This document shows positions 1-64,000 of a stretch of 64,000 bases of DNA, piece after piece. The stretch is from the NCBI GenBank assembly GCA_028283655.1, contig JAPWKE010000003.1:3038001-3102000 (forward strand). Direction: 5' to 3'. Position numbers and translations under genes: made by a program. Each line of letters begins with the position of its first letter. Within the stretch, counting starts at the first letter, position 1. The notes below the pieces were generated by a model. The model saw only the letters and a list, made by a program, of their open reading frames with translations. It was not told where the DNA came from and made no database searches. The DNA comes from Acidobacteriaceae bacterium (GTDB taxonomy: Bacteria; Acidobacteriota; Terriglobia; Terriglobales; Acidobacteriaceae).

Positions 1-1532
1 TTGGCGCTGGGCGTGACGGTGAAGAGCTGAGCCACGTTATCGTTGATCGCCGTCATCCAGATGTTGCCGGTGTTGACGTCAAAGGCTGTTCCACGGGAGC
101 CGCCGACCGTGCCGGTGGGTTGCGGGACGGTGTGCGTGCTAAAGGTGTTGGCCGGAGCGAAGGCTGCGCCGGAGACAAACTCCACCAGAGAGCAGCCGAC
201 CGAAGCGCAGGAGGACTTGGAGTAGCTGGAGGTCCAGACGTTGCCTAAAGCGTCCGTGGCGATGCCGTAGGTGTTGTCGTCGGTGTTGCTGACCGGCGAC
301 TGATCGTAGTTGAGAAAGACGGTGTCGCCGGCAGCGGTCAGTTCATAGACGCCGGTGACGTTGCCGTCGGAGAGGAAGAGGTTGCCGGAGTTGTCGAAGG
401 CCATCTCGCGGAGAGCATCGCCGCTGTCCACGCCTGAGAGCAAATTGGATTCCTCGATTGGCGTCCCTTGCGGGGTGAAGTCGATGAGGTAGCCGCTGCC
501 CGCGACGTAAACGGTGTCGTCGGCTGAGATGCCGAGTCCCGAGGTCGAGAGCATCGTCGGATCGGTGTATGCGACGCCGACCGTCCAGTCCGTGGGCGCA
601 GCGGTGAGTGCGGGAGTGACGCTGAAGGCCGGGGTCGAGCTGACGAGGCCGAAGATCGTGCTGACGTTGTTTGCCGGGTAGCGCGCGATGTTCAGAGCAG
701 CCTGCCAGACGTTGACAGGCACGGGCGAGCCAGAGACAGGGGCCGTTGTTGCCGCGAAGAGTGAGGTGCAGGCGTCGCTGGAGGACGAGATGCTGTTCAC
801 GCAGGGCTGCAGGATGTTCGCAAGTTCGTGGAGAATGTTCTGCGGAACGACGCCGGCGGTGTTGCTGGGCGTGACCGAGTAGGCGAGGCCCGAAACGGTG
901 TTCACGATGTTCAGCGAGTTGCCGAAAGCATCTGCGAGGCCCTGCGCGTTCGTGCTGCTGGTTGTGACGCCAGGCATCGCGGTGCCAGCGGTGACGGCGG
1001 CTTCCGTCATGCCTGTGCCGTTGGCGGGAAGGAATCCGCTGAGGGCATAGGCGGCGGCGACGGTGGTGACTTCGTCGATGTTCACGACGGTCTGGCTTGA
1101 GACAAGGCTGCAGGAGCCGAGGGCGGCGACGAGGAAGATGCCGGAGTTATCCGTGCCCGAGGCTGCACCGGGGTTTCCGCCTGTCGCGACCATGTAGGCC
1201 ATCTGGCCGGAGGGGCAGGTGGCGCTGGAGGTGATGGAGAAGTTGCCGTTGATGTCCGTTGTCGTGGTCGCGAGCGGCGTTACGGTGCCGTCGTACCCGG
1301 TGCTGGAGGTCGCGTACAGCGCGATGTTGCTGCCGGTGACAGGCTGCTGACCGCCGTAGACCGTGCCGGAAACGATGGCAGCCGTGGTGGTGGTCTGCGT
1401 GGTGCTGGAGGTGCTTCCGCAGCCAGCAAGAACGAGGCTGACAAGCGATGCCAACATGACGCGGGCGGCAACGTGGCGCCCTCTTGATTCCAAAGTAACT
1501 CGCAGCATCCGTGAACCCCGAAGGTGTGACAT
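1..1532 (-). CDS. NHL/Vgb-type surface lipoprotein, 3' end beyond window
   Basis: About 510 codons are visible and the frame runs off the left edge. I read it by translating the minus strand. The N-terminus is Arg-rich, followed by a hydrophobic stretch and a lipobox ending LAGC (Cys38 counted from the ATG at 1532), so an exported lipoprotein is predicted. A Ser/Thr-rich stretch of about 300 residues follows, and then repeated segments of the type 'IATDALGNVW' and 'MAFDNSGNLF' that are typical of NHL/Vgb beta-propellers. In-frame ATGs at 1508 and 1457 are alternative starts; none has a clear ribosome-binding site. Ligand and function are unknown. It is divergent from the permease gene on its right. 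Confidence 0.7.
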   Translation of the reverse strand, partial: MSHLRGSRMLRVTLESRGRHVAARVMLASLVSLVLAGCGSTSSTTQTTTTAAIVSGTVYGGQQPVTGSNIALYATSSTGYDGTVTPLATTTTDINGNFSITSSATCPSGQMAYMVATGGNPGAASGTDNSGIFLVAALGSCSLVSSQTVVNIDEVTTVAAAYALSGFLPANGTGMTEAAVTAGTAMPGVTTSSTNAQGLADAFGNSLNIVNTVSGLAYSVTPSNTAGVVPQNILHELANILQPCVNSISSSSDACTSLFAATTAPVSGSPVPVNVWQAALNIARYPANNVSTIFGLVSSTPAFSVTPALTAAPTDWTVGVAYTDPTMLSTSGLGISADDTVYVAGSGYLIDFTPQGTPIEESNLLSGVDSGDALREMAFDNSGNLFLSDGNVTGVYELTAAGDTVFLNYDQSPVSNTDDNTYGIATDALGNVWTSSYSKSSCASVGCSLVEFVSGAAFAPANTFSTHTVPQPTGTVGGSRGTAFDVNTGNIWMTAINDNVAQLFTVTPSA

Positions 1533-1770
1533 GCAGGCGCGCGAGCGTTTCAACTGACGCAGCCCTGAAATTGCCAGTAATCCTATGTGGGGTAGACGGC
1601 GATGCCGCCAGCCGGGTTTCGGCCTTAGATTACAGCGGGATGAATACAGAGGGACGTTCCGTCGGGCAGGAGGAAAGTGTCGAGGCAGCCCGGTGAAATA
1701 GTGCCGCATCGGATGAGTACGCCTGACGTTATGAAGCGCGAGCGATGGAGCGACGCCCGAAGCCGTATTG

Positions 1771-3030
1771 ATGACAACCACCCTCATTCTGATCATTTGC
1801 GCGACGAGCATCCTGCTGATGCTCGTTCGGCCGAAGAAGATCGCGGAGATCTATTGGGTCGGCGGTGGGGCGTTGCTGCTTCTGCTGCTAAGGCTGATGC
1901 CTTTGCGACAGGCGGCACGAGCGGTAGCTGACGGCTCAGACGTGTACCTCTTCCTGCTCGGCATGATGATACTTTCGGAGCTGGCGAGAGAGAACGGTGT
2001 GTTCGACTGGGTTGCGTCCCTTTCCGTACGAACGGCACAAGGCTCCTGCACGCGGCTGTTTGCGCTGATCTATGTGGTCGGCATCGTTGTGACTGTTTGC
2101 CTGTCCAACGACGCGACGGCGGTGGTGCTGACTCCTGCGGTGCTGGCAGCCGTGCGAAAGGCCAAAGCGCAGCCGCTGCCGTTCCTGTTTGCGTGTGCCA
2201 TGATCGCGAACGCAGCGTCGTTCGTTCTGCCCATCTCCAACCCGGCGAACCTGGTGGTGTTTCGCACGGGAATGCCTTCGCTGGGGGCCTGGCTGGCGGC
2301 GTTCGCTGTGCCGTCGCTGCTTTCGATTGCAACGACGTTCGCGGTGCTGCGTTTTGTCTTTCGCAAGGAGCTTCGCTGCGAAATTGAACAACCGCAAGAG
2401 GCTGCCGTGCTGACGCATGGAGGCAGGCTTGTGCTGTGGGGGCTGGGAGTCGTGGTGCTGGTGTTGCTGGCGGCGTCTGCCCTGAAGATGGATCTGGGGC
2501 TGCCGACGTGCGTTGCGGCGCTCTGCGTTACAGCCGTTGCCAGCCTTGCGGAGCGTTCGAACCCGCTGCCTCTGCTGCGGCAGATCAGTTGGCAGACGCT
2601 GGGTCTGGTGGCGGCGCTCTTTGTGCTGGTGAACGCGGTGGAGAGTGTCGGCGCGCTGCGTTTTGCGGAGAGTGCGCTGCATGCTGCTACCGGTCATGGT
2701 GTGCAGATTGGCGCGGTCGTAGCAGCCTGTGTGGTGGCTGTAGCGAATAACGTGGTCAACAACCTGCCGCTGGGTCTGATTGCAGGAAGCACACTTGCTG
2801 CGACTCATACGCATGGGCTGGTGGCCCATGCGGTGTTGATCGGCGTTGACCTGGGGCCGAACCTTTCCATCACCGGATCACTGGCCACGATTCTCTGGCT
2901 GCTTGCGCTGCGTCGAGAAGGGGTTCGCGTTACGGGAGCACAGTTTCTGCGCGTGGGTGTGGTGGTGATGCCTGCAGCGCTGCTCGCCAGCATGGTGGGG
3001 GCGCTGGCGATGCAGGCGATGCTGCACTAG
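1771..3030 (+). CDS. ArsB-like anion permease (ion transporter superfamily)
   Basis: An integral membrane protein of about 419 residues with 10-12 hydrophobic segments. Sequence blocks match the ArsB branch of the ion transporter superfamily: LSNDATAVVLTPAV near residue 110, ISNPANLVVF near 165, NNVVNNLPLG near 330 and GVDLGPNLSITGSLAT near 355. In ArsB these blocks line the anion pathway for arsenite/antimonite export. There is no arsR, arsC or arsA next to it, so the substrate is not established and another anion is possible. A TTG three bases upstream is an alternative start. Its TAG stop overlaps the stop codon of the convergent NagB-like gene within one CTAG. Confidence 0.8.
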   Translation: MTTTLILIICATSILLMLVRPKKIAEIYWVGGGALLLLLLRLMPLRQAARAVADGSDVYLFLLGMMILSELARENGVFDWVASLSVRTAQGSCTRLFALIYVVGIVVTVCLSNDATAVVLTPAVLAAVRKAKAQPLPFLFACAMIANAASFVLPISNPANLVVFRTGMPSLGAWLAAFAVPSLLSIATTFAVLRFVFRKELRCEIEQPQEAAVLTHGGRLVLWGLGVVVLVLLAASALKMDLGLPTCVAALCVTAVASLAERSNPLPLLRQISWQTLGLVAALFVLVNAVESVGALRFAESALHAATGHGVQIGAVVAACVVAVANNVVNNLPLGLIAGSTLAATHTHGLVAHAVLIGVDLGPNLSITGSLATILWLLALRREGVRVTGAQFLRVGVVVMPAALLASMVGALAMQAMLH

Positions 3031-3809
3031 CGTCCCAAAGGCTGCAGGTCTGCGGCTGATTCAAGGTCAAGAAAGAGCTCGCAGTGCGGGTGCTGGCGGA
3101 GGATAGACGCGGGACATTCCGGGGTGAGCGGACCACGCAGCGTAGCGGTGACAGCAGCACGCTTCAACTCCCCAGGGACCGAGCAGAAGAGTGCGCGGGC
3201 GCTGAGGAGGGTGGGAATGGTGAGGGTGAGGGCCTGCGCGGGCACCTGCTCCAGGGCGTTGAAGCAGCGGTCATCCACCTGCTGCTGACGACACATCTCG
3301 TCCAGGTCGACGACCTTCACCGTAAGGGGGTCGTTGAAGTTTGCAGGCGGATCGTTGAACGCGAGGTGGCCGTTGCTGCCGATACCGCAGCAGACGATGT
3401 CGATCGGCGCTTCGTTGAGGAGCTCTGCATACTTTGCGGCGGCCTGTACGGCGTCGGTTCCGGGGTCGAGCAGATGCACGCTGCCGAGAGGAACGAGGTC
3501 AAAGAAGTGACGCTTCAACCAGTTGCCAAAGCGCTGTTCGGCTGAAGCCGGGAGGTGCAGGTACTCGTCCATGTGGAATGCGTCGATGCGCGTCCAGTCG
3601 AGGGCTGCGTCCTTGAGTACGGCGAGCATCTCGGTCTGACTAGGTGCGGCGGCGAAGACGATCCGCATGCGGCTCTGGGTGCGGAGCAGGCGCTCTATTT
3701 CGGCGGTAACAGCTGCTGCTGCAGCGGCGCCAAGCTGCTCGCGCGTGGGGTAGATGTGGACGTGGATAAGGTCTTCCGCAGTATCAAGAGGCAAGGTCAT
3801 GTCTTTCAC
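3027..3809 (-). CDS. NagB-like glucosamine-6-phosphate deaminase/isomerase family protein
   Basis: A cytoplasmic protein of 260 residues of the NagB/6-phosphogluconolactonase fold. Recognisable blocks are FHMDEYLHLP (Asp81, equivalent to the proton-transfer Asp72 of E. coli NagB) and GIGSNGHLAFNDPP (His148, equivalent to His143). Two family positions differ: E. coli Asp141 is Asn147 here, and the Glu after 'FN' is Asp153. Glucosamine-6-phosphate to fructose-6-phosphate plus ammonia is the family reaction, but the changes leave the exact substrate open. The GTG start at 3809 (or ATG at 3800) lies inside the end of the upstream symporter gene, so the two are translationally coupled. The function may be amino-sugar use after uptake by that symporter. 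Confidence 0.8.
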   Translation of the reverse strand: MKDMTLPLDTAEDLIHVHIYPTREQLGAAAAAAVTAEIERLLRTQSRMRIVFAAAPSQTEMLAVLKDAALDWTRIDAFHMDEYLHLPASAEQRFGNWLKRHFFDLVPLGSVHLLDPGTDAVQAAAKYAELLNEAPIDIVCCGIGSNGHLAFNDPPANFNDPLTVKVVDLDEMCRQQQVDDRCFNALEQVPAQALTLTIPTLLSARALFCSVPGELKRAAVTATLRGPLTPECPASILRQHPHCELFLDLESAADLQPLGR

Positions 3810-5358
3810 GAGGCAAAGAGTTCAGATCAAGTGCAAAGGCTTCGGGATGATCGGTGTCGTCATCGAGCGAAGCCAGCAGCAAAGCAGCGGTGGGCTGGCG
3901 CGAAGGGAAAAGCCAGCCCAGGGCAAAGAACAGAGACAGCGAAGTGAGCAGCGGTGCGCCGACGCTGATCGACATCGCGCTGTCGGCGCTGACGAGGATG
4001 GCATGGTGCGACAACAGCGCATGAACAAAGGCGAACACCAGCACGCCACCAGCCCAGGCAGAGATCGCTGCGAGTGGGCCACTGCGGCGGAAGGGCGTCA
4101 ACATGCCGAGCAGCATGGGAACCGCGATGGGGCCGAGCAAAGCAGCGAACCAGAGAATGAGCAGGCCGAGCACGCCGCCGAAGTGGTCCGCGAAGATGGC
4201 GATCACCATGCTCGTGGCCAGGAAAAGAAAGGTGCAGATGCGGCCGGCGAGTAGTTGCGTCTTGTCGCTGGGGCGCAGGCGGTCTTTCCGCAGGGCAGGC
4301 AGAATGTCACGCACTACGACGGCGGAGATGGCGTTCGCATCGGAAGAGGTCATCGCCATGGTGTGGGCGAAGAGCCCGGCGATGACGAGCCCCAGCAGGC
4401 CATGCGGAAGAAGCGTTTGCGCCAGCAGAGCGTAGGAGTCTGCAGGGTTTGCCAGATGCGGAAGCAGGATGGGCGCGGCCCACATGGGAAAGAGCAACAC
4501 CAAAGGCCAGACGAGATAGAGCAGAGCAGAGAGTAGCGCTGCTTTCTCCGCTTCGCGCCCGGTAGGGGCAGCGATGAAGCGCTGCGCAAGGTTCCAGGTG
4601 CCACCGTTGTACGAGAGCGTGTTGATGAGCAGAAAGACCACGGCAAACCACGGCGTATAGGGCCCGGTGAAGGCGTGATGATGCTCCGCAGGAAGGCGGC
4701 TCCACATCGTCCAGAGAGCGGAGGCCCCGCCGAGGTGGCGCAGGACAGCGACGAGCATGGCGACGCCCGCGATCAACTGGATGACGAACTGGCTGAAGTC
4801 GGTGAGAGCGTCTGCCCACAAACCGCCGACGACCGAATAGACCAGCGTGACGCCACCAGTGAGCAACACGCCTTCTGCGATAGGAACGTGGGCGAAGACG
4901 TTCAGCAGGATGGCGGTGGCGGTCCACTTTGCGCCGACGTCGAAGACCTTGAGCAACGTGCCGCTCCAGGCAAGCAGTTGCTGCGTAGGCAGGTTGTAAC
5001 GGGTTACAAGATACTCGAGCGGCGAGATCATGCCGGTGCGCCTACGCAGGCGTGCCCAGCGCGGCGGGAAGATCTTATAGCCGACCAACAGTGCAATGGC
5101 GATGGTGCATGCCCACCAGACGTAGATGGTAAAGCCCGAGGTGTAGGCGATGGCAGCGTATCCCACGAAGACCGCAGAGCTATAGCCGGACATATGATGC
5201 GAGATGCCGGAGAGCCACCATGGCATCTCGCCACCCGCGGTGAAAAAGTCGCTCGCGCTCTTCACCTTGGTGCGGGCCCACAAGCCGACCGCAAGCATGC
5301 CGAGGAAGTAAAGCCCCAGCACGATCCAGTCAGCGCCGCTCATGGGAATCGAGTTCAT
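3784..5358 (-). CDS. sodium:solute symporter (SSS family), probable sugar/amino-sugar uptake
   Basis: About 524 residues with 13-14 hydrophobic helices, matching the sodium/glucose-type SSS family. The N-terminus has the usual 'DWIVLGLYFLGMLAVGLWAR' helix followed by 'SASDFFTAGGEMPWWLSGIS', the family signature around helix 2. The open frame extends upstream to 5559, but the extra residues are rich in Arg and Cys and non-hydrophobic, so I place the start at the ATG at 5358; 5367 and 5343 are alternatives. The 3' end overlaps the NagB-like gene by about 26 bases, forming a two-gene operon. A perfect palindrome at 5533-5548 probably serves as operator. Substrate inferred only from the neighbour. 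Confidence 0.82.
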   Translation of the reverse strand: MNSIPMSGADWIVLGLYFLGMLAVGLWARTKVKSASDFFTAGGEMPWWLSGISHHMSGYSSAVFVGYAAIAYTSGFTIYVWWACTIAIALLVGYKIFPPRWARLRRRTGMISPLEYLVTRYNLPTQQLLAWSGTLLKVFDVGAKWTATAILLNVFAHVPIAEGVLLTGGVTLVYSVVGGLWADALTDFSQFVIQLIAGVAMLVAVLRHLGGASALWTMWSRLPAEHHHAFTGPYTPWFAVVFLLINTLSYNGGTWNLAQRFIAAPTGREAEKAALLSALLYLVWPLVLLFPMWAAPILLPHLANPADSYALLAQTLLPHGLLGLVIAGLFAHTMAMTSSDANAISAVVVRDILPALRKDRLRPSDKTQLLAGRICTFLFLATSMVIAIFADHFGGVLGLLILWFAALLGPIAVPMLLGMLTPFRRSGPLAAISAWAGGVLVFAFVHALLSHHAILVSADSAMSISVGAPLLTSLSLFFALGWLFPSRQPTAALLLASLDDDTDHPEAFALDLNSLPRERHDLAS

Positions 5359-5532
5359 AGCCGCCATAGAAGAACGAATACTTTCGCCTGACGCCCGCGA
5401 AATACGCTTGTGCGAACGCTTGCCAGCCAGCCAACGGTTGCCGAACCATGATGCCCGACAACGGAGGATGCAGCAGGTTGAAATGATCGGGGAAGCGCTC
5501 AGCCTGCTTCCCGTGAATGAAACATAGATATC

Positions 5533-5548
5533 ATGCAACCGGTTGCAT
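5533..5548. promoter_or_regulatory. perfect 16-bp palindrome, LacI/GntR-type operator candidate
   Basis: ATGCAACCGGTTGCAT reads identically on both strands. It lies about 175 bases upstream of the symporter start and 45 bases downstream of the MFS gene. Length, central CCGG and symmetry resemble LacI/GalR-family operators. No regulator of this type is encoded in the window. Confidence 0.55.
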
Positions 5549-5592
5549 CGCAACTGCAAAGTTTTGTTTGAGCGGTTGATCGCTTTCTGTTC

Positions 5593-6840
5593 TTAGGCCT
5601 TTACAGGCGTTTGGGCGCTGGGGCCTGTCTCAGGCAGGAGGAAGATGAGCGCGGCCATATCCAGAACGTAAAGCACGGAGAGGATGCCGATGGCGACGGT
5701 GAAGGAGTAACGCGCGGCCATCGCTCCGATCATCAACGGGCCAAGACCTCCGATGGCTCGCCCGATGTTGAAGAAGAGATTCTGCGCGGTGGAGCGGACT
5801 TCGCTGGGATACAAGTCCGAGATCAGCGTGCCGTAGCCGCCAAGCATTCCGTTGACGAAGATGCCCATGACCGCGCCGCCGAAGAGCAACGCTGTCGGCG
5901 ATTGCAGGTGCGAGTACACCACCACCATGACGGCTGCGCCGGTCATGAAGACAAGGAAGACAGGGCGGCGGCCGATGCGGTCTGCAAGTTGGCCAAAGAC
6001 CCAGATGCCGCAGCTCATACCGATGACGGTGACGCCCGTCCACACGGCTGACTTGGTGAGCGCGAGGCCGTGCTTCGACATGAGGTAATACGGCAGCCAG
6101 GTCATGAGGCCGTAATAGCCGACCTGCTGGATGGAACACAGGATGATCAGGCCAATGCTGTGCTTCGTGGTGAGGCGGTCGCGAAAGAGCGCGGTGATGG
6201 GCGACTCTGTGCGCTTGTGGCGCTGGGCGGCGACAAACTCCGCAGGTTCGGGAATGAAGCGGCGCAGGCCGAAGGAGAGCAGCACGGGAAAGACGCCGAG
6301 CAGGAACATGCCGCGCCAGCCGATGTGCGGCAGCAGCCAGGGCGTCGAGAACGCCGCGGCCAAAATGCCGACCTGGCCACCGAGGGCGACGTAGCTGGAG
6401 ACGCGTGCGCGCATCTCAGCGGGCCAGGTTTCAGCGACGAGCGCGAGCCCGACACCGAACTCGCCACCGAAGCCGAGACCGGCGAAAGAACGAAAGGCGA
6501 GCAGTTGCCAGTAGCCATGCGCAAAGGCGCAGAGCGCGGTAAAGAAGCCGAAGCAGAGGATCGTCCAGGTAAGGACGCGGACGCGACCATAGATGTCGCC
6601 AAGCAAGCCGAAGAGGATGCCGCCGGTGACTGCGCCGATAAGTGTTCCGGTCATCAGCGAAGCGGCGCGTGTGGTCGACAGGCCGAACTCTGCGGAGATG
6701 GGCGCGAGCAGAAAGACGAGCAGAAGAAGGTCGAAGCCTTCGACACCGAAGCCGATGGCAGAGGCCCACAGAGCAAGCGTGGGATTCTGCTTTGTGTGCT
6801 GCATGCTCTCTTCCATCTCTACCAGTTGCTGATCGTTCAC
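5593..6840 (-). CDS. MFS transporter (aromatic-acid/sialate:H+ symporter-like)
   Basis: About 415 residues with 12 predicted helices. The loop motif after helix 2, 'GLLGDIYGRVRVL', and its second-half counterpart, 'GQLADRIGRRPVF', are the MFS signatures; 'RSFAGLGFGGEFGVGLALVAE' is characteristic of the AAHS/NanT-like subgroup that imports organic acids. The frame is open to 6987, but a GTG at 6840 has a good upstream GGGAAGG, so I choose it; ATGs at 6816 and 6804 are alternatives. It is divergent from the nucleoside phosphorylase gene, whose start lies 75 bases away. A carboxylate substrate is likely, but not identified. Confidence 0.8.
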   Translation of the reverse strand: MNDQQLVEMEESMQHTKQNPTLALWASAIGFGVEGFDLLLLVFLLAPISAEFGLSTTRAASLMTGTLIGAVTGGILFGLLGDIYGRVRVLTWTILCFGFFTALCAFAHGYWQLLAFRSFAGLGFGGEFGVGLALVAETWPAEMRARVSSYVALGGQVGILAAAFSTPWLLPHIGWRGMFLLGVFPVLLSFGLRRFIPEPAEFVAAQRHKRTESPITALFRDRLTTKHSIGLIILCSIQQVGYYGLMTWLPYYLMSKHGLALTKSAVWTGVTVIGMSCGIWVFGQLADRIGRRPVFLVFMTGAAVMVVVYSHLQSPTALLFGGAVMGIFVNGMLGGYGTLISDLYPSEVRSTAQNLFFNIGRAIGGLGPLMIGAMAARYSFTVAIGILSVLYVLDMAALIFLLPETGPSAQTPVKA

Positions 6841-6914
6841 GCTGCTTCCCTTCCCACGCTGCAGTGCCTGTTTCCTGTGAATATATCGATTGTGCGCAGA
6901 GCGTACGCAGGATA

Positions 6915-7721
6915 ATGAAGGACGTGACGCAGCCAACAGAGAACACGCGAAAAGCCAGCACACCGTGGAAGGACGATCGTCCTCCACACCTTCCCTGCAA
7001 ACGCGGCGAGTTGCCCGCAGCCGTGCTCTTCCCGGGTGATCCTGGAAGAGTTGACCGCTTTGCTACGTTGCTCGATGGCTTTCGCATCGTTGGGCAGAAC
7101 CGCGAGTATCGCATTGGTGTGGGCAAGTATCGCGGCGTGGAGCTGGGTGTCTGCTCGACCGGCATCGGCGGGCCTTCGACCGAGATCGCGATGGTCGAAG
7201 CGGCAGGGCTTGGCTGCCGCTATGCGCTGCGAGTAGGCGGCACAGGCGCGCTGCGCGCAGAGATTCCGCTGGGCGCGTTGCTCGTGGTGAACAAAGCGTT
7301 GCGTGGCGGAGGAGCTGCGAGCTTCTACGCGGCTGGCGACATTGCCGCAACGGCTGATCCAGCGATCCTGGCTGCGTTGCAGTTTGCGGCCTCGCAGCGT
7401 GGGGTTGAGCCGATCAGAGCGACGGTGGCTTCGACCGACAGCTACTACCTTGCCCAGGGGCGGCCGGTGGCACAGATCGCCAGTGATCCCGAGGCGTTGC
7501 TGGCACAGTATCGCGAGCGCGGTGCGGATGCGTTGGACATGGAGGCCGAGACGGTGCTCGTCGTGGGCAAAGCTGTGGGAATGCACGCGGGGGCGTTGTT
7601 GGCGGTTCATGCAAATCGTGCCACCGATGGATGGCTGGAAGACTTCGGCCCAGCGCAGAACACGATGCTCAGCGTGGGCTGCGAGGCGCTGGTGCAATTG
7701 TTGCTTGCGGAAGGCTTGTAA
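6915..7721 (+). CDS. nucleoside phosphorylase (uridine/purine phosphorylase family)
   Basis: A cytoplasmic enzyme of 268 residues of the PNP/UDP phosphorylase superfamily, which splits nucleosides with phosphate. Diagnostic blocks are 'LFPGDPGRVDRFA' (phosphate loop, near residue 38), 'VCSTGIGGPSTEIAMVEA' near 90, 'RVGGTGALR' near 115 and 'ALDMEAETVLVVG' near 210, whose Met-Glu pair contacts the ribose. I placed the start at the ATG at 6915; the frame is open further upstream, but that part is antisense to the MFS gene. Uridine, purine nucleosides or a related substrate cannot be distinguished here. Confidence 0.82.
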   Translation: MKDVTQPTENTRKASTPWKDDRPPHLPCKRGELPAAVLFPGDPGRVDRFATLLDGFRIVGQNREYRIGVGKYRGVELGVCSTGIGGPSTEIAMVEAAGLGCRYALRVGGTGALRAEIPLGALLVVNKALRGGGAASFYAAGDIAATADPAILAALQFAASQRGVEPIRATVASTDSYYLAQGRPVAQIASDPEALLAQYRERGADALDMEAETVLVVGKAVGMHAGALLAVHANRATDGWLEDFGPAQNTMLSVGCEALVQLLLAEGL

Positions 7722-7743
7722 GGCCCGCACTACGATTGTGGGC

Positions 7744-9126
7744 TCAGACAAGAATGTCCTTGATGACGTGGCCGGAGACGTCTGTCAGCCGGTAGTCGCG
7801 GCCCGCGTGTTTGTACGTCAGCTTGGTGTGGTCGATGCCGAGTTGATGCAGCATGGTCGCATGAAGGTCATGGACATGGCACTGGTTTTCAGCAATCTCG
7901 TAGCCGTAATCGTCCGATGCCCCGTAGGTGATGCCGCCCTTGATGCCGCCGCCGGCCATCCATGAGCTGTAGCACTTTGAGTGGTGCGCGCGGCCTTTGG
8001 CCTGCGGGTTGGGGTCGCCGGGCGTACGGCCAAACTCGGTAGACCAGACGACCAGCGTTTCGTCCAGCATGCCGCGCAGCTTCAGGTCCTGCAGCAAGGC
8101 TGCGATGGGTTGATCGACGTTGCGGGCAAGTGGAACGTGAGTTTGCATGTCGGCGTGTGCGTCCCAGTTCACGAGCTGCAGCGAGCCAATGTCGATCAGC
8201 TCAATGAAGCGAACGCCGCGTTCGGCAAGTCGACGAGCCATGAGGCACTGCCACGCGAAGCCTTTGGTGCTGCCGCGCTCGAGGCCATACATCTTCAACG
8301 TGGCGTCGCTCTCCTTGGTGAGGTCGAACGCCTCGGGAGCCTGCACCTGCATGCCGTGTGCGGTTTCGAAGCTCTTGATGCGTGCGGCGAGCATGCGATC
8401 GCTCTCGCGGGTCGATTCATGCTTCGTGTTGAAGTAGTTGATCAGGCCAAGCTCTTTGTCCTGCACTTCGCGCAGGTCAGAGGCGTGCATATTGGGGATC
8501 GGGTTTGTCGGATCGTCGACGTGCACGCCCTGATAGCAGGCGGGGAGAAAGTTCGCATCCCACACGAGCGAGCCACCGTAGGGCATCTCTGGCGCGAGCA
8601 CCATGAACGAAGGCAGGTTCTGATTTTCTGTACCGAGGCCGTAGCTGACCCACGAGCCCATGCTCGGGCGCTGCTGTACGACCGAGCCACCATGCAGTCC
8701 CATGACGGCCTGCACATGATTTGGAAAATCGTTGCGCATCGAGTTGATGACGCAGATGTCTTCCATCATCGAACCGACGTGCGGGAAGAGCGAGCTGACC
8801 ATCGTGTCGGCTTTGGAGTAACGCTTGAACTCCCAGCGCGGCGCGGACAGGTAGTCGCCCTTGTACGCCTTTCCGGTATCGCGAATGAGCTTTGGCTTGT
8901 GGTCAAAGGTGTCTACGTGCGAGGTGCCGCCGCTCATGTAGAGGAAGATCACGCGCTTAGCCTTGGCAGGAAACATGGGCTTGCGCGCGGCAAGCGGATT
9001 GGACGGGTCCGGCTGCGAGACGACCTCCTGCGCAAGCAACTCCTGCAACAGCCCAGGCAGCAACATGGAGGCCCCGGCGAGCGATTTGATGAAGTGGCGA
9101 CGATCCTTCGGATTCCCTGCAAACAT
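7744..9126 (-). CDS. DUF1501 family protein, Tat-exported
   Basis: A protein of 460 residues of the DUF1501 family, which is distantly related to alkaline phosphatase/sulfatase folds and is common in Planctomycetes and Acidobacteria. The N-terminus carries a twin-arginine signal (RRHFIKSLAGASMLLPG), so export in folded form is expected. Family blocks include 'VIFLYMSGGTSHVDTFDHKP', 'GSWVSYGLG' and 'VVWSTEFGRTP', the last with 'AHHSKCYSSWMAGGG'. It starts 29 bases after the PSD1 cytochrome gene and is surely co-transcribed; these two families are found together in many genomes. The biochemical role of the pair is unknown. Confidence 0.88.
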   Translation of the reverse strand: MFAGNPKDRRHFIKSLAGASMLLPGLLQELLAQEVVSQPDPSNPLAARKPMFPAKAKRVIFLYMSGGTSHVDTFDHKPKLIRDTGKAYKGDYLSAPRWEFKRYSKADTMVSSLFPHVGSMMEDICVINSMRNDFPNHVQAVMGLHGGSVVQQRPSMGSWVSYGLGTENQNLPSFMVLAPEMPYGGSLVWDANFLPACYQGVHVDDPTNPIPNMHASDLREVQDKELGLINYFNTKHESTRESDRMLAARIKSFETAHGMQVQAPEAFDLTKESDATLKMYGLERGSTKGFAWQCLMARRLAERGVRFIELIDIGSLQLVNWDAHADMQTHVPLARNVDQPIAALLQDLKLRGMLDETLVVWSTEFGRTPGDPNPQAKGRAHHSKCYSSWMAGGGIKGGITYGASDDYGYEIAENQCHVHDLHATMLHQLGIDHTKLTYKHAGRDYRLTDVSGHVIKDILV

Positions 9127-9155
9127 GAGCTATCTCCCAGAGGACTAAGTCGTAC

Positions 9156-11945
9156 TTAGTCGAGGAACATGAATTCGTTGCTGGCATAGAGCGCCTGGAT
9201 GAAGTTTCCAAACGCCTGCGTGTAGGCTTCGTTTTCGCTGAGTGGTTCTGCTGCAGTCTGTGGCGAAGTCGACATTGCGACCTGGTGAATGCCGGTGGTG
9301 CTGCCTTCGGTTGCAGGCTTACCGTGCTGCTTGTAGATGGCAGAGACCGAGTGCAGAAACTCCTGCGCGTGAGCGATCTCTTCCTTCGAAGCGCTGCGGC
9401 CATAGAGCAGCAGGAACGCACGGTTGATCTGTTGATCGGGCGATAGATGCTCGTTCAGAATGGCGGTCGTGAGCTTCGCGGCGCACTGCTTGGTGAAGTC
9501 GCCGTTCATGAAGTAGAGCGACTGTAGCGGCGTGATGCTGTGATCGCGCGTGCCTATACTCATCGTGCTGTCGGCGCCGTCGAAGATGCCAAGATACGGA
9601 TGGCGACGGCTGCGCTGCGTCATGACGTAGAGCGTTCGCCGGTTGGTTTCGTAGATGGCGTGGAAGGGGACGTGGCCGGAGTAGTTCCACTCGCCTTCGG
9701 GAGGGAACGGCTGCTCCCCTGCTGGCGATTTATCGAGTACGCCGGAGGTTTGCAGCATGGCGTCGCGAATCTCCTCGGCGTCCATGCGGCTACGCGCGTG
9801 CCGCCATAGAGCAATGTCATCGGGGTCGAGCTTGCTGTTCGCTTCCGAGTCATCACTCGACAGGCGATAGGCATGTGAGAGAACCATTTCACGCTGTATC
9901 GCCTTCATCGACCAACCGTGCTGCATGAAGGTGACGGCAAGATAATCCAGCAGCGGCTGGTTGCTAGGAGCAGTGCCGCGTGAGCCAAAGTCATTGGGCG
10001 TGGCGACAAGGCCTACGCCGAAGTGACCTTGCCACAGGCGATTCACCATCACGCGAGCGGTCAGCGGATTCTTGTCGGAAGCGATCCAGTTGGCGAGTTC
10101 CAGACGGCCGCTGTCCTTCGTTCCTGCAGGCATCTGCCAGTTGCCGAGCACTTGCAGGAAGTGGCGTGGGACTTTGTCACCGAGGTTCTTCTTATCGCCG
10201 AGGTGCTGAATGTACTCGTCGTGCGGCTTGCCTTCCATGACCGCATAGGCGTCCTCAAACTGCGGGACGTTGGCGAAAAGTGCCATACGGCGAGCTTCGA
10301 GCGCAGGCAGAACGTCGTCGAAGTACGGGAGCTGGTGCACGGCGTGAATCGAGTCCGCGATGGGCTTCAACTGCGCTTCGAAGTCGGTGTACTTCTGCGA
10401 TTTCACGACGTTCGGGTCGCGGTAGACCATGTTGCGTTCGTAGCGAGATTCTTCCGCGCCAGAACTGGAGTAGACCGTGCTGGCGAAGATGCCGTAGATG
10501 CCGTAGTAGTCAGCCGTCGGGATGGGGTCGAACTTGTGATCATGACAGCGCGCGCAGGCGATGGACGTGCCGAGATACGCGTAGCCGACGTTATCGACCG
10601 TATCCGAAACATGGTCTTCGTAACGGTTAGCGTTGGCGAGGTAGCCGGTGGCGACGATGTTGTTCCAGTGCTCCGGCTCAGAGCTGTAGGGGAGAAGGTC
10701 GCCTGCGAGCTGCTCGCGGATGAAGCGGTCGTAGGGCTTGTCTTCGTTGAAGGACGCGACGATGTAGTCGCGATACTTATACATTTCGGGGATCGGATAA
10801 TCCGCGCCTTCGCCAGTGGTGTCGGAGTAGCGCACGACGTCCATCCACATACGCCCCCAGCGCTCGCCGTAGGACTTCGACGCGAGCAGGCGATCGACGA
10901 GCTTCTCGTAAGCGTTAGGCGATTTGTCGTGCAGGAACGCGGCAATCTCTTCGGACTTCGGAGGCAGGCCGGTAAGGTCAAACGTCACGCGACGAATCAG
11001 CGTGCGTTTGTCTGCGTCGGCCACAGGCGTCAGATGCTCGGCGTCCATCTTCGCCAGCAGGAAACGGTCGATGTCGTTGTAAGCCCAGGAGGATTTCTCC
11101 TCGGGCAGCTTCGGCATCACGGGGAGTTGATAGGACCAGAATTTGCGGTCCTTCTCGGTGACGACAGCGTTCATGCGCTCGTCGCCCGCGGGCCAGATCA
11201 TGCCATCCTTGATCCACTGATCGAGCACTGCCACCTGCGTTGCGTCCAGAGGCTTCTTCGGCGGCATCTGCAGGTTCCGATCGAGGTAATGCACGGCGGT
11301 GAGCAGAAGGCTCTTGTCAGGGTTCTGCAGGTCGACTGCCGGGCCGTCCTTGCCGCCGGTCAGGATGGCCTGACGCGAGTCGAGACGCAGCCCGCCTGCG
11401 GCGCGGCTGGTGTGACAGCCATAGCAGTTCGCCGCGAGCAAAGGACGAACCTTGTTCTCGAAGTACTGCTCCTTGGCCGAGGCGAGGCTTGCGCCGGGAG
11501 CGCTACCTGTAGCTTCCGGCGAGGCTTGCAGATCGGGAGCTCCAGCTTTAATCCAGGCTGCGACGGCATCAATGTCAGCGTCAGGGAGCTTGCCCTTCGG
11601 CGGCATCTGCAGGTCTTGATCCTTGTAGCGCATGGCCTTGAGCAGAAGACTTGCGTCGGGGTCCCCGAGAACGATTGCTGGGCCACTCTCGCCGCCCTTC
11701 TGCATCGCGGCAACAGAGTCCACACGCAGGCCACCCTTCATCTTCGCGGTGTGGCAGGTGTAGCAGCTCTGCTGAAAGACGGCCTGCGCGCGCGAGGCGT
11801 CCGTGGCTGCTGCTGTTTGAGCAACGCCTACTGCAGAAACAAGAAGGCAGCCAGCCGCTACCGCCGCCATGCGCGAGATGCGAATGCGGCCAATAGCGAA
11901 GAAGCTCCGGCGCTGAAGAACACCAGGGGAACGTCGAATCATCAT
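9156..11945 (-). CDS. PSD1/PSCyt1 cytochrome protein (DUF1549-DUF1553)
   Basis: A periplasmic protein of 929 residues. After a hydrophobic leader (MAAVAAGCLLVSAVGVAQ near residues 26-43) come two planctomycete-type cytochrome c modules with CYTCH at 61-65 and CYGCH at 174-178, each followed by an MPPK motif suitable as a heme ligand. A third CxxCH, CARCH at 464-468, lies inside the DUF1549 region. The C-terminal half is DUF1553 ('RVMVNRLWQGHFGVGLV', 'LSHAYRLSS'). The MM start at 11945/11942 has no clear ribosome-binding site and an ATG at 11870 is an alternative. First gene of a two-gene operon with the DUF1501 protein. Heme attachment suggests electron transfer, possibly with a polysaccharide-related enzyme activity, but this is unproven for the family. 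Confidence 0.88.
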   Translation of the reverse strand: MMIRRSPGVLQRRSFFAIGRIRISRMAAVAAGCLLVSAVGVAQTAAATDASRAQAVFQQSCYTCHTAKMKGGLRVDSVAAMQKGGESGPAIVLGDPDASLLLKAMRYKDQDLQMPPKGKLPDADIDAVAAWIKAGAPDLQASPEATGSAPGASLASAKEQYFENKVRPLLAANCYGCHTSRAAGGLRLDSRQAILTGGKDGPAVDLQNPDKSLLLTAVHYLDRNLQMPPKKPLDATQVAVLDQWIKDGMIWPAGDERMNAVVTEKDRKFWSYQLPVMPKLPEEKSSWAYNDIDRFLLAKMDAEHLTPVADADKRTLIRRVTFDLTGLPPKSEEIAAFLHDKSPNAYEKLVDRLLASKSYGERWGRMWMDVVRYSDTTGEGADYPIPEMYKYRDYIVASFNEDKPYDRFIREQLAGDLLPYSSEPEHWNNIVATGYLANANRYEDHVSDTVDNVGYAYLGTSIACARCHDHKFDPIPTADYYGIYGIFASTVYSSSGAEESRYERNMVYRDPNVVKSQKYTDFEAQLKPIADSIHAVHQLPYFDDVLPALEARRMALFANVPQFEDAYAVMEGKPHDEYIQHLGDKKNLGDKVPRHFLQVLGNWQMPAGTKDSGRLELANWIASDKNPLTARVMVNRLWQGHFGVGLVATPNDFGSRGTAPSNQPLLDYLAVTFMQHGWSMKAIQREMVLSHAYRLSSDDSEANSKLDPDDIALWRHARSRMDAEEIRDAMLQTSGVLDKSPAGEQPFPPEGEWNYSGHVPFHAIYETNRRTLYVMTQRSRRHPYLGIFDGADSTMSIGTRDHSITPLQSLYFMNGDFTKQCAAKLTTAILNEHLSPDQQINRAFLLLYGRSASKEEIAHAQEFLHSVSAIYKQHGKPATEGSTTGIHQVAMSTSPQTAAEPLSENEAYTQAFGNFIQALYASNEFMFLD

Positions 11946-12096
11946 CGGGAAGACGCCTTGCGAAACCAGGGTGGTTAGGAATGCGTGATGTTACCGAGTG
12001 CTGAAAACTGAGTTTTATGGGGACCTGAAACGGTTCAACGCCAGAATAGCGCGAAATTTCAGCCAAATTCATCGAACCGTCAAAAAAGGAAAGAAA

Positions 12097-12127
12097 AAGG
12101 CTGGAAATCCAGAGGATTTCCAGCCTT
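12097..12127 (-). terminator. rho-independent terminator of the TonB receptor gene
   Basis: A perfect 14-bp inverted repeat (AAGGCTGGAAATCC and its complement) with a 3-base loop. On the minus strand it is followed by TTTTTCTTTCCTTTTTT. It sits 15 bases after the stop of the receptor gene at 12142. Confidence 0.9.
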
Positions 12128-12141
12128 GGTACGTTTCAGCG

Positions 12142-15100
12142 TTAGAACTCGAAGCGTCCGAAGAGCTGGATCTGACGTTCGCGGTAGATGGTGTTGCCCG
12201 AAGCACTCGGCGTGCCGAAGGTCGACTGGTAAGCGCCGGTGTAGCCGGCGGCTGCCGTACCCGAGAGGGTGTAGGCCGTCGTGTTGTAGCCCGAGAACTG
12301 CTGGCGGTTGAGGATGTTGAAGGTTTCTGCGGCGAGCGTCAGCTTGTACTTCTCCATGAAAGTGAAGCCACGAGAGAGACGCAGATCGATCTGGTCGATG
12401 TTGGCGTACTTGAACTGATCGCGTTCTACACCCGGCAACGCTGCATTGTTGCCGAGGTTGCGATACGCGCGAAAGTTCACGATGTTGAGACCACCAGCGC
12501 CATTGAACGACGAGGCCGAAGCGCCCGTTACAGCGGTGCCACCAGAGAGTCCCATGCTGTAGCGAACGCCCGTCTGCACCGTCCAGACCGGAGCCAGCGT
12601 CCATCCATTAGCTGCCTGGCTTACGATCTTGTTTTCGATCTTGAAGGTCGGCTGCAATGTGATGTTCCCGGTGAAGCGCTGCGGGATGTCGTTGACCGAA
12701 CGGCCCTTGTCATAGGCGAGCGTGTTCGGATCTGTGGGATCGTTGGTTTCGGTGGGGATAGCGTTCTGGTTGTAGAAGTTGTCCATCGCCTTGGAGAAGG
12801 TGTAGCTCGCAGAAAGCTGGACACCCTGTGCCATGCGGTGCTCGACGGTCACAGCCAGGGCGTTGTAGCTGCTGCTGGCGGCGGAGAAAAGCTGCGAGTA
12901 GGCAACATACGGTACGGCGTTAGCGGCATTGGTAAGAGTGCGTGCGGTATAGACAGGGATCGTCCATTTGTTGCCAGCGAGAGGGCCTCCGGTGAAGGAG
13001 ATGGAGGAGAGCGTTGTGACGTTCCTGTTGATGTTGGTGTCGACGAGCGTTGGGAGCTTACGACCGAAAGAACCGAGGTAGGCGATGCCCAGTACGGTCT
13101 TGTAGCCGAGGTCCTGCTGCAGCGCGAGTTCAGCTTCCGTGGAGTACGGCACCTGGAAGTTGGGAGCGAAGGCTGCGACGTTGGACGCGACGGGCGCGGT
13201 AGCTGACGAGACAATGTTGGGATAGCTTACGCTGGCCGCATTTGCGTTCGCCTGGCTTGTGGAGACCTGGAACTGAGCACCCGAAGATCCGGTTGCCGAC
13301 AGCATACGGAAGATGTTGCCGTTCTGGATGCGGCCATAGTAGATGCCGTATCCACCATGCAGTATGGTCTTGTTCGTGCCGAACATATCCCACGCAAAGC
13401 CGATGCGAGGAGCGAAGTTGTCCTTATCGCTGGGCTTGTACGCTGTCTGCGCTGCCGCACTGGGGATCTTCGGGTTGGGAAGCTGCTCGAAGTCGTAACG
13501 CACGCCGAGGTTCAGGGTCAGGCGGGGAAAGATCTTCCAGTCATCCTGAGCGTAACCTGCGTATTCATTGGTGTGGTACACAAACTGCGCGCGACCGAAT
13601 GCCTGCTGGATGGTAGTGAAGCAGGGCAGGCCGCCGCCAGCTGCCGAGTTGAAGCTGCTGTTACAGGTAGCAGCGGTGTTGCCGAGGTAGTGAGCGTAGT
13701 CGGTGAAGAAATCGGCAACGCGAGTGTAGTTGAACTGACCGTACTTGTAGTCAACGTCGATGATGTTGTCCTGTACGTAGTGGAAGTTCGCGCCCATGGT
13801 GAGCGTGTGCTGTCCCTTGGACCAGGTGACGTTGTCGGTGGCTTCGATGACGCGCTCGTCAGGATAGTTTGTACGCGGGATGTAATAGGGGGTGCCGATG
13901 ACAAAGCCCGAGTTGCTGGAGATGCTTGCGCCGGGAGGCAGGCCGCCGTTGCCGATGGGCTCGACCGACAGCGCAGTGTTCTGGTTTTCGGTATCGTACT
14001 CACGACCGTAACCAACACGGATTTCGTTGGAGAGCTTCGGTGTGAGCATGGTCGTGACCTTGCCGATGACCGAGTCGACCTTGTCGTAGTCGTTGCCGAG
14101 CGAGGTGATGCCGCGGCGGACGACGGGATTGGTCTGGATGCCGTTGGGCGAGTCCCAACGCATACGGTCATAGGAGATCGACGCCTGGTTGTTGTCGTTG
14201 ATCTTGTAGTCGAGCTTCAGGAAGTTGATGATCTGATTGCCCTGACGAGGAGCGATGCCCGACTGCGCAGCGAGGAAGTTCTCGGCAGCGGTGACCTGGG
14301 CAGCGGTTGCGCCACGGCTCTCGGCGCAGGTGACTGCGTCGACGGTACCGCCAGCAGCGGTAGCGCAGTTGTTGTAGCTGGCGTTAGTGTAGGCGGTGAA
14401 CTGCGGCGTGGGCACGGCAACGATGGGGAAGTTACGCTTCTGCTGATCGAAGGCGAAGAGGAAGAAGAGCTTGTCCTTCTTGATCGGACCGCTGAAGCTG
14501 CCGCCGTACTGGTGGCGCTTGTCCTTCGGCTTCACGTACTGCACGGTCGGAATCGTCTGCAGAATGTTGAAGGGATTGGTTGCGCCGAAGTCGTTGTCGC
14601 GGTAGTACTCGAAGGCATCGCCGTGGAAGGTGTTTGAGCCCGAGCGGGTAACAGCGTTGACACCGCCGCCGAGTGCGCGGCCGTACTGCGCGGAGAAGTT
14701 CGAGGTAAGCACCTGGAACTCGAGGATGGCGTCTTCTGCGGTGGAGTAGCCGACGCGCGTGTAGCCGCGTTCCACCGACTGAAAGGCATCGTTATCGTCC
14801 ACGCCGTCGACGAGGAAGTTGTTCTGCAGGTTGCTGGTGCCGCGGAAGCTGACGAGGCCGAAGGCGCTGTTGCCCAGCGTGACGCCGGGGCTCAGGAGCG
14901 CGAAGCTCGTCCAGTGGCGACCGTTGATCGGCAACGTGCTGAGCGCAGTGGGATTAAAGTCGCTCGTGTAGTCAGAGGACTCGGTGTTGATGACAGGGAC
15001 TTCGCTGGAGACCTGTACGGTGGTCTGCGAAGCACCAAGCGTGAGCTTTGGCGTGACCTCAGTAAACTTACCGACCTGCACGGTTACGTGCTGCGCGATG

Positions 15101-15396
15101 AAGGAGGCAAAGCCTTCCGAGCTAATGGTTACGGTGTAGTCGCCGGGGGTGAGGCGCGTTGCGCGGAAGTAGCCTGCGCCGTCGGCCTTCATGGTGGACT
15201 CTGCGTTCGTAGCATTGCTGTGAACGAGAACTTTTGCGTTGGGGATCGCAGCGCCGGTGGTATCCACCACGGTGCCACCCACGGCACCGTCAACCGCGGT
15301 CTGAGCTCCAGCAAAACCAGAACCGAGAGCAAGGAATAAGAGGGTTGCACTGGCGGAAAACTTCTTCCGCTTGAAGAGAGAAAGCAACTGAGTCAT
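12142..15396 (-). CDS. TonB-dependent receptor, Oar-like, with carboxypeptidase-regulatory domain
   Basis: An outer-membrane protein of about 1084 residues. A signal peptide (residues 1-32, ending GFAGAQ) is followed by a carboxypeptidase-regulatory-like/CNA-B domain of about 85 residues ('VVDTTGAAIPNAKVLV', 'GDYTVTISSEGF'), a plug domain with 'NNFLVDGVDDNDAF' and a long beta-barrel ending in Phe ('LFGRFEF'), the usual last residue of barrel proteins. The frame is open to 15474, but the ATG at 15396 has an ideal GGAGGA eight bases upstream. Oar-like receptors take up large ligands in a TonB-dependent way; the ligand is not evident from the neighbours. It is a single-gene unit with its own terminator. 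Confidence 0.9.
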   Translation of the reverse strand: MTQLLSLFKRKKFSASATLLFLALGSGFAGAQTAVDGAVGGTVVDTTGAAIPNAKVLVHSNATNAESTMKADGAGYFRATRLTPGDYTVTISSEGFASFIAQHVTVQVGKFTEVTPKLTLGASQTTVQVSSEVPVINTESSDYTSDFNPTALSTLPINGRHWTSFALLSPGVTLGNSAFGLVSFRGTSNLQNNFLVDGVDDNDAFQSVERGYTRVGYSTAEDAILEFQVLTSNFSAQYGRALGGGVNAVTRSGSNTFHGDAFEYYRDNDFGATNPFNILQTIPTVQYVKPKDKRHQYGGSFSGPIKKDKLFFLFAFDQQKRNFPIVAVPTPQFTAYTNASYNNCATAAGGTVDAVTCAESRGATAAQVTAAENFLAAQSGIAPRQGNQIINFLKLDYKINDNNQASISYDRMRWDSPNGIQTNPVVRRGITSLGNDYDKVDSVIGKVTTMLTPKLSNEIRVGYGREYDTENQNTALSVEPIGNGGLPPGASISSNSGFVIGTPYYIPRTNYPDERVIEATDNVTWSKGQHTLTMGANFHYVQDNIIDVDYKYGQFNYTRVADFFTDYAHYLGNTAATCNSSFNSAAGGGLPCFTTIQQAFGRAQFVYHTNEYAGYAQDDWKIFPRLTLNLGVRYDFEQLPNPKIPSAAAQTAYKPSDKDNFAPRIGFAWDMFGTNKTILHGGYGIYYGRIQNGNIFRMLSATGSSGAQFQVSTSQANANAASVSYPNIVSSATAPVASNVAAFAPNFQVPYSTEAELALQQDLGYKTVLGIAYLGSFGRKLPTLVDTNINRNVTTLSSISFTGGPLAGNKWTIPVYTARTLTNAANAVPYVAYSQLFSAASSSYNALAVTVEHRMAQGVQLSASYTFSKAMDNFYNQNAIPTETNDPTDPNTLAYDKGRSVNDIPQRFTGNITLQPTFKIENKIVSQAANGWTLAPVWTVQTGVRYSMGLSGGTAVTGASASSFNGAGGLNIVNFRAYRNLGNNAALPGVERDQFKYANIDQIDLRLSRGFTFMEKYKLTLAAETFNILNRQQFSGYNTTAYTLSGTAAAGYTGAYQSTFGTPSASGNTIYRERQIQLFGRFEF

Positions 15397-15820
15397 GAAC
15401 ACATCCTCCAGAAAATGCAGCACGCCACGGGAAACATAGACACTGGAAGTACAAAAACTGATTTTGAAAAACACTCATCCGTCAGACCGTTGAATCCGGC
15501 CTGATGACAGAACAACCTAACCCTCGGATAAAACCACGACATCAAAGAATGCCTGGGAAGTTCGTGAGCAGTGTTGCGGTATCAAAAACTTCCGTCCGCA
15601 TAGGTTTTCTTTTTGCTTTGTTGCAGGGTGGTAAGCCACAAGACTGACATAGGCTCTATGTCCTGTCAACGGGAGATGAAACGTTCCAAGAGAAAAATGC
15701 TGAGCAAGCTCATCCGGACCGGAACCAAGAGATGGAAGCGCAAGGCACAAAAAACGAAGCGGCTCAGCAGGATGCGGAGCCACTTCGTTTTCTATAGAGA
15801 GCTATGTGAAATGTTGGTGA
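15397..15820. other. intergenic region between receptor gene and siderophore operon
   Basis: No convincing gene. It holds the leader of the receptor gene, the terminator of the PiuC operon (15752-15790) and an imperfect palindrome TGAAACGTTCCA at 15677-15688 that resembles LacI-type half-sites seen elsewhere in the window. A short minus-strand open frame (15517-15783) begins inside the terminator and is not believable. Confidence 0.6.
15752..15790 (-). terminator. terminator of the siderophore-uptake operon
   Basis: Inverted repeat AACGAAG-C-GGCTC / GAGCC-A-CTTCGTT with a single mismatch and an 11-base loop. On the minus strand it runs into TTTTTTG. It lies 30 bases after the PiuC-like stop codon. 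Confidence 0.85.
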
Positions 15821-16501
15821 CTAGGAGTCTGACCAGGTGCGGAGCAGATTGTGATACACGCCAGTTAGAGTCACGATGCTGGGATTGCCTGCGGCCGTTT
15901 CATTGAGTTGCTGGATGGCGACGTCAAGGTCGAAGAGCAGAGAGCGTTGGTCTCCCTGACGGATAAAGCTCTGCAGCCAGAAGAAGGAGGAGACACGTGC
16001 GCCGCGCGTTACCGGCGTGACCTGATGCAGACTCGTCGAGGGATAAAGGATGAGATGGCCGGCGGGTAGCTTTACTTCCTTCGTGCCGTAGGTGTCGCGG
16101 ACGATAAGCTCGCCACCGTCGTACTCGTCAGGCTCGCTGAGGAAGAGCGTAACGGAGAGGTCGGTGCGAACGTACTCCTTCGTCCCGGCGATGCGGCGGA
16201 TGGAGCCGTCGATGTGGTCGCCGAAGGACTGGCCGCCTTCGTAGCGGTTGAAGAGCGGCGGATAGATCTTGAGTGGGAGCGCAGCGGAGACGAAGAGTGG
16301 GTGGCTTTCGACCGCCTGCACGATGCGATCACCGAGCGCACGACCGACAGGATGCGACTCGGGAAGCTGCATGTTGTTCTTCACGCGCGCACCCTGATGA
16401 CCAGCCGTAGCCTTGCCGTCGACCCATTCGGTCTGGTCGAGAATGCGGCGGAACTCTTTGACCTCTTCTTTGGAAAGAACGTCCGGCACTTCGATCAACA
16501 T
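15821..16501 (-). CDS. piuC: PKHD-type Fe(II)/2-oxoglutarate dioxygenase (PiuC/YbiX family)
   Basis: A protein of 226 residues, the normal length of the family. The iron ligands are visible as FGDHID (His96, Asp98) and TSLHQV (His159), and the 2-oxoglutarate-binding Arg as [10 protein letters not shown] (Arg169). PiuC/YbiX proteins are encoded beside TonB siderophore receptors and are assumed to hydroxylate some component of iron uptake, though the substrate is not known. Here it is the last gene of an operon with an STN-type siderophore receptor and a Sel1 protein, starting 24 bases after the latter. Regulation by iron is expected. Confidence 0.9.
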
Positions 16502-16525
16502 AATGCGTCTCCTTGGTCTGTCGAC

Positions 16526-17206
16526 TTACTGCGCTGTGAGCACCTGGGCCAGCGAGCGCATAGACTCACCGGGTGCGGAGAGGAAGAACTCCCGTGCCTT
16601 GGCGAGGAAGGCTGGCGTTGAGGTTTGGGGAACGAGTCGAAGCCATTCCACGGCAGCGTCGTACTCACCGGCCAAAGCGAGGCAGCGAGCGTAGTTGAAT
16701 TGTCCACGGAAGTCGCCGAGTTCAGCAGACTTTTTGTAGAGCTCGATGGCTTTGCGGGTGTTCTGCTCCACGACCCAGCCGTCTTCATAAAAGCCCGCGA
16801 GCAGGGTGATGGACTTAGCGTGGTTCAGCTCTGCGGCTTTCTGCAACCAGATGTAGCCAGCTGTCTTATCTTCCTTGACGCCACGACCGAGGATAAGCGC
16901 GGTGGCGAGGTTATACATGCCCCAGTCCAGGCCAGCCTCCGCTGCGCGGCGAAACCATGGGTAGGCCATCGTCGGGCTTTGTGGAGCACCCCACCCCTGA
17001 TCGAGGCAGCGTCCGACCATGTTCATCGCCATGATGTTGCCGCTTTTTGCGGCACGCTCGAACCAGTGCAGCGCCCACGTCGGGTTGCGCTCGAGGAGCT
17101 TTCCGTCGAGCAGTATCTGCCCAAACATGACCTGGGCCTGGTGCACGCCGCTCAAAGCAGCTTCGCGCACCAGGTCCAGGGATTGTTGATCAGTTGGAGT
17201 TTGCAT
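16526..17206 (-). CDS. Sel1-repeat protein of siderophore operon
   Basis: A protein of 226 residues built of four to five Sel1-type helical repeats, e.g. 'ALHWFERAAKSGNIMAMNMVG', 'AYPWFRRAAEAGLDWGMYNLA', 'GYIWLQKAAELNHAKSITLLA' and 'AIELYKKSAELGDFRGQFNYA'. No signal peptide, so cytoplasmic. Sel1/TPR-like repeats form protein-interaction surfaces. It starts six bases after the receptor stop and is followed 24 bases later by the PiuC-like gene; the receptor-Sel1-PiuC order is a recurring arrangement in Gram-negative bacteria, supporting a role in iron-siderophore uptake or its control. Confidence 0.88.
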   Translation of the reverse strand: MQTPTDQQSLDLVREAALSGVHQAQVMFGQILLDGKLLERNPTWALHWFERAAKSGNIMAMNMVGRCLDQGWGAPQSPTMAYPWFRRAAEAGLDWGMYNLATALILGRGVKEDKTAGYIWLQKAAELNHAKSITLLAGFYEDGWVVEQNTRKAIELYKKSAELGDFRGQFNYARCLALAGEYDAAVEWLRLVPQTSTPAFLAKAREFFLSAPGESMRSLAQVLTAQ

Positions 17207-17212
17207 ACAGAG

Positions 17213-19951
17213 TTAGAACTTCACGTTGAGGCCAACCAGTACCGTGCGTCCTGCTGCAAGGATGGCGTAGTGGGTGGCGTAGGCCTGCTGGTAGTAGACC
17301 TTGTCGCCCACATTGAGGGCGCTGCCCTGAATGCTGAGGTGATGATTCACATCGTATGAGCTGAAAAGATCGACGCGCGTATAGCCGCGTACCCACTTAT
17401 TCGTTGACTGGTTGCCCCAGACCATCGAGTTGGCATACACACCACCACCGACGCGGAGACGCGGCATGATCTTGTAGTTGCTCGTTGCGCTGAAGCTGCT
17501 CCACGGAGTATTCGGCATGAACTGACCGTTGGTAGCACCAAGACCAGCGGCAGCGGTATATGCGGTGTTCGTCAGACGAGCATCGATGAAGCTGTAGCCC
17601 CCGGTGAAGTCCCACTTGCGCGTGATGTTGCCGCTAACGCCAGCTTCCAGACCGATGGTGCGGTCAGATCCAGCGTTGGTGTAGGTGGTGGGGTCAATCT
17701 GGATGCGAACGTTCTGGATGTCTTCACGGTAAACCGCGAGATGAGCCAGAGCATGACCGTGGCCGAGTTCACGCTTTACACCGAACTCTTCCTGACGAAT
17801 GGTTTCGGGCAGCAGCAGGTTATTGTTAATCGTGCTGAGTGCCGAAGTATCCGTTCCCTGTGCCAACGCATTGCCCGTCGGGATTGCTGCCGTGCTGATC
17901 GTGCCGTAGATGCTGGTCTTCGTATCGGGCTTGTAGGTCAGACCTGCGATGTACGTACCAATATTGTTTACGACGGTCTGAGGAGCAATGGCGGTAGCAG
18001 AAACTGCCGGGCGATAGGTGGACTCGAAGTGATCGTAACGGCCGCCGATGGTTGCCATGAAGTGCTTGCTCAGGGTGATGGTATCGAAGCCATAAGCTGA
18101 CTTCGTTACTGCAACCGAGTGAGACGGATTATGGGCCTGGATAATGTTGTTGACCTGTCCAGCAGCGGTGGAGTAAGCCGACTGCTTTACGCCGTACCAA
18201 GGATCACGATCGTTCGGGGCAAAGAGCGAGGTGCAGTTATATGCCGATGCAGCGCCAGCACCCAGCGGGCAAGCTTCGGCAGTAGCTGCCGCAATCGTAG
18301 TGGTCGTCCCCGTCGGACTCATTTGAGCTGAGTTCTGCGAGGTGTTTGTGAACGTGTCGATGTTGCCGCGTTCCTTCGAGAACTCCATACCGGTCGCGTA
18401 CGAATGCTTGATCGAACCAGTCTTGAACGAACCTGAAAGATCGGTCTGATTGTCCATTGCGAAGACGGAGTTCAGACGCTGGTTAATACGGCGGAAGAGC
18501 AGACCATAGTAGAGATTGCCCTGGCTGTCATCCGGCAGAGTCCAGAGATAGTCCTGGTTCGTGCGGTCATAACGAAAGCTGTTGCGCAGAAGCGACTTGC
18601 CGTGGAAAAGATCCTGCTCAACGCGGCCGGTTGCAATCTTGGCGTACTCGCGGTCCTTATCGCGGTTGATCAAACCGTAGTAGATGGTGCGGTAAGGCAG
18701 ATTGATGGGAGTACCATCACCGGTCTGCAGAACTCGCGGAATGCCAGCAGCTGTCATCTTGAGGTACACGTTGCCCGTGGTCGACAGTGTCGGGTTGTTG
18801 TACGGGATGCCTGAGTCAGGAATGTTGTTTGTGACCAGGTGATAGTAGTCGAGGAAGAGACGGGTCGGATGCCCCAGGCCGACGGCGAGGCTCGGTGCAA
18901 AGCCCCAACGGTTGTTGTTGACACCGTCGCGACCAGCAACGCCTGCGTCGTACCACATCGCAGTGAGTCGACCGTACATGTAGTTGTTCAGCTTGCTGTT
19001 CGCGTCAATCGTTGCTCGTTTGTAGCTCGACGTGCCTGGCGTGAAGCTACCGGCGATAAACGTGTCCTTGCGAGCGATCTTGCTGTTCATGTTGATGCTG
19101 CCGCCACCGGTACCGCGGCCACCGTAAGCGCCACCGGGGCCTTCCTGCACTTCGATCGAGTCGATATCGAAGGTCTCACGGGACTGCGCCGCGATATCGC
19201 GAATGCCGTCGATGTACGTGCTGGACTGCGAGTCGAGGCCACGTATAAAGGGACGGTCACCAAGCGGGTTGCCGCCCTCGCCTGCGCCGAAGGTAATGCC
19301 CGGAACAGCGCGCAGTGCTTCCACCAGCGTCGTTGCTGCCATCTGCTGCATCGTCTGCTCGCCGATGACGTTGACCGTCTGCGGAAGATCGAGCAACGGT
19401 GCCGTGTACTTCAGGTTCGTCGGCTGATTGTCTGCCGTGACGACGACCGATTCGTTCGCCGAGCGAACGTCGATGAGGATCGAGTCTGCGGTGTCGAAGC
19501 GAGCGGCGAGGCCGGTGCTCTCAAGCGCCTTGGCAAGCGCGCCCTTCAGCGACAGGACGCCATGAACACCCTGCGAAGGGACGCTCGACATACTGTCGTT
19601 CTGAACAAACGCAATGCGCACGCCAGCCTGCTTGCGGATGGCAGCGATGACTTCGCCGAGCGTACCTGCAGGAATATCAAACTTGTGAACCTGGTGGTTT
19701 TCTTCGCCATGCTGCCCCGCGCCCGGAGTGGCCGCGTGGTTCGCGCCTGCATCTTCACCGAGGTCGTTGTTCTTGGCCGATGCAGCCGTCGTTGCCGCCA
19801 CGGCGCTCGTCGTTGCCAGACCAGCAACCGTCAAAGCGAGCATTGCAGTCCACGACTTTTTGCGACCTGCCGTACGCTCGACTTCCGAAGCTGACGACGT
19901 TCCATAGAGCCCTACAGCAAGGCTCGTTTTCAAATGGATGTTCTTACTCAA
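17213..19951 (-). CDS. TonB-dependent siderophore receptor with STN domain (Fiu-like)
   Basis: An outer-membrane protein of 912 residues. A long N-terminus with a hydrophobic signal segment (about residues 34-58) is followed by an STN (secretin/TonB N-terminal) domain at about 93-163 ('FDIPAGTLGEVIAAIRKQAG'), then a plug with 'VNVIGEQTMQQMAATTLVEA' and 'RPFIRGLDSQSSTYIDGIRD', and a barrel ending 'VLVGLNVKF'. This matches ferric catecholate receptors of the Fiu/FhuE type; STN domains can also signal to an anti-sigma factor, but none is nearby. The start is a TTG with GGAG nine bases upstream; an ATG-begun 8-codon frame overlaps it. First gene of the operon with the Sel1 and PiuC-like genes. 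Confidence 0.9.
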   Translation of the reverse strand: MSKNIHLKTSLAVGLYGTSSASEVERTAGRKKSWTAMLALTVAGLATTSAVAATTAASAKNNDLGEDAGANHAATPGAGQHGEENHQVHKFDIPAGTLGEVIAAIRKQAGVRIAFVQNDSMSSVPSQGVHGVLSLKGALAKALESTGLAARFDTADSILIDVRSANESVVVTADNQPTNLKYTAPLLDLPQTVNVIGEQTMQQMAATTLVEALRAVPGITFGAGEGGNPLGDRPFIRGLDSQSSTYIDGIRDIAAQSRETFDIDSIEVQEGPGGAYGGRGTGGGSINMNSKIARKDTFIAGSFTPGTSSYKRATIDANSKLNNYMYGRLTAMWYDAGVAGRDGVNNNRWGFAPSLAVGLGHPTRLFLDYYHLVTNNIPDSGIPYNNPTLSTTGNVYLKMTAAGIPRVLQTGDGTPINLPYRTIYYGLINRDKDREYAKIATGRVEQDLFHGKSLLRNSFRYDRTNQDYLWTLPDDSQGNLYYGLLFRRINQRLNSVFAMDNQTDLSGSFKTGSIKHSYATGMEFSKERGNIDTFTNTSQNSAQMSPTGTTTTIAAATAEACPLGAGAASAYNCTSLFAPNDRDPWYGVKQSAYSTAAGQVNNIIQAHNPSHSVAVTKSAYGFDTITLSKHFMATIGGRYDHFESTYRPAVSATAIAPQTVVNNIGTYIAGLTYKPDTKTSIYGTISTAAIPTGNALAQGTDTSALSTINNNLLLPETIRQEEFGVKRELGHGHALAHLAVYREDIQNVRIQIDPTTYTNAGSDRTIGLEAGVSGNITRKWDFTGGYSFIDARLTNTAYTAAAGLGATNGQFMPNTPWSSFSATSNYKIMPRLRVGGGVYANSMVWGNQSTNKWVRGYTRVDLFSSYDVNHHLSIQGSALNVGDKVYYQQAYATHYAILAAGRTVLVGLNVKF

Positions 19952-20340
19952 GTTCTTTCTCCTGCCTCATGAATGTGGTGAATCTGCCCTGAAGGCCTGC
20001 CGATAACGAGCGAAGCGCTCTTTCGACAACGACCCTGGGGTGACGGAAGCACTTTCCTGCGCTTCTCGGCTCACCAATATCCGGCCAAAATAGTCGGATA
20101 TTGCAGCACAGAACTCCCTCTATTCGTGAGACTTCGGGCGGTTCCAGCGCAGGAAATGTCCTGCTATTACTGGCGCCCTCGTTCCTACTACAGCTCTGGC
20201 TTGTTCTCAGACTAGAGTGGTCGCATATCTGCTGTCAAGGGTTTTGGCGCCAAGATGATGCGATAGTCGGTACGGGAAACCACCTACTCAGAGGCGTTCA
20301 AGCGGAGCAGGGCTCTTGCAGGATGGCCCTAAAAGCAAAG
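19952..20340. other. control region upstream of siderophore receptor
   Basis: No gene is apparent in these 389 bases. It holds the leader of the receptor gene and the inverted repeat at 20075-20103. A smaller palindrome TTGGCGCCAA lies near 20245. No convincing Fur box was recognised. Confidence 0.5.
20075..20103. promoter_or_regulatory. 9-bp perfect inverted repeat, candidate operator of siderophore receptor
   Basis: CAATATCCG and CGGATATTG face each other across 11 bases, 124-152 bases upstream of the TTG start. There is no following U-run, so an operator is more likely than a terminator. Its symmetry does not match the classical Fur consensus. Confidence 0.5.
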
Positions 20341-20357
20341 GCGGCCACCTTGGCCGC
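20341..20357 (-). terminator. terminator downstream of fucose dehydrogenase and the gene remnant
   Basis: GCGGCC and GGCCGC pair across a 5-base loop; the minus-strand continuation is CTTTGCTTTTA. It lies at the end of the pseudogene remnant and probably ends the transcript coming from the fucose genes. Confidence 0.6.
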
Positions 20358-20696
20358 TATTGCTTCCTGGCAGCACCGTTGACGCCTTCCGGAGTCAGCA
20401 ATGTGGCCGGAGCGCCAGGGGAGATGGCTACGGCGAAGTCGTTCGATACTTCAGCCAGCGCGTAGACGTCCGGCGTTGCAGCCATACTGCCGCTTGCTGC
20501 AACTGCATCGACTACCGGATACGCCATACCAGCCCACAAATTGTCTGCGCCATCGATTGCAGCGCCACGCGTGGCGAGTACACGCTGCCAGCGGTGCCGA
20601 TGGAGAGTCCTAGACCGATGCCCAGCGATCCGCCGTAGCAGGCTGCGGGAGCACCGTTCGTTCCCATTTCCACGTCTATGTTCGCAACGACGGGCT
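20357..20696 (-). pseudogene. decayed remnant of an NHL/Vgb-like surface protein
   Basis: Immediately after the fucose dehydrogenase stop, protein-like sequence is readable in two frames. The first (20696 to about 20565) gives 'EPVVANIDVEMGTNGAPAAC' and then a Gly/Ser-rich stretch; the second (about 20560 to 20357) gives 'AIDGADNLWAGMAYPVVDAV' and continues to a stop. Neither has a start codon. 'DGADNLW' resembles the NHL-type repeats of the lipoprotein at the left edge of the window, so I read this as the frameshifted C-terminal remains of such a gene. The family assignment is weak. Confidence 0.4.
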
Positions 20697-21476
20697 CTAG
20701 GTAAGTGCCCGGTCGAGATGCGTGTAGCCGCCATCGACGATGAGATGCTGACCTGTCGTATGACCTGACTTGGTGTTGGAGAGCAGAAAGGCAACAGCAG
20801 CCGCGATCTCCGAGCCTTCCGTCATTCTGTGGCCCAACGGAATTTTGTCAGTGATCTTCTGCAGTGAGGCTGCGGGGTCTTCTGTGGAAGCGATCCAACG
20901 CGCGTAAAGCGGCGTCATCACCTCTGCCGGGAGCACACTGTTGACACGAATGCCGAACGGCAAAAGCTCCGCGGCCCACTCCCGTGTAAGAGCAAGCTGT
21001 GCGCCTTTGGCAGCAGCGTAAGCAGAGGTACCTCCCTGCCCGGTCAACGCAACTTTGGAGCTGATGTTCACGATTGAGCCGCAACTTTCCTTCAGAAGCG
21101 GAAGTGCGTGATGCGCCATCGCGTAGTAATGCACCAGATTCCGCTTCAGGCTGAGCAGAAAACGGTCGGCGTCACCTTCGCTAAGGCTGATGCCATCGTT
21201 CGCGCCCGCATTGTTGACCAGACCATCGAGCCTGCCGTAGCTCTCGCGGACGAAGCTGATGGCTTGCTCACATACGCTCGCCTCTTCGAGGTCGGCTTCG
21301 AAGAAGTCGCAGCTGGCATGAGAGGTCCTCTCGAGAAACGCCTGCACGTTTGCCGAACGGCGGCTGACCACCACCACCCTGGCGCCCTCCTGCAGGCACG
21401 CCAGAGAGATCGCTTCACCGATGCCTGCGCCACCGCCGGTAACGACGATCACTTTATCTTTGAGTCCAAGATCCAC
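20697..21476 (-). CDS. L-fucose dehydrogenase (SDR family)
   Basis: A short-chain dehydrogenase of 259 residues, oxidising L-fucose to L-fuconolactone with NAD(P)+. The nucleotide-binding motif is TGGGAGIG (13-20), NNAG is at 88-91, and the catalytic residues are Ser139/140, Tyr153 and Lys157 in 'SAYAAAKG'. Blocks such as 'GRLDGLVNNAG-NDGI', 'RNLVHYYAMAH', 'PAEVMTPLY' and the C-terminal 'DGGYTHLDRAL' are, as I recall them, the same in the characterised Burkholderia L-fucose dehydrogenase. It lies nine bases after the ketodeoxyfuconate dehydrogenase gene, in a minus-strand operon divergent from the rest of the pathway. Confidence 0.88.
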   Translation of the reverse strand: MDLGLKDKVIVVTGGGAGIGEAISLACLQEGARVVVVSRRSANVQAFLERTSHASCDFFEADLEEASVCEQAISFVRESYGRLDGLVNNAGANDGISLSEGDADRFLLSLKRNLVHYYAMAHHALPLLKESCGSIVNISSKVALTGQGGTSAYAAAKGAQLALTREWAAELLPFGIRVNSVLPAEVMTPLYARWIASTEDPAASLQKITDKIPLGHRMTEGSEIAAAVAFLLSNTKSGHTTGQHLIVDGGYTHLDRALT

Positions 21477-21485
21477 GATGTGCTC

Positions 21486-22238
21486 CTAGCGGAGATTGAA
21501 GAAGCCGCCGTCCAGAGGATAATCCGCACCGGTAAGGAACGAGCCGAGATCGGAGCAGAGAAACAATGCCAGCTCTGCTACCTCCTGCGGAGTGCCCATG
21601 CGGCCGATGGGTTGCGATGCTGCCAGCTCTTTCATCTTTTCGGCTTCGCGACCGGGGTAGTTGCGTGTGACGAAGCCGTCCACGAAGGGCGTATGAATTC
21701 TGGCGGGAGAGATGCAGTTCACCCGAATATTTTCTCCGAGGTAATCCTTTGCGGCCGAGAGCGTCATCGCAAGAACGGCGCCCTTGGTCATGGAGTAGGC
21801 AAAGCGGTCGCTGATGCCACGCGTGGCAGCGATCGAGGCGAGGTTCAGAATGACGCCGCCTCCGGCACGACGCATGAGCGGGAGCGAAGCCTTCATGCAG
21901 AGGAACGAGCCCAGTACATTGACCCGGAAGAGCCGCTCCATATCTGCGGCTTCCGTGCCCTCGAGATTGCCAACGTGAGCGATGCCTGCACAGTTGACCA
22001 GGATATCGAGTGGAGCGTTATGAGCCGCAAATGCCGCCGCGACGGACGACTCGCTGGCAACGTCGCAGCCCAGGCCGCGCGCGTTGGCGAAACCAGCGGC
22101 GGCCCCGCTTGCTTTCTCTGCGTCCAGATCAAGGAAGGTTACCGACGCGCCAGCCTCGCTGAAGAGCTTGGCAATAGCGAATCCGATGCCACTTGCAGCG
22201 CCAGTGACGAGAGCGTGTTTGTTACGGAGGTCGGGCAA
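21486..22238 (-). CDS. 2-keto-3-deoxy-L-fuconate dehydrogenase (SDR family)
   Basis: A protein of 250 residues of the SDR family. The binding motif TGAASGIG is at 12-19, Asp37 ('FLDLD') favours NAD over NADP, and the catalytic residues are Ser135, Tyr148 and Lys152 in 'YSMTK'. The C-terminus 'TGADYPLDGGFFNLR' and 'SPARIHTPFVDGFV' match the 2-keto-3-deoxy-L-fuconate 4-dehydrogenase of the Xanthomonas-type fucose pathway, which makes 2,4-diketo-3-deoxy-L-fuconate. The assignment rests on these blocks together with the flanking fucose dehydrogenase and fuconate dehydratase. First gene of the minus-strand pair; its promoter must lie in the shared intergenic region up to 22466. Confidence 0.85.
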   Translation of the reverse strand: MPDLRNKHALVTGAASGIGFAIAKLFSEAGASVTFLDLDAEKASGAAAGFANARGLGCDVASESSVAAAFAAHNAPLDILVNCAGIAHVGNLEGTEAADMERLFRVNVLGSFLCMKASLPLMRRAGGGVILNLASIAATRGISDRFAYSMTKGAVLAMTLSAAKDYLGENIRVNCISPARIHTPFVDGFVTRNYPGREAEKMKELAASQPIGRMGTPQEVAELALFLCSDLGSFLTGADYPLDGGFFNLR

Positions 22239-22280
22239 AAGAAGCTCCTCTGGAAACAGGCTAGAGTTCTACGCGTGGAG

Positions 22281-22305
22281 AATTGCGTTTGTCAAATACG
22301 CAATT
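22281..22305. promoter_or_regulatory. inverted repeat in the divergent fucose promoter region
   Basis: AATTGCGT and ACGCAATT are perfectly inverted around 9 bases (TTGTCAAAT). It lies 43 bases upstream of the ketodeoxyfuconate dehydrogenase start and 160 upstream of the dehydratase start, so it could control both. The IclR protein encoded at 30605-31426 is the obvious candidate binder; this is inference. Confidence 0.5.
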
Positions 22306-22466
22306 CAATTTTCTCTGGCGAAATACATACGGCACGGGTTGAACAATTATTTCCGCTTGCGCAATATAAATTTCATTGACGAAAATCTTTCAGGCTGCCT
22401 ACAATTCCCGCTGAAAGGCACACAAGCAAAATAGTGTGCTACGGCCGCAAGCCTTCACGAGGAAAG

Positions 22467-23798
22467 ATGAAGCCTGTAACCATTACCGACGTACGTGTCA
22501 TCGACCTGCGCTTTCCTACGTCGCGTCACCACATCGGCTCTGATGCTGTGAACAAAGATCCCGACTACTCGGCTGCCTATTGCATTCTTGAGACCGATAG
22601 CGGAGTCGCGGGACACGGCCTCACCTTCACGCTGGGACGTGGCACGGAGCTTTGCGTTCATGCCCTCGAGTACCTTTCGCGGTTTGCGCGTGGGCGTCGT
22701 CTCGATGAAATTACGGACAACCTGAACGGCTTCTTTCTGCAGATCACAGGCGACACGCAGTTCCGCTGGCTTGGACCGGAGAAGGGCGTGATCCACCTGG
22801 CTTGCGCGGCGCTGATCAATGCGGTGTGGGACCTCTATGCCAAGGTCGAAGGCAAACCAGTGTGGAAGCTGCTGGCCGATATGTCCCCGGAACAGATTGT
22901 GCGCGCGATTGATTTTCGCTACATCGCCGACGCGATCACCCCGGAGGAAGCTCTCGAGTTGCTGCACAAGGGGAAGGCAGGACAGGCCGAACGCCTGCAG
23001 CTACTCGAAGAGCAGGGCTATCCGGCGTACACCACTTCGGCAGGATGGTTCGGCTTCAGCGATGAGAAGATCCGTCGCCTGTGTCGCGAAGGCCTTGCCG
23101 ATGGGTGGACGCGGTTCAAGCTGAAGGTTGGCGGCGAAGCGGCCGATGATCTGCGCCGCGGACACATCGTGCGCGAAGAAATTGGCTGGGACAACAAGAT
23201 GATGGTGGATGCCAACCAGCGCTGGGGTGTGGACGAAGCGATTGCACGTACGCGATCACTCAGCGAGTTGGAACCCTGGTGGATGGAAGAGCCGACGAGC
23301 CCCGATGACATTCTGGGACATGCGCGCATTCGCCGCGAGGCCGCGCCGGTGCGAATCGCGACCGGAGAGCATTGCCAGAACAGCGTGATGTTCAAGCAAC
23401 TGCTGCAGGCTGGAGCGATTGATGTTTGCCAGATCGATAGCTGCCGCGTAGCCGGCGTGAATGAGAACCTGGCCATCCTGCTGATGGCGGCGAAGTTCGG
23501 CGTTCCGGTGTGTCCCCATGCGGGTGGAGTTGGGCTTTGTGAGTATGTGCAGCACCTGTCGATCTTCGATTACCTCAGCGTCTCCTGCTCGCTGGAAGAC
23601 AAGGTGATCGAGTATGTCGACCACCTCCACGAACACTTTGTGGACCCTGTTCGCATTCGCCGTGGAAGCTATCTTGTTCCACAAAAACCCGGTTACAGTG
23701 CCGAGATTCATGCAGAGTCGCTTGAAGAGTATGCTTTTCCCCGCGGCGCCGCATGGTCCAACGAAACACACGAAACAGAGAAGGAAGCCGTTCGATGA
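22467..23798 (+). CDS. L-fuconate dehydratase (enolase superfamily)
   Basis: An enzyme of 443 residues, the usual length, converting L-fuconate to 2-keto-3-deoxy-L-fuconate. The catalytic Lys pair is visible as KLK (218-220); Mg ligands are Asp248 (VDAN), Glu274 (MEEPTSP) and Glu301 (GEH); the general acid/base His351 is in CPHAGG. The opening 'ITDVRVIDLRFPTS' and 'GSDAVNKDPDYSAAY' are specific to fuconate dehydratases. The start is the ATG at 22467 with AGGA upstream; the frame is open 33 bases further. First gene of the plus-strand fucose operon, overlapping the next gene by ATGA. Confidence 0.92.
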   Translation: MKPVTITDVRVIDLRFPTSRHHIGSDAVNKDPDYSAAYCILETDSGVAGHGLTFTLGRGTELCVHALEYLSRFARGRRLDEITDNLNGFFLQITGDTQFRWLGPEKGVIHLACAALINAVWDLYAKVEGKPVWKLLADMSPEQIVRAIDFRYIADAITPEEALELLHKGKAGQAERLQLLEEQGYPAYTTSAGWFGFSDEKIRRLCREGLADGWTRFKLKVGGEAADDLRRGHIVREEIGWDNKMMVDANQRWGVDEAIARTRSLSELEPWWMEEPTSPDDILGHARIRREAAPVRIATGEHCQNSVMFKQLLQAGAIDVCQIDSCRVAGVNENLAILLMAAKFGVPVCPHAGGVGLCEYVQHLSIFDYLSVSCSLEDKVIEYVDHLHEHFVDPVRIRRGSYLVPQKPGYSAEIHAESLEEYAFPRGAAWSNETHETEKEAVR

Positions 23799-24622
23799 AG
23801 CTTGTTCGATTTGTCCATGAAGATGGCCGCGTAGAAGCGGGAGTTGTAGAAGCAGCTCAGATTCGCGTGCTGCAGGATGCAGGCGACGATGGTGTGCTCG
23901 CACACATCAAGTCAGGCTCAGCACCGGTGTTTACAGATCGCACTGTAGCTCTTGATGCGGTGAAGATTCTCGCCCCGATGCAGCAACCACCGAACGTATT
24001 TGGCATTGGCCTGAACTATCGCGAGCATGCGGCAGAGTCAAAGATGGCAGTGCAGGCTGTGCCGACGGTGTTCCTCAAGCTGACGTCGTCGATCACCGGC
24101 CCGGACACCGATGTACTGTTGCCGCCAAATGCGACGCAGCCGGATTATGAAGCCGAGCTTGCCGTGGTCATCGGCAAGGGAGGACACAGGATCGCGGCTG
24201 AAGACTGGGAGCAGCACGTCTTTGGCTACACCATTTTGAACGATGTCAGCGCGCGTGGCGTTCAGCTAGCCACGTCGCAGTGGAACCTGGGCAAGAGCTT
24301 TCCTACCTTTACGCCGATGGGACCGTGGATCGTAACGGCGGACGAGATCGGCGATCCGCATGAGCTTGGCATCAAGCTCACCCTGAGCGGAGAGGTGATG
24401 CAGAAGGCCAATACGCGCGACCTGATCTTCCGCATACCGGAGCTCATCGCTTACCTTTCGAGCATTGTTCCGCTGCAGCCCGGAGACGTGATCAGCACGG
24501 GAACGCCTCCGGGCGTAGGCCTTGGACGCACTCCACAACGCTGGCTGAAGCCAGACGAAGAGATGGTCATCGAGATCGAGAAGATTGGCACGCTTCGCAA
24601 TACGACGCGCGCCATCGCATAA
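23795..24622 (+). CDS. 2,4-diketo-3-deoxy-L-fuconate hydrolase (FAH family)
   Basis: A protein of 275 residues of the fumarylacetoacetate hydrolase family. The metal site is visible as PDYEAELAVV (Glu119, Glu121) and LNDVSAR (Asp150), and the N-terminal half has the 'FGIGLNYREHA' block. In the oxidative fucose pathway this family splits 2,4-diketo-3-deoxy-L-fuconate into pyruvate and L-lactate. The ATG at 23795 overlaps the dehydratase stop in ATGA, implying coupled translation. The reaction is assigned from the cluster; FAH enzymes for other diketo acids look similar. Confidence 0.87.
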   Translation: MKLVRFVHEDGRVEAGVVEAAQIRVLQDAGDDGVLAHIKSGSAPVFTDRTVALDAVKILAPMQQPPNVFGIGLNYREHAAESKMAVQAVPTVFLKLTSSITGPDTDVLLPPNATQPDYEAELAVVIGKGGHRIAAEDWEQHVFGYTILNDVSARGVQLATSQWNLGKSFPTFTPMGPWIVTADEIGDPHELGIKLTLSGEVMQKANTRDLIFRIPELIAYLSSIVPLQPGDVISTGTPPGVGLGRTPQRWLKPDEEMVIEIEKIGTLRNTTRAIA

Positions 24623-24637
24623 CGCAGGAGGAATTTT

Positions 24638-25021
24638 ATGCTGCGTAGCGGAATCCTCAACCCTCAGATCAATTCGCTGATTAGTCGTGTTCGCCACACG
24701 AATACGCTCGTCATCGCCGACCGCGGCTTCCCTTTCTGGCCGGGCATCGAGACGGTCGACATCGCGCTGGTGGACGATCAACCAAGAGTCGAAGATGTGT
24801 TGCGTGCGCTGGTTGAGGTTTTCGTCGTGGGCAAGGCGTGGATGGCGAAGGAGTTTCCGCTGCACAACGAGGCGGCCGTAGTGGAGCGGTACAGGCAGCT
24901 TGTTCCTTCTGTCCACTTTGAACCGCATATCGAACTCAAGCGTCGCGTGCCTGCTGCTATCGGATTGATTCGTACAGCAGGAACTGCGCCTTACTCCAAC
25001 ATCGTTCTTGAATCGGCCTGA
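24638..25021 (+). CDS. fucU: RbsD/FucU-family sugar mutarotase, probably L-fucose
   Basis: A protein of 127 residues of the RbsD/FucU family, which interconverts anomers or ring forms of sugars. It starts with GGAGG five bases upstream. His20 in 'SRVRHTNTLVIADRG' is the conserved catalytic His and Asp28 the partner Asp; the C-terminal 'TAPYSNIVLESA' matches the Tyr-containing end of the family. Its place between the fuconate hydrolase and the fuconolactonase points to L-fucose as substrate, supplying the anomer used by the dehydrogenase. Confidence 0.83.
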   Translation: MLRSGILNPQINSLISRVRHTNTLVIADRGFPFWPGIETVDIALVDDQPRVEDVLRALVEVFVVGKAWMAKEFPLHNEAAVVERYRQLVPSVHFEPHIELKRRVPAAIGLIRTAGTAPYSNIVLESA

Positions 25022-25024
25022 TCA

Positions 25025-25894
25025 ATGCCAACACCACGCATCGACGCACATCATCATCTCTGGCGATACAGCCAGAAGGAGTACCCGTGGATTGATGAGA
25101 CGATGCAGGTTCTACGGCAGGACTTTACACCTGCACAGCTTGGCGAAGAGTTGTGCAGGCTCCAAATAGAGGGCGCGATTGCGGTGCAGGCTCGCGAGTC
25201 CATCGAAGAGACCGAGATGCTGCTGACTGCGGCCCACACATCTGCCTGGATCTATGGCGTGGTGGGTTGGCTGCCGCTGGGATCGTCAGAGTTTGACGCT
25301 GCACTCGAACGGTTTCGCGCAGACGAGCTTTTTGTTGGAGTTCGCGAGATGACACAGAGCAAGGCACAAGGATTTCTCGATCAGAGCAGTATCGATCATG
25401 GGATCGCGGCATTGACAGAGGCTTCGTTGAGCTTTGACCTGATTCTGCGAGCTGACCAGATGCAGGAAGCAGCACGTCTGGCAGATCGACATCCGCAACA
25501 GCGTTTCGTACTGGACCACGCAGGCAAGCCGAGGATACGCAGCGGAGAATTTGAACCGTGGGCTACAGATCTTCGCGAGCTTGCAAAGCGCAGCAACGTT
25601 GCCTGCAAGATCTCGGGACTTGCGACCGAGGCTCCGTGGACGAGCTGGACGGAGGATCAGTTGCGACCGTACCTCGACGTGTGCGTGGAAGCGTTCGGTC
25701 CGCAAAGATTGATCGCTGGCTCTGACTGGCCGGTGTGCCTGCTGGCCTCTTCATACGAGCGATGGTGGCAAACGCTAGAAAGCTACTTCTCAACTTTCAG
25801 CGCAGAGGAAAAATCCGTCATCTTTGGCAGAACCGCTATCGAGATCTATGGATTGTCTCAGGTGCTGAGCGGCAAGACCGAGGTGGTCGCGTGA
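25025..25894 (+). CDS. L-fuconolactonase (amidohydrolase family)
   Basis: An enzyme of 289 residues of the amidohydrolase_2 (COG3618) group that opens L-fucono-lactone to L-fuconate. 'RIDAHHHLWRY' (residues 5-15) is the N-terminal metal-site motif of these lactonases; 'RFVLDHAGKP' near 160-169 and 'LIAGSDWPV' near 228-236 complete the active site. It starts three bases after the FucU-like stop and its own stop overlaps the fucP GTG (GTGA), so it is inside a tightly packed operon. Confidence 0.88.
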   Translation: MPTPRIDAHHHLWRYSQKEYPWIDETMQVLRQDFTPAQLGEELCRLQIEGAIAVQARESIEETEMLLTAAHTSAWIYGVVGWLPLGSSEFDAALERFRADELFVGVREMTQSKAQGFLDQSSIDHGIAALTEASLSFDLILRADQMQEAARLADRHPQQRFVLDHAGKPRIRSGEFEPWATDLRELAKRSNVACKISGLATEAPWTSWTEDQLRPYLDVCVEAFGPQRLIAGSDWPVCLLASSYERWWQTLESYFSTFSAEEKSVIFGRTAIEIYGLSQVLSGKTEVVA

Positions 25895-27229
25895 ATACTG
25901 CGATGTTGCCTCAAAAGGACCACAGACCAGCGGCCAGCGACGAAGCCATCTTCCCTCGGGGATATGCCGTAGCCTTCGGGCTGGTAATTCTTCTGTTCTT
26001 TCTGTGGGGCATGTCCAACAACCTGACCGATATTCTGGTGCAGCAGTTTCGCAAGGCGTTTGAACTTTCTCCCTTCGAAGCGCAGTTGGTGCAGACCTCG
26101 GTCTACCTCGGATACTTCTGTATGGCGCTGCCGATGGCGATCGCCATGCAGCGCTGGGGATATAAGCGCGGCATGCTGCTGGGGCTCGTGCTCTTCGGCG
26201 TTGGTACATTGCTTTTCTGGCCAGCGGCGATTGCGAGTCGCTATTCGCTGATGCTTACGGCGTTGTTCTTCGTCGGCTGCGGATCTGCGACGCTCGAAAC
26301 AGCCTCCAACCCGTTTATCGCGGGAGCAGGACCTGCGTCTACAGCAGAACGCCGTTTGAACTTTGCGCAGGCGTTCAATCCAGCGGGCTCCATTACAGGC
26401 ATTCTGCTGGGAACGTTTGTTATCTTCTCCGACATCAAGCTGAGTCCTGCTGCCGTAGTGGAGATGACGCACAGAGGCACGTACGCTGCGTATCTGCATA
26501 CGGAGCTAATGCGCGTCGTGCCGGTGTACGCGACGCTCGGATGCGTTGTGCTGTTGCTGGCGGCGGTGCTTTGGAAGATACAGCTGCCAGCCTCTCGCGG
26601 CGATGAACAGAGCGCAGGGATGCAGAACATTCTGCCGATGCTGCTTGAACTGCTGCAACGCAAACAGATACGCTCCGCGATGGTGGCGCAGTTCTGCTAC
26701 TGCGGCGCACAGATCGCCACGTGGTCAGCGTTCATCCCCTATGTAACGGAGTACACACGCCTGAGCGAGCGGCAAGCCGGGCTGCTGCTGACCGGCAATC
26801 TCATCGCGCTAACGCTGGGTCGATTCATCTCAACGGGCCTCATGCGCTGGATTGGCGCGACGTCGATGATGGGCGTTTATGCGTTGCTGAACACGCTGCT
26901 CGTACTGGTGGCGTGCATGATGCCAGGGCCAGTAGGGGTCGGGGCGCTTATTCTTACAAGCTTCTTCATGTCGATCATGTACCCAACGATCTTTTGCGAC
27001 GGGGATACGCGGGCTGGGGGAGCAGACCAAGCTGGCCAGTTCCTTGCTCGTGATGTCCGTTGTCGGAGGAGCGATTGTGCCGCCGCTCTTCGGCTGGATT
27101 GCGCACCGGATGGGCCACTACGCCGCAGGCTATGCCGTGGTGTTTGCCTGCTATATCGCGATCGCCATTTACAGCTTCGGAGCTCTTCGCAAATCGAAGT
27201 CCATGGCTTTAGGAACAGAAAGAGAGTAG
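25891..27229 (+). pseudogene. fucP: L-fucose:H+ symporter FucP with single-base frameshift
   Basis: MFS sugar permease of the FucP type: 'LFFLWGMSNNLTDILVQQF' near residue 37, 'SVYLGYFCMALPMAIAM', 'ETASNPFIAGAGP' and 'RLNFAQAFNPAGSITG'. The start is GTG at 25891 (overlapping the lactonase stop) or ATG at 25903. After 'SIMYPTIF' the frame breaks at TTTT (26992-26995); dropping one T restores 'ATGIRGLGEQTKLASSLLVM' and the last two helices, ending at the TAG at 27227-27229. Without correction the frame continues with no stop into the esterase gene and would give a fusion protein. A sequencing error, a real mutation or a slippage site are all possible. Confidence 0.85.
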
Positions 27230-27234
27230 TGACT

Positions 27235-28014
27235 ATGAAGGCTTTCGCCATCGCATTCACGTTGCTGGCTACGGCAGCGACAGCCCAGACAGGGAGCACC
27301 ACGACGCCAGCACCTGTTGCTGCAAGCACTGTCGATCCTGCACCCACAGCACTGACACCGAAGCAGATCGAGCGCATGCAGGCCAAGCTGCAGGACTGGC
27401 CACAGCTCGGGCGGTATCGTGCGGAGAACGCGTCCCTACCCGCTGCTGCAGCGGGAGAAAAACGCGTGGTCTTCCTGGGTGATTCCATTACAGACGCCTG
27501 GGGACGACGGCATGGAAAGTTCTTTCCGGAGAAGCACTACATCAACCGCGGCATCAGCGGCCAGACCACCGGACAGATGCTCGTACGCTTCGAAGAAGAC
27601 GTGCTGGCACTGCATCCTGCGGTCGTCGTTCTTCTCGCCGGGACGAATGATTTCGCGCAGAATAATGGCCCCGAGCTGCCCTCCGAAATGCAGGACAACT
27701 TTCGCGCGATCGTAGCTCTGGCAAAAGCCGCGCACGTTCGCGTGGTGCTGTGTTCCGTCCTGCCAGCGACACGCTTTGGCTGGCACCCAGGGATCAACGC
27801 TTCGGCGGACATCCGCACGTTCAATGTGTGGCTGAAGCAGTTTGCGAAAGACGAAGGCGCTGTTTATGTCGATTACTACTCACCGCTGGTAAACCCCGAG
27901 GGCGGCATGAAGGCGGAGCTGACGACCGATGGCGCCGTGCACCCGAACGATGCAGGCTACGCCGTGATGGAACCACTTGCCGAAGCAGGCATTGAAAAAG
28001 CGCTTACTCAGTAA
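27235..28014 (+). CDS. SGNH/GDSL hydrolase, secreted esterase
   Basis: A protein of 259 residues with a clear signal peptide (residues 1-18, ATAATAQ). The SGNH nucleophile block 'VVFLGDSITDAWGRR' has Ser84, block III is 'VVLLAGTNDF', and the C-terminal Asp232/His236 occur in 'TDGAVHPNDAGY'. Such enzymes remove acyl groups, often acetyl, from glycans. It starts five bases after the frame-corrected fucP stop, and thus belongs to the fucose operon; a role in deacetylating a fucose-containing polysaccharide is likely but inferred. It is in the same reading frame as the shifted fucP. Confidence 0.88.
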   Translation: MKAFAIAFTLLATAATAQTGSTTTPAPVAASTVDPAPTALTPKQIERMQAKLQDWPQLGRYRAENASLPAAAAGEKRVVFLGDSITDAWGRRHGKFFPEKHYINRGISGQTTGQMLVRFEEDVLALHPAVVVLLAGTNDFAQNNGPELPSEMQDNFRAIVALAKAAHVRVVLCSVLPATRFGWHPGINASADIRTFNVWLKQFAKDEGAVYVDYYSPLVNPEGGMKAELTTDGAVHPNDAGYAVMEPLAEAGIEKALTQ

Positions 28015-28060
28015 GCACCGTTACAGAGATAAACAGCCAGATTCCCGAAGGGACAAATTC

Positions 28061-30598
28061 GTGCGTTCAACATCTATCGTTTCCATCGCTTTACTCGCCA
28101 GCGTTGCCTCTGCTGCAAGTGCTCAGATCTTCGTTGCACCCAACGGCAAAGACAGCGCCAGCGGAACACGCACGGCACCGTTAAAGACGCTCGATGCCGC
28201 GGTTCGGAAGTCTCGCCATGCAGGCAAGCATGAGGTACATCTACAACCCGGCACGTACAGGCTCACCCAGCCTGTAGTGCTTACAGCAGAGGATTCCGGG
28301 CTGAAGCTCATCGGCTCCGGCATGGCCGCGGTGACGATCAGTGGAGGCGTCCAGGTGACAGGATGGAAGGCCGATGCGGTTGCCGGTCGCTGGAGCGCGA
28401 CGCTGCCCGCCGGTGTTGCTTTGCCCAGGCAGATCTACGTGAACGGTGTTCGCGCCACGCGCACTCGCGGCCGCCTCCCAGTTACGCTGACGATGACCGC
28501 CACAGGATACGAAGCGTCCTCAGACGTACTCTCGACGTGGCATAATCCCTCCGCGCTGGAGATGGTGTATACCGGCGGCAATGCGGTGTGGGGAGAGTCC
28601 AGCGTTGGACTGGGAGCATGGACGGAGCCGCGCTGCCCGGTCGCCAGCATTGAAGGCAAGAAAATCACCATGGCAGAGCCGTGCTGGACGAACTCCACCA
28701 AGCGCGTGATGCTGCCCAACGGAAAGCGCTCCGCCAATCTTGTAGGGCCAGCCAGCGTAGGCAAGCATCCCGTGACGATCGAGAATGCGTACGAGCTGCT
28801 GGGCCGTCCCGGAGAGTTTTATGCCGATCCCTCGAGCCGGAAGATTTACTACACGCCGCGAAAGGGCGAAGAGCTTGCCCATGCTGACGTAGAGGTTCCT
28901 GCTCTCGACACACTGCTGAGTCTTGATGGAACCGCTGCTGCACCGGTCGAGAACGTTACGGTTCGCGGCATCACGTTTGCCTATGCAAACTGGCAGAGCC
29001 CCAACACACCAGAGGGCTTCTCGGAGATTCAGGCAAACTTCCGCGTTACGGGCGCTGACGGAGCCGCCAAACAAGCTCTTTGCACACTTGTCCCCGGCGG
29101 CACGTGCCCGTTTGCCGCGTGGACGCCAGAGCCCGCCAACGTGCGTGCCACCTACGCTCACGCCGTTCACTTTGAGCGCGACAGCTTTACGCACCTGGGT
29201 GCAGCCGGACTTTCGCTGATGCGCGGATCCCATGACAACCTGGTCGAAGGCTGTCGCTTTACCGATATCTCCGGCAACGGCGTCGCGCTGGGAGATGTCG
29301 ACACACCCGAAGCTACGGATGCAGAGTTCGCGATTCGCAACCGTATCGAGAACAACCTGTTCACGAACGTCGGCGCTGAGTTCCGCGGCGGTATACCGAT
29401 CGTTGTAGGCTATGCCCGCTACACGCGCATTGCGCACAACCATATCGAACGCGTCCCCTACGCCGCCATCTCAATCGGTTGGGGAGGATGGGGAGACAAG
29501 ATCGAGCTGCCAGGAGTGGCTAACCGCTCCACCGGAAATGTAATCGAGTACAACCGCATCTCGCAGCTAATGATGCAGTTGGCGGATGGCGGTGGCATTT
29601 ACACGCAGGGACGCACGGGCGAAACGCTGGCCGATGGCGAGCGCGTGACCGGTAACGTGATCGACGAGCAGGTGTCGACCGGGCATGCCATGTACTCCGA
29701 TAATGGCTCCGCGATGATTACCTACAGCGGCAACGTGGTCTTTCATACGAACTTCGATAACTGGGGCTCGCGACACAAGGATTATTACGATGGGCAAAAG
29801 GGTGAGATGTTTGACCCCATCGCGGTGCTCGATAACTGGTGGGAGCAGGGCGACCACGACAACGATACGAAGAACGTTGTTGAACGCGGCAATCACCTGA
29901 TCACTTCGCTCACACAGGTGCCTGCTGCTGTGTTGGCGAAGGCAGGGCTTGAGGCTCCGTTTCGTGATCTGTTGAAGTCGCCCATGCCGCTGCGGCCAGC
30001 AGTACCACCGTCGTCGGTGACAGGATTTATTGCAGGCGACACCGCCTATGTAAGCTGGCGGCCGCCGGTGGATGATGGCGGAAGCCGCATCCTGAGCTAT
30101 CGCGTGAGTGCGGATGACGGCAGCTCGACAGAGCTGACGGCAAGAGAGTTCACGACACTGGCTTATGCGAAACTTCCTTTGCACACACCAGGGGCACCGC
30201 ACACCTTCACCGTCACGGCGATCAACGCTGCCGGAGCGAGCGTTCCCTCGTTGCCTTCAAGGCGGATTGAGCGGGCTGCCAAGGCATCTGCTCTCCCGGG
30301 GCCGATGCAGCATCTGCGCGTACTGACCGAAGGCAGCCGTGCGAGCATACATTTTGGAATGCCGACCGAGAATGGCGAAGAGCTACTTGGCGTCGTAGTC
30401 GCAGTGGATGACGCCGAGCACAAGCATGTCCTTACCGGCCATAGAATCGTCTCGCTCGAAGGCCGCCACGTCACCTTCATGACGCTGGACAACATTCCCG
30501 CAGGCAAGCATCGTTTTGGCATCGCCGCCCTGACGGCTTACGGCGAAGGCAAGATGCAGTGGGTCGAGGCCAATGAGCCAGAAGAAAAAGAGAAGTAG
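28061..30598 (+). CDS. GH141-like right-handed beta-helix glycosidase with two FN3-type domains
   Basis: An exported protein of about 845 residues. The GTG at 28061 has GAAGGG upstream and begins a signal peptide (to about residue 22, ASAAS-AQ). The opening 'IFVAPNGKDSASGT-APLKT' is typical of secreted parallel beta-helix enzymes, and repeated strands ('GNVIEYNRISQL', 'NRIENNLFTNVG', 'FTDISGNGVALGD') form the helix up to about residue 640. Two Ig/FN3-type domains follow (about 650-743 and 746-845). The closest named family I can suggest is GH141, which includes alpha-L-fucosidases and xylanases. Location directly after the fucose catabolic genes favours fucosidase. The family name is from pattern recognition only. 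Confidence 0.72.
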   Translation: MRSTSIVSIALLASVASAASAQIFVAPNGKDSASGTRTAPLKTLDAAVRKSRHAGKHEVHLQPGTYRLTQPVVLTAEDSGLKLIGSGMAAVTISGGVQVTGWKADAVAGRWSATLPAGVALPRQIYVNGVRATRTRGRLPVTLTMTATGYEASSDVLSTWHNPSALEMVYTGGNAVWGESSVGLGAWTEPRCPVASIEGKKITMAEPCWTNSTKRVMLPNGKRSANLVGPASVGKHPVTIENAYELLGRPGEFYADPSSRKIYYTPRKGEELAHADVEVPALDTLLSLDGTAAAPVENVTVRGITFAYANWQSPNTPEGFSEIQANFRVTGADGAAKQALCTLVPGGTCPFAAWTPEPANVRATYAHAVHFERDSFTHLGAAGLSLMRGSHDNLVEGCRFTDISGNGVALGDVDTPEATDAEFAIRNRIENNLFTNVGAEFRGGIPIVVGYARYTRIAHNHIERVPYAAISIGWGGWGDKIELPGVANRSTGNVIEYNRISQLMMQLADGGGIYTQGRTGETLADGERVTGNVIDEQVSTGHAMYSDNGSAMITYSGNVVFHTNFDNWGSRHKDYYDGQKGEMFDPIAVLDNWWEQGDHDNDTKNVVERGNHLITSLTQVPAAVLAKAGLEAPFRDLLKSPMPLRPAVPPSSVTGFIAGDTAYVSWRPPVDDGGSRILSYRVSADDGSSTELTAREFTTLAYAKLPLHTPGAPHTFTVTAINAAGASVPSLPSRRIERAAKASALPGPMQHLRVLTEGSRASIHFGMPTENGEELLGVVVAVDDAEHKHVLTGHRIVSLEGRHVTFMTLDNIPAGKHRFGIAALTAYGEGKMQWVEANEPEEKEK

Positions 30599-30604
30599 CC
30601 CGTA

Positions 30605-31426
30605 CTAAGCAGGGTCCAGACGTCCACCCATAGCGGCCGTGATCTCTCCGGCCGCTTTTCGCAGGCGTTCGATTATCTGGGGAAGCTCCATGGGCGACTC
30701 GCTGTGTTGGATGTACGGAACAGTCAGTGCACCGAGCGCGACGCCACGATCGTCGAGAACGGGGTAGCTGATGTTGATGATGCCCTTCACGGTGTAACTG
30801 GCACGCTTCTCATAACCCGCCTTCCGAATGCGGTCGAGGTGGCTGTTCAGGTCTGCAGGGGCGCGTTTGCCTGAACGCTGCGTCCACTCCTCGATCATGC
30901 TGGCGCGCACTTCGGGGCTTTGGCGAGCAAGGATGACATAGCCGCTGGCCGCTTCCATCATGTCCACCTGCGAACCGAGCTTCACATAGAAGCCCGTGTT
31001 CGTTGGCGCGTTGGTCTGCGCCACAATGACGACCTGGCCACCTTCCAGCACGCCGAGATGGCAGCTCTGCCGTGTGTCGATCGCCAACCGGTTCATGATC
31101 GGCAGCGCATCAACAATCAGACGCTCGGTAGGAGGATGCTGCTGCACCAGCTTGAAGAGCTTGAGGGTAAGGGTGTACCGCTCCTCATCGACCGCCGCGA
31201 TGTACCCGCGTCGCTCCAGGCATACGAGCATACGAAAGATCTCAGAGACCGTGCGGTTCAGTTCGCGCGCAAGCTGGCTCTTGGTAAGCCCCTCTGATTG
31301 ACGTGCCAGAAGCTCCAGCACATCAAGCCCTTTTTCAAGGGCAGGAACGGCGTAGTTCTGCTCGGGCTTGGTCTTGCTCGCCACGCGCGCGACAGTTTTT
31401 CGGGAACCGGAACGAACAGCACTCAT
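30605..31426 (-). CDS. IclR-family transcriptional regulator of the fucose locus
   Basis: A protein of about 273 residues. The N-terminal winged helix (about 28-88) shows 'ALEKGLDVLELLARQSEGLTK' and 'SEIFRMLVCLERRGY'; the C-terminal IclR effector domain includes 'QSCHLGVLEGGQVVIVAQ' and 'ISYPVLDDRGVALGALTVP'. The frame is open to 31447; the ATG at 31426 is chosen because it starts a basic N-terminus. It is convergent with the GH141-like gene (6 bases between stops) and divergent from the sulfatase. A role in sensing fucose or an intermediate and controlling both sides of the locus is likely from position. Confidence 0.87.
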   Translation of the reverse strand: MSAVRSGSRKTVARVASKTKPEQNYAVPALEKGLDVLELLARQSEGLTKSQLARELNRTVSEIFRMLVCLERRGYIAAVDEERYTLTLKLFKLVQQHPPTERLIVDALPIMNRLAIDTRQSCHLGVLEGGQVVIVAQTNAPTNTGFYVKLGSQVDMMEAASGYVILARQSPEVRASMIEEWTQRSGKRAPADLNSHLDRIRKAGYEKRASYTVKGIINISYPVLDDRGVALGALTVPYIQHSESPMELPQIIERLRKAAGEITAAMGGRLDPA

Positions 31427-31558
31427 AAGACCAACAGAGTACAGCACGGGCTGAGATAGATTCCAAATCGCGGCACAAATTCATTGCCAAAACAAGTTTT
31501 TCTCATGTAAAAGTATCTGCCCGCGATTCTTTTGCGGCGCAGAACACGAGGTAGAACT

Positions 31559-33022
31559 ATGCCATTTCCCGTCAGCCGTCGCGGCTTTTGCTCGGGTCTG
31601 GGTGCGCTTTCGACGTTGATGCTTACCGGTGGGCTCGAAGCCGCCGTAGGTACAGGACGCAAGCCGAACATCCTCTACATCCTCACCGACGATCTTGGGT
31701 GGGGAGACATTGACGTCTATAACGAACACTCCGCCATCCCGACACCGAACCTGAACCGCCTGGCGACGCAGGGCATGCGCTTTACCGATATGCACGCCTC
31801 TTCAGCGGTCTGCACGCCGAGCCGTTACAGCATTTTGACCGGGCGTTACTGCTGGCGCTCGCGACTAAAGAAGGGCGTCCTGAACGGCGACTCCCCCATG
31901 CTGATTGAGGACGGCCGCATGACCGTACCTTCGATGCTGAAGGACTCCGGCTACTACACCATGGGTGTCGGGAAGTGGCATCTGGGGCTGGGCAATGAAG
32001 CCAAGACCGATTACAGCAAACCGCTTACTCCAGGGCCTTCGACCTGCGGCTTCGACTACTACTTCGGCATCCCCGCATCACTCGACATGGCGCCTTATGT
32101 CTACTTCGAGAACGATCACGTCGTCGAGCCTGCAACCGTTGCAGAGCCAGGCAGCCGCGAGCCGCGCGGAGCGTTCTGGCGCGCCGGTATGCGGGCCGAA
32201 CACTTTGAGATTCCGCAGGTGCTGCCGACGCTGACCGCCAAGGCCTGCACGCTGGTCGAGCAGCGGGCAAAGCAGCCTGAGCCGTTCTTTTTGTACTTCG
32301 CACTACCGTCGCCGCATACTCCATGGGTTCCTCTGCCGGAGTACAAGGGCAAGAGCCGCGCGGGCGACTATGGCGACTATGTAGTGGAGGTCGACGCCAT
32401 GATCGGCAAGCTGCTAAAGACGCTCGACGATGCCGGATTGACGGAGAACACGCTCGTCATGATGACCAGCGATAACGGAGCCGACTGGAAGCCAGCCGAC
32501 ATCGACCGCTACCCGCACCGAGCAAACGGCGAATGGCGAGGCGAGAAGGCGGACATCTGGGAGGCCGGGCATCGCATCCCGTTTCTTGCACGCTGGCCCC
32601 AGCACATCCCTGCAAATACTGTCTGCAACGAAACGGGATCGCTCACCGACTTGATGGGCACGCTGGCGGCGCTGCTGCAGAAGAAGCTGCCTGAGAACGC
32701 GGGCGAAGACAGCTTCAACCTGATGCCGGCGTTACTGCACAAGCCGCACGCCACCATACGGAGAACGATCGTCGACCACTCGATCTCCGGCATGTTCACT
32801 ATCCGTGAAGGCGACTGGAAGCTGGAGCTTGGGCTTGGCAGTGGTGGCTTCACCGAGCCTCGCCTGGTGGAGCCCGTCGTAGGTGGAGTGCAGGGGCAGC
32901 TCTATAACCTGCGGACCGACCCACGCGAGCAGTGGAACGTGTGGGACAAACATCCGGAGATCGTGGCCCACCTGACTGCGTTACTCAAGACATATCAGGA
33001 CTCCGGACGTACTCGTCCTTAG
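31559..33022 (+). CDS. arylsulfatase family protein (formylglycine type), Tat-exported
   Basis: An S1-type sulfatase of about 487 residues. Cys85 in 'CTPSRYSILTGR' is the C-x-P-x-R site converted to formylglycine. The metal-site opening is 'PNILYILTDDLGWGD', followed by 'GYYTMGVGKWHLG' and 'LVMMTSDNGADW'. The start is the ATG at 31559 with GAGGT upstream; a twin-arginine signal (SRRGFCSGLGALSTLML) suggests export. It is divergent from the IclR gene and near the fucose operon, so removal of sulfate from a fucose-rich polysaccharide is attractive, but sulfatase subfamily and substrate cannot be settled by eye. No sulfatase-maturing enzyme is seen in the window. Confidence 0.9.
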   Translation: MPFPVSRRGFCSGLGALSTLMLTGGLEAAVGTGRKPNILYILTDDLGWGDIDVYNEHSAIPTPNLNRLATQGMRFTDMHASSAVCTPSRYSILTGRYCWRSRLKKGVLNGDSPMLIEDGRMTVPSMLKDSGYYTMGVGKWHLGLGNEAKTDYSKPLTPGPSTCGFDYYFGIPASLDMAPYVYFENDHVVEPATVAEPGSREPRGAFWRAGMRAEHFEIPQVLPTLTAKACTLVEQRAKQPEPFFLYFALPSPHTPWVPLPEYKGKSRAGDYGDYVVEVDAMIGKLLKTLDDAGLTENTLVMMTSDNGADWKPADIDRYPHRANGEWRGEKADIWEAGHRIPFLARWPQHIPANTVCNETGSLTDLMGTLAALLQKKLPENAGEDSFNLMPALLHKPHATIRRTIVDHSISGMFTIREGDWKLELGLGSGGFTEPRLVEPVVGGVQGQLYNLRTDPREQWNVWDKHPEIVAHLTALLKTYQDSGRTRP

Positions 33023-33056
33023 ACTGTCCGGCAATAAAAAGCTACAGATAAAAAAC

Positions 33057-33084
33057 GGAGGCAGTGCACCGCTGCACTGCCTCC
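33057..33084. terminator. bidirectional terminator between sulfatase and TonB receptor
   Basis: A perfect 12-bp stem (GGAGGCAGTGCA) with loop CCGC. The minus strand continues with GTTTTTTATC, a strong terminator for the receptor gene; it can also stop sulfatase transcripts. Confidence 0.9.
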
Positions 33085-33109
33085 AGTCAGACCAGATGAA
33101 AACGCTGTG

Positions 33110-36100
33110 TTAGAAGAACAACCGGCCACCAACCTGGATCACTCGCATCGCAGAAGCCGAGTTGATGACACCAACCGTGGGCGAGTTGAGCGTGGCAGTG
33201 GGGTTGCTGAGGTTGACGAAGTTGAAGACGTTCGTGGCATCGCCGCGCAGTTGGAACTTGAGCGTGCGATAGACCGGGAAGTCACGGATGATTGCCATGT
33301 CGACATTCTTCGATCCCGGGCCCCAGAAACCGTTACGCTGCACCGTACCGTCAGACCCACTGGGGCCTACGCCAGGGCAGGCCGTCGGGGTGGTGGTACT
33401 GTAGCTGCAGAACGCGGCACTGTTGAAGTACTTGATAGTTCCCGTGTGGCTTCCGCTCAGGGTTGTTGGGTCGTAGGGCAGGCCGATCAGGTTCGGACGA
33501 TCCGTTGTGACGCCGTCCTGATTGTTGTCGAGGCCCGTCGTGATGGTGAAGGGTGTTCCGCTGGCGAGCTTGATGATCGGGGAGACGGTCCAGCCGTTGA
33601 AGACAAGCCGTGCGATCTTATTCCCGGTCACGTAGTTCGGCTTCCAGATAACAGCGGCGACGAAGACACTGCGCTGGTCGTTGGAAGATGGCCCCTTCTC
33701 GAGTGACATGAAGTTGGGGTCCTGAACGGAGATGGTGCTGTTGTCCAGGTTTGCGCTGGCCATCGTCTTCGACCAGGTGTAGTAGCCGTTGACGCTGATG
33801 CCCGCCTTCATGCGCTGCGAGAAAGAGATCTGCATGCCGTTGTAGTTGGAGGTGGCCCTCATTGGCTGATTGTTCACGGCACCGCCCATCTCGTTGATCA
33901 CGCCGAGGCCCGCGATGGGGCGCCGAGTATTCACGTTCGCTGTCGTATTTGCCGTCGGAGTTGCCGTGTTGAAGATGGGATAGTTCATGTCCGTCCCATA
34001 CGAGAGTGCGCGGTTCAGCGAGCCGATGTAAGCAATGGTGATCGCCGTCGTGTTGCTCAACTGCTGCTGAACGGAGGCGGTGAGTTGGTACGTAAACGGC
34101 CAGCGGAAGTTAGTGGCAATACCCTGCAGACTCGTTCCGGCAGGTGCCGCCGAGATCTGCCCAGGCGTGTAGCTGAAGGGGAACGGCGAGGGTGTGTTGA
34201 GGTAAGGGTTCGTCAACGTGCCGGGGACACCGAAGGTATAGCGGAGCGTGTAGGGATAGTAGTTCGAGGTTGCGTTCCACTGGTTGCCGGAAACGCCTCC
34301 CCAGAAGAGACCGCCAGCCGCGCGAATAGCGGTTTTGCCGTTGCCAAAGGGGTCCCAGGCAAGGCCGAGGCGCGGAGAAAAGTGCTGGAAAGCAATGGGC
34401 ACGATGCCGCGCGTGATGCCTGGGTCACCGGGGAACAGCAAGCCTTTCGGCGCGACAGGGTTGACCACAGACTGCGGGCCACCGGAGATGTATGTGGTTT
34501 CCTTGTTCTGCGGATCGGTAGGCGGAGTCTGTACGTCCCAGCGCAGGCCTGCGTTGATGGTTAGACGACGCGTGGCACGCCAGTCATCCTGAAGGAAGAG
34601 AGCATAGTAGAACGAGTTATCGATCGCGGTAACAGGGGCGTCCTGAGTTTGCGCGTTCGCTCGACCGAGTAAAAAGTCAGCCATCGCATTACCCGTACGC
34701 GCCGAAGTGCTGGAGGTGAACGTGAACGTGCCGTAATTGTTCAGGTCCGTCTGTTGCACGTCCTTATTCAGAGACGCCTCACCACCAATAGAGAGCGAGT
34801 GCGAACCCTTATTCCAGATGAACAGGTTCCGCAGCGAGTAAAAATTTGTACCGGCTGTAGGCCCGTCGATTGCGTTCGTCAGCGTGAAGTAGCCGGTGAC
34901 GCCGATGTTGGGCAGGCTGGGACGTCCCTGAATGGCGAAGGACGATCCGAAAGAGCTAAGGTCCTTGGACGGATTGTTGATACGGCCGCCGATGCTGCGC
35001 GTGTACGAGACCCAGGTCTGATCGACCTTGTTCGACGAGAGCGTGTAGGTGTGGCTCAGGTTGATGACATGTACCGTGTAGTCCTGCGCCTGCGTCGACC
35101 ACGGAATCGAGCCGGAGCCAGCCTGAATGTTATTCAAACCCTTGAGGTAGAACCACGAACCGCGGATGGTCTGCTTGTCCGTAAGCCGATGGTCGATCTT
35201 CCCCATGTACTCGTTGTAGTGCGAAGCGTAGCTCTGGCTGCCGACATAGCGAGGAGCCAGCGGGTCGGCCAGATTGGTAGCTGCCGGAAGTGCCGCCACG
35301 ATGTTCTTTGCCACCTGATCGAGTGGATCCGTAATCCGGTTGTTCGCGTAGGGCAGGCGCGTTGTCGGATTGCAGAGGATGAACTTGCCCGCAGCCTTGT
35401 CCGCAGCAGAGACAGTCTGGGCGCACGAGGTGATCGTCCCAGTAGGCAAATATGCACTGAAGTCGCCCCCTAATTGAGCTGCGGTAGGAAGAATGCCGCT
35501 GCTGAAGTTTGTCGGTGAGACGCTCCGCAAACCTGAGTAGTCAAAGAAGAAGAACGTACGGTTGCGAATGACAGGGCCGCCCAGCACACCGCCGAAGATG
35601 TTGCGATGCAGTGGGCTGCGCGTCGTGCTGCGCCATGGGTTGGCTGCAAAGTTAGTCTCGCGATGGAACTCGTAGACCGAACCATGAAATACGTTTGTTC
35701 CAGACTTCGTCACAGCGTTCACAACGCCGCTCGACATACGGCCGTATGACGCACTGTAGTTGCTGGTCTCAACGTTGACCTCGGCCAGCGCTTCCATGTT
35801 CGGCAGAGGGTTGCCCGTCATGCGCAGCGAGGTCATATTCAGGCCGCCGTCTAGGTAGTAGCTGACGTTGCCCGTATTGTTCTGAATGGTGCTTCCGTTG
35901 ATCTGGACCACTTGCTGCGGAAAGCCGAGCGTATTGCCAAAGGTGTTGCTCTGAACGCCTGGAACCAGCGTCAACAGGCTGTAGCCGCTTCGATCCACGA
36001 CAGGGAGAGATTCAATTTCCGTGGTCCCTATGGTCCTGCTCACAGTCGCATTCTCAAGCGTGATCTGCGGCGGAGAATCCGTCACCGTAACCATCTCGGA

Positions 36101-36469
36101 GTTCGATCCGGGCTTTAGAGAAACATCGAGTGTCGCCTGCTGATTCACCGATACGGACAGGTTCTTCTGCTCATACTTCTGAAATCCCTGCGCCTCAAAG
36201 TGAACCGTATAGTTGCCAATCTGCAACAGTTCGACGCGATACTCACCACCTGCGCTGGACTGAACGACACGCGCGATACCTGTGTCCTGATTCGTCACGG
36301 TCACGTTGGCATTGGGGATCACAGCGCCGGTCGTATCCGTCACCGTCCCAATGAGCGTTCCAGTAATTCGCTGCGCCCATGCAGAACCGCAGGTGAGGAA
36401 CAGAACGAAGAGGAGAGCAAGGGGGAAAGCCGTAAAGCGAGCAGTCACTTTATTTTTAACTGTGAACAT
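33110..36469 (-). CDS. TonB-dependent receptor, Oar-like, next to fucose locus
   Basis: An outer-membrane protein of about 1119 residues. The signal peptide ends near residue 33 (CGSAWAQ). A carboxypeptidase-regulatory-like domain of about 85 residues follows ('VTDTTGAVIPNANVTVTNQD', 'NYTVHFEAQGFQ'), then the plug ('VQINGSTIQNNTGNVSYYLD', 'SGVVNAVTKSGTNVFHGSVY') and the barrel, ending 'VIQVGGRLFF'. The ATG at 36469 with AGGT upstream is preferred over the open frame to 36529. It is convergent with the sulfatase gene and could be the glycan importer of the fucose locus. An 8-bp inverted repeat lies just upstream of the start. Confidence 0.9.
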   Translation of the reverse strand: MFTVKNKVTARFTAFPLALLFVLFLTCGSAWAQRITGTLIGTVTDTTGAVIPNANVTVTNQDTGIARVVQSSAGGEYRVELLQIGNYTVHFEAQGFQKYEQKNLSVSVNQQATLDVSLKPGSNSEMVTVTDSPPQITLENATVSRTIGTTEIESLPVVDRSGYSLLTLVPGVQSNTFGNTLGFPQQVVQINGSTIQNNTGNVSYYLDGGLNMTSLRMTGNPLPNMEALAEVNVETSNYSASYGRMSSGVVNAVTKSGTNVFHGSVYEFHRETNFAANPWRSTTRSPLHRNIFGGVLGGPVIRNRTFFFFDYSGLRSVSPTNFSSGILPTAAQLGGDFSAYLPTGTITSCAQTVSAADKAAGKFILCNPTTRLPYANNRITDPLDQVAKNIVAALPAATNLADPLAPRYVGSQSYASHYNEYMGKIDHRLTDKQTIRGSWFYLKGLNNIQAGSGSIPWSTQAQDYTVHVINLSHTYTLSSNKVDQTWVSYTRSIGGRINNPSKDLSSFGSSFAIQGRPSLPNIGVTGYFTLTNAIDGPTAGTNFYSLRNLFIWNKGSHSLSIGGEASLNKDVQQTDLNNYGTFTFTSSTSARTGNAMADFLLGRANAQTQDAPVTAIDNSFYYALFLQDDWRATRRLTINAGLRWDVQTPPTDPQNKETTYISGGPQSVVNPVAPKGLLFPGDPGITRGIVPIAFQHFSPRLGLAWDPFGNGKTAIRAAGGLFWGGVSGNQWNATSNYYPYTLRYTFGVPGTLTNPYLNTPSPFPFSYTPGQISAAPAGTSLQGIATNFRWPFTYQLTASVQQQLSNTTAITIAYIGSLNRALSYGTDMNYPIFNTATPTANTTANVNTRRPIAGLGVINEMGGAVNNQPMRATSNYNGMQISFSQRMKAGISVNGYYTWSKTMASANLDNSTISVQDPNFMSLEKGPSSNDQRSVFVAAVIWKPNYVTGNKIARLVFNGWTVSPIIKLASGTPFTITTGLDNNQDGVTTDRPNLIGLPYDPTTLSGSHTGTIKYFNSAAFCSYSTTTPTACPGVGPSGSDGTVQRNGFWGPGSKNVDMAIIRDFPVYRTLKFQLRGDATNVFNFVNLSNPTATLNSPTVGVINSASAMRVIQVGGRLFF

Positions 36470-36486
36470 ATTGGTTGACCTGTGAA

Positions 36487-36516
36487 ATACAGTTTTTATC
36501 GCGAGCGGAACTGTAT
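36487..36516. promoter_or_regulatory. 8-bp inverted repeat upstream of TonB receptor
   Basis: ATACAGTT and AACTGTAT are perfectly inverted across 14 bases, 18-47 bases in front of the receptor start codon, a position suited to repression. No binding protein can be named. Confidence 0.45.
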
Positions 36517-36692
36517 ATGCGCGTCGCAACAGGCGTCAACCCAAATTGGGAATATTTTTCTGCTCGGAGAAAGAAGCAGGAAAACTCGTGATCCGAGCTG
36601 ACAGCCACGAGCTATCTTCCGCTCGCTCAGAATCTCCACCTTGACCGGCCGCCGCGTCTCCGGGCTCGCAGATTCATTGGCCTCAAATAAAA

Positions 36693-36731
36693 ACCCGCAG
36701 CGCTCCATCGTGATGACGGAGCGCTGCGGGT
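36693..36731 (-). terminator. terminator of the sedolisin operon
   Basis: Perfect 14-bp stem ACCCGCAGCGCTCC with an 11-base loop; the minus strand runs into TTTTTATTTG. It lies 18 bases after the sedolisin stop codon. Confidence 0.92.
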
Positions 36732-36748
36732 TTTTACTTCGGTTGTTG

Positions 36749-39700
36749 TTACTGGATAGTGAGCGTGAGTGTTGTCGATGCCGTGTTGCTCGCAGTCGTC
36801 GTATCTACGCCATTTACCGTTAGGGTGTAGGTTCCTGCAATGGACTTCGTACCTGAGCCGGAGTCCGAGCAGCCGGTGATGGAAGCCAAGCCTGCGAGCA
36901 GCATCAGCGCGCATGCCAGACCAGCCAGGTTGCGATTACGGCGGAACATCAAACCCGCAGCGCAGACCGCTAACAGCGTGAGGACGATGCCCACTCCGCT
37001 ATGTGTTGTGCCGAAGCCTGCGACCCGAATGCTCTTCGCGTTGGTGTGCGAAGTGCAGCTCGTACCGGTGTAGATGTTGACCGTAGCCGTTGCCGAAGAA
37101 GCTGCAGAGACCGAAGGATTGCTGCCGATGGCATAGCAAACTCCGCTCGGCACCGAGCCCGTGACCGTCAACCCAACCGTTCCGGCGTAGGTGCTTACAG
37201 AGGTAACGTTGACCGTCGAAGCCGCTTGCGTGTTGGAGCCCAGCGTGACGTTGGTCGCGCTAAGGGTGAAGGCAGACGCTGTGGAAACGACGTTCGTGCT
37301 GATGGAGGAGCTGGACGAGCCGAAGGCTGCGTCTCCCGAATAGGTGGCCATAATGGTGTGTGTTCCTGCGGTGAGAGTGCTGAGGGATGCAGCAGCCGAT
37401 CCGTTCACAACAGCCGCAGCAGCGCCTACAGCGGTGCCATCGACAGAGAACTGAACCGTGCCGGTTGCCGTAGCGGCGAGAACTGCCGTCGCGGTGACCT
37501 TGCTGGCAGTAGTCGGGGCGGTGGGATTGATGCTGAGCGCAATCGTGCTTGCGCTGCCGTCCGATACCGTAAAGGCAAGGTATCCGCTGGAGGCTGCGAG
37601 CGAGGTATTGCCAGCGAACGTGCTGAGGATAATGTGCTTGCCTGCAGCGAGCTGCCCGAGCGCAACCGTCGCTACACCGTTGGTGATGGTGGTGGGAGTG
37701 CTGAGGGCCGTGCCGTCTACGGTGAACTGCACCGTGCCGCTGACTGCGCTCGCCGTTGTTGCGTTAACGGTCGCGCTGACCGAAACGTTGGTTGTGGTGT
37801 TCGGGTTCGCAGAGAGCAGCGTGACGATGGTGTTGCTCGCCGCCGGTGCCTGCACCGTGATTGCCGCCGCGCCAGTGGAGGCCGCGATGCCGGTCGTGCC
37901 GCTGTAGACGGCGGTGACGTTATGAACACCAGCGACCAGGGTGAGTCCCGCCGAGGTTGCCGTGCCGTTGGCGATGGTGACCGGCGTTCCGCTCACAGTT
38001 CCATCGACGTAGAACTGCACCGTACCCGCAATAGCCGTGGAGGTCGAGGCCACGGTTGCAGTGAAGGTGACGCTCTGCGTCGGGTACGGGCTGGCGATGG
38101 ACGCAGTGATCGTCGTGGTGGAGATGACGGGCTGGCTACCTGTGCCGTACTTCGGCAAAGCGGTTGCCAGCACGTAGGCATCGATGGAACCGAGGCCAGT
38201 GGCGAGGTCATAGCCTGTGGTGGCGCTATAGCCAATGCTCGTGGTGCCTGCCGGGCAATTGGTGCTACCGGAAGTGCAGGGGCTGTTGTTGTTGCCTACC
38301 GTGATGTCGTGGAAGGCCGAAGGCGTCGTGCCGTACAGCGGGTACAGCGTGGTGTTGAAGTTGCCCTGGCCTGCCGCACCGGTGGCCTGGTTATAAATGG
38401 TGAGGATGCCTGCAAAGATCGGCGCTGCAAACGAAGTGCCGCCTGCATAGTATGTGGAACCCGCAGCGCAGGAAGTCGACGCGCTGTACGCGCTGGTGCA
38501 GTAGAAGTACGGATCATGCGCGCTGGCCGAGTCCAGCGAGATGTCCGGTGTGTCGCGCTTGCCATCGGCAGGAACACCTGTCGCCACCTGCCATGAGGGC
38601 TTGGTGTAGACGGTGCTTGCACCACCGCCACCAGCGGCGAGCCCGCCGGAGGCCACGGTATCGTTCCACACCATTTCGGGGATGTACGAGAGTGCTGAAC
38701 CGTAGGCCGAGTTATTGGTGCTGTTCCAGTAGGTTGCAGAGCCTTCATTGAACTCCGTTCCACCAATGGCGGTTACGTAGGACGAAGCGCCCGGGAACTG
38801 GAGCTCCAGACCTTTCGTAGCTGATGTGTTCGAGGAGGCATCGCAGCCCGTTGCGCCGGAGTCTCCGGAGGCAACAACGATCGTCTGTCCCTGTGCATTG
38901 GCCTGCTGGTACAGCGTGTCGTAGCTGGCGCGCGTTGTGGTGGAAAGGCTGGTCTCGCAGGTGCCATAGCTCACACTGATGACCGGTGCGAGGTCGTTGA
39001 CGATGGCATACTGGATCGCCGTGAAGACGTTCGAACTCGTGCCGGTGTATACGAAGTTAATCGTTGCGTCCTTCGCGATGGCGCCTGAGTATTCGATGTC
39101 TAGATCAGACTCGCCTTCATCACCCGAGATGAAGGTAGCGGTACCTGTGCTCGGCACGAGCGTCAACTGCAGATTCGTATTGCCGCCGAAGAGCTTGCGG
39201 AAGTCGCTGATATCGCTGGCGACGACCTCGCTCTGGCCGACGACCACGATGGTTTGCCCTGCACCGGTGTAGCCAGCGGTGTAGAGCGGAGCGACGTTAT
39301 AGATGGTGCGAACATCGTCCGGCGTCATGTAGTGATTGCCCGAACCAGCAGTGTAGTTGGGCGACATCTGCGTGCTTTTCGGTGTCGTCGAGCCACCATA
39401 CTTGATGTGATTGCCGTGCGGACGCAGCGAGTTCAGACCGTTGACATCGCTGACCACACCGTTCAACGCTGCAGGCAGCGAGATCTCGGTGGAGTTTGCG
39501 AAGTAGGTGGTGTCGGCGGTGGTGTACTGGTGCAGCTGGGTGTTAAAGGCCGCTTCCACCTGCGACGACGTGCCGGAGAACTGCACGCGCATCGGACTTG
39601 CCTCTACGATCGAGAAGCCCTGCGACTGCAGCCACGCCGTGACACGTGCGAGGTCCGCATCGGAGATGCCGAAGCGTTCGTTGAACTGCGTAGGCGTCAA

Positions 39701-40021
39701 CCACTGGTGGTACTGAGCTGACTTCGGATCATGCTGGCTGAGGAGCAGTTGATCGAGATCAGCCTGCTGCGTGGAGGAGAGCGAGAACTGCAGCATGAGC
39801 GAGGTAAGTTGCGTGCTGCCGGGCAGGCGTCCTGCGTCGGCTGCGCCCGCGAGCATGCGCGCGGTGCTGCCGCTCAGGGGCAATTTCGTGGTGCTATTGA
39901 TGGCTGCGACACGCGAGGGGCGGGCCGTTTGCGCCTGGCTGCCAGCCACGGCGCTGAAGAAGATCAGCGCGCTGGCGGCGGTCGTCCGAAGCAGGCGACG
40001 TACGTTGTATGGAGTCGACAT
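36749..40021 (-). CDS. S53 family peptidase (sedolisin/pro-kumamolisin) with Ig repeats and C-terminal anchor-like module
   Basis: A protein of about 1090 residues. A signal peptide (to about 31) is followed by a pro-kumamolisin activation domain (about 50-200), a linker, and the S53 catalytic domain with Glu304 and Asp308 in 'GESDLDIEY', Asp387 in 'ASGDSGATG' and Ser530 in 'GGTSFAAP', so the acid-active triad is intact. Four Big_3-type Ig repeats follow (about 640-980), then two hydrophobic helices split by RRNRN and the motif ITGCSDS, and a last beta-rich tail. The ATG at 40021 has GAGG six bases upstream. It lies 67 bases after the GloVer gene, whose C-terminus has the same module. Secreted proteolysis of extracellular protein is the likely role. 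Confidence 0.9.
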   Translation of the reverse strand: MSTPYNVRRLLRTTAASALIFFSAVAGSQAQTARPSRVAAINSTTKLPLSGSTARMLAGAADAGRLPGSTQLTSLMLQFSLSSTQQADLDQLLLSQHDPKSAQYHQWLTPTQFNERFGISDADLARVTAWLQSQGFSIVEASPMRVQFSGTSSQVEAAFNTQLHQYTTADTTYFANSTEISLPAALNGVVSDVNGLNSLRPHGNHIKYGGSTTPKSTQMSPNYTAGSGNHYMTPDDVRTIYNVAPLYTAGYTGAGQTIVVVGQSEVVASDISDFRKLFGGNTNLQLTLVPSTGTATFISGDEGESDLDIEYSGAIAKDATINFVYTGTSSNVFTAIQYAIVNDLAPVISVSYGTCETSLSTTTRASYDTLYQQANAQGQTIVVASGDSGATGCDASSNTSATKGLELQFPGASSYVTAIGGTEFNEGSATYWNSTNNSAYGSALSYIPEMVWNDTVASGGLAAGGGGASTVYTKPSWQVATGVPADGKRDTPDISLDSASAHDPYFYCTSAYSASTSCAAGSTYYAGGTSFAAPIFAGILTIYNQATGAAGQGNFNTTLYPLYGTTPSAFHDITVGNNNSPCTSGSTNCPAGTTSIGYSATTGYDLATGLGSIDAYVLATALPKYGTGSQPVISTTTITASIASPYPTQSVTFTATVASTSTAIAGTVQFYVDGTVSGTPVTIANGTATSAGLTLVAGVHNVTAVYSGTTGIAASTGAAAITVQAPAASNTIVTLLSANPNTTTNVSVSATVNATTASAVSGTVQFTVDGTALSTPTTITNGVATVALGQLAAGKHIILSTFAGNTSLAASSGYLAFTVSDGSASTIALSINPTAPTTASKVTATAVLAATATGTVQFSVDGTAVGAAAAVVNGSAAASLSTLTAGTHTIMATYSGDAAFGSSSSSISTNVVSTASAFTLSATNVTLGSNTQAASTVNVTSVSTYAGTVGLTVTGSVPSGVCYAIGSNPSVSAASSATATVNIYTGTSCTSHTNAKSIRVAGFGTTHSGVGIVLTLLAVCAAGLMFRRNRNLAGLACALMLLAGLASITGCSDSGSGTKSIAGTYTLTVNGVDTTTASNTASTTLTLTIQ

Positions 40022-40044
40022 AGAGGTCCTCATCAAGCGTTAGG

Positions 40045-40067
40045 CAGTGCCTGCACCGCAGGCACTG
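40045..40067 (-). other. intercistronic hairpin
   Basis: A perfect 10-bp stem (CAGTGCCTGC/GCAGGCACTG) with a 3-base loop, between the GloVer stop and the sedolisin start. No U-run follows, so it may act as an mRNA processing or stability element in a shared transcript, or as a weak attenuator. Confidence 0.5.
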
Positions 40068-40088
40068 GCATGAAGATCGGTACGCGGT

Positions 40089-42317
40089 TTACTGCACCGT
40101 CATCGTGATCGTGGTCGTCGCTGTTTGTGTGCCAGCGGTGGCCGTCACCGTTACGGTGCTGGAGCCAGTAGGCGTTCCATAGGTTGTGGTCTTCGCGGGG
40201 GAGTCCGAGCATCCGCTGAGTCCGAAGCCCATACCGAGCAGCAGCACCGCCAGAGCAGAGCTACGTACGAGCATTGAGCGGCGACGGAACGCCAGCAGGA
40301 TTGCAAGCGTTCCCGGGAAGGCGAAGGCCAGCATCAGACCGTTGCTCTGCGTTTTCACGAGAGCGAGGCTGCGTTGCGTTGTGATCGACAGCGGAAGCGT
40401 GTTCGAACCAACACTGCCGGCGACCGTTCCCGGTGTGCAGACCGACCCTGCAGGCAAGCCTGCGCAGGTGATGGTGAACGCGCTGCTGGTGAAGTTCGAC
40501 AGCGCCAGCATCGCGTTGGCCGACTGACCTGCAGTCAGCGTGAACGAGGAAGGCGTGCCCACGACCGTCGGAGTAGCTGCGGTGACCGTCAGCGTGAGCG
40601 GGAAGCTGAACGTTGCAGGCGATGTTTCGCTGTCTCCGACAGTCACCGTGAAGCTATAGGTTCCAGCGAGCGTAGGTGTGCCGGAGATCGCGCCGTTGGA
40701 GGAGTTCACCGTGAGGCCCGGAGGCAGAGCACCCGCCGAAACCGACCAGGTGAGCGGGCTCAGGCCATTGCTGGTGGTGAACGATGCGCTATAGGCCGAG
40801 CCTACGGTAGCGTTCGACAGCGTGGGTGCGGTTGCGGTCATTGCAGGGACAGTCAGCGTAGCGAAGCCGGACTCTGTACCGCCGCAGGTGAGCGCGTAGG
40901 TGAAGGTGCCGGACTGCGTCGGAACGATCGTCGACTGGCCCTGCCACAGCGTGCCGGCAACGACGCCCGTCTGCACACCGGTCCAGGTACCACCACCGAC
41001 GGCGTTGTTCTGCACGAATGCGGCGCACATACGCATGGTGTCGGAGAAGGCGTTCGTCACCGTCCAGTTGAGGGTCGCCGAGCCGCCGAGCGTTACGGTG
41101 CTTGCCGAAAGAGCAAGCTGAACAGGCGCTGCAACCGAAGGCGTCAGCACCGCCTTATAAATCAGGCCCACGCCGTTGGCGCCACCGCCGGCGACACCGT
41201 AGAGGTTGCCGTCTGCACCGAAGATCGGAGCAGCGAGCGGGTCCGTTCCATCGGTTGCCGAGGTCGTCATCGTTTTCAGGATCGTCTTGGTTCCGGTCGG
41301 CGTGATCTGGTAGACCGTCGAGGGCGATTCCGTCGTTGTGCCGTAGAAGTTGCCGTCCGTGCCCAGCGTCAACTGACCTTCCGGGCGTCCGCTATCGCCG
41401 TTTGCGCCGGTGAAGAGATGCAGCACAGTCAGCGTGCCGTCCTTGGCCACCTTGTAGACACTGCCCTGGCCCGTTTCGTCGTCGCCATTCAGAAAGAGGC
41501 CGTAGTTGTGGTTCGCACCATAGAAGCTGCCATCCGGTCCTTCGACGAGCGCACCATCGGATCCGCCACCATCTACCGTCAGAAAGTGGTGGAGGGTTGT
41601 GAAGGTCTGACCGTCGGCCGTCATGGAGAAGACAGAACCGTTGAAGTAGTTCGTGTCGCCGGTTTCGTTCGTGTTGGTGGTGCCATAGAAAAGGCCGTCA
41701 TCACCTTGAATCATGCCGACATACGGATTGCTTTCGTCAGCGTTCATGCCGGTAAAGGTGTGCAGCGTGGTGAAGTTGCCGTCCTTTGTCATCTTGAAGA
41801 CGGTGCCAAAGCTCAGGCTGCCGCCGCCGGAGGCCGTGCCATAGAGAGCGCCGTCGGTTCCTTCCACCAGCGTGGCAAAGACGCCCGAGCCGTCGGTCGC
41901 CTTGGTGAAGCTATGCAACACGGTGTAGACGCCGCTTGGGGTCAGCTTGAAGATCACGCCGCCCGCAGGATTGCCACCGAGATAAGTTGTGCCGTAGAAG
42001 TTGCCGTCCGTACCCTGGATCAGACTGTCTTCCGGGTAGTAGCCGCTCGCGCCATTCGAGAACGAATAGACAGGAGTGAACACGCCGGCCGTAGTGATCT
42101 TGAAGATCACGCCATACCCGCCGGTGCCAGCCCGCCAGGACATACCCCAGAGATTGCCGTCGGCTGCCTGGATCAGGTGGCCGTAAAGGCTTTGGCCGTC
42201 GGTGGCCGAGTTCAGGCTGTAGAGCGCTGAGTATTGGGCCGTGGTCTGCCCGAAGGCAAGGCTGGCTGACAGGGTGGTCAGCACAAACAGAGCGATGAAG
42301 CGGTAGAGGCGTCTCAA
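40089..42317 (-). CDS. GloVer (TIGR03803) tandem-repeat secreted protein with Ig domain and C-terminal anchor-like module
   Basis: About 742 residues. The start I favour is a TTG at 42317 with GAGGAG seven bases upstream, giving a compact signal peptide (to about SLAFGQ); the frame is open to 42518. Roughly ten repeats of about 40 residues follow, each of the type 'GTVFKMTKDGNFTTLHTF' with 'GTDGNFYGTT' (GloVer repeats, probably a beta-propeller), to about residue 410. An unassigned domain, a putative-Ig (He_PIG) domain with 'ALPPGLTVNSSNGAISGTPT' and another Ig-like stretch come next. The C-terminus has two helices around FRRRSM, then LSGCSDS and a beta-rich tail, as in the downstream sedolisin. 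Surface or secreted; ligand unknown. Confidence 0.85.
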   Translation of the reverse strand: MRRLYRFIALFVLTTLSASLAFGQTTAQYSALYSLNSATDGQSLYGHLIQAADGNLWGMSWRAGTGGYGVIFKITTAGVFTPVYSFSNGASGYYPEDSLIQGTDGNFYGTTYLGGNPAGGVIFKLTPSGVYTVLHSFTKATDGSGVFATLVEGTDGALYGTASGGGSLSFGTVFKMTKDGNFTTLHTFTGMNADESNPYVGMIQGDDGLFYGTTNTNETGDTNYFNGSVFSMTADGQTFTTLHHFLTVDGGGSDGALVEGPDGSFYGANHNYGLFLNGDDETGQGSVYKVAKDGTLTVLHLFTGANGDSGRPEGQLTLGTDGNFYGTTTESPSTVYQITPTGTKTILKTMTTSATDGTDPLAAPIFGADGNLYGVAGGGANGVGLIYKAVLTPSVAAPVQLALSASTVTLGGSATLNWTVTNAFSDTMRMCAAFVQNNAVGGGTWTGVQTGVVAGTLWQGQSTIVPTQSGTFTYALTCGGTESGFATLTVPAMTATAPTLSNATVGSAYSASFTTSNGLSPLTWSVSAGALPPGLTVNSSNGAISGTPTLAGTYSFTVTVGDSETSPATFSFPLTLTVTAATPTVVGTPSSFTLTAGQSANAMLALSNFTSSAFTITCAGLPAGSVCTPGTVAGSVGSNTLPLSITTQRSLALVKTQSNGLMLAFAFPGTLAILLAFRRRSMLVRSSALAVLLLGMGFGLSGCSDSPAKTTTYGTPTGSSTVTVTATAGTQTATTTITMTVQ

Positions 42318-42666
42318 GAGCTGTCTCCTCAAAGCAGGAAGATGGGGCCAAGACATCTGGCAGGTACACGGGATCCGTCGCCTGCGAAGCAGCAAATCGT
42401 TCGCAGCGGAGCCAGTTGGAAAGAAAGACCCTCCGCGAAGCTCGACCTGGTGCGGAGGGTTTTGGAGGCAGTGGATCGTGATATCGCTGACTATGAAAGC
42501 TCTTGAGCGCCGTAGCAAGACTCATTTTTGAATGATCTTTTTACCTGGATGCCTCAGGCTATCTCTTTTCATATGAATGAAATATATGACGGGGCGATGA
42601 ACGGCATCATCCGCGTCAACCTGTCATGCCGATTGTCTCGCTCGCCACAAATTGCGAGAATGCGGC
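42318..42666. other. divergent intergenic region with hairpin
   Basis: No gene in about 350 bases separating the GloVer gene (minus) from the CadC-like gene (plus). A 9-bp stem ACCCTCCGC/GCGGAGGGT with a 15-base loop occupies 42428-42460; on the plus strand it is followed by TTT, but no plus-strand gene precedes it. It may be a leader structure of the GloVer-sedolisin transcript. The promoters themselves were not recognised. Confidence 0.45.
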
Positions 42667-44649
42667 ATGGAGACATCTCAGCGAACGGTTTTCACCTTCG
42701 CCACCTTCGTATTCGATCCGGTTACCGGAGAGCTTACGAACCGTGGCCGACGTGTGCCGATCAATCAGCAGATCGCCGACTTGCTGACTCTCCTGCTGGA
42801 GAACGCCGGGACGCTGGTAACGCGTGAGCAGATCAAACACGCACTCTGGCCCGACCAGAACTATCTGAACCACGACAAGATTCTGACCAACGCGGTCAGC
42901 CGTCTTCGCTACCTCATGGGCGACCGCTCCACCGAACAGCCGTATATCGTCAACATCCCCAAGCGCGGGTATCGCTTTGAGGCGAAAGTTCAACGGGTAG
43001 CCCCTGTAGGGAGCACAAACGTTGCCCCTCTGCCCGCCGCCCCGACAGAACTCAGCGCCTTTGCCGCACCCGAGCGCCGCGATCTCCCAGCCGAGAAGCT
43101 CACTCCGCCAGCGGAAATTGTTCTGGGATCTGCCGAAAAATCGTTGCCTGGTCGGAGCCTTTGGTATGGGCTGACGGCGTGCCTGGTGCTCGTCGTAGCG
43201 TCAGCGGGATGGTACTTCGTCAGCGTACATCGCCAGGTGACGCCACAGATATACGTCACTACCGTCGGCATCCCGCCATTTCAAACCCCCAATGACCCGG
43301 CCTCGAAGGAGCTTGCTGAAAGCTTTCGGCTCGATCTGACCGATTCGCTCTCCGACCGCTCGCATGTCGCCGTCCGGGCGGCGCACTCGCTGGAAGCCTT
43401 CGATATCGGCTCGCAGGACTTCCGCCAGCGAGCGATCGCTCTGGGGCTGGATGTGCTGGTGCTGGGACACTTCCAGCTACAGCAGGACCGCTGCCAACTG
43501 GACCTGGAACTCGTGCACGGCAGCGACCTTTCGCACATCATCACGTTGCAGTACAGCGTTCCGCGCGAGCAGATTGCCCGCCTTCGGGATCAGGTGCAAC
43601 ATGAACTGCCGCAGCAACTTACAGGCGGCCGCAGTACGGAGGCGGCGAGCGGCGTGAGTAATGACGCCGCATATGACGCCTACCTGCGTGCGGGCTATCA
43701 TCTCTCGCAGCCCTCGCCCGACTCCATGCAGCAGGCCCTGCAGGAGTATAAGCAGGCCATTCGCCTTGATCCGGGATTTGCAAAAGCCTACTCCGGGCAA
43801 GCGCGAGCCTACTTCTTTCTTCAGCAGGCCGGAGCCATGCCTGCCGAAGAAAGCCTGAAGCTTGCCCAGGAGTCGGCCCGGAAAGCTCTTGAGTTGGACC
43901 CACACTCGGCAGAGCCACACGCCATCCTCGGCCTCATTGCTGCTTTCCACGAGTTCCATCTGGCCGAGGGCGAGAAGGAACTGGCACAAGCGATCTCCAT
44001 CGATCCGAACCTTCCGTTCTACCGGCAAGGCATGGCGCTGCTCTACTGCGAAGAAGGCCAGTTCACTCGCGCGCTGGCACAACTCGATATTGCTCATGCG
44101 AACGATCCGTTCTGGGTTTCGGCCTACATCACGGACGCTCATATCTCGGGGATCGCCGGAAACGCCGCCCGGCTGCAGCAGGACATCGCGAAGCTGCGTC
44201 AACTCGCTCCAAACGCAGCGCGCGCGGCAGACTCCATCGCCAACGCAGAGTGGAATATGGGGCAGTACACCGACGCCATTCAGGAGTGGCATGAGATGGC
44301 GCTGAAGGAAGGCGACCATGACCGCGCCGTGCTGGAGGAGCAAGGACTTGAAGCCTTTCGCCGTGGCGGCGTCTCGGCCTATGCGCGCGTACGTATTCAG
44401 GCAATCCACGACGGCAAAGGAATCGAGTCTCATCCGAACGACTTCGTCCTGGCGGAGTGGTATCCGGTAGCTGGAGAGCGTCAACTCGCGCTCCAGTCCA
44501 TCCATGAAGCGATCGACCGGCACGACACCTCGATGCTGAGCTTGGCCGTGTTGCCGAACTACAGCAGCCTACGAAACTTGCCGGAGTTCACAGCGCTGGT
44601 GAAACAAGCTGGGCTAACGCTGGTGACGACGCCGGTAGCTGCCCACTAA
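42667..44649 (+). CDS. CadC-like membrane-bound winged-helix regulator with TPR domain
   Basis: About 660 residues. The N-terminal OmpR/CadC-type winged helix (about 8-105) shows 'RRVPINQQIADLLTLLLENAG', 'VTREQIKHALWP', 'ILTNAVSRLRYLMGD' and 'IVNIPKRGYRFEA'. A single membrane helix lies at about 165-187. The outer part first has a PD40/FlgO-like alpha-beta segment and then TPR repeats (about 325-560; 'AIRLDPGFAKAYSGQARAYF', 'ALELDPHSAEPHAILGL'). This is the common acidobacterial ToxR-like signal transducer. The ATG at 42667 is chosen over one at 42652. Target genes are not known; the divergent GloVer-sedolisin operon is the natural candidate. Confidence 0.87.
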   Translation: METSQRTVFTFATFVFDPVTGELTNRGRRVPINQQIADLLTLLLENAGTLVTREQIKHALWPDQNYLNHDKILTNAVSRLRYLMGDRSTEQPYIVNIPKRGYRFEAKVQRVAPVGSTNVAPLPAAPTELSAFAAPERRDLPAEKLTPPAEIVLGSAEKSLPGRSLWYGLTACLVLVVASAGWYFVSVHRQVTPQIYVTTVGIPPFQTPNDPASKELAESFRLDLTDSLSDRSHVAVRAAHSLEAFDIGSQDFRQRAIALGLDVLVLGHFQLQQDRCQLDLELVHGSDLSHIITLQYSVPREQIARLRDQVQHELPQQLTGGRSTEAASGVSNDAAYDAYLRAGYHLSQPSPDSMQQALQEYKQAIRLDPGFAKAYSGQARAYFFLQQAGAMPAEESLKLAQESARKALELDPHSAEPHAILGLIAAFHEFHLAEGEKELAQAISIDPNLPFYRQGMALLYCEEGQFTRALAQLDIAHANDPFWVSAYITDAHISGIAGNAARLQQDIAKLRQLAPNAARAADSIANAEWNMGQYTDAIQEWHEMALKEGDHDRAVLEEQGLEAFRRGGVSAYARVRIQAIHDGKGIESHPNDFVLAEWYPVAGERQLALQSIHEAIDRHDTSMLSLAVLPNYSSLRNLPEFTALVKQAGLTLVTTPVAAH

Positions 44650-44717
44650 GCTTTGCCAGGAGCAAACGCCCTTCGAGGAGAGCTTGCCTGACGGCATAAG
44701 GTGCACACAAACACGAA

Positions 44718-44753
44718 ACCCGCGCCTGCCCTACTCAAGGGAGAAACGCGGGT
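44718..44753 (-). terminator. former tRNA-Val terminator at left island edge
   Basis: Stem ACCCGCG/CGCGGGT with further internal pairing CCCT/AGGG; the minus strand continues TTTCGTGTTTG. It stands in the same position relative to the tRNA fragment at 44791 as the terminator at 54865 does to the intact tRNA, so it was probably the chromosomal tRNA terminator before island insertion. Confidence 0.6.
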
Positions 44754-44790
44754 GAAAGTTTTCGAGTATTTCATCAAGGTGAAGGGATGA

Positions 44791-44839
44791 AATGGTAGGC
44801 ACGAATGGGCTCGAACCATCAACCTCTACCTTGTCAAGG
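44791..44839 (-). repeat. left attachment repeat: duplicated 3' part of tRNA-Val
   Basis: 49 bases identical to 54941-54989 apart from one change (A at 44821 for G at 54971). It spans the anticodon loop, the 3' side of the anticodon stem, variable loop, T arm, acceptor 3' strand and CCA. The 5' half of a tRNA is missing, so it is not a functional gene. This is the footprint of site-specific integration into a tRNA gene. Confidence 0.88.
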
Positions 44840-45256
44840 GCCACGCACACAGAACGAATAAGCCCGTGAAAGCCGTCTAGCGACCATGCCAGTCGCAAAC
44901 TGTAAAGTCAGCTCCTCGCTGAGGTGGTGAGGAATCCGAAACGAATGCTCTGGGGCAGTCCTTCCAAGAGTGATTTGTGAGGGTGTGATCGCTAAAACGC
45001 ACGCAGATGTAGATCCATACTACTGTGCTCCTTACGATGGAATCGTGTATTAGCTGACCGCATCCACGATGTATGACTAAAGATAGATTGCCATATCTGA
45101 ATATCATTTCTAGGATTCAGCTCACATAAAATACTAGCGATTTTAGTGAAACCTATGACTCATGAAATCTGTTCGCAGATGAGATCGCGTTTCCGCCGCA
45201 AGCTTACAGCCGTCCGCTTTGCGTTGACGCACCAACTCGCATTCAGGAGAAGTTTA

Positions 45257-45625
45257 ATGCTGTCCAGGCGGACCCTATTCATATCCATGTTCTGTGTTAG
45301 CTGTTGCATCGGCGACCGATTAGTCGGACAGCAGGACGGCACGGGCATCCCTGTTGGAGCCTACCCCTTGGGTGTCCAGGTATCTCATACCGAGTGGGCA
45401 CACACTCCAACAAGATTGATTGGACATGGAACGGGAACGCTACAGCAAGGCGGCAATTCGCAAGTCATTACTTTCACGCATCATTGCGACGATCCGTTGC
45501 TGGGGAATGATCCAAGTAAGGTCTTCCCAGCTCGTTGGATAGTCCAGGGAAGCACGCTTCGCGTGATGTTACACCAACGATCTGCTCGCAAGTTCTCGGA
45601 GTGCGAACTCACGATTGATAAGTAA
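45257..45625 (+). CDS. small exported protein of unknown function preceding the RHS gene
   Basis: About 122 residues, not recognised. The ATG at 45257 has AGGAGA seven bases upstream and begins a signal-peptide-like segment (MLSRRTLFISMFCVSC-C), possibly a relaxed lipobox. The mature part is polar, with five Cys in all and blocks such as 'GTGTLQQGGNSQVITFTHHC' and a C-terminal 'CELTIDK', which suggest a small beta-rich fold. The frame is open upstream to 45146. It ends 14 bases before the RHS gene and probably shares its transcript; an accessory or immunity role is possible but unsupported. Confidence 0.6.
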   Translation: MLSRRTLFISMFCVSCCIGDRLVGQQDGTGIPVGAYPLGVQVSHTEWAHTPTRLIGHGTGTLQQGGNSQVITFTHHCDDPLLGNDPSKVFPARWIVQGSTLRVMLHQRSARKFSECELTIDK

Positions 45626-45639
45626 CTAAGGGGCGGCTA

Positions 45640-48600
45640 ATGAATGGTTTTCTAAACTACAGAGTAAGGCGTAGTGCCTTGCGGTTGCTTCTATCGCTGG
45701 CGTTAGGCTTATCGTTTAGTTCTGCATCTTTCGCGCAATACACCCAGATCGGCGGGAACACGCAGACCCCCACTCCCGGATCAGGCGCGAGTTACTTGCA
45801 GATGCTGAATGATGTAGTGAGCCCATCGAATGGTTCGCTGAGTATTCGTATGGCCGCTCCGGTACCAAAGGAGCGAGGAAATAGCCTTCCTTCGTTCATC
45901 TACATGTATGACTCATCTCCTCAATTCGTTTTTGTTCCGCAGTGGGATACCGTGAGCGATGGAAATCGTCTAAGCTCTTTCATGCTGGATGGAGATCCAC
46001 CTCACGGCGGTCCATCACTGAGCACAGAAAACCTCATAAGTTCATCACTCACAACTTACGCCACATCTGGATTTACTGACGGATCGACCGTACTATTCCG
46101 CGCAAATAGCTATGCATCAGGAGAATATTCATTACTGTCCCCCGCTTCCCTCTTGTACCCATTAATAAACTGTGGATACTACTCGAACTATTTGTATAAC
46201 GACCCCAACGGAGGGCGGCATAATTTAAGTCTCACATATATCGTCGACCAAAGTAACGATGGCGGAGAAGGGTGCGGTACATTCGGGGTTGGCGCATCAT
46301 GGGTTGCGGGCGACCCAAATTATAGCGCTTCCATCGGATCCTCCGATGGAAGCATTAACTCCGGTGGACAAGTTGTGATCGCTGATCTCCACGGAAATGC
46401 CATGATCGTTGGCTTGGGGCCAGCACAGCTATCGTCAGGACAAGGAACAACAAATTGGCTTTCTGAGGATACAAACGGCAATGGCATGTATGGAAGTGGT
46501 CGGACGGCACCGGTCCTGTCCACCTCAGGCTCAACGAGAACCCTTACTGTTCCAGGAATTTCCGGGCAGTTTCAACTCAGCAGCGTCGCAGATGGATCTT
46601 CTTATGCGAATCCTGGCTACACGATCCACCTTAACGGTGGTTCTAATTCCCTGTGCCCAGCACAGACCGCCACCCAAGCTCCGTCCTCTAGCCAAACAGG
46701 TGTCCGCTCACATCTATCACTACCGAATGGACAACAATATATTTTTGAGTGGAACTCGCCTTTTGGAATGTCCAAGATAACCTACCCAACCGGAGCCACT
46801 GTCAGCTATACGTGGAGTGTAATTCCCCAGATTCTTTCGGAGTTTTACTCGGACGGGAATGACGGAGGTTGCACGTATCTAGAAGACGCTCCCGCGATCA
46901 CAAAACGAGTCACGAGCTACGATGGCGTCAATCCGGCCAAAGAGGAGGACTTCGCTTATGCAGCATCAACGGCTCAGGGAGGAGATCGTACTACCACCAC
47001 TACAGTCACAACGATTGACCTAACACAATCTAGCTCTACGTCAACTCAGGTCGTCTATACATATGATACTGACTGGCCTTCGGCTCCTCATGGCGAAATT
47101 TCGATTGTTTATAAGAATGCTGATGGTAGCGTCGCGAAAACCGTCACTAAAGCCTACAACCAATTTGGTCCAGAAGCAGCAGAGTGTACGACGTTGGCAA
47201 GTGGTCTAACATCTGGCGTCTTCTATCAGTATGTAAACGGTGGAAGGCTCAATCTTAAAACGGATGTTGCTGAATATGACTACGGAACTGTCTCTAGCTC
47301 ATGCACACAGCCAAGCACTACTCCTGCTCGCGAAACGGTGACCACCTACCAAAGCTTCGCCACTACAGCGATCTACATCACTGCGCCATCGATCCTCGAT
47401 CAACCTGCGAGTGTGAAAGTCTATGGCTACGGAACGCTCATTGCGGAAACTGATTATGGATACGATGAGTATGCAGTCACACCTGTATCTGGAGCTCTCG
47501 CTCATGACGAAGCAAACTATAGCACTAGTTCAACCTCTCCACGCGGCAATGTGACGACTATTTCGAAGAGGTGCTTACAGCAATGTGCCGACTCGGTAGT
47601 CCATCTGACCTACGATGAGACCGGACAGGTGACTTCGAAAACGGATGCGAAGGGTAACCAAACTTCATACTCATATGTCGACAATTTCACGACAGATGAC
47701 GGTACAGCTCCCGGAAACACAAATACATATCTGACCCACGTAACATACCCCACAACAAACGGCGTGGCGCACACGGAGTCGTTCCAGTATGACTACAACA
47801 AGGGTGTCCTCCGAGCAACAACAGACGAAAATGGCCAAACGACACGCTATTACTACAATGACGCTTGGAATCGTTTGACTGAGACAGACTACCCAGATAG
47901 TGGAAAAGCGACCACTGCTTACAACGATAGCGGCCCGAATCCGACTGTGACCACGACAGTTCTGTTGAACGCCAGTGGCGCATCCAAGACCACGGTTGCA
48001 GTAATGAATGGTGTCGGACAGGTAATCCAAACGAAGCTGGTGTCAGATCCGTCTGGAAATGATTATGCTGATAGCGTCTATGACGGTTTGGGCAGGCCTA
48101 TCAGGACGTCCAATCCTTATCGAAGCACGGCAGATTCAAGCTATGGAGTGACATCGCTAACCTATGATGCGTTGAATCGAAAGGCCGTTCAGACTCAACA
48201 AGACGGATCTCATCTCTCATGGTGCTATGACGACATTGGTACGGCAGCCCAGGCAAATTGCAAGCCAAATGTCAGTGGGCTGTCGAATGTTTCATGGGTA
48301 GACCAAGCGGATGAATTAGGCAATGATCGTCAACTGATCAATGATGCCTTTGGCCGGTTGATCGCGGTGGTTGAACCTAATGGTGCGGTCACGAAGTACA
48401 CCTACGATGCCTTGAACAACCTGCTCTCCGTAAACCAGCTGGGCGTCGCAGGAGATACACCTCGTGTGCGTCAGTTCGCCTATGATTCTCTCTCGAGGTT
48501 GACGAAAGCATGTAATTCTGAGGCCCTCGCCGCAGGTACATCTTGTGACGGCTCCCATTGGAGCACCATCTATACCTACGATCCGAACGGCAACGTTCTC

Positions 48601-51561
48601 TCCAAGACCGATTCTCGCGGGGTAACAGTCAGCTATACGTACGATGCCCTGAACCGTGTAGCAACGAAAACCTATGCAGGATCTTCAAGTGCTGCCACTG
48701 CCATCGCCACAAGCACGCCCCCTGTCACATACAACTACGACGTCGTCTCTGGCAGCACCATCCCAAATGCGGTAGGACACCTGGTGTCAGAATTTACGGG
48801 CACATCAGCATCGCCCATTTCTCAGCGCTTCATCCTCAGCTACGATGCGATGGGGCGTATCGTACAGGATCAGCAGTGCCCCTACGCTAGTGCCTGTACT
48901 GGAAACACTCCCTTCGTCTTCAACTACACCTACGACTATGCGGGCAATGTTACCAGTTCCAATAACGGTGTGCCCTATATGGGTATAGGCCTAACCTATC
49001 AATATGACAGCGCAGCTCGACTCCAGTCTGTCCTGAGCACCTGGGATGATGCGACGCATCCGGCGACATTATTTGCGGCCCCTGCTTCGGCCGATCAGCA
49101 GTACAGCGCAGTTGGTCTAAACAACTCGTGGATTGGTATTCCAGCATCCAGCCAACAACCGACAATCACGCAGCAGAGGACATATAACAATCGTTTACAA
49201 CTAGCTACGGAGGGATATACCAGCACAATCGGCGCCGAGTCGTCGGTAGCCGTCGGAAGCACAGGGACGCTAAAGTTATTGAGCAGCAGCGTTGTTGGGA
49301 CGGGAAACATTACAATCGCTGGAGGCACCGGTGGTTATACGGGATCGCTATCCAATGCTAACAACTCCATGACTCTATGTTTTGCGCAGATCACGTGTGA
49401 GAACCCGATTCCTGATACTGGCGACATCACCGTTCGGCTATGGAATGATACGGACAATTACAATACGACCATACATTACAGCGGCCAAGATGCGAGTACG
49501 CTCGCGACGAGCCTTTCAAATGCATTGAATACAGCATCACAGGGACACGCTCCCGTAGTTATCTCTACCCTGTCACAGGGCAGTATATTGAGTCTTTCAG
49601 CCCTGACTCCAGGGAGCAGCAGCAACTACGGGGTTGAGATGACCGTTGTAGATGGCAGTGGTAACAGCACGGAATATTATTCCGTCCTTGAAGGGGGGGC
49701 TGACGCCGGACAGGTATCAACAGCCAGTACAGATAGTGGTTATTTCCTGATATCTATGCAAGGAATAACAGTAACTGTGCCCTGGGGACCAGGATTCGGG
49801 CTCGATGACTTGCTTGCTCGTTTGGCAGGGCCCTGGTCAAACATTATTGCCTATGAACCTACAGGCGACACTCTCGAACTCGTTGCAGATTCAGACGGCG
49901 GGGCGTCGACGAATTGGCAACTCACTTGCGCGGTAGTTGACACCGCCAACCAAACACCAAGTCTGGGAATTTCTTGCAATGGTATGTCAGGAGGTGCGGA
50001 CTCGGGCTATGCAGGAACTCCGTTTAGCTACTCCTATGCGGCGAGCTACACTCAAAATGGAAATCTATTGAACGTAGGTGATAGCGTCATGGGCAGTTGG
50101 AGCTACCAATACGATAACCTTAACCGCCTGGTGCAAGGAAACGCCGGCAGCAATTCCCAAGGCAATGCATCATTTGGCTCTGCACAGCTGAACTGGAGCT
50201 ACGACTCTTTTGGTAATTTCAAAGGACAAGCCCTATCGGGTAGCACCCTGATCGCGGTCACCCAGGCGACATACGGGTATTCGCAGAACAATAACCGAAT
50301 CGACTCTTATAGCTACGATGCAGCTGGAAACATCCTGACAAGCGGAATCAACAACTATACGTATGACGCTGAAGGACGCCTCCTCACCGCAAACAACGAG
50401 CATTATGTGTACGACGCAGAGGGACGTCGTGTGGCAAAACTTGCAGGTTCAGCTGTCGATCGACTGTACTTGCTAGGGTTGGACGGAGAGCAGGTATCGG
50501 AGATCAGCGGAAACTACAGCGGCTGGCTTCACACAAATGCGTACGCCGGAGGCAAGCTCCTAGCAACGTATGACGGATACGGCCTACACTTCCAGCTATC
50601 CGATTGGTTAGGAAGTCGGAGAGCTCAAGTCTCAGGAACGGGGCAGGTAGAAGAAACTTGCACCAGCCTACCTTTCGGCGACAGCCTTAATTGCTCAGGA
50701 TCCGGGAATGATGCGACCGAACAGCACTTTACCGGCAAAGAACGTGACGCGGAGAGCGGCTTAGATTACTTCGGCGCTCGCTACAACAGCAGCTCAATGG
50801 GAAGGTTCATGAGTCCCGATCCGCTGGGCGGCGATCTGACAAACCCTCAGTCCTTGAATCGCTACTCCTACGTTCTCAACAACCCGCTGACGAACACCGA
50901 TCCAACGGGAATGTATACCTGCACGGACAGCAAAGACTGCTCCTCCAAAAAGGATCAAGCTCTTGAGAAATCGCTAGCTGGTCTGCGTAATTCGAAGGAT
51001 GCGGATGTGGCTCGTGCGGCTAACGCTTACGGTGCGCAGAACAAGGACAACGGGGTCTCTGTCGGCTTCGCCGATCTCTCCAAATCCGGTGAGGGTGGGA
51101 ATACCGTTTCAACAATCGGAGTTGCCGCAGACGGAAGCCTAAGAGCAAACTCGGCCATCACGCTTAGCTCAAAGGATGGTGGTACGGACTTCACTGCGGA
51201 TGTTGGGCATGAAGGAAGCCATGCTGCTGATGCTCAGGACGTGGTGAAGAGCGGCCTCACTGAGGACGGTCAAGCGATCCACGCCGGTATGAACATCACG
51301 CCGTATCAATCAGAACAGCGAGCCTATGGCGTCACGAATTCGATCCTGAACTCCGGAAATGAATCCCGCAATTACGTCTGCGGTTCTGGAGGATGCTTGC
51401 TAGGCAGAGGTGCGAGCGACATCCCGGGGACGGTGGATCGACTCGTTGGCGGCAATGCAATTTACAACCAGGGCGGCAAGCCGATGTCTTCGACCAATCA
51501 AGGCCCTTCGGTCGTGAATGGGGTGACTCCAAAGGCAACGGTTCCATCGGTTCCTCACTAG
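45640..51561 (+). CDS. secreted RHS/YD-repeat protein with C-terminal HExxH domain
   Basis: A protein of 1973 residues with an ordinary signal peptide (to about SFAQ, residue 33), no PAAR domain. An N-terminal region to about 400 is followed by many YD repeats ('YTYDALNNLLSVN', 'YDAEGRLLTANNEHYVYDAE'). Residues of about 1200-1457 are not RHS-like but a Ser/Thr/Gly-rich beta insertion. The RHS core ends with the hallmark 'HFTGKERDAESGLDYFGARY' (from 1696) and 'NRYSYVLNNPLTNTDPTGMY'. The variable C-terminus (about 1765-1973) contains VGHEGSHAAD (His1857, Glu1858, His1861), an HExxH zinc-peptidase motif. This is the architecture of polymorphic toxins or surface glycan-binding RHS proteins. Codon use and composition are less G+C-rich than the chromosome. 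It is the largest gene of the island. Confidence 0.88.
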   Translation: MNGFLNYRVRRSALRLLLSLALGLSFSSASFAQYTQIGGNTQTPTPGSGASYLQMLNDVVSPSNGSLSIRMAAPVPKERGNSLPSFIYMYDSSPQFVFVPQWDTVSDGNRLSSFMLDGDPPHGGPSLSTENLISSSLTTYATSGFTDGSTVLFRANSYASGEYSLLSPASLLYPLINCGYYSNYLYNDPNGGRHNLSLTYIVDQSNDGGEGCGTFGVGASWVAGDPNYSASIGSSDGSINSGGQVVIADLHGNAMIVGLGPAQLSSGQGTTNWLSEDTNGNGMYGSGRTAPVLSTSGSTRTLTVPGISGQFQLSSVADGSSYANPGYTIHLNGGSNSLCPAQTATQAPSSSQTGVRSHLSLPNGQQYIFEWNSPFGMSKITYPTGATVSYTWSVIPQILSEFYSDGNDGGCTYLEDAPAITKRVTSYDGVNPAKEEDFAYAASTAQGGDRTTTTTVTTIDLTQSSSTSTQVVYTYDTDWPSAPHGEISIVYKNADGSVAKTVTKAYNQFGPEAAECTTLASGLTSGVFYQYVNGGRLNLKTDVAEYDYGTVSSSCTQPSTTPARETVTTYQSFATTAIYITAPSILDQPASVKVYGYGTLIAETDYGYDEYAVTPVSGALAHDEANYSTSSTSPRGNVTTISKRCLQQCADSVVHLTYDETGQVTSKTDAKGNQTSYSYVDNFTTDDGTAPGNTNTYLTHVTYPTTNGVAHTESFQYDYNKGVLRATTDENGQTTRYYYNDAWNRLTETDYPDSGKATTAYNDSGPNPTVTTTVLLNASGASKTTVAVMNGVGQVIQTKLVSDPSGNDYADSVYDGLGRPIRTSNPYRSTADSSYGVTSLTYDALNRKAVQTQQDGSHLSWCYDDIGTAAQANCKPNVSGLSNVSWVDQADELGNDRQLINDAFGRLIAVVEPNGAVTKYTYDALNNLLSVNQLGVAGDTPRVRQFAYDSLSRLTKACNSEALAAGTSCDGSHWSTIYTYDPNGNVLSKTDSRGVTVSYTYDALNRVATKTYAGSSSAATAIATSTPPVTYNYDVVSGSTIPNAVGHLVSEFTGTSASPISQRFILSYDAMGRIVQDQQCPYASACTGNTPFVFNYTYDYAGNVTSSNNGVPYMGIGLTYQYDSAARLQSVLSTWDDATHPATLFAAPASADQQYSAVGLNNSWIGIPASSQQPTITQQRTYNNRLQLATEGYTSTIGAESSVAVGSTGTLKLLSSSVVGTGNITIAGGTGGYTGSLSNANNSMTLCFAQITCENPIPDTGDITVRLWNDTDNYNTTIHYSGQDASTLATSLSNALNTASQGHAPVVISTLSQGSILSLSALTPGSSSNYGVEMTVVDGSGNSTEYYSVLEGGADAGQVSTASTDSGYFLISMQGITVTVPWGPGFGLDDLLARLAGPWSNIIAYEPTGDTLELVADSDGGASTNWQLTCAVVDTANQTPSLGISCNGMSGGADSGYAGTPFSYSYAASYTQNGNLLNVGDSVMGSWSYQYDNLNRLVQGNAGSNSQGNASFGSAQLNWSYDSFGNFKGQALSGSTLIAVTQATYGYSQNNNRIDSYSYDAAGNILTSGINNYTYDAEGRLLTANNEHYVYDAEGRRVAKLAGSAVDRLYLLGLDGEQVSEISGNYSGWLHTNAYAGGKLLATYDGYGLHFQLSDWLGSRRAQVSGTGQVEETCTSLPFGDSLNCSGSGNDATEQHFTGKERDAESGLDYFGARYNSSSMGRFMSPDPLGGDLTNPQSLNRYSYVLNNPLTNTDPTGMYTCTDSKDCSSKKDQALEKSLAGLRNSKDADVARAANAYGAQNKDNGVSVGFADLSKSGEGGNTVSTIGVAADGSLRANSAITLSSKDGGTDFTADVGHEGSHAADAQDVVKSGLTEDGQAIHAGMNITPYQSEQRAYGVTNSILNSGNESRNYVCGSGGCLLGRGASDIPGTVDRLVGGNAIYNQGGKPMSSTNQGPSVVNGVTPKATVPSVPH

Positions 51562-51579
51562 GCAACGGAGGTAAACACT

Positions 51580-52101
51580 ATGCGCAATGAACTCCGTATC
51601 GCCGGTCTCTGGGCTGCGATCTTGCTGACGGTCTCCGCTTCCGGGCAGACTGCTCCGAACACGCCAGCATCGGCGGTGCCGATCCTTCAGGGAGCGGCGC
51701 TGCCGATGTACCCTCCCATCGCTAAAGCCACCCATGTAACCGGCAAGGTGGCCGTGCGGGTGACCGTCAAAGACGGGTTGATCGTTCAAACCGAGGTGCT
51801 CTCCAAACCCGCCGTAGCATCCGGGGGCAGGTTGCTAGAGTCGCCGACGCTGGAGAACCTGAAGACGTGGCACTTCGCCGCCGACGTGACCGGCGCGTTC
51901 ACGGTGACCTACACGTATGAAATCTCCGGCACGGAGACCGAAGAGCCGACGAATGCCAAAGTCGAAATGCTCCCCTCTCTGGATGTGAAGGTCACGGCGC
52001 GACCTGTGAAGCCGACCGTCATGTACCAGAAGCAAAGCAGTCCAGCCACCGATACTTCTCCTCACGAGAGCGGTCATGCTCAGGGCACGCCAACTCCCTA
52101 G
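51580..52101 (+). CDS. TonB C-terminal-domain-like exported protein
   Basis: 173 residues with a signal peptide (to about SASGQ, residue 23). Residues of about 45-115 resemble a TonB C-terminal domain: 'YPPIAKATHVTGKVAVRVTV' is the characteristic 'YP..A...-..G.V.V.F.V' block, followed by 'LENLKTWHFA'. There is no Pro-rich periplasm-spanning linker and no retained membrane anchor, so it is not a normal energy transducer. The start has GGAGG upstream and lies 18 bases after the RHS stop, which suggests co-expression; it might bind or neutralise the RHS product, but that is speculation. Confidence 0.7.
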   Translation: MRNELRIAGLWAAILLTVSASGQTAPNTPASAVPILQGAALPMYPPIAKATHVTGKVAVRVTVKDGLIVQTEVLSKPAVASGGRLLESPTLENLKTWHFAADVTGAFTVTYTYEISGTETEEPTNAKVEMLPSLDVKVTARPVKPTVMYQKQSSPATDTSPHESGHAQGTPTP

Positions 52102-52109
52102 AAGCCCGT

Positions 52110-52133
52110 ACAGGCCGCCGCGAGGCGGCCTGT
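52110..52133 (+). terminator. GC-rich hairpin after the TonB-like gene
   Basis: Perfect 10-bp stem ACAGGCCGCC/GGCGGCCTGT with loop GCGA, eight bases after the stop codon. It lacks a U-run, so it may end transcription inefficiently or protect the 3' end. Confidence 0.55.
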
Positions 52134-52178
52134 GGTGCGTCTGGGGTTAGGGTGAATGCGGTGCGAGGAGGCTGGGGC

Positions 52179-52262
52179 CTACTTGCGGCGGATGAGGATG
52201 GCGAGGCCGATTACGGCGACGGCGAGCTGGCCGATGTTGACCAGCAGGTTGGCTAGAACCAT
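52179..52262 (-). CDS. 27-residue hydrophobic membrane peptide
   Basis: Complete small frame beginning ATG at 52262 and ending TAG at 52179. The peptide is MVLANLLVNIGQ followed by LAVAVIGLAILIRRK, a single hydrophobic helix with a basic tail. A consensus AAGGAGG lies nine bases upstream of the ATG, within the loop of a perfect 8-bp hairpin (52264-52289). The strong ribosome-binding site and coherent hydrophobic profile argue that it is expressed. Size and shape recall type I toxin peptides or small membrane regulators; no family is assigned. Confidence 0.6.
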   Translation of the reverse strand: MVLANLLVNIGQLAVAVIGLAILIRRK

Positions 52263-52263
52263 G

Positions 52264-52289
52264 TGCGACGGCCTCCTTGTCCCGTCGCA
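52264..52289 (-). promoter_or_regulatory. hairpin presenting the ribosome-binding site of the small peptide
   Basis: TGCGACGG and CCGTCGCA pair perfectly on the minus strand, enclosing GACAAGGAGG, the Shine-Dalgarno sequence. The stem ends one base before the ATG. This could limit or regulate ribosome access. Confidence 0.6.
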
Positions 52290-52516
52290 TAGGGTCAGGA
52301 AGTCGGGAAACTTGAAATCACTGGCGGGAATAAAACCCACGCTGCTTCGCATCGGGTTGAGGCATGACACTCCACCCCTGCGAGGGAACTGTGGGGAAAC
52401 CTCTGGGTGCACCTGGGTAAACGTCCTTGCATCGAAGGAGTTAGCGAAAATGAGGGGTTCCGTGGGGAAACCTTGAATCCATCTGCATCCGCGCTCTGTT
52501 GAGGAGGGTTCCGGGC

Positions 52517-52903
52517 ATGGCGATGTTGAACGAGTCGAACCTGCTGGCGATGAAGGCACGAGCGGCGAAGTTCCGCACCAATCACGTCGGCACGAAGCTC
52601 AACGAGGCCGAGTTGCACGAGTTCGAAGCGCTCGCGGAGAAGCGGAAGCAGACGCCATCGGAGCTGATACGCGGGCTGGTGCTGGGCGAGATCGAGCGCG
52701 ACAAACATCCACCACGCGCGAGTGTGGAGCTGGAGGAGATCGCGTCCTTGCGGCTGCTGCTGCTGAACATCCTGCCGGTGTTGGCACGCGGCGAGCGGAT
52801 GACCAACGAGACCTACAAGCAGATCGAAGCCGAGGTGAAGAAGCGGAAGCCGAGCCGTGTGCTGGAGCTGTTCGAGGACTGGCAGAAGCGCGGCCAGCCC
52901 TGA
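52517..52903 (+). CDS. MobC-like ribbon-helix-helix mobilisation protein
   Basis: About 128 residues, without a signal. 'NHVGTKLNEAELHEFEALAE' followed by 'KRKQTPSELIRGLVLGEIE' (about 18-58) is a ribbon-helix-helix unit of the type found in plasmid MobC/relaxosome accessory proteins; a helical C-terminus follows. The ATG at 52517 has GAGGAGG eleven bases upstream (52523 is an alternative). It sits next to broken replication/mobilisation genes and hairpin-rich non-coding DNA, which fits a mobilisable element. No relaxase is visible. Confidence 0.65.
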   Translation: MAMLNESNLLAMKARAAKFRTNHVGTKLNEAELHEFEALAEKRKQTPSELIRGLVLGEIERDKHPPRASVELEEIASLRLLLLNILPVLARGERMTNETYKQIEAEVKKRKPSRVLELFEDWQKRGQP

Positions 52904-53140
52904 GCCGCGGTGGCCGAAGTACCCTCCGCTCCGACGCCGGTCAAGGCGCTTCGCCCGCTGCGCGGCGACCTTCGGTCGGCCCTGACAGCCGTCTCCGCTG
53001 CGGGTGTTGGCCCGGTATGAGGAGCATGTCTGCTCCTCTGTTCTTGAAAGAACCGAGTGCTGATGGGTAGACACCATCCCTAAGCCTGTCGGCTTACGAG
53101 CGGCCAGCAGCAGCCGCAAACTCGAATGAAAAACGAACAA
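52904..53140. other. hairpin-rich non-coding segment, possible oriT
   Basis: About 240 bases without a gene. Notable is the perfect 8-bp stem GAGGAGCA/TGCTCCTC (53019-53038, loop TGTC). Position next to a MobC-like gene would suit an origin of transfer, but no nick-site motif was recognised. Confidence 0.3.
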
Positions 53141-53159
53141 GGCCGGACGATGTCCGGCC
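53141..53159 (-). terminator. terminator after the truncated coiled-coil gene
   Basis: Perfect 8-bp stem GGCCGGAC/GTCCGGCC with a 3-base loop; the minus strand continues TTGTTCGTTTTT. It lies 21 bases past the stop at 53181. Confidence 0.8.
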
Positions 53160-53180
53160 CTGTCTGAGCTTCGTTCGAGG

Positions 53181-53546
53181 TCACTTGGCGGGCTTCTTCT
53201 TGGCCGCTCTCTGCCTTCGTTCCACTTCCTGAATGATCTGGTCGGCGGTGCGATCCCGGCGTATGCGGTCGGCTTCGAGGAGAACGTCGTTGGGGTCTTC
53301 CCATGTGGCGTCATAGGCTCGGCTGAGCTTCTCCCAGCGGCCAATCTCCTTCTCTTCGCGCTCGACCTGGACCTCCAGAAACTCGGAGTTGGTCCAGCAT
53401 CGCAGCTCCTCGAGCTTGGCGATGATGGCGTCTATCGGTTCGCGTCTGAACTTATGATCGCGGAGCTGGCCGAGGCGTTCGATGGCGAACTCCAGATCGC
53501 GGTTGAGCGAGGCGACGGTGAAGTAGATGGTGGACTTCGGAAGGGT
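53181..53546 (-). pseudogene. charged helical protein, 5' end lost
   Basis: From about 53546 to the stop at 53181 the minus strand encodes roughly 120 residues of coherent protein: 'STIYFTVASLNRDLEFAIER', then a long charged helical stretch ('ELRCWTNSEFLEVQVEREEK', 'IIQEVERRQRAAKKKPAK'). Upstream the frame stays open but is antisense to the primase fragment and has no protein character, and no start codon with a ribosome-binding site lies near 53546. I therefore read it as truncated at the junction with that fragment. It has its own terminator. Not recognised functionally. Confidence 0.5.
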
Positions 53547-53561
53547 CTGTGACTCGGTGCG

Positions 53562-54635
53562 GTGGGCGAAGAAACAAACAAGCTCGTCGGCTATCTGGGC
53601 GCGGTGTCGAGGCATCTTGAAAAGCCGCTGGCCGTGATCGTGCAATCGTCGTCGGCAGCGGGCAAAAACTCGCTGATGGATGCGGTGCTGGCCTTCGTGC
53701 CGGAAGAGCAACGTGTGCAGTACTCAGCCATGACGGGCCAATTGCTGTTCTACATGGGCGACACCGATCTCCAAAACAAAGTGCTTGCCATCGTGGAGGA
53801 GGGCGGAGCGCAGCGCGCCTCCTACGCTCTTAAGCTGTTGCAGTCGGAAGGTGAGGGGAGCATCGCATCGACAGGCAAAGACCCGGTGAGCGGTCGCCAC
53901 GTCACGCATGAGTATCGCGTCAAAGGCCCGGTGATGCTCTTCCTCACGACGACGGCGATCGACATCGACGAAGAGCTGCTGAATCGCTGCCTCGTGCTGA
54001 CGGTGAATGAAGATCGAGCGCAAACACAGGCGATCCAGCGCATACAGCGCAAGTCACAGACCATCGAAGGGCTGCTGCGACGCAGAGATCGAGAGGAGCT
54101 GTTGCGCTTGCCAGGAATTGCTGCTGGTATTCGAGGACGGGTGAAAATCGGAGATGTAATTGTCGGAGATCCTTGTTGGGATTGGGGGAGCGGTAAGTGG
54201 AAGACTATCGATGGAGGCGGATCCGAGCTCGCCGTTGCACCACACCAATTACCCCTACACTCTGCACTGAAATTCAAATTCGAAAGAATGGCAGGCGATA
54301 GAGGCTTTGTGGATCGTATCCGAAATGACTGGCCCGCCCAGAAGCCAAGTGAAGCAGCAGATATTGTCATTGGCCCGGTGGCCTCGGGGGCAGCCGTGCT
54401 CAGGGACGCTAGACAGTTAGATAATGTGGAGAAGCAGCATCGAAAGGTCTGTGGTGTCGATATGGAGGCCTATGGAGTTTATGGAGCCTGTATGGACGCT
54501 CGGCTGCCGCAACCCAGGGCGGTAGCGATCAAGTCAGTATGCGATTTTGCTGATTCCTCTAAAAATGATGATTATCAGAGCTACGCTGCTTACATGAGCG
54601 CCCAAATTCTACGTGCATTTCTAGAGAGCGCATAG
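53562..54635 (+). pseudogene. chimera of truncated element primase/helicase and nucleoside-phosphorylase-like domain
   Basis: A 357-codon frame made of two unrelated pieces. Up to about residue 182 it resembles the ATPase part of mobile-element DNA primases ('GYLGAVSRHLEKPLAVIVQS', Walker-A-like SSAAGKNSL with Asn where Ser/Thr is usual, 'RVQYSAMTGQLLFYMGDTDL', 'TTAIDIDEELLNRCLVLTV'). Around 54100-54113 it changes abruptly to the C-terminal part of a PNP/MTA-nucleosidase-type domain ('GIAAGIRGRVKIGDVIVGDP', 'VCGVDMEAYGVYGACMDARL', 'AVAIKSVCDFADSSKNDDYQ'), as found fused to signalling or defence proteins. The GTG start has no ribosome-binding site, and both partners lack their N-termini. Confidence 0.6.
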
Positions 54636-54864
54636 GAGAGCAATCCCTGATCCCCCGCAATCACGGGTGCAGAATCAGGGTGCAAAGCGGGTGCAGGGGA
54701 ATGCACCACAGCATCCGCGCTCGGCATGGACGATCAAACCTGACATGGCGGCCCGCGAAGCGAGCGTCCCCGAGACGGGAGCCGCAGGAAGCTCTTGATG
54801 GGTATGCCTCATCGAGCCGCGCACAGCACTAGAGCGAAGAACGACGTCTAAGCACGCAAAAACA
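54636..54864. other. right part of the island without genes, GGGTGCA repeats
   Basis: No coding sequence recognised. Three GGGTGCA copies occur at 54665, 54678 and 54689. Such repeats often lie near the 3' end of tyrosine integrase genes next to att sites, but no integrase coding sequence is readable here. Confidence 0.4.
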
Positions 54865-54903
54865 AAACCCTCGTTCCCCTAATCAAGGGTGGAACGAGGG
54901 TTT
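54865..54903 (-). terminator. terminator of tRNA-Val
   Basis: Perfect 13-bp stem AAACCCTCGTTCC with a 13-base loop; the minus strand continues TTGTTTTTG. It lies 40 bases past the tRNA 3' end. Confidence 0.88.
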
Positions 54904-54940
54904 GAGCTTTTCGCTATATTTGATCTAAGTGATTGGATAA

Positions 54941-54989
54941 AATGGTAGGCACGAATGGGCTCGAACCATCGACCTCTACCTTGTCAAGG
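54941..54989 (-). repeat. right attachment repeat inside tRNA-Val
   Basis: The copy of the 49-bp repeat at 44791-44839, one mismatch, here embedded in the intact tRNA. The spacing between copies is 10,150 bases. Confidence 0.88.
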
Positions 54990-55019
54990 TAGCGCTCTAA
55001 CCAACTGAGCTACGCGCCT
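54943..55019 (-). tRNA. tRNA-Val (anticodon GAC)
   Basis: A 77-nt cloverleaf including encoded CCA. The acceptor stem AGGCGCG pairs with CGTGCCT (one G-U), the D stem is GCTC/GAGC, the anticodon stem CTACC/GGTAG encloses TTGACAA (GAC at 54983-54985), and the T arm is GATGG-TTCGAGC-CCATT. It is the integration target of the island on its left and remains complete. Confidence 0.95.
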
Positions 55020-55154
55020 ACAAGCGTTCCCCTAGTATACCCCAGATGCAACCTGCGGGCAACGAAAGCGGCAGGATTGCTCGTAGAGCGGAGATCTCCG
55101 TTCTATCGTTACAGGCAGCGGAGCCGGATAGGCTTTACGGTCATCCTCGCCGCG

Positions 55155-55168
55155 TGGTAACGTTTCCA
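55155..55168. promoter_or_regulatory. LacI-type operator candidate upstream of GH127 gene
   Basis: TGGTAACGTTTCCA, a 14-bp near-palindrome with one mismatched pair around central CG, 38 bases upstream of the GH127 start. It closely resembles the perfect palindrome at 59162-59173. Confidence 0.6.
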
Positions 55169-55205
55169 TCATTCTCGGCTGCACGTTTCGCACGAGCTTC
55201 TTCTC

Positions 55206-57197
55206 ATGAGCCCCCTCAATCGCCGCGACTTCCTTTCTCTCTCTCTTCTTACCGCGCTCGACGCGGCCGCAGTACGTCCCCTGCTCGCAAACTCGCTACC
55301 GCAGGGCGCTTCTGTCGGCTCAGTCGCGAAACGATGGGCTGCTTTTGAAGAGCTTCCTTCTCATGCGATTCAGCCTCATGGCTGGCTGCAGCTCTATCTG
55401 AAACGCCAGGCCAGCACTCTTGCTTATGCTCTGGCCGACACCTCCTGGCCTTTCGACACACCCTACTGGCAGGGAGAAGAGCAGGCACCCTCCTGGTGGC
55501 CATGGGAGCAGGTCGCTTATTGGGTCGATGGCGCAACGCGCTGTGCCTTGACCACTGGCGACCAGAAGCTGATGGACCGCGCACTCGAGCGCATTCGCTA
55601 CACGCTCTCGCACGCCAACGGCAGCTACCTCGGCCCGAAGTACATGCGCAACGGTGGGCTGGATTACAACCGCTGGCCGCACGCGATCTTCTTCCGTGCG
55701 CTCACGGCACTCTCGGACAACGGTTCGCTCGCCAACATTCCCGAGATACTCTCTTCCTTCTATCTCTCCTATCAGGACGGCTACGACATAGCCGCGCGCA
55801 ACACCGTCAACGTGGAGACGATGCTCTGGTGCTACGCTCGCACCGGCAACCCCGCGTTGCTCGCGATGGCGGAGCACGCATGGCATGGCTATGTAACCGG
55901 CCAACCGCATGATGCCGCCGACCTCAACGACAAAGCCGTCTTCGGTGGTGGTCCCATCACAGCGCACGGTGTCACATACGCCGAGATGGCGAAGCTGCCA
56001 GCGATCCTCTACGCCTACACCGGCAAGCCCGAGTACCTGCGCTTCGCTCTCGCAGCGCAGCAGCGCATCTTCGACCATCACATGCTCGTCGACGGCATCC
56101 CCTCCACGACCGAGCACTTCGGCACCACGACCGCGCTGGATTCGCATGAGACCTGCGACATCACCGATCACACCTGGACGTGGGGCTATCTGCTCTCCAC
56201 CACCGGAGACGGCGTCTGGGCCGACCGCATCGAACGCGCCTGCTTCAACGCCGGCATGGGCGCAATCCGCAAAGACTGGAAAGGGCTGCAGTACTTCTCC
56301 TGCCCCAACCAGGTCGTTGCCAGCGAGAGCTCGAACCACAACAAACTGAAGCACGGCAACTACTGGATGGCGTACCAGCCAAACCCCGGCCGCGGCACCG
56401 CCTGCTGCGGAGGCAACGTACATCGCCTCTTCCCCAACTACGCCATGCGTATGTGGATGACCACCAGCGACGGGGGGCTCGTCGCTGCCATGTATGGCGC
56501 AAGCAGCGTAAGCGCCAACGTCGGCCACAGCAAAACTCTCGTCACCTTAGAGCAGCGTACGGAGTATCCGTTCGCCGACACCATCCACTTCACCCTCCAC
56601 GCGGCGCACGCGGTCACGTTTCCGTTCAAACTCCGCATCCCAGGTTGGTGTGCGAAGCCAGAACTGAGCATCGACGGCCAGCATGTGCCGATGCCCACGG
56701 TGGAGCACGGCTTCATCACGCTCGACCGACGTTTCAAGCCCGGCACCGTCGTCCGCCTGCGACTGCCGATGGAAGTGAAGGCCATTCACACCGTCGATAA
56801 CGGCATCGCTTATGAGTGCGGTCCGCTGGTCTACACACAGGCACTTGACGCTGCGTGGACGAGCGATGTCGTGCCGAAGTGGACGACCGCCGAGTACCCT
56901 GCATGGAACGCGCACACCGCACAGGCATGGAACTATGGCATCGCAGACCAGCCATTGCCTTCGCTTGAGCGCAACACCAGCGAAGCAAATGACCCGTGGG
57001 CAAACCCACCCTGCTCATTGACCGTGGAAGCCACCACGCTTCCTGCATGGACCACCACCGCGCCAGCCGAGCCAAATGGCGATCGTCTGACGCCTGCTCT
57101 TCCCACCGATCGCCCCGCAAACGGAACAAAGGCGAAGCTGCGGCTGGTTCCGCTGGGAACGACCGAGCTTCGCCTTACTATCTTTCCAAAGATCTAA
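55206..57197 (+). CDS. GH127/DUF1680 family glycosidase (beta-L-arabinofuranosidase-like), Tat-exported
   Basis: An enzyme of 663 residues. The N-terminus has a twin-arginine signal (NRRDFLSLSLLTAL). The (alpha/alpha)6 domain carries the family zinc/catalytic residues in 'SHETCDITDHTW' (Glu315, Cys317) and 'GTACCGGNVHR' (Cys400, Cys401), matching the Glu-Cys-Cys-Cys set of Bifidobacterium HypBA1, in which a Cys is the nucleophile. Two beta-rich domains follow. GH127 and relatives release beta-L-arabinofuranose or related sugars from plant glycans. It is convergent with the GH78-like gene, and a LacI-type operator lies just upstream. Confidence 0.87.
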   Translation: MSPLNRRDFLSLSLLTALDAAAVRPLLANSLPQGASVGSVAKRWAAFEELPSHAIQPHGWLQLYLKRQASTLAYALADTSWPFDTPYWQGEEQAPSWWPWEQVAYWVDGATRCALTTGDQKLMDRALERIRYTLSHANGSYLGPKYMRNGGLDYNRWPHAIFFRALTALSDNGSLANIPEILSSFYLSYQDGYDIAARNTVNVETMLWCYARTGNPALLAMAEHAWHGYVTGQPHDAADLNDKAVFGGGPITAHGVTYAEMAKLPAILYAYTGKPEYLRFALAAQQRIFDHHMLVDGIPSTTEHFGTTTALDSHETCDITDHTWTWGYLLSTTGDGVWADRIERACFNAGMGAIRKDWKGLQYFSCPNQVVASESSNHNKLKHGNYWMAYQPNPGRGTACCGGNVHRLFPNYAMRMWMTTSDGGLVAAMYGASSVSANVGHSKTLVTLEQRTEYPFADTIHFTLHAAHAVTFPFKLRIPGWCAKPELSIDGQHVPMPTVEHGFITLDRRFKPGTVVRLRLPMEVKAIHTVDNGIAYECGPLVYTQALDAAWTSDVVPKWTTAEYPAWNAHTAQAWNYGIADQPLPSLERNTSEANDPWANPPCSLTVEATTLPAWTTTAPAEPNGDRLTPALPTDRPANGTKAKLRLVPLGTTELRLTIFPKI

Positions 57198-57215
57198 AGA
57201 CGGCAGCAGCAGGGC

Positions 57216-58910
57216 TTACGCCTTGCTGACTGCCGCCATGTTCCAGTAGTACTTCCGCAGCAGATACGCAGGGCCACAACTCCACGCGTGGCAAAAGCTA
57301 TTGATGTGGACATCGCCATACGGAGACGCCTTCGAGTTCTTCGGATCGAAGACCTCCCAAAACGTGTCCGCCCCGGCATGCACCATGCCACCCCAATAGC
57401 TCTCCATCATCGCCAGAGCTTCGTCCTTCTTGCCTGCCAGAATCATCGCCTCTGTCACGTAGTGATACAGGTACGGCGCCGCTGGAGGGATTGCCTCCGA
57501 CGACTGCGTTGCCGTGAGCAGCGCATGAGCGCCATCCTCCTTCGACACAACCTCTGCCAGCACCAGCCACGCCTGGCTGGCCCAGGAAACCTGCTTGTTC
57601 GGACCCGAGACAAAGACCCCACGGTCCTTGTCCCAGAAGTTCGCTACAGCCGCAGCCGACATCCGCTTTATCTGAGCCTCATAGAGCGCAACATCTTCCT
57701 TATGCCCGGTCAGCTTCGCCAGCTCAATCGCCTTGCGGTAACTGTAGATCAGCACACCCTGCACCGACGCCGTACGCTCAAGGTCCTTGCGCCAGTCGAT
57801 GAAGATCCAGATATTCTTCGGGTCGACAAACAGGCCGTCGGCATTGACGTCCTTGCTCAACAACTCGAGTTGCAACTTCGCAATCGGGTACAGATCTTTC
57901 CCTGTCGCCATGTCGCCGGAAGCCTGCACATACTCCAGCAGCGTGGGAATGAAGAGCGCAGCGTAATCAAGAATCGTGTTGTTCGAGCGATGCGGCTCCG
58001 GTTTCTCGAAGACACACGCACGCAGCAGGCCGCTGTCCTCTGGAAACGCTGCCAGCAGATAGATCGACCGCTTCACCAGCTCATAATTCTGAAACGATAC
58101 GTAGTTCACCAGAGCCTGCACACGAAGATCACCCAGCCACAGACGCTGATCGCGGCGCGGCCCGTCTTCAAAGACCGTCTGCATGCAATCCCGCAACGTC
58201 GCAAGGCTGGCCTCATCAATGCGTCGCAGCATCTCCGGCGCAGCCGCCGGTGCAGGCGGCGGTGTCTTCTTCGCGGCCGTCACCGCACGGGCGCGGAAGT
58301 TCTTCAGCCGCACCTTATAGGCATTGGAGTTCGACACAACCTTGATCGACACCCAGCGGAACGCATGTCGGCGCTCGATGCGATGCGTTTGTGGCAGGTT
58401 CTCAATGTCCACCGAATCGATCGGCAGCCACGACTCAGACAGCGATCCGTGGTACGGATAAAACGGCTCAGCAATATCACCCGGAACCTCGCCAAAGCGC
58501 AGCTCCAGCCGCGCCGGAGAATCGATGTTCAACCCGACACCTTCGATGTCGAAGCTGAAGTAGCCCGTCATGTGGCGGCCGAAGTCCAGCGTGATGGAGT
58601 CACCCTTCTGCAGCAGCTTCGCCTCTGCCTCGGCGACTGTACCGATGACTGGCATACGCCAACGTTGATACTCTTTCTCGTCCGCAACAGGCCCCACCAT
58701 CGCGACGGGAGTGAGAATGGTTTCATTCAACCGAGGAATCAGCGCCTGCGCCTTGGCCAGGAACTCAGCATGCCGGGCATCCAGCGCCGGCTTGGCCGCA
58801 GCCTGCGCGGCAGGCAGAGTGACTGCAAGAGCCTTCGTTTTCAGTCCGCCAACAACGAGGCTGCTTGCGGCCCCGCGCAGAACATCACGTCGATTCATCC
58901 GGTTCACCAT
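57216..58910 (-). CDS. GH78-like (alpha-L-rhamnosidase-type) glycosidase, Tat-exported
   Basis: A protein of 564 residues with a twin-arginine signal (MNRRDVLRGAASSLVVGG). A beta-sandwich of about 120-210 ('LDFGRHMTGYFSFDIEGVG', 'LELRFGEVPGD') is followed by an (alpha/alpha)6 barrel that begins with 'VFEDGPRRDQRLWLGDLRVQ', the acidic motif equivalent to the D-C-P-x-R-D/E block of GH78, and contains 'NNTILDYAALFIPTLLEYV' and 'EVFDPKNSKASPYGD'. Motif differences from classical rhamnosidases leave substrate specificity open. An ATG at 58898 is an alternative start. It is divergent from the TonB receptor gene, sharing a control region with it. Confidence 0.78.
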   Translation of the reverse strand: MVNRMNRRDVLRGAASSLVVGGLKTKALAVTLPAAQAAAKPALDARHAEFLAKAQALIPRLNETILTPVAMVGPVADEKEYQRWRMPVIGTVAEAEAKLLQKGDSITLDFGRHMTGYFSFDIEGVGLNIDSPARLELRFGEVPGDIAEPFYPYHGSLSESWLPIDSVDIENLPQTHRIERRHAFRWVSIKVVSNSNAYKVRLKNFRARAVTAAKKTPPPAPAAAPEMLRRIDEASLATLRDCMQTVFEDGPRRDQRLWLGDLRVQALVNYVSFQNYELVKRSIYLLAAFPEDSGLLRACVFEKPEPHRSNNTILDYAALFIPTLLEYVQASGDMATGKDLYPIAKLQLELLSKDVNADGLFVDPKNIWIFIDWRKDLERTASVQGVLIYSYRKAIELAKLTGHKEDVALYEAQIKRMSAAAVANFWDKDRGVFVSGPNKQVSWASQAWLVLAEVVSKEDGAHALLTATQSSEAIPPAAPYLYHYVTEAMILAGKKDEALAMMESYWGGMVHAGADTFWEVFDPKNSKASPYGDVHINSFCHAWSCGPAYLLRKYYWNMAAVSKA

Positions 58911-59260
58911 TTCTCTTCATTTCGCCGCTTCAAATCGCAGGCAATGGAAACGATACTATAAAGCGATAACACCAGTCCTCACTCCACACCAGGCAGCCCC
59001 AACCTCGGCCTTTTCGTCGATCGGCAAAAGACTGCTTGTCGCAGTACCTTGCAGCAAAATCAGCATCTTGCTGCGAGATCACGGTAGACACAAACACACT
59101 TTTTTACGACTCTCCCGTTGCCAAGACGGCAAAGGCTGCTATAGAGTGATCGCCGCGCTAAGGAAACGTTTCCATACGCTACCAGAGAAACGCTCTACCT
59201 AGCTAGATTCCAGCCTCAAGAGAGGCTCCCGAAGCCCTGCTTCGACCAGGAGGATCCTCC
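58911..59260. other. divergent control region of second glycan locus
   Basis: 350 bases without a gene, between the GH78-like and TonB receptor genes. It contains the perfect palindrome at 59162-59173 and a related half-site TGGAAACGATAC at 58945-58956 near the GH78-like start, so both directions may answer to the same LacI-type regulator. Confidence 0.55.
59162..59173. promoter_or_regulatory. perfect LacI-type palindrome upstream of TonB receptor
   Basis: GGAAACGTTTCC is fully symmetric with central CG, like LacI/GalR-family operators. It lies 88 bases before the receptor start. Confidence 0.65.
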
Positions 59261-62200
59261 ATGTTGTTCGCCTCACCTCTGATGCGTCGCACCTCGCGCT
59301 GCCTGCGGGCCGTATGCGCTCTCTTCTGCCTAACGCTTCTATTCAGCACGACCGTGTACGCACAGACCAGCCAGGGTTCCATCACCGGCGAAGTCAAGGA
59401 TGCCACAGGCGCTCTGGTACCCAACGCTTTCGTGACGGCGACCAATACGGACACTCACGTCAAGCTGCATGTAAAGAGCAACGAGAGCGGTCTCTTCATC
59501 TTCACGTCGCTCGTACCCGGCCCCTATGAGGTCGAAACCACGGCCAACGGCTTCTCCCGTTCTGTGGTCACCAACATCACCGTTAGCGCCGCGCAAACGG
59601 TGACGACGAACGTTCAACTTGCGACAGGCAGCGAGACGTACCAGGTGACGGTTGAGTCCAGCGATTCGCTGCTCTCCAAAGACACCTCCGACGTCAGCAC
59701 CACGGTCGACCACTCGCTTATCGAAGAGCTTCCCTACCCCGAACGCTCCGCGCTGGAAGCCGCCTTGCTCGTACCTGGCGTAACTGGCGATCCGACGAAC
59801 CCCGGCGGTATTGCGACTGAGAACCCCTCGGCGTTCACCGGCTATGTGCTTCCTGGTGCGAACATCACGGTCGGCGGCTCGCAACCCGGCCAAACAGCGC
59901 TGCTGATCGACGGCTCCGACGTGATGCAGGCAAGCTATCCGCGCTCGGGCCTGAACCTCTCCGGTCGCAACGTGGGCGAAATGACGGTACTGACCAGCGG
60001 TATGTCCGCAAAATATGGCCGTACCTCTTCTGGCGCCGTCGTCATGTCTTCGGCTGCAGGTACCAGCAAATACCACGGAGCCATTACGTGGCGTCACACC
60101 GATCCGTGGTTCAACGCATATCCCCTCGGCGGCACGCTGAAGAACAACATTCACGAAAACTACTACGGCTTCTACCTCAACGGCCCGGTCTATATCCCGA
60201 GGTTTTACCCGCACAAAGACAAGACATTCTTCGAGTTCAGCTATGAGCCTGCTCGCCTGCGTAACCGCACCGGCGCACGCGCGACCTTCTTTACACCAGC
60301 CGAACTACAGGGCAAATTCAACGACTCCCTCGTCATGGTCGATCAGAGCGTACTCAAGGCACAGGGCTGGAACGCTGCCCTGGCTGCAGCTCGCATCAAT
60401 GGCCTCTACAACCGCGCACTCGCCCTGGATCCCAACGGCTTCCCTGCGGGGCCGCCGACCAACACCTACACCCCCGTCCCGGGCGGACCGATTACCGATT
60501 GCGGCGACATCTGGCGAGGCGCAAACCCAACCGCTACCACATGCCCTAACGACTTTGCGAATCTGCTTGCCCACAACTCGTTTGCGCAGTACGTCGTCAG
60601 CAACCTGCCAACGCCTGCAAACCCCGGACCGAACGCCACCTTTGACAACGCCAGCGGCGGCTACCAGACCGACGGCACCAACGGCAGCTACGCACGCGGT
60701 GTCTACAACATCGACAACCGCTGGAACGTTCGCATCGACCATATCTTCAACAACTCCAACCAGATCTATGTTCGCTTCACCAGCATCCCTGTCTCTGCAC
60801 TGCGTTACTTCGCGGTGGACGTGAACAATCCGCTCAACCAGACTCCGACGGACGCAGCGCACACCTACGACGTCGCCTTTGGCTACACGCGCGTGCTCAC
60901 GAATACGCTGGTCAATAACTTCCACTACTCCTGGCTGCGTGTGAACCAGCCGCGCAAGGCCCCACCGAGCTCCACCAACGCCGACTACGCGGCAAAGTAC
61001 GGTCTGACGCCTGCGATCGCCGGTTACGGCTTCCCGTTTCTCGGCAACTTCGCGCAGAACAACATCAGCTATCTGCCGCAACTCGGCGTCAGCAACGCGC
61101 AAACCAACATCGACCAGAACTTCATCGTCGGCGACGACCTCACGCTCACCTGGCATCGTCACCAGTTTCAGTTCGGCGGCGACGTCCGTTGGTACCAGTC
61201 CAACCAGTACGACCTCAGCGGCCTGACCGGTGGCAAGTACACCTTCGCTTCCGGCGACACCGGCAACGGCCCCACCACCAGCGGCAGCACTCTGGCCAGC
61301 TTCGTCCAGGGCACAATCAACGGCTACACCAACACTCCCGTCTCTGTTCCCGGCTACTACCGCTGGCGCTACTACGCGGCTTACTTCCAGGATGACTGGC
61401 GCGTTCTGCCCAAACTCACAATCAACATCGGCGCTCGCTACGAAGTGGAAACGCCGCGCATGGAGAAGTTCAACAACCAGGCGTTCATGAACTCCACCTA
61501 CACCAGCTCTCTGAACGGCTCGCCCATCCAGGGAGCATTCTGCTTCTCCGGCGCCTGCGGTCTGGGCAAAACGATGTGGCCGACGAACTATTGGGGCATC
61601 GAACCTCGCGTCGGCATCTCCTACGCCCTGACGCACAAATCCACGCTGCGCGCATCCTACACCATCTCTCGCACGCCTCTCACCGGGCAGGAAAACATCC
61701 CCGACCCCAACCTCAACGTCGGTGCTTCCGGCGTAGGCGGTGTGAACGGCGGCACAACGCCCGGCTGGATCGTCAACTACATCACCAATCCGATCCCCGC
61801 CAGCGCATTGCAATCGGCATACACAACGCTCAAAGGCCAGCGTGGCCCCTTCAATTTCTCTACGGGTCTGAACCCTGTATTCGTCGACCAGACAAGCTCT
61901 GTTCCTTACGTTCAAACATGGGGCCTCACATACCAGTACCAGCCCCTTGCTCGTACGCTGATTCAAGCCACCTACCAGGGTGCGAAGGGAACACATCTCT
62001 ACGGTGGCTTTAACTACCCGCGCAACACACCGGCTCTCGGGGTACTGACTGCGGCCGTGCAGGCGAACAAGTATCTCGGAGCGCTAAGCAACAACACATA
62101 CAACATCCGCAACAACAATAACGACCCCAGCGCTGCCATCCTGCAGGAGACCGCGCTGGCCAAGCTCTATCCGTATCAAGGCTTCTTCACCCAGACGCTG

Positions 62201-63175
62201 CCTGAGATCTACCCGCGCCGCGGCACCTTGCACTACAACGCGCTCTACTTGAGCGTGAACCAGCGCCTCACCAAGGACCTCTCCTTCCTCGCGAACTGGA
62301 CATGGTCAAAGAGCATTGATAACGTCGCCGCCAACGCAGGCTTTGCTGGTGGGTTCGGTACCGCTCCTCCGCAGAACCCCTTCGACACCCGCGCCGAGCT
62401 TTCGCTTTCGTCGTTTGACCAGCCCAGCCGCTTCCGCGCTGGCTATAACTACAGCCTGCCTTTCGGCTTCAACCGTCGCTTCCGCACCGGCAGCCGCATC
62501 CTCGATCAAATCATCGGCGGCATCTCTACCTCGGGCATCGCCTCCATCATGTCCGGTTTCCCGAACTATGTATCGCTCGGATCACCGGGCTACTTCCAGT
62601 CCGTCACTCCCAACGGAGTCGACTCCTGCGCGACCAAGGACTACTGCGTTTACACAGCTCTTCCGGGTGGCTACACGCTTCGCCCCAACCGTGTTCCGGG
62701 TCAACCTCTGATCAACCCTGCATGGAAGAAGAACCCCTTCAACTCCCTGCTTGGCGTCACCCCGTACCTCAACCCCAAGGCCTTCACCATTCCCGGATCA
62801 CCTGGACACCCGGCGCTGGGTAACGTTCCTCGCACCATGGGCGACGCCCGCTCTCCGCGCGAGTTTTTCCTCGACATGCGCATGGCAAAGGACTTCAAGA
62901 TCCACGGCAAGTACCGCGCCCAGTTGAACGTCAACTTCTCGAACGTCTTCAACCATCCCGCCTACTTCGGCGTGAACGGGCGCAATCTGCTCAGCACATT
63001 CACCGTTCCCTCCACCACGACAAGCGCAACCTCCATTGGCGGCAAGTTCCCCACCGTGGACCCGTCCGACATCACCAAGACCGCCGGGTATAACGCCAAC
63101 TTCGGCTATCTCGCTGCGGTCAACACGCAAGGCCTATCCCGCGTGATCCGCTTCGGTGCCGAGTTCAACTTCTAA
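59261..63175 (+). CDS. TonB-dependent receptor, Oar-like, of second glycan locus
   Basis: An outer-membrane protein of 1304 residues. The start has AGGAGGA at ideal distance. The signal peptide ends near residue 35 (TTVYAQ). A carboxypeptidase-regulatory-like domain follows ('EVKDATGALVPNAFVTATNT', 'GPYEVETTANGF'), then a plug with 'GQTALLIDGSDVMQ' and 'AKYGRTSSGAVVMSSAAGTS', and a very long barrel that ends 'VIRFGAEFNF'. It stands between GH78-like and GH35 genes and behind a LacI-type operator, so it is probably the importer of the oligosaccharides these enzymes act on. Confidence 0.9.
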   Translation: MLFASPLMRRTSRCLRAVCALFCLTLLFSTTVYAQTSQGSITGEVKDATGALVPNAFVTATNTDTHVKLHVKSNESGLFIFTSLVPGPYEVETTANGFSRSVVTNITVSAAQTVTTNVQLATGSETYQVTVESSDSLLSKDTSDVSTTVDHSLIEELPYPERSALEAALLVPGVTGDPTNPGGIATENPSAFTGYVLPGANITVGGSQPGQTALLIDGSDVMQASYPRSGLNLSGRNVGEMTVLTSGMSAKYGRTSSGAVVMSSAAGTSKYHGAITWRHTDPWFNAYPLGGTLKNNIHENYYGFYLNGPVYIPRFYPHKDKTFFEFSYEPARLRNRTGARATFFTPAELQGKFNDSLVMVDQSVLKAQGWNAALAAARINGLYNRALALDPNGFPAGPPTNTYTPVPGGPITDCGDIWRGANPTATTCPNDFANLLAHNSFAQYVVSNLPTPANPGPNATFDNASGGYQTDGTNGSYARGVYNIDNRWNVRIDHIFNNSNQIYVRFTSIPVSALRYFAVDVNNPLNQTPTDAAHTYDVAFGYTRVLTNTLVNNFHYSWLRVNQPRKAPPSSTNADYAAKYGLTPAIAGYGFPFLGNFAQNNISYLPQLGVSNAQTNIDQNFIVGDDLTLTWHRHQFQFGGDVRWYQSNQYDLSGLTGGKYTFASGDTGNGPTTSGSTLASFVQGTINGYTNTPVSVPGYYRWRYYAAYFQDDWRVLPKLTINIGARYEVETPRMEKFNNQAFMNSTYTSSLNGSPIQGAFCFSGACGLGKTMWPTNYWGIEPRVGISYALTHKSTLRASYTISRTPLTGQENIPDPNLNVGASGVGGVNGGTTPGWIVNYITNPIPASALQSAYTTLKGQRGPFNFSTGLNPVFVDQTSSVPYVQTWGLTYQYQPLARTLIQATYQGAKGTHLYGGFNYPRNTPALGVLTAAVQANKYLGALSNNTYNIRNNNNDPSAAILQETALAKLYPYQGFFTQTLPEIYPRRGTLHYNALYLSVNQRLTKDLSFLANWTWSKSIDNVAANAGFAGGFGTAPPQNPFDTRAELSLSSFDQPSRFRAGYNYSLPFGFNRRFRTGSRILDQIIGGISTSGIASIMSGFPNYVSLGSPGYFQSVTPNGVDSCATKDYCVYTALPGGYTLRPNRVPGQPLINPAWKKNPFNSLLGVTPYLNPKAFTIPGSPGHPALGNVPRTMGDARSPREFFLDMRMAKDFKIHGKYRAQLNVNFSNVFNHPAYFGVNGRNLLSTFTVPSTTTSATSIGGKFPTVDPSDITKTAGYNANFGYLAAVNTQGLSRVIRFGAEFNF

Positions 63176-63186
63176 CTCTTTCTTCC

Positions 63187-63222
63187 ACTTCGCAGGCCGG
63201 ATGTGCATCCGGCCTGCGAAGT
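63187..63222 (+). terminator. terminator of TonB receptor gene
   Basis: A long perfect inverted repeat (ACTTCGCAGGCCGGATG and its complement, 2-base centre) followed by CTTTT, 11 bases after the stop codon. Confidence 0.9.
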
Positions 63223-63256
63223 CTTTTCGGCCTCCACTCTTAGCCGGAGCTTTCTC

Positions 63257-64000
63257 TTGACTCTTACGCGCCGCACTTTCCTGCAAACTGCCACACTCGC
63301 CGCCACGCACCTCAGCACAGCCCACAGCTTCGGCCTTTACGCTCTGAATGAAAGCGCCGCCGTCAGCTTCGATGCTCGCTCGCTGATCCTGCACGGCCGC
63401 CGCGAACTTCTCCTCTGCGGGGAACTGCACTACTCACGCTCTACACCCGAGATGTGGCCCGCTCTGCTCGACCGCTGCGTCGAACTCGGCCTCAACGCCA
63501 TCTCCACCTACTGCTTCTGGAACGTGCATGAGCCCTCGTCCGGCAGCTTCCACTTCACCGGCGACGCCAACCTCCGCCACTTCCTTCAGCTCTGCGCCGA
63601 ACGCAAGCTGTACGTCTTCCTGCGCGTCGGCCCTTACTGTTGTGCAGAGTGGAACTTCGGTGGCTTCCCCGCCTGGCTTCGCGATGTGCCCGGCATCACC
63701 TTCCGCACGCTCAACGAGCCGTATCAGAAGCATGTCACCAGCTATCTCACTCGACTCACCGAAGAAGTGAAGCCGTTCCTCGCCACCAACGGTGGTCCTA
63801 TCGTGCTCGTGCAGATTGAAAACGAGTACAGCCACATCGCCAGGCGTTACGGAGAAGAAGGCCAGCAGTACCTCCGCTGGATCGTCGAACTCGCCAATCG
63901 TATCGGCCTCGGCAAAGTACCGCTCACGCAGTGCGAAGGCAGTGCGCAAGGCGCTCTCGCCACCGCAAACAGCGATACCGTAACGCCCGAGCACGTAGCT
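63257..64000 (+). CDS. GH35 beta-galactosidase, 3' end beyond window
   Basis: 248 codons are visible and the frame runs off the right edge. The start is a TTG with GGAG eight bases upstream. The N-terminus is a Tat-type signal (TRRTFLQTATLAATHL). The catalytic domain shows 'LCGELHYSRSTPEMWPALL', 'NAISTYCFWNVHEP', 'LYVFLRVGPYCCAEWNFGG' and 'VLVQIENEYSH' (Glu188/Glu190), the acid/base region of GH35; Gly is replaced by Ser after Tyr. It hydrolyses terminal beta-galactosides, probably from a plant polysaccharide. It follows the receptor gene after a terminator, so it may have its own promoter. Confidence 0.88.
   Translation, partial: MTLTRRTFLQTATLAATHLSTAHSFGLYALNESAAVSFDARSLILHGRRELLLCGELHYSRSTPEMWPALLDRCVELGLNAISTYCFWNVHEPSSGSFHFTGDANLRHFLQLCAERKLYVFLRVGPYCCAEWNFGGFPAWLRDVPGITFRTLNEPYQKHVTSYLTRLTEEVKPFLATNGGPIVLVQIENEYSHIARRYGEEGQQYLRWIVELANRIGLGKVPLTQCEGSAQGALATANSDTVTPEHVA

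Follow-up and report, generated by a model that had tools for sequence, protein, structure and literature searches.

Two neighbouring genes of an Acidobacteriaceae bacterium, one encoding a sedolisin-type protease and the other a GloVer (TIGR03803) repeat protein, raise the question whether proteins with unrelated main domains share one C-terminal module, and how such a module could anchor them. The window investigated here is a stretch of 64,000 nucleotides, and translation of its open reading frames bore out both genes as well as both C-terminal tails. The coordinates of the preliminary description, which proposed the shared module, span both genes; the modules proper extend over approximately 36752-37270 and 40092-40574. 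The features are as follows:

36749..40036, minus strand: open reading frame of the sedolisin-type protease, carrier of module 1, with a Pro-kumamolisin activation domain and three Big_3_5 stretches (domain search)
39932..40036, minus strand: N-terminal signal peptide of the sedolisin, cleavage probable after SQA (by eye; start codon uncertain)
37061..37270, minus strand: module 1, N-terminal part of the split NEW3-like Ig domain, aa 923-992 (positions 3-71 of the uninterrupted-domain profile; L025)
36944..36997, minus strand: module 1, helix 1, aa 1014-1031 (by eye)
36929..36943, minus strand: module 1, basic turn RRNRN (coordinates mapped)
36869..36928, minus strand: module 1, helix 2, putative lipoprotein-type signal peptide ending in I-T-G-C, with the Cys at 36869-36871
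36752..36841, minus strand: module 1, C-terminal part of the split Ig domain, aa 1066-1095 (profile positions 66-94; L025)
40089..42518, minus strand: open reading frame of the GloVer (TIGR03803) repeat protein, carrier of module 2, with one He_PIG domain (domain searches)
42249..42356, minus strand: N-terminal signal peptide of the GloVer protein, from the Met at residue 55 of the open frame (by eye; start inferred)
40374..40574, minus strand: module 2, N-terminal part of the split Ig domain, aa 649-715 (profile positions 4-66; L008; AlphaFold strands)
40287..40340, minus strand: module 2, helix 1, aa 727-744 (by eye)
40260..40286, minus strand: module 2, basic turn RRRSMLVRS (coordinates mapped)
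40209..40259, minus strand: module 2, helix 2, putative lipoprotein-type signal peptide ending in L-S-G-C, with the Cys at 40209-40211
40092..40178, minus strand: module 2, C-terminal part of the split Ig domain, aa 781-809 (profile positions 63-94; L008; AlphaFold strands, model residues 137-160)

The sedolisin gene adjoins a gene for a large TonB-receptor-like protein with an N-terminal carboxypeptidase-regulatory-like domain (33110-36529, minus strand), and divergent from the GloVer gene lies one for a likely transmembrane regulator with a winged-helix N-terminus, one helix and TPR-like repeats (42652-44649, plus strand; both by eye).

The sedolisin ends with ...GVGIVLTLLAVCAAGLMF-RRNRN-LAGLACALMLLAGLASITGC-SDSGSG...TLTLTIQ and the GloVer protein with ...GLMLAFAFPGTLAILLAF-RRRSMLVRS-SALAVLLLGMGFGLSGC-SDSPAK...TITMTVQ. 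Taken alone, the pair proves little, because the likeness of the last 125 residues is weak and not significant (BLASTP 34% over 68 residues, E 1.1); it is the wider family that supports the module. The GCSDS identity of the two tails is incidental, since the family has mostly G or S at positions +2 and +3 and its invariant column is the Cys.

The module is already catalogued, as NCBIfam NF058595.1 (invert_tail, 'lipo-invert putative C-terminal anchoring domain'). In a direct NCBIfam scan it covers residues 710-809 of the GloVer protein with 46.8 bits (E 3.3e-12), above the cut-off of 37 bits, and the search of the host genome returns the same protein at E 2.2e-13. The sedolisin reaches 34.8 bits (E 5.8e-8) in the host genome search, below the cut-off, and has no match up to E 1 in the direct scan. 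Across the host genome, NF058595 yields 52 matches at E <=1, of which 22 exceed the cut-off. We read the best 30 of these 52 loci, and all 30 show a helix, a basic turn, a second helix and a Cys near the C-terminus; the match ends at most 17 residues from the stop codon in 29/30, the exception being L026 with 114 further residues. An extended model, A1, was built from 24 modules, including both window modules and five others from the host genome. It gave 37 host matches at E <=0.001, 35 of them near full length (E <=1.7e-9), and 98.5 bits for the sedolisin, itself a row of A1. The C-terminal module is a family, not a pair. Its matches are not confined to close homologues of the two window proteins, the outcome which the preliminary description had named as speaking against it; approximately 35 are present in the host genome, on unrelated main domains. 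As to the catalogue entry, NF058595 seems to miss many members, with 22 matches above its cut-off against some 35 near-full-length matches of A1 in the host genome; its direct scan lists 9 of 29 host-genome module proteins at E 1e-4.

These module proteins (n=29, the 30 read minus the broken L014) match 35 Pfam families at E 1e-4, and among the 25 families listed there are five sedolisins, nine or ten NHL propellers, three FG-GAP proteins and two members of GH28. A crude script assigned an N-terminal signal peptide to 25/27 of them (the two window genes left out); by eye 22/27 are convincing, those of L122, L136 and L137 not. The data support a portable C-terminal module residing on exported proteins with unrelated main domains. 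To this extent the proposal of a sorting or anchoring module on extracellular proteins is supported; uncharacterised, however, is no longer the right term, given the entry as a putative anchor in NCBIfam.

A NEW3-like Ig domain is split, within a single loop, by the roughly 63 residues of the hairpin. Helix 1 of the loci read comes after a sequence such as 'NGFTGTVTLSCSGLP..CSFSP...STLTITTT', and the Cys is followed by one such as 'GTPAGTYTVTVTGTSGS..TTTVTLTV'; in proteins without the module both Ig pieces are joined directly. What had been described as a free, Thr/Val-rich beta tail of about 35 residues is actually the closing section of an Ig-like domain whose opening section lies ahead of helix 1. 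To avoid circularity, a profile of the uninterrupted domain (94 positions) was made from 306 domains in proteins without the module (71/134) and applied, at permissive thresholds, to the sequences flanking 122 modules, of which genomes supplied 59 and protein searches 63 (within this set, L008 and P0001 are the same protein). The match on the N side ends at profile position 69 (median), and that on the C side starts at position 65 (median) and ends at 94 in 116/122 modules. Flank scores lie above every shuffled control in 122/122 modules on the N side, in 118/122 on the C side and in 118/122 on both, with medians of 37.4 (N) and 23.4 (C) bits versus -0.8 and 1.9 after shuffling. Complementarity in the strict sense (overlap below 6 profile positions) is seen in 68/122. 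The N-side match exceeds 10 bits in 57/59 genomic modules, and this result is not built in, because the selecting model NF058595 matches the GloVer protein from residue 710 onwards and leaves out all but the last residues of the N part (aa 649-715).

A first, crude splice of both parts brought no gain (better than the better part alone in 26/122), 25-30 hairpin residues having been left in; its swapped-order control (median 36.0 versus 36.3) is uninformative, as local matching finds the N part either way. The splice was then cut at fixed offsets, 28 residues before the basic loop and 9 after the Cys, both being medians from the same set, which removes a median insert of 63.5 residues. It scores 46.95 bits with a continuous match in 103/122 modules, compared with 35.1 bits and 0/122 when the hairpin is left in, 35.35 bits and 34/122 when 6 extra hairpin residues are kept on each side, and 31.5 bits and 40/122 when the C part is shuffled.

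A structure match to a NEW3-type/sialidase Ig-like domain spans 94 residues. The AlphaFold model of the GloVer module is modest (pLDDT 67, hairpin below 50); plain Foldseek gave no match at E 0.001 or better, and a profile search against the sequences of solved structures was negative up to E 1. The likeness to the NEW3 type (PF10633 by precomputed labels on relatives; Micromonospora sialidase residues 405-502) was established with a profile from relatives and not with Pfam's NEW3 model; compared with that domain, the module's version is split by about 63 residues containing the hairpin and the Cys. In L026/L138 (G000:C3:574643-575407) an additional beta-rich stretch of about 90-100 residues (by eye) seems to sit in the C part ahead of the last strand, and the completed Ig domain may tolerate a second insertion there.

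Could the C part exist as a protein of its own? Eighteen short candidates were found and read. Most come from short contigs and appear to be fragments; P0135, P0140 and P0151, which are ambiguous, come from contigs of 6, 196 and 11 kb, respectively. The only one of the 18 that could be real is P0151, 67 residues with a basic start, a hydrophobic stretch, LSGC and then the Ig C part; it could be a stand-alone C half. Six short genomic frames were read as well: the frame is broken in L110, L113 and L114 (G000:C3:3017828-3018142), an in-frame stop interrupts the N part of L112, L111 begins at a contig edge, and L115 is ambiguous. The module genes of L114, L112, L110 and L113 look broken upstream of the hairpin, which may reflect decay or assembly error.

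The second helix of the hairpin was examined in 103 modules, i.e. the 122 minus near-duplicates. The detection rule included the Cys, hydrophobicity and basic residues, whereas the residue at -1 and those after the Cys were outside the rule. The Cys occurs in 59/59 loci read, all of which were picked by a model containing it. Position -1 holds G in 68, A in 29, S in 5 and R in one module, i.e. a small residue in 102/103, and the resemblance to a lipoprotein site noted in the preliminary description is borne out. At -3, L (36) prevails over A (13), I (12), M (11) and V (11); at +2, G (71) and S (21) dominate and Asp is absent (0/103). The Cys is preceded by 16-20 uncharged residues in 94/103 and followed by 33-59 residues up to the C-terminal end in 102/103 (138 in L026). 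The lipobox has been defined as [LV][ASTVI][GAS]C, with variants reported (passages of PMC8048626), and the strict pattern [LVI][ASTVI][GAS]C is present in 50/103 modules; one has R at -1. For comparison, 40 script candidates for N-terminal lipoproteins of the host genome (20 stretches plus the window) were mostly false; about seven, each having G or A at -1, look genuine on inspection by eye, which is too few for statistics.

The basic loop has a net charge of +2 to +8 in 103/103 modules, the basic residues being partly a product of the detection rule, and is more positive than both flanks in every one of them. In line with the earlier proposal that two helices with a basic turn would place both ends on the same side, this favours a topology with both module ends outside. 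Mean hydropathy over 17 residues is at least 1.6 in 98/103 for helix 2, in 72/103 for helix 1 and in 7/103 for the N part of the Ig domain, which served as a control; helix 1 is moderately hydrophobic and may be a weak span in some proteins. By these features, helix 2 resembles a lipoprotein signal peptide in its proper orientation. A subfamily including P0028, P0037 and P0086 has a conserved 'FYAMWLPIGGLALLG'-like stretch at helix 1, absent in the others, which could mark a lineage or a second recognition site.

The two hydrophobic segments and the basic loop of the modules read would also suit a plain membrane hairpin, in which the helices alone anchor the protein and the Cys is conserved for some other reason, such as a disulfide. 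We regard this as very improbable, because a lipobox is followed around the Cys, and not the Cys merely: G, A or S stands at -1 in all but one module, and small G/S residues come after it. In the 71 proteins without the module, a hydropathy scan (seven hits) found no such hairpin lacking the Cys; P0018, P0077 and P0080 have C-terminal helices of another kind, P0077 combining six intact domains with a different membrane part, and the remaining hits are strands.

The split domain, the lipobox pattern, the charge topology and the distribution were computed, and from them we arrive at a lipid anchor formed by an internal lipoprotein signal peptide inserted into a C-terminal Ig-like (NEW3-type) domain, a reading to which we assign a probability of roughly 0.6. 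The exported protein would thread out by way of its N-terminal signal peptide until helix 1 re-enters the inner membrane; the basic turn would stay cytoplasmic, and helix 2 would exit again, so that the lipobox and its Cys come to lie at the outer face, as in an ordinary prolipoprotein. The last 30 or so residues would provide the final strands completing the Ig domain begun before helix 1. Lgt would attach diacylglycerol to the Cys, which we consider quite probable. LspA would probably then cut before the Cys, turning the C-terminal strands into an N-terminally lipidated peptide; the odds for this cut are slightly favourable. We infer that this peptide would staple the main protein non-covalently through the Ig fold, the helix pair staying on the main chain in the inner membrane, and the final location is part of the same inference. 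No precedent for lipobox processing after another helix was found in the open-access literature.

The step at which the chain would be cut has an unlikely alternative, namely lipidation without cleavage: Lgt modifies the Cys, LspA cannot reach the internal site, and one chain persists with two helices and a lipid near its C-terminus. The lipobox pattern agrees with it too, an internal substrate of LspA was not found in the open-access literature, and, the C part remaining covalently tied, no stability of the Ig domain as a two-chain assembly would be needed. However, the small residue at -1 would be required for LspA cleavage as well as for Lgt recognition, and the Cys of the module is followed by a G/S-rich linker, as in cleaved lipoproteins, of which such a linker is typical.

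A quite improbable alternative adds a second step to the processing. LspA would free the C part and another protease would cut before helix 1, so that an Ig domain held by lipid only could travel to the outer membrane or the surface by Lol or type II secretion. Asp at +2 is the inner-membrane retention signal of E. coli, and its absence from that position would suit such a route, as would the single LolA match in the host genome. Surface display through lipidation and helix removal has been proposed for MYXO-CTERM proteins (passages of PMC11980579). Against a second cut, the alignments made show no invariant motif ahead of helix 1, in contrast to known C-terminal sorting signals.

Whether the lipid anchor by internal signal peptide would need enzymes of its own can be approached through gene content, and our survey comprised Lgt and LspA. 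LspA is single in 20/21 genomes, the exception being 67% complete. Lgt has at least two matches in 12/13 genomes of the host's genus, the host included, and in 33/36 sampled genomes of the host's family (f1), compared with one in 7/8 genomes of the sister family f79. A dedicated Lgt as partner gene was rejected: the single-Lgt f1 genomes G022, G107 and G194 have 6, 8 and 5 module matches, and the 7/8 single-Lgt genomes of f79 carry 3-11 (counts by NF058595 score, with at most the 14 best candidates per genome scored in the f1 sample). As far as Lgt and LspA are concerned, the module needs no dedicated partner gene of the kind implied by the suggested co-variation with one protease or transferase gene. 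Since single-copy relatives have many module matches, housekeeping Lgt and LspA seem enough, and by gene content the general lipoprotein pathway would do without a dedicated Lgt. The second Lgt is common in f1 and not tied to the module; both host copies (121.9 and 86.8 bits) score below the Lgt of f79 (164-189 bits). More tentatively, at somewhat less than even odds, the module may be a self-assembling two-chain anchor, in which housekeeping enzymes cut at a lipoprotein signal within an Ig loop and the lipidated strands staple their partner, involving neither a covalent bond nor a dedicated sortase.

In a phylum sample of 297 genomes, A1 matches at E 1e-8 in 36/36 genomes of f1 and in 20/261 others; NF058595 at E 1e-5 gives 36/36 and 21/261. 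Fifteen of the 20 non-f1 genomes have one match, and the two strong matches (L042 and L047, from two genomes of family f40), which were the loci read among these 20, both show the split domain and the hairpin. Within the host's order, each of the 8/8 genomes of f79 has 3-13 module matches. Among 14 control genomes, matches at E 1e-5 are absent from 13, and Thermus composti has one below the cut-off. A pattern scan of reference genomes found at least six loci, and among the matches listed all are Acidobacteria by title.

With bacterial lipoprotein signal peptides the module shares the basic n-region, the uncharged h-region, the lipobox with its invariant Cys, the G/S-rich sequence thereafter and an N-in orientation by charge, but those signals sit at the N-terminus and the one described here near the C-terminus, after another helix and a whole exported protein. 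The analogy with PEP-CTERM and MYXO-CTERM drawn in the preliminary description does not extend to the order of the elements: there a signature motif precedes the last helix and a terminal basic cluster, whereas in the module the basic cluster comes before the second helix, itself the lipoprotein-type signal, and the tail. According to passages of PMC11980579, MYXO-CTERM has a Cys motif, one helix and a terminal Arg-rich part in inverted topology, with no defined lipobox, and lipidation of its Cys has been proposed with Lgt as leading candidate. Common to both are the C-terminal position, the invariant Cys, a helix and an Arg-rich cytoplasmic part (passages of PMC11980579); the Cys of the module, however, follows a second helix and is itself followed by part of a folded domain. 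No description of the module was found in the open-access literature. The present analysis adds that the Ig domain is split and that the internal lipobox is correctly oriented, although NF058595 was compared by name, length and cut-off and its fuller notes may include part of this.

Acidobacteria are among the commonest bacteria in soil. If the proposed anchor is true, it would turn a catalogue entry of putative function into a simple, experimentally testable question, and provide a natural split-domain staple reusable in protein engineering. Housekeeping Lgt and LspA would produce a C-terminal lipid anchor with no dedicated sortase, and a further cut before helix 1 would open a route to C-terminal lipid display on the outer membrane. 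Acidobacteria would then anchor a good part of their secretome, including proteases, polygalacturonases as well as propeller and Ig-repeat proteins, by an internal lipoprotein signal which would escape predictors that look at N-termini.
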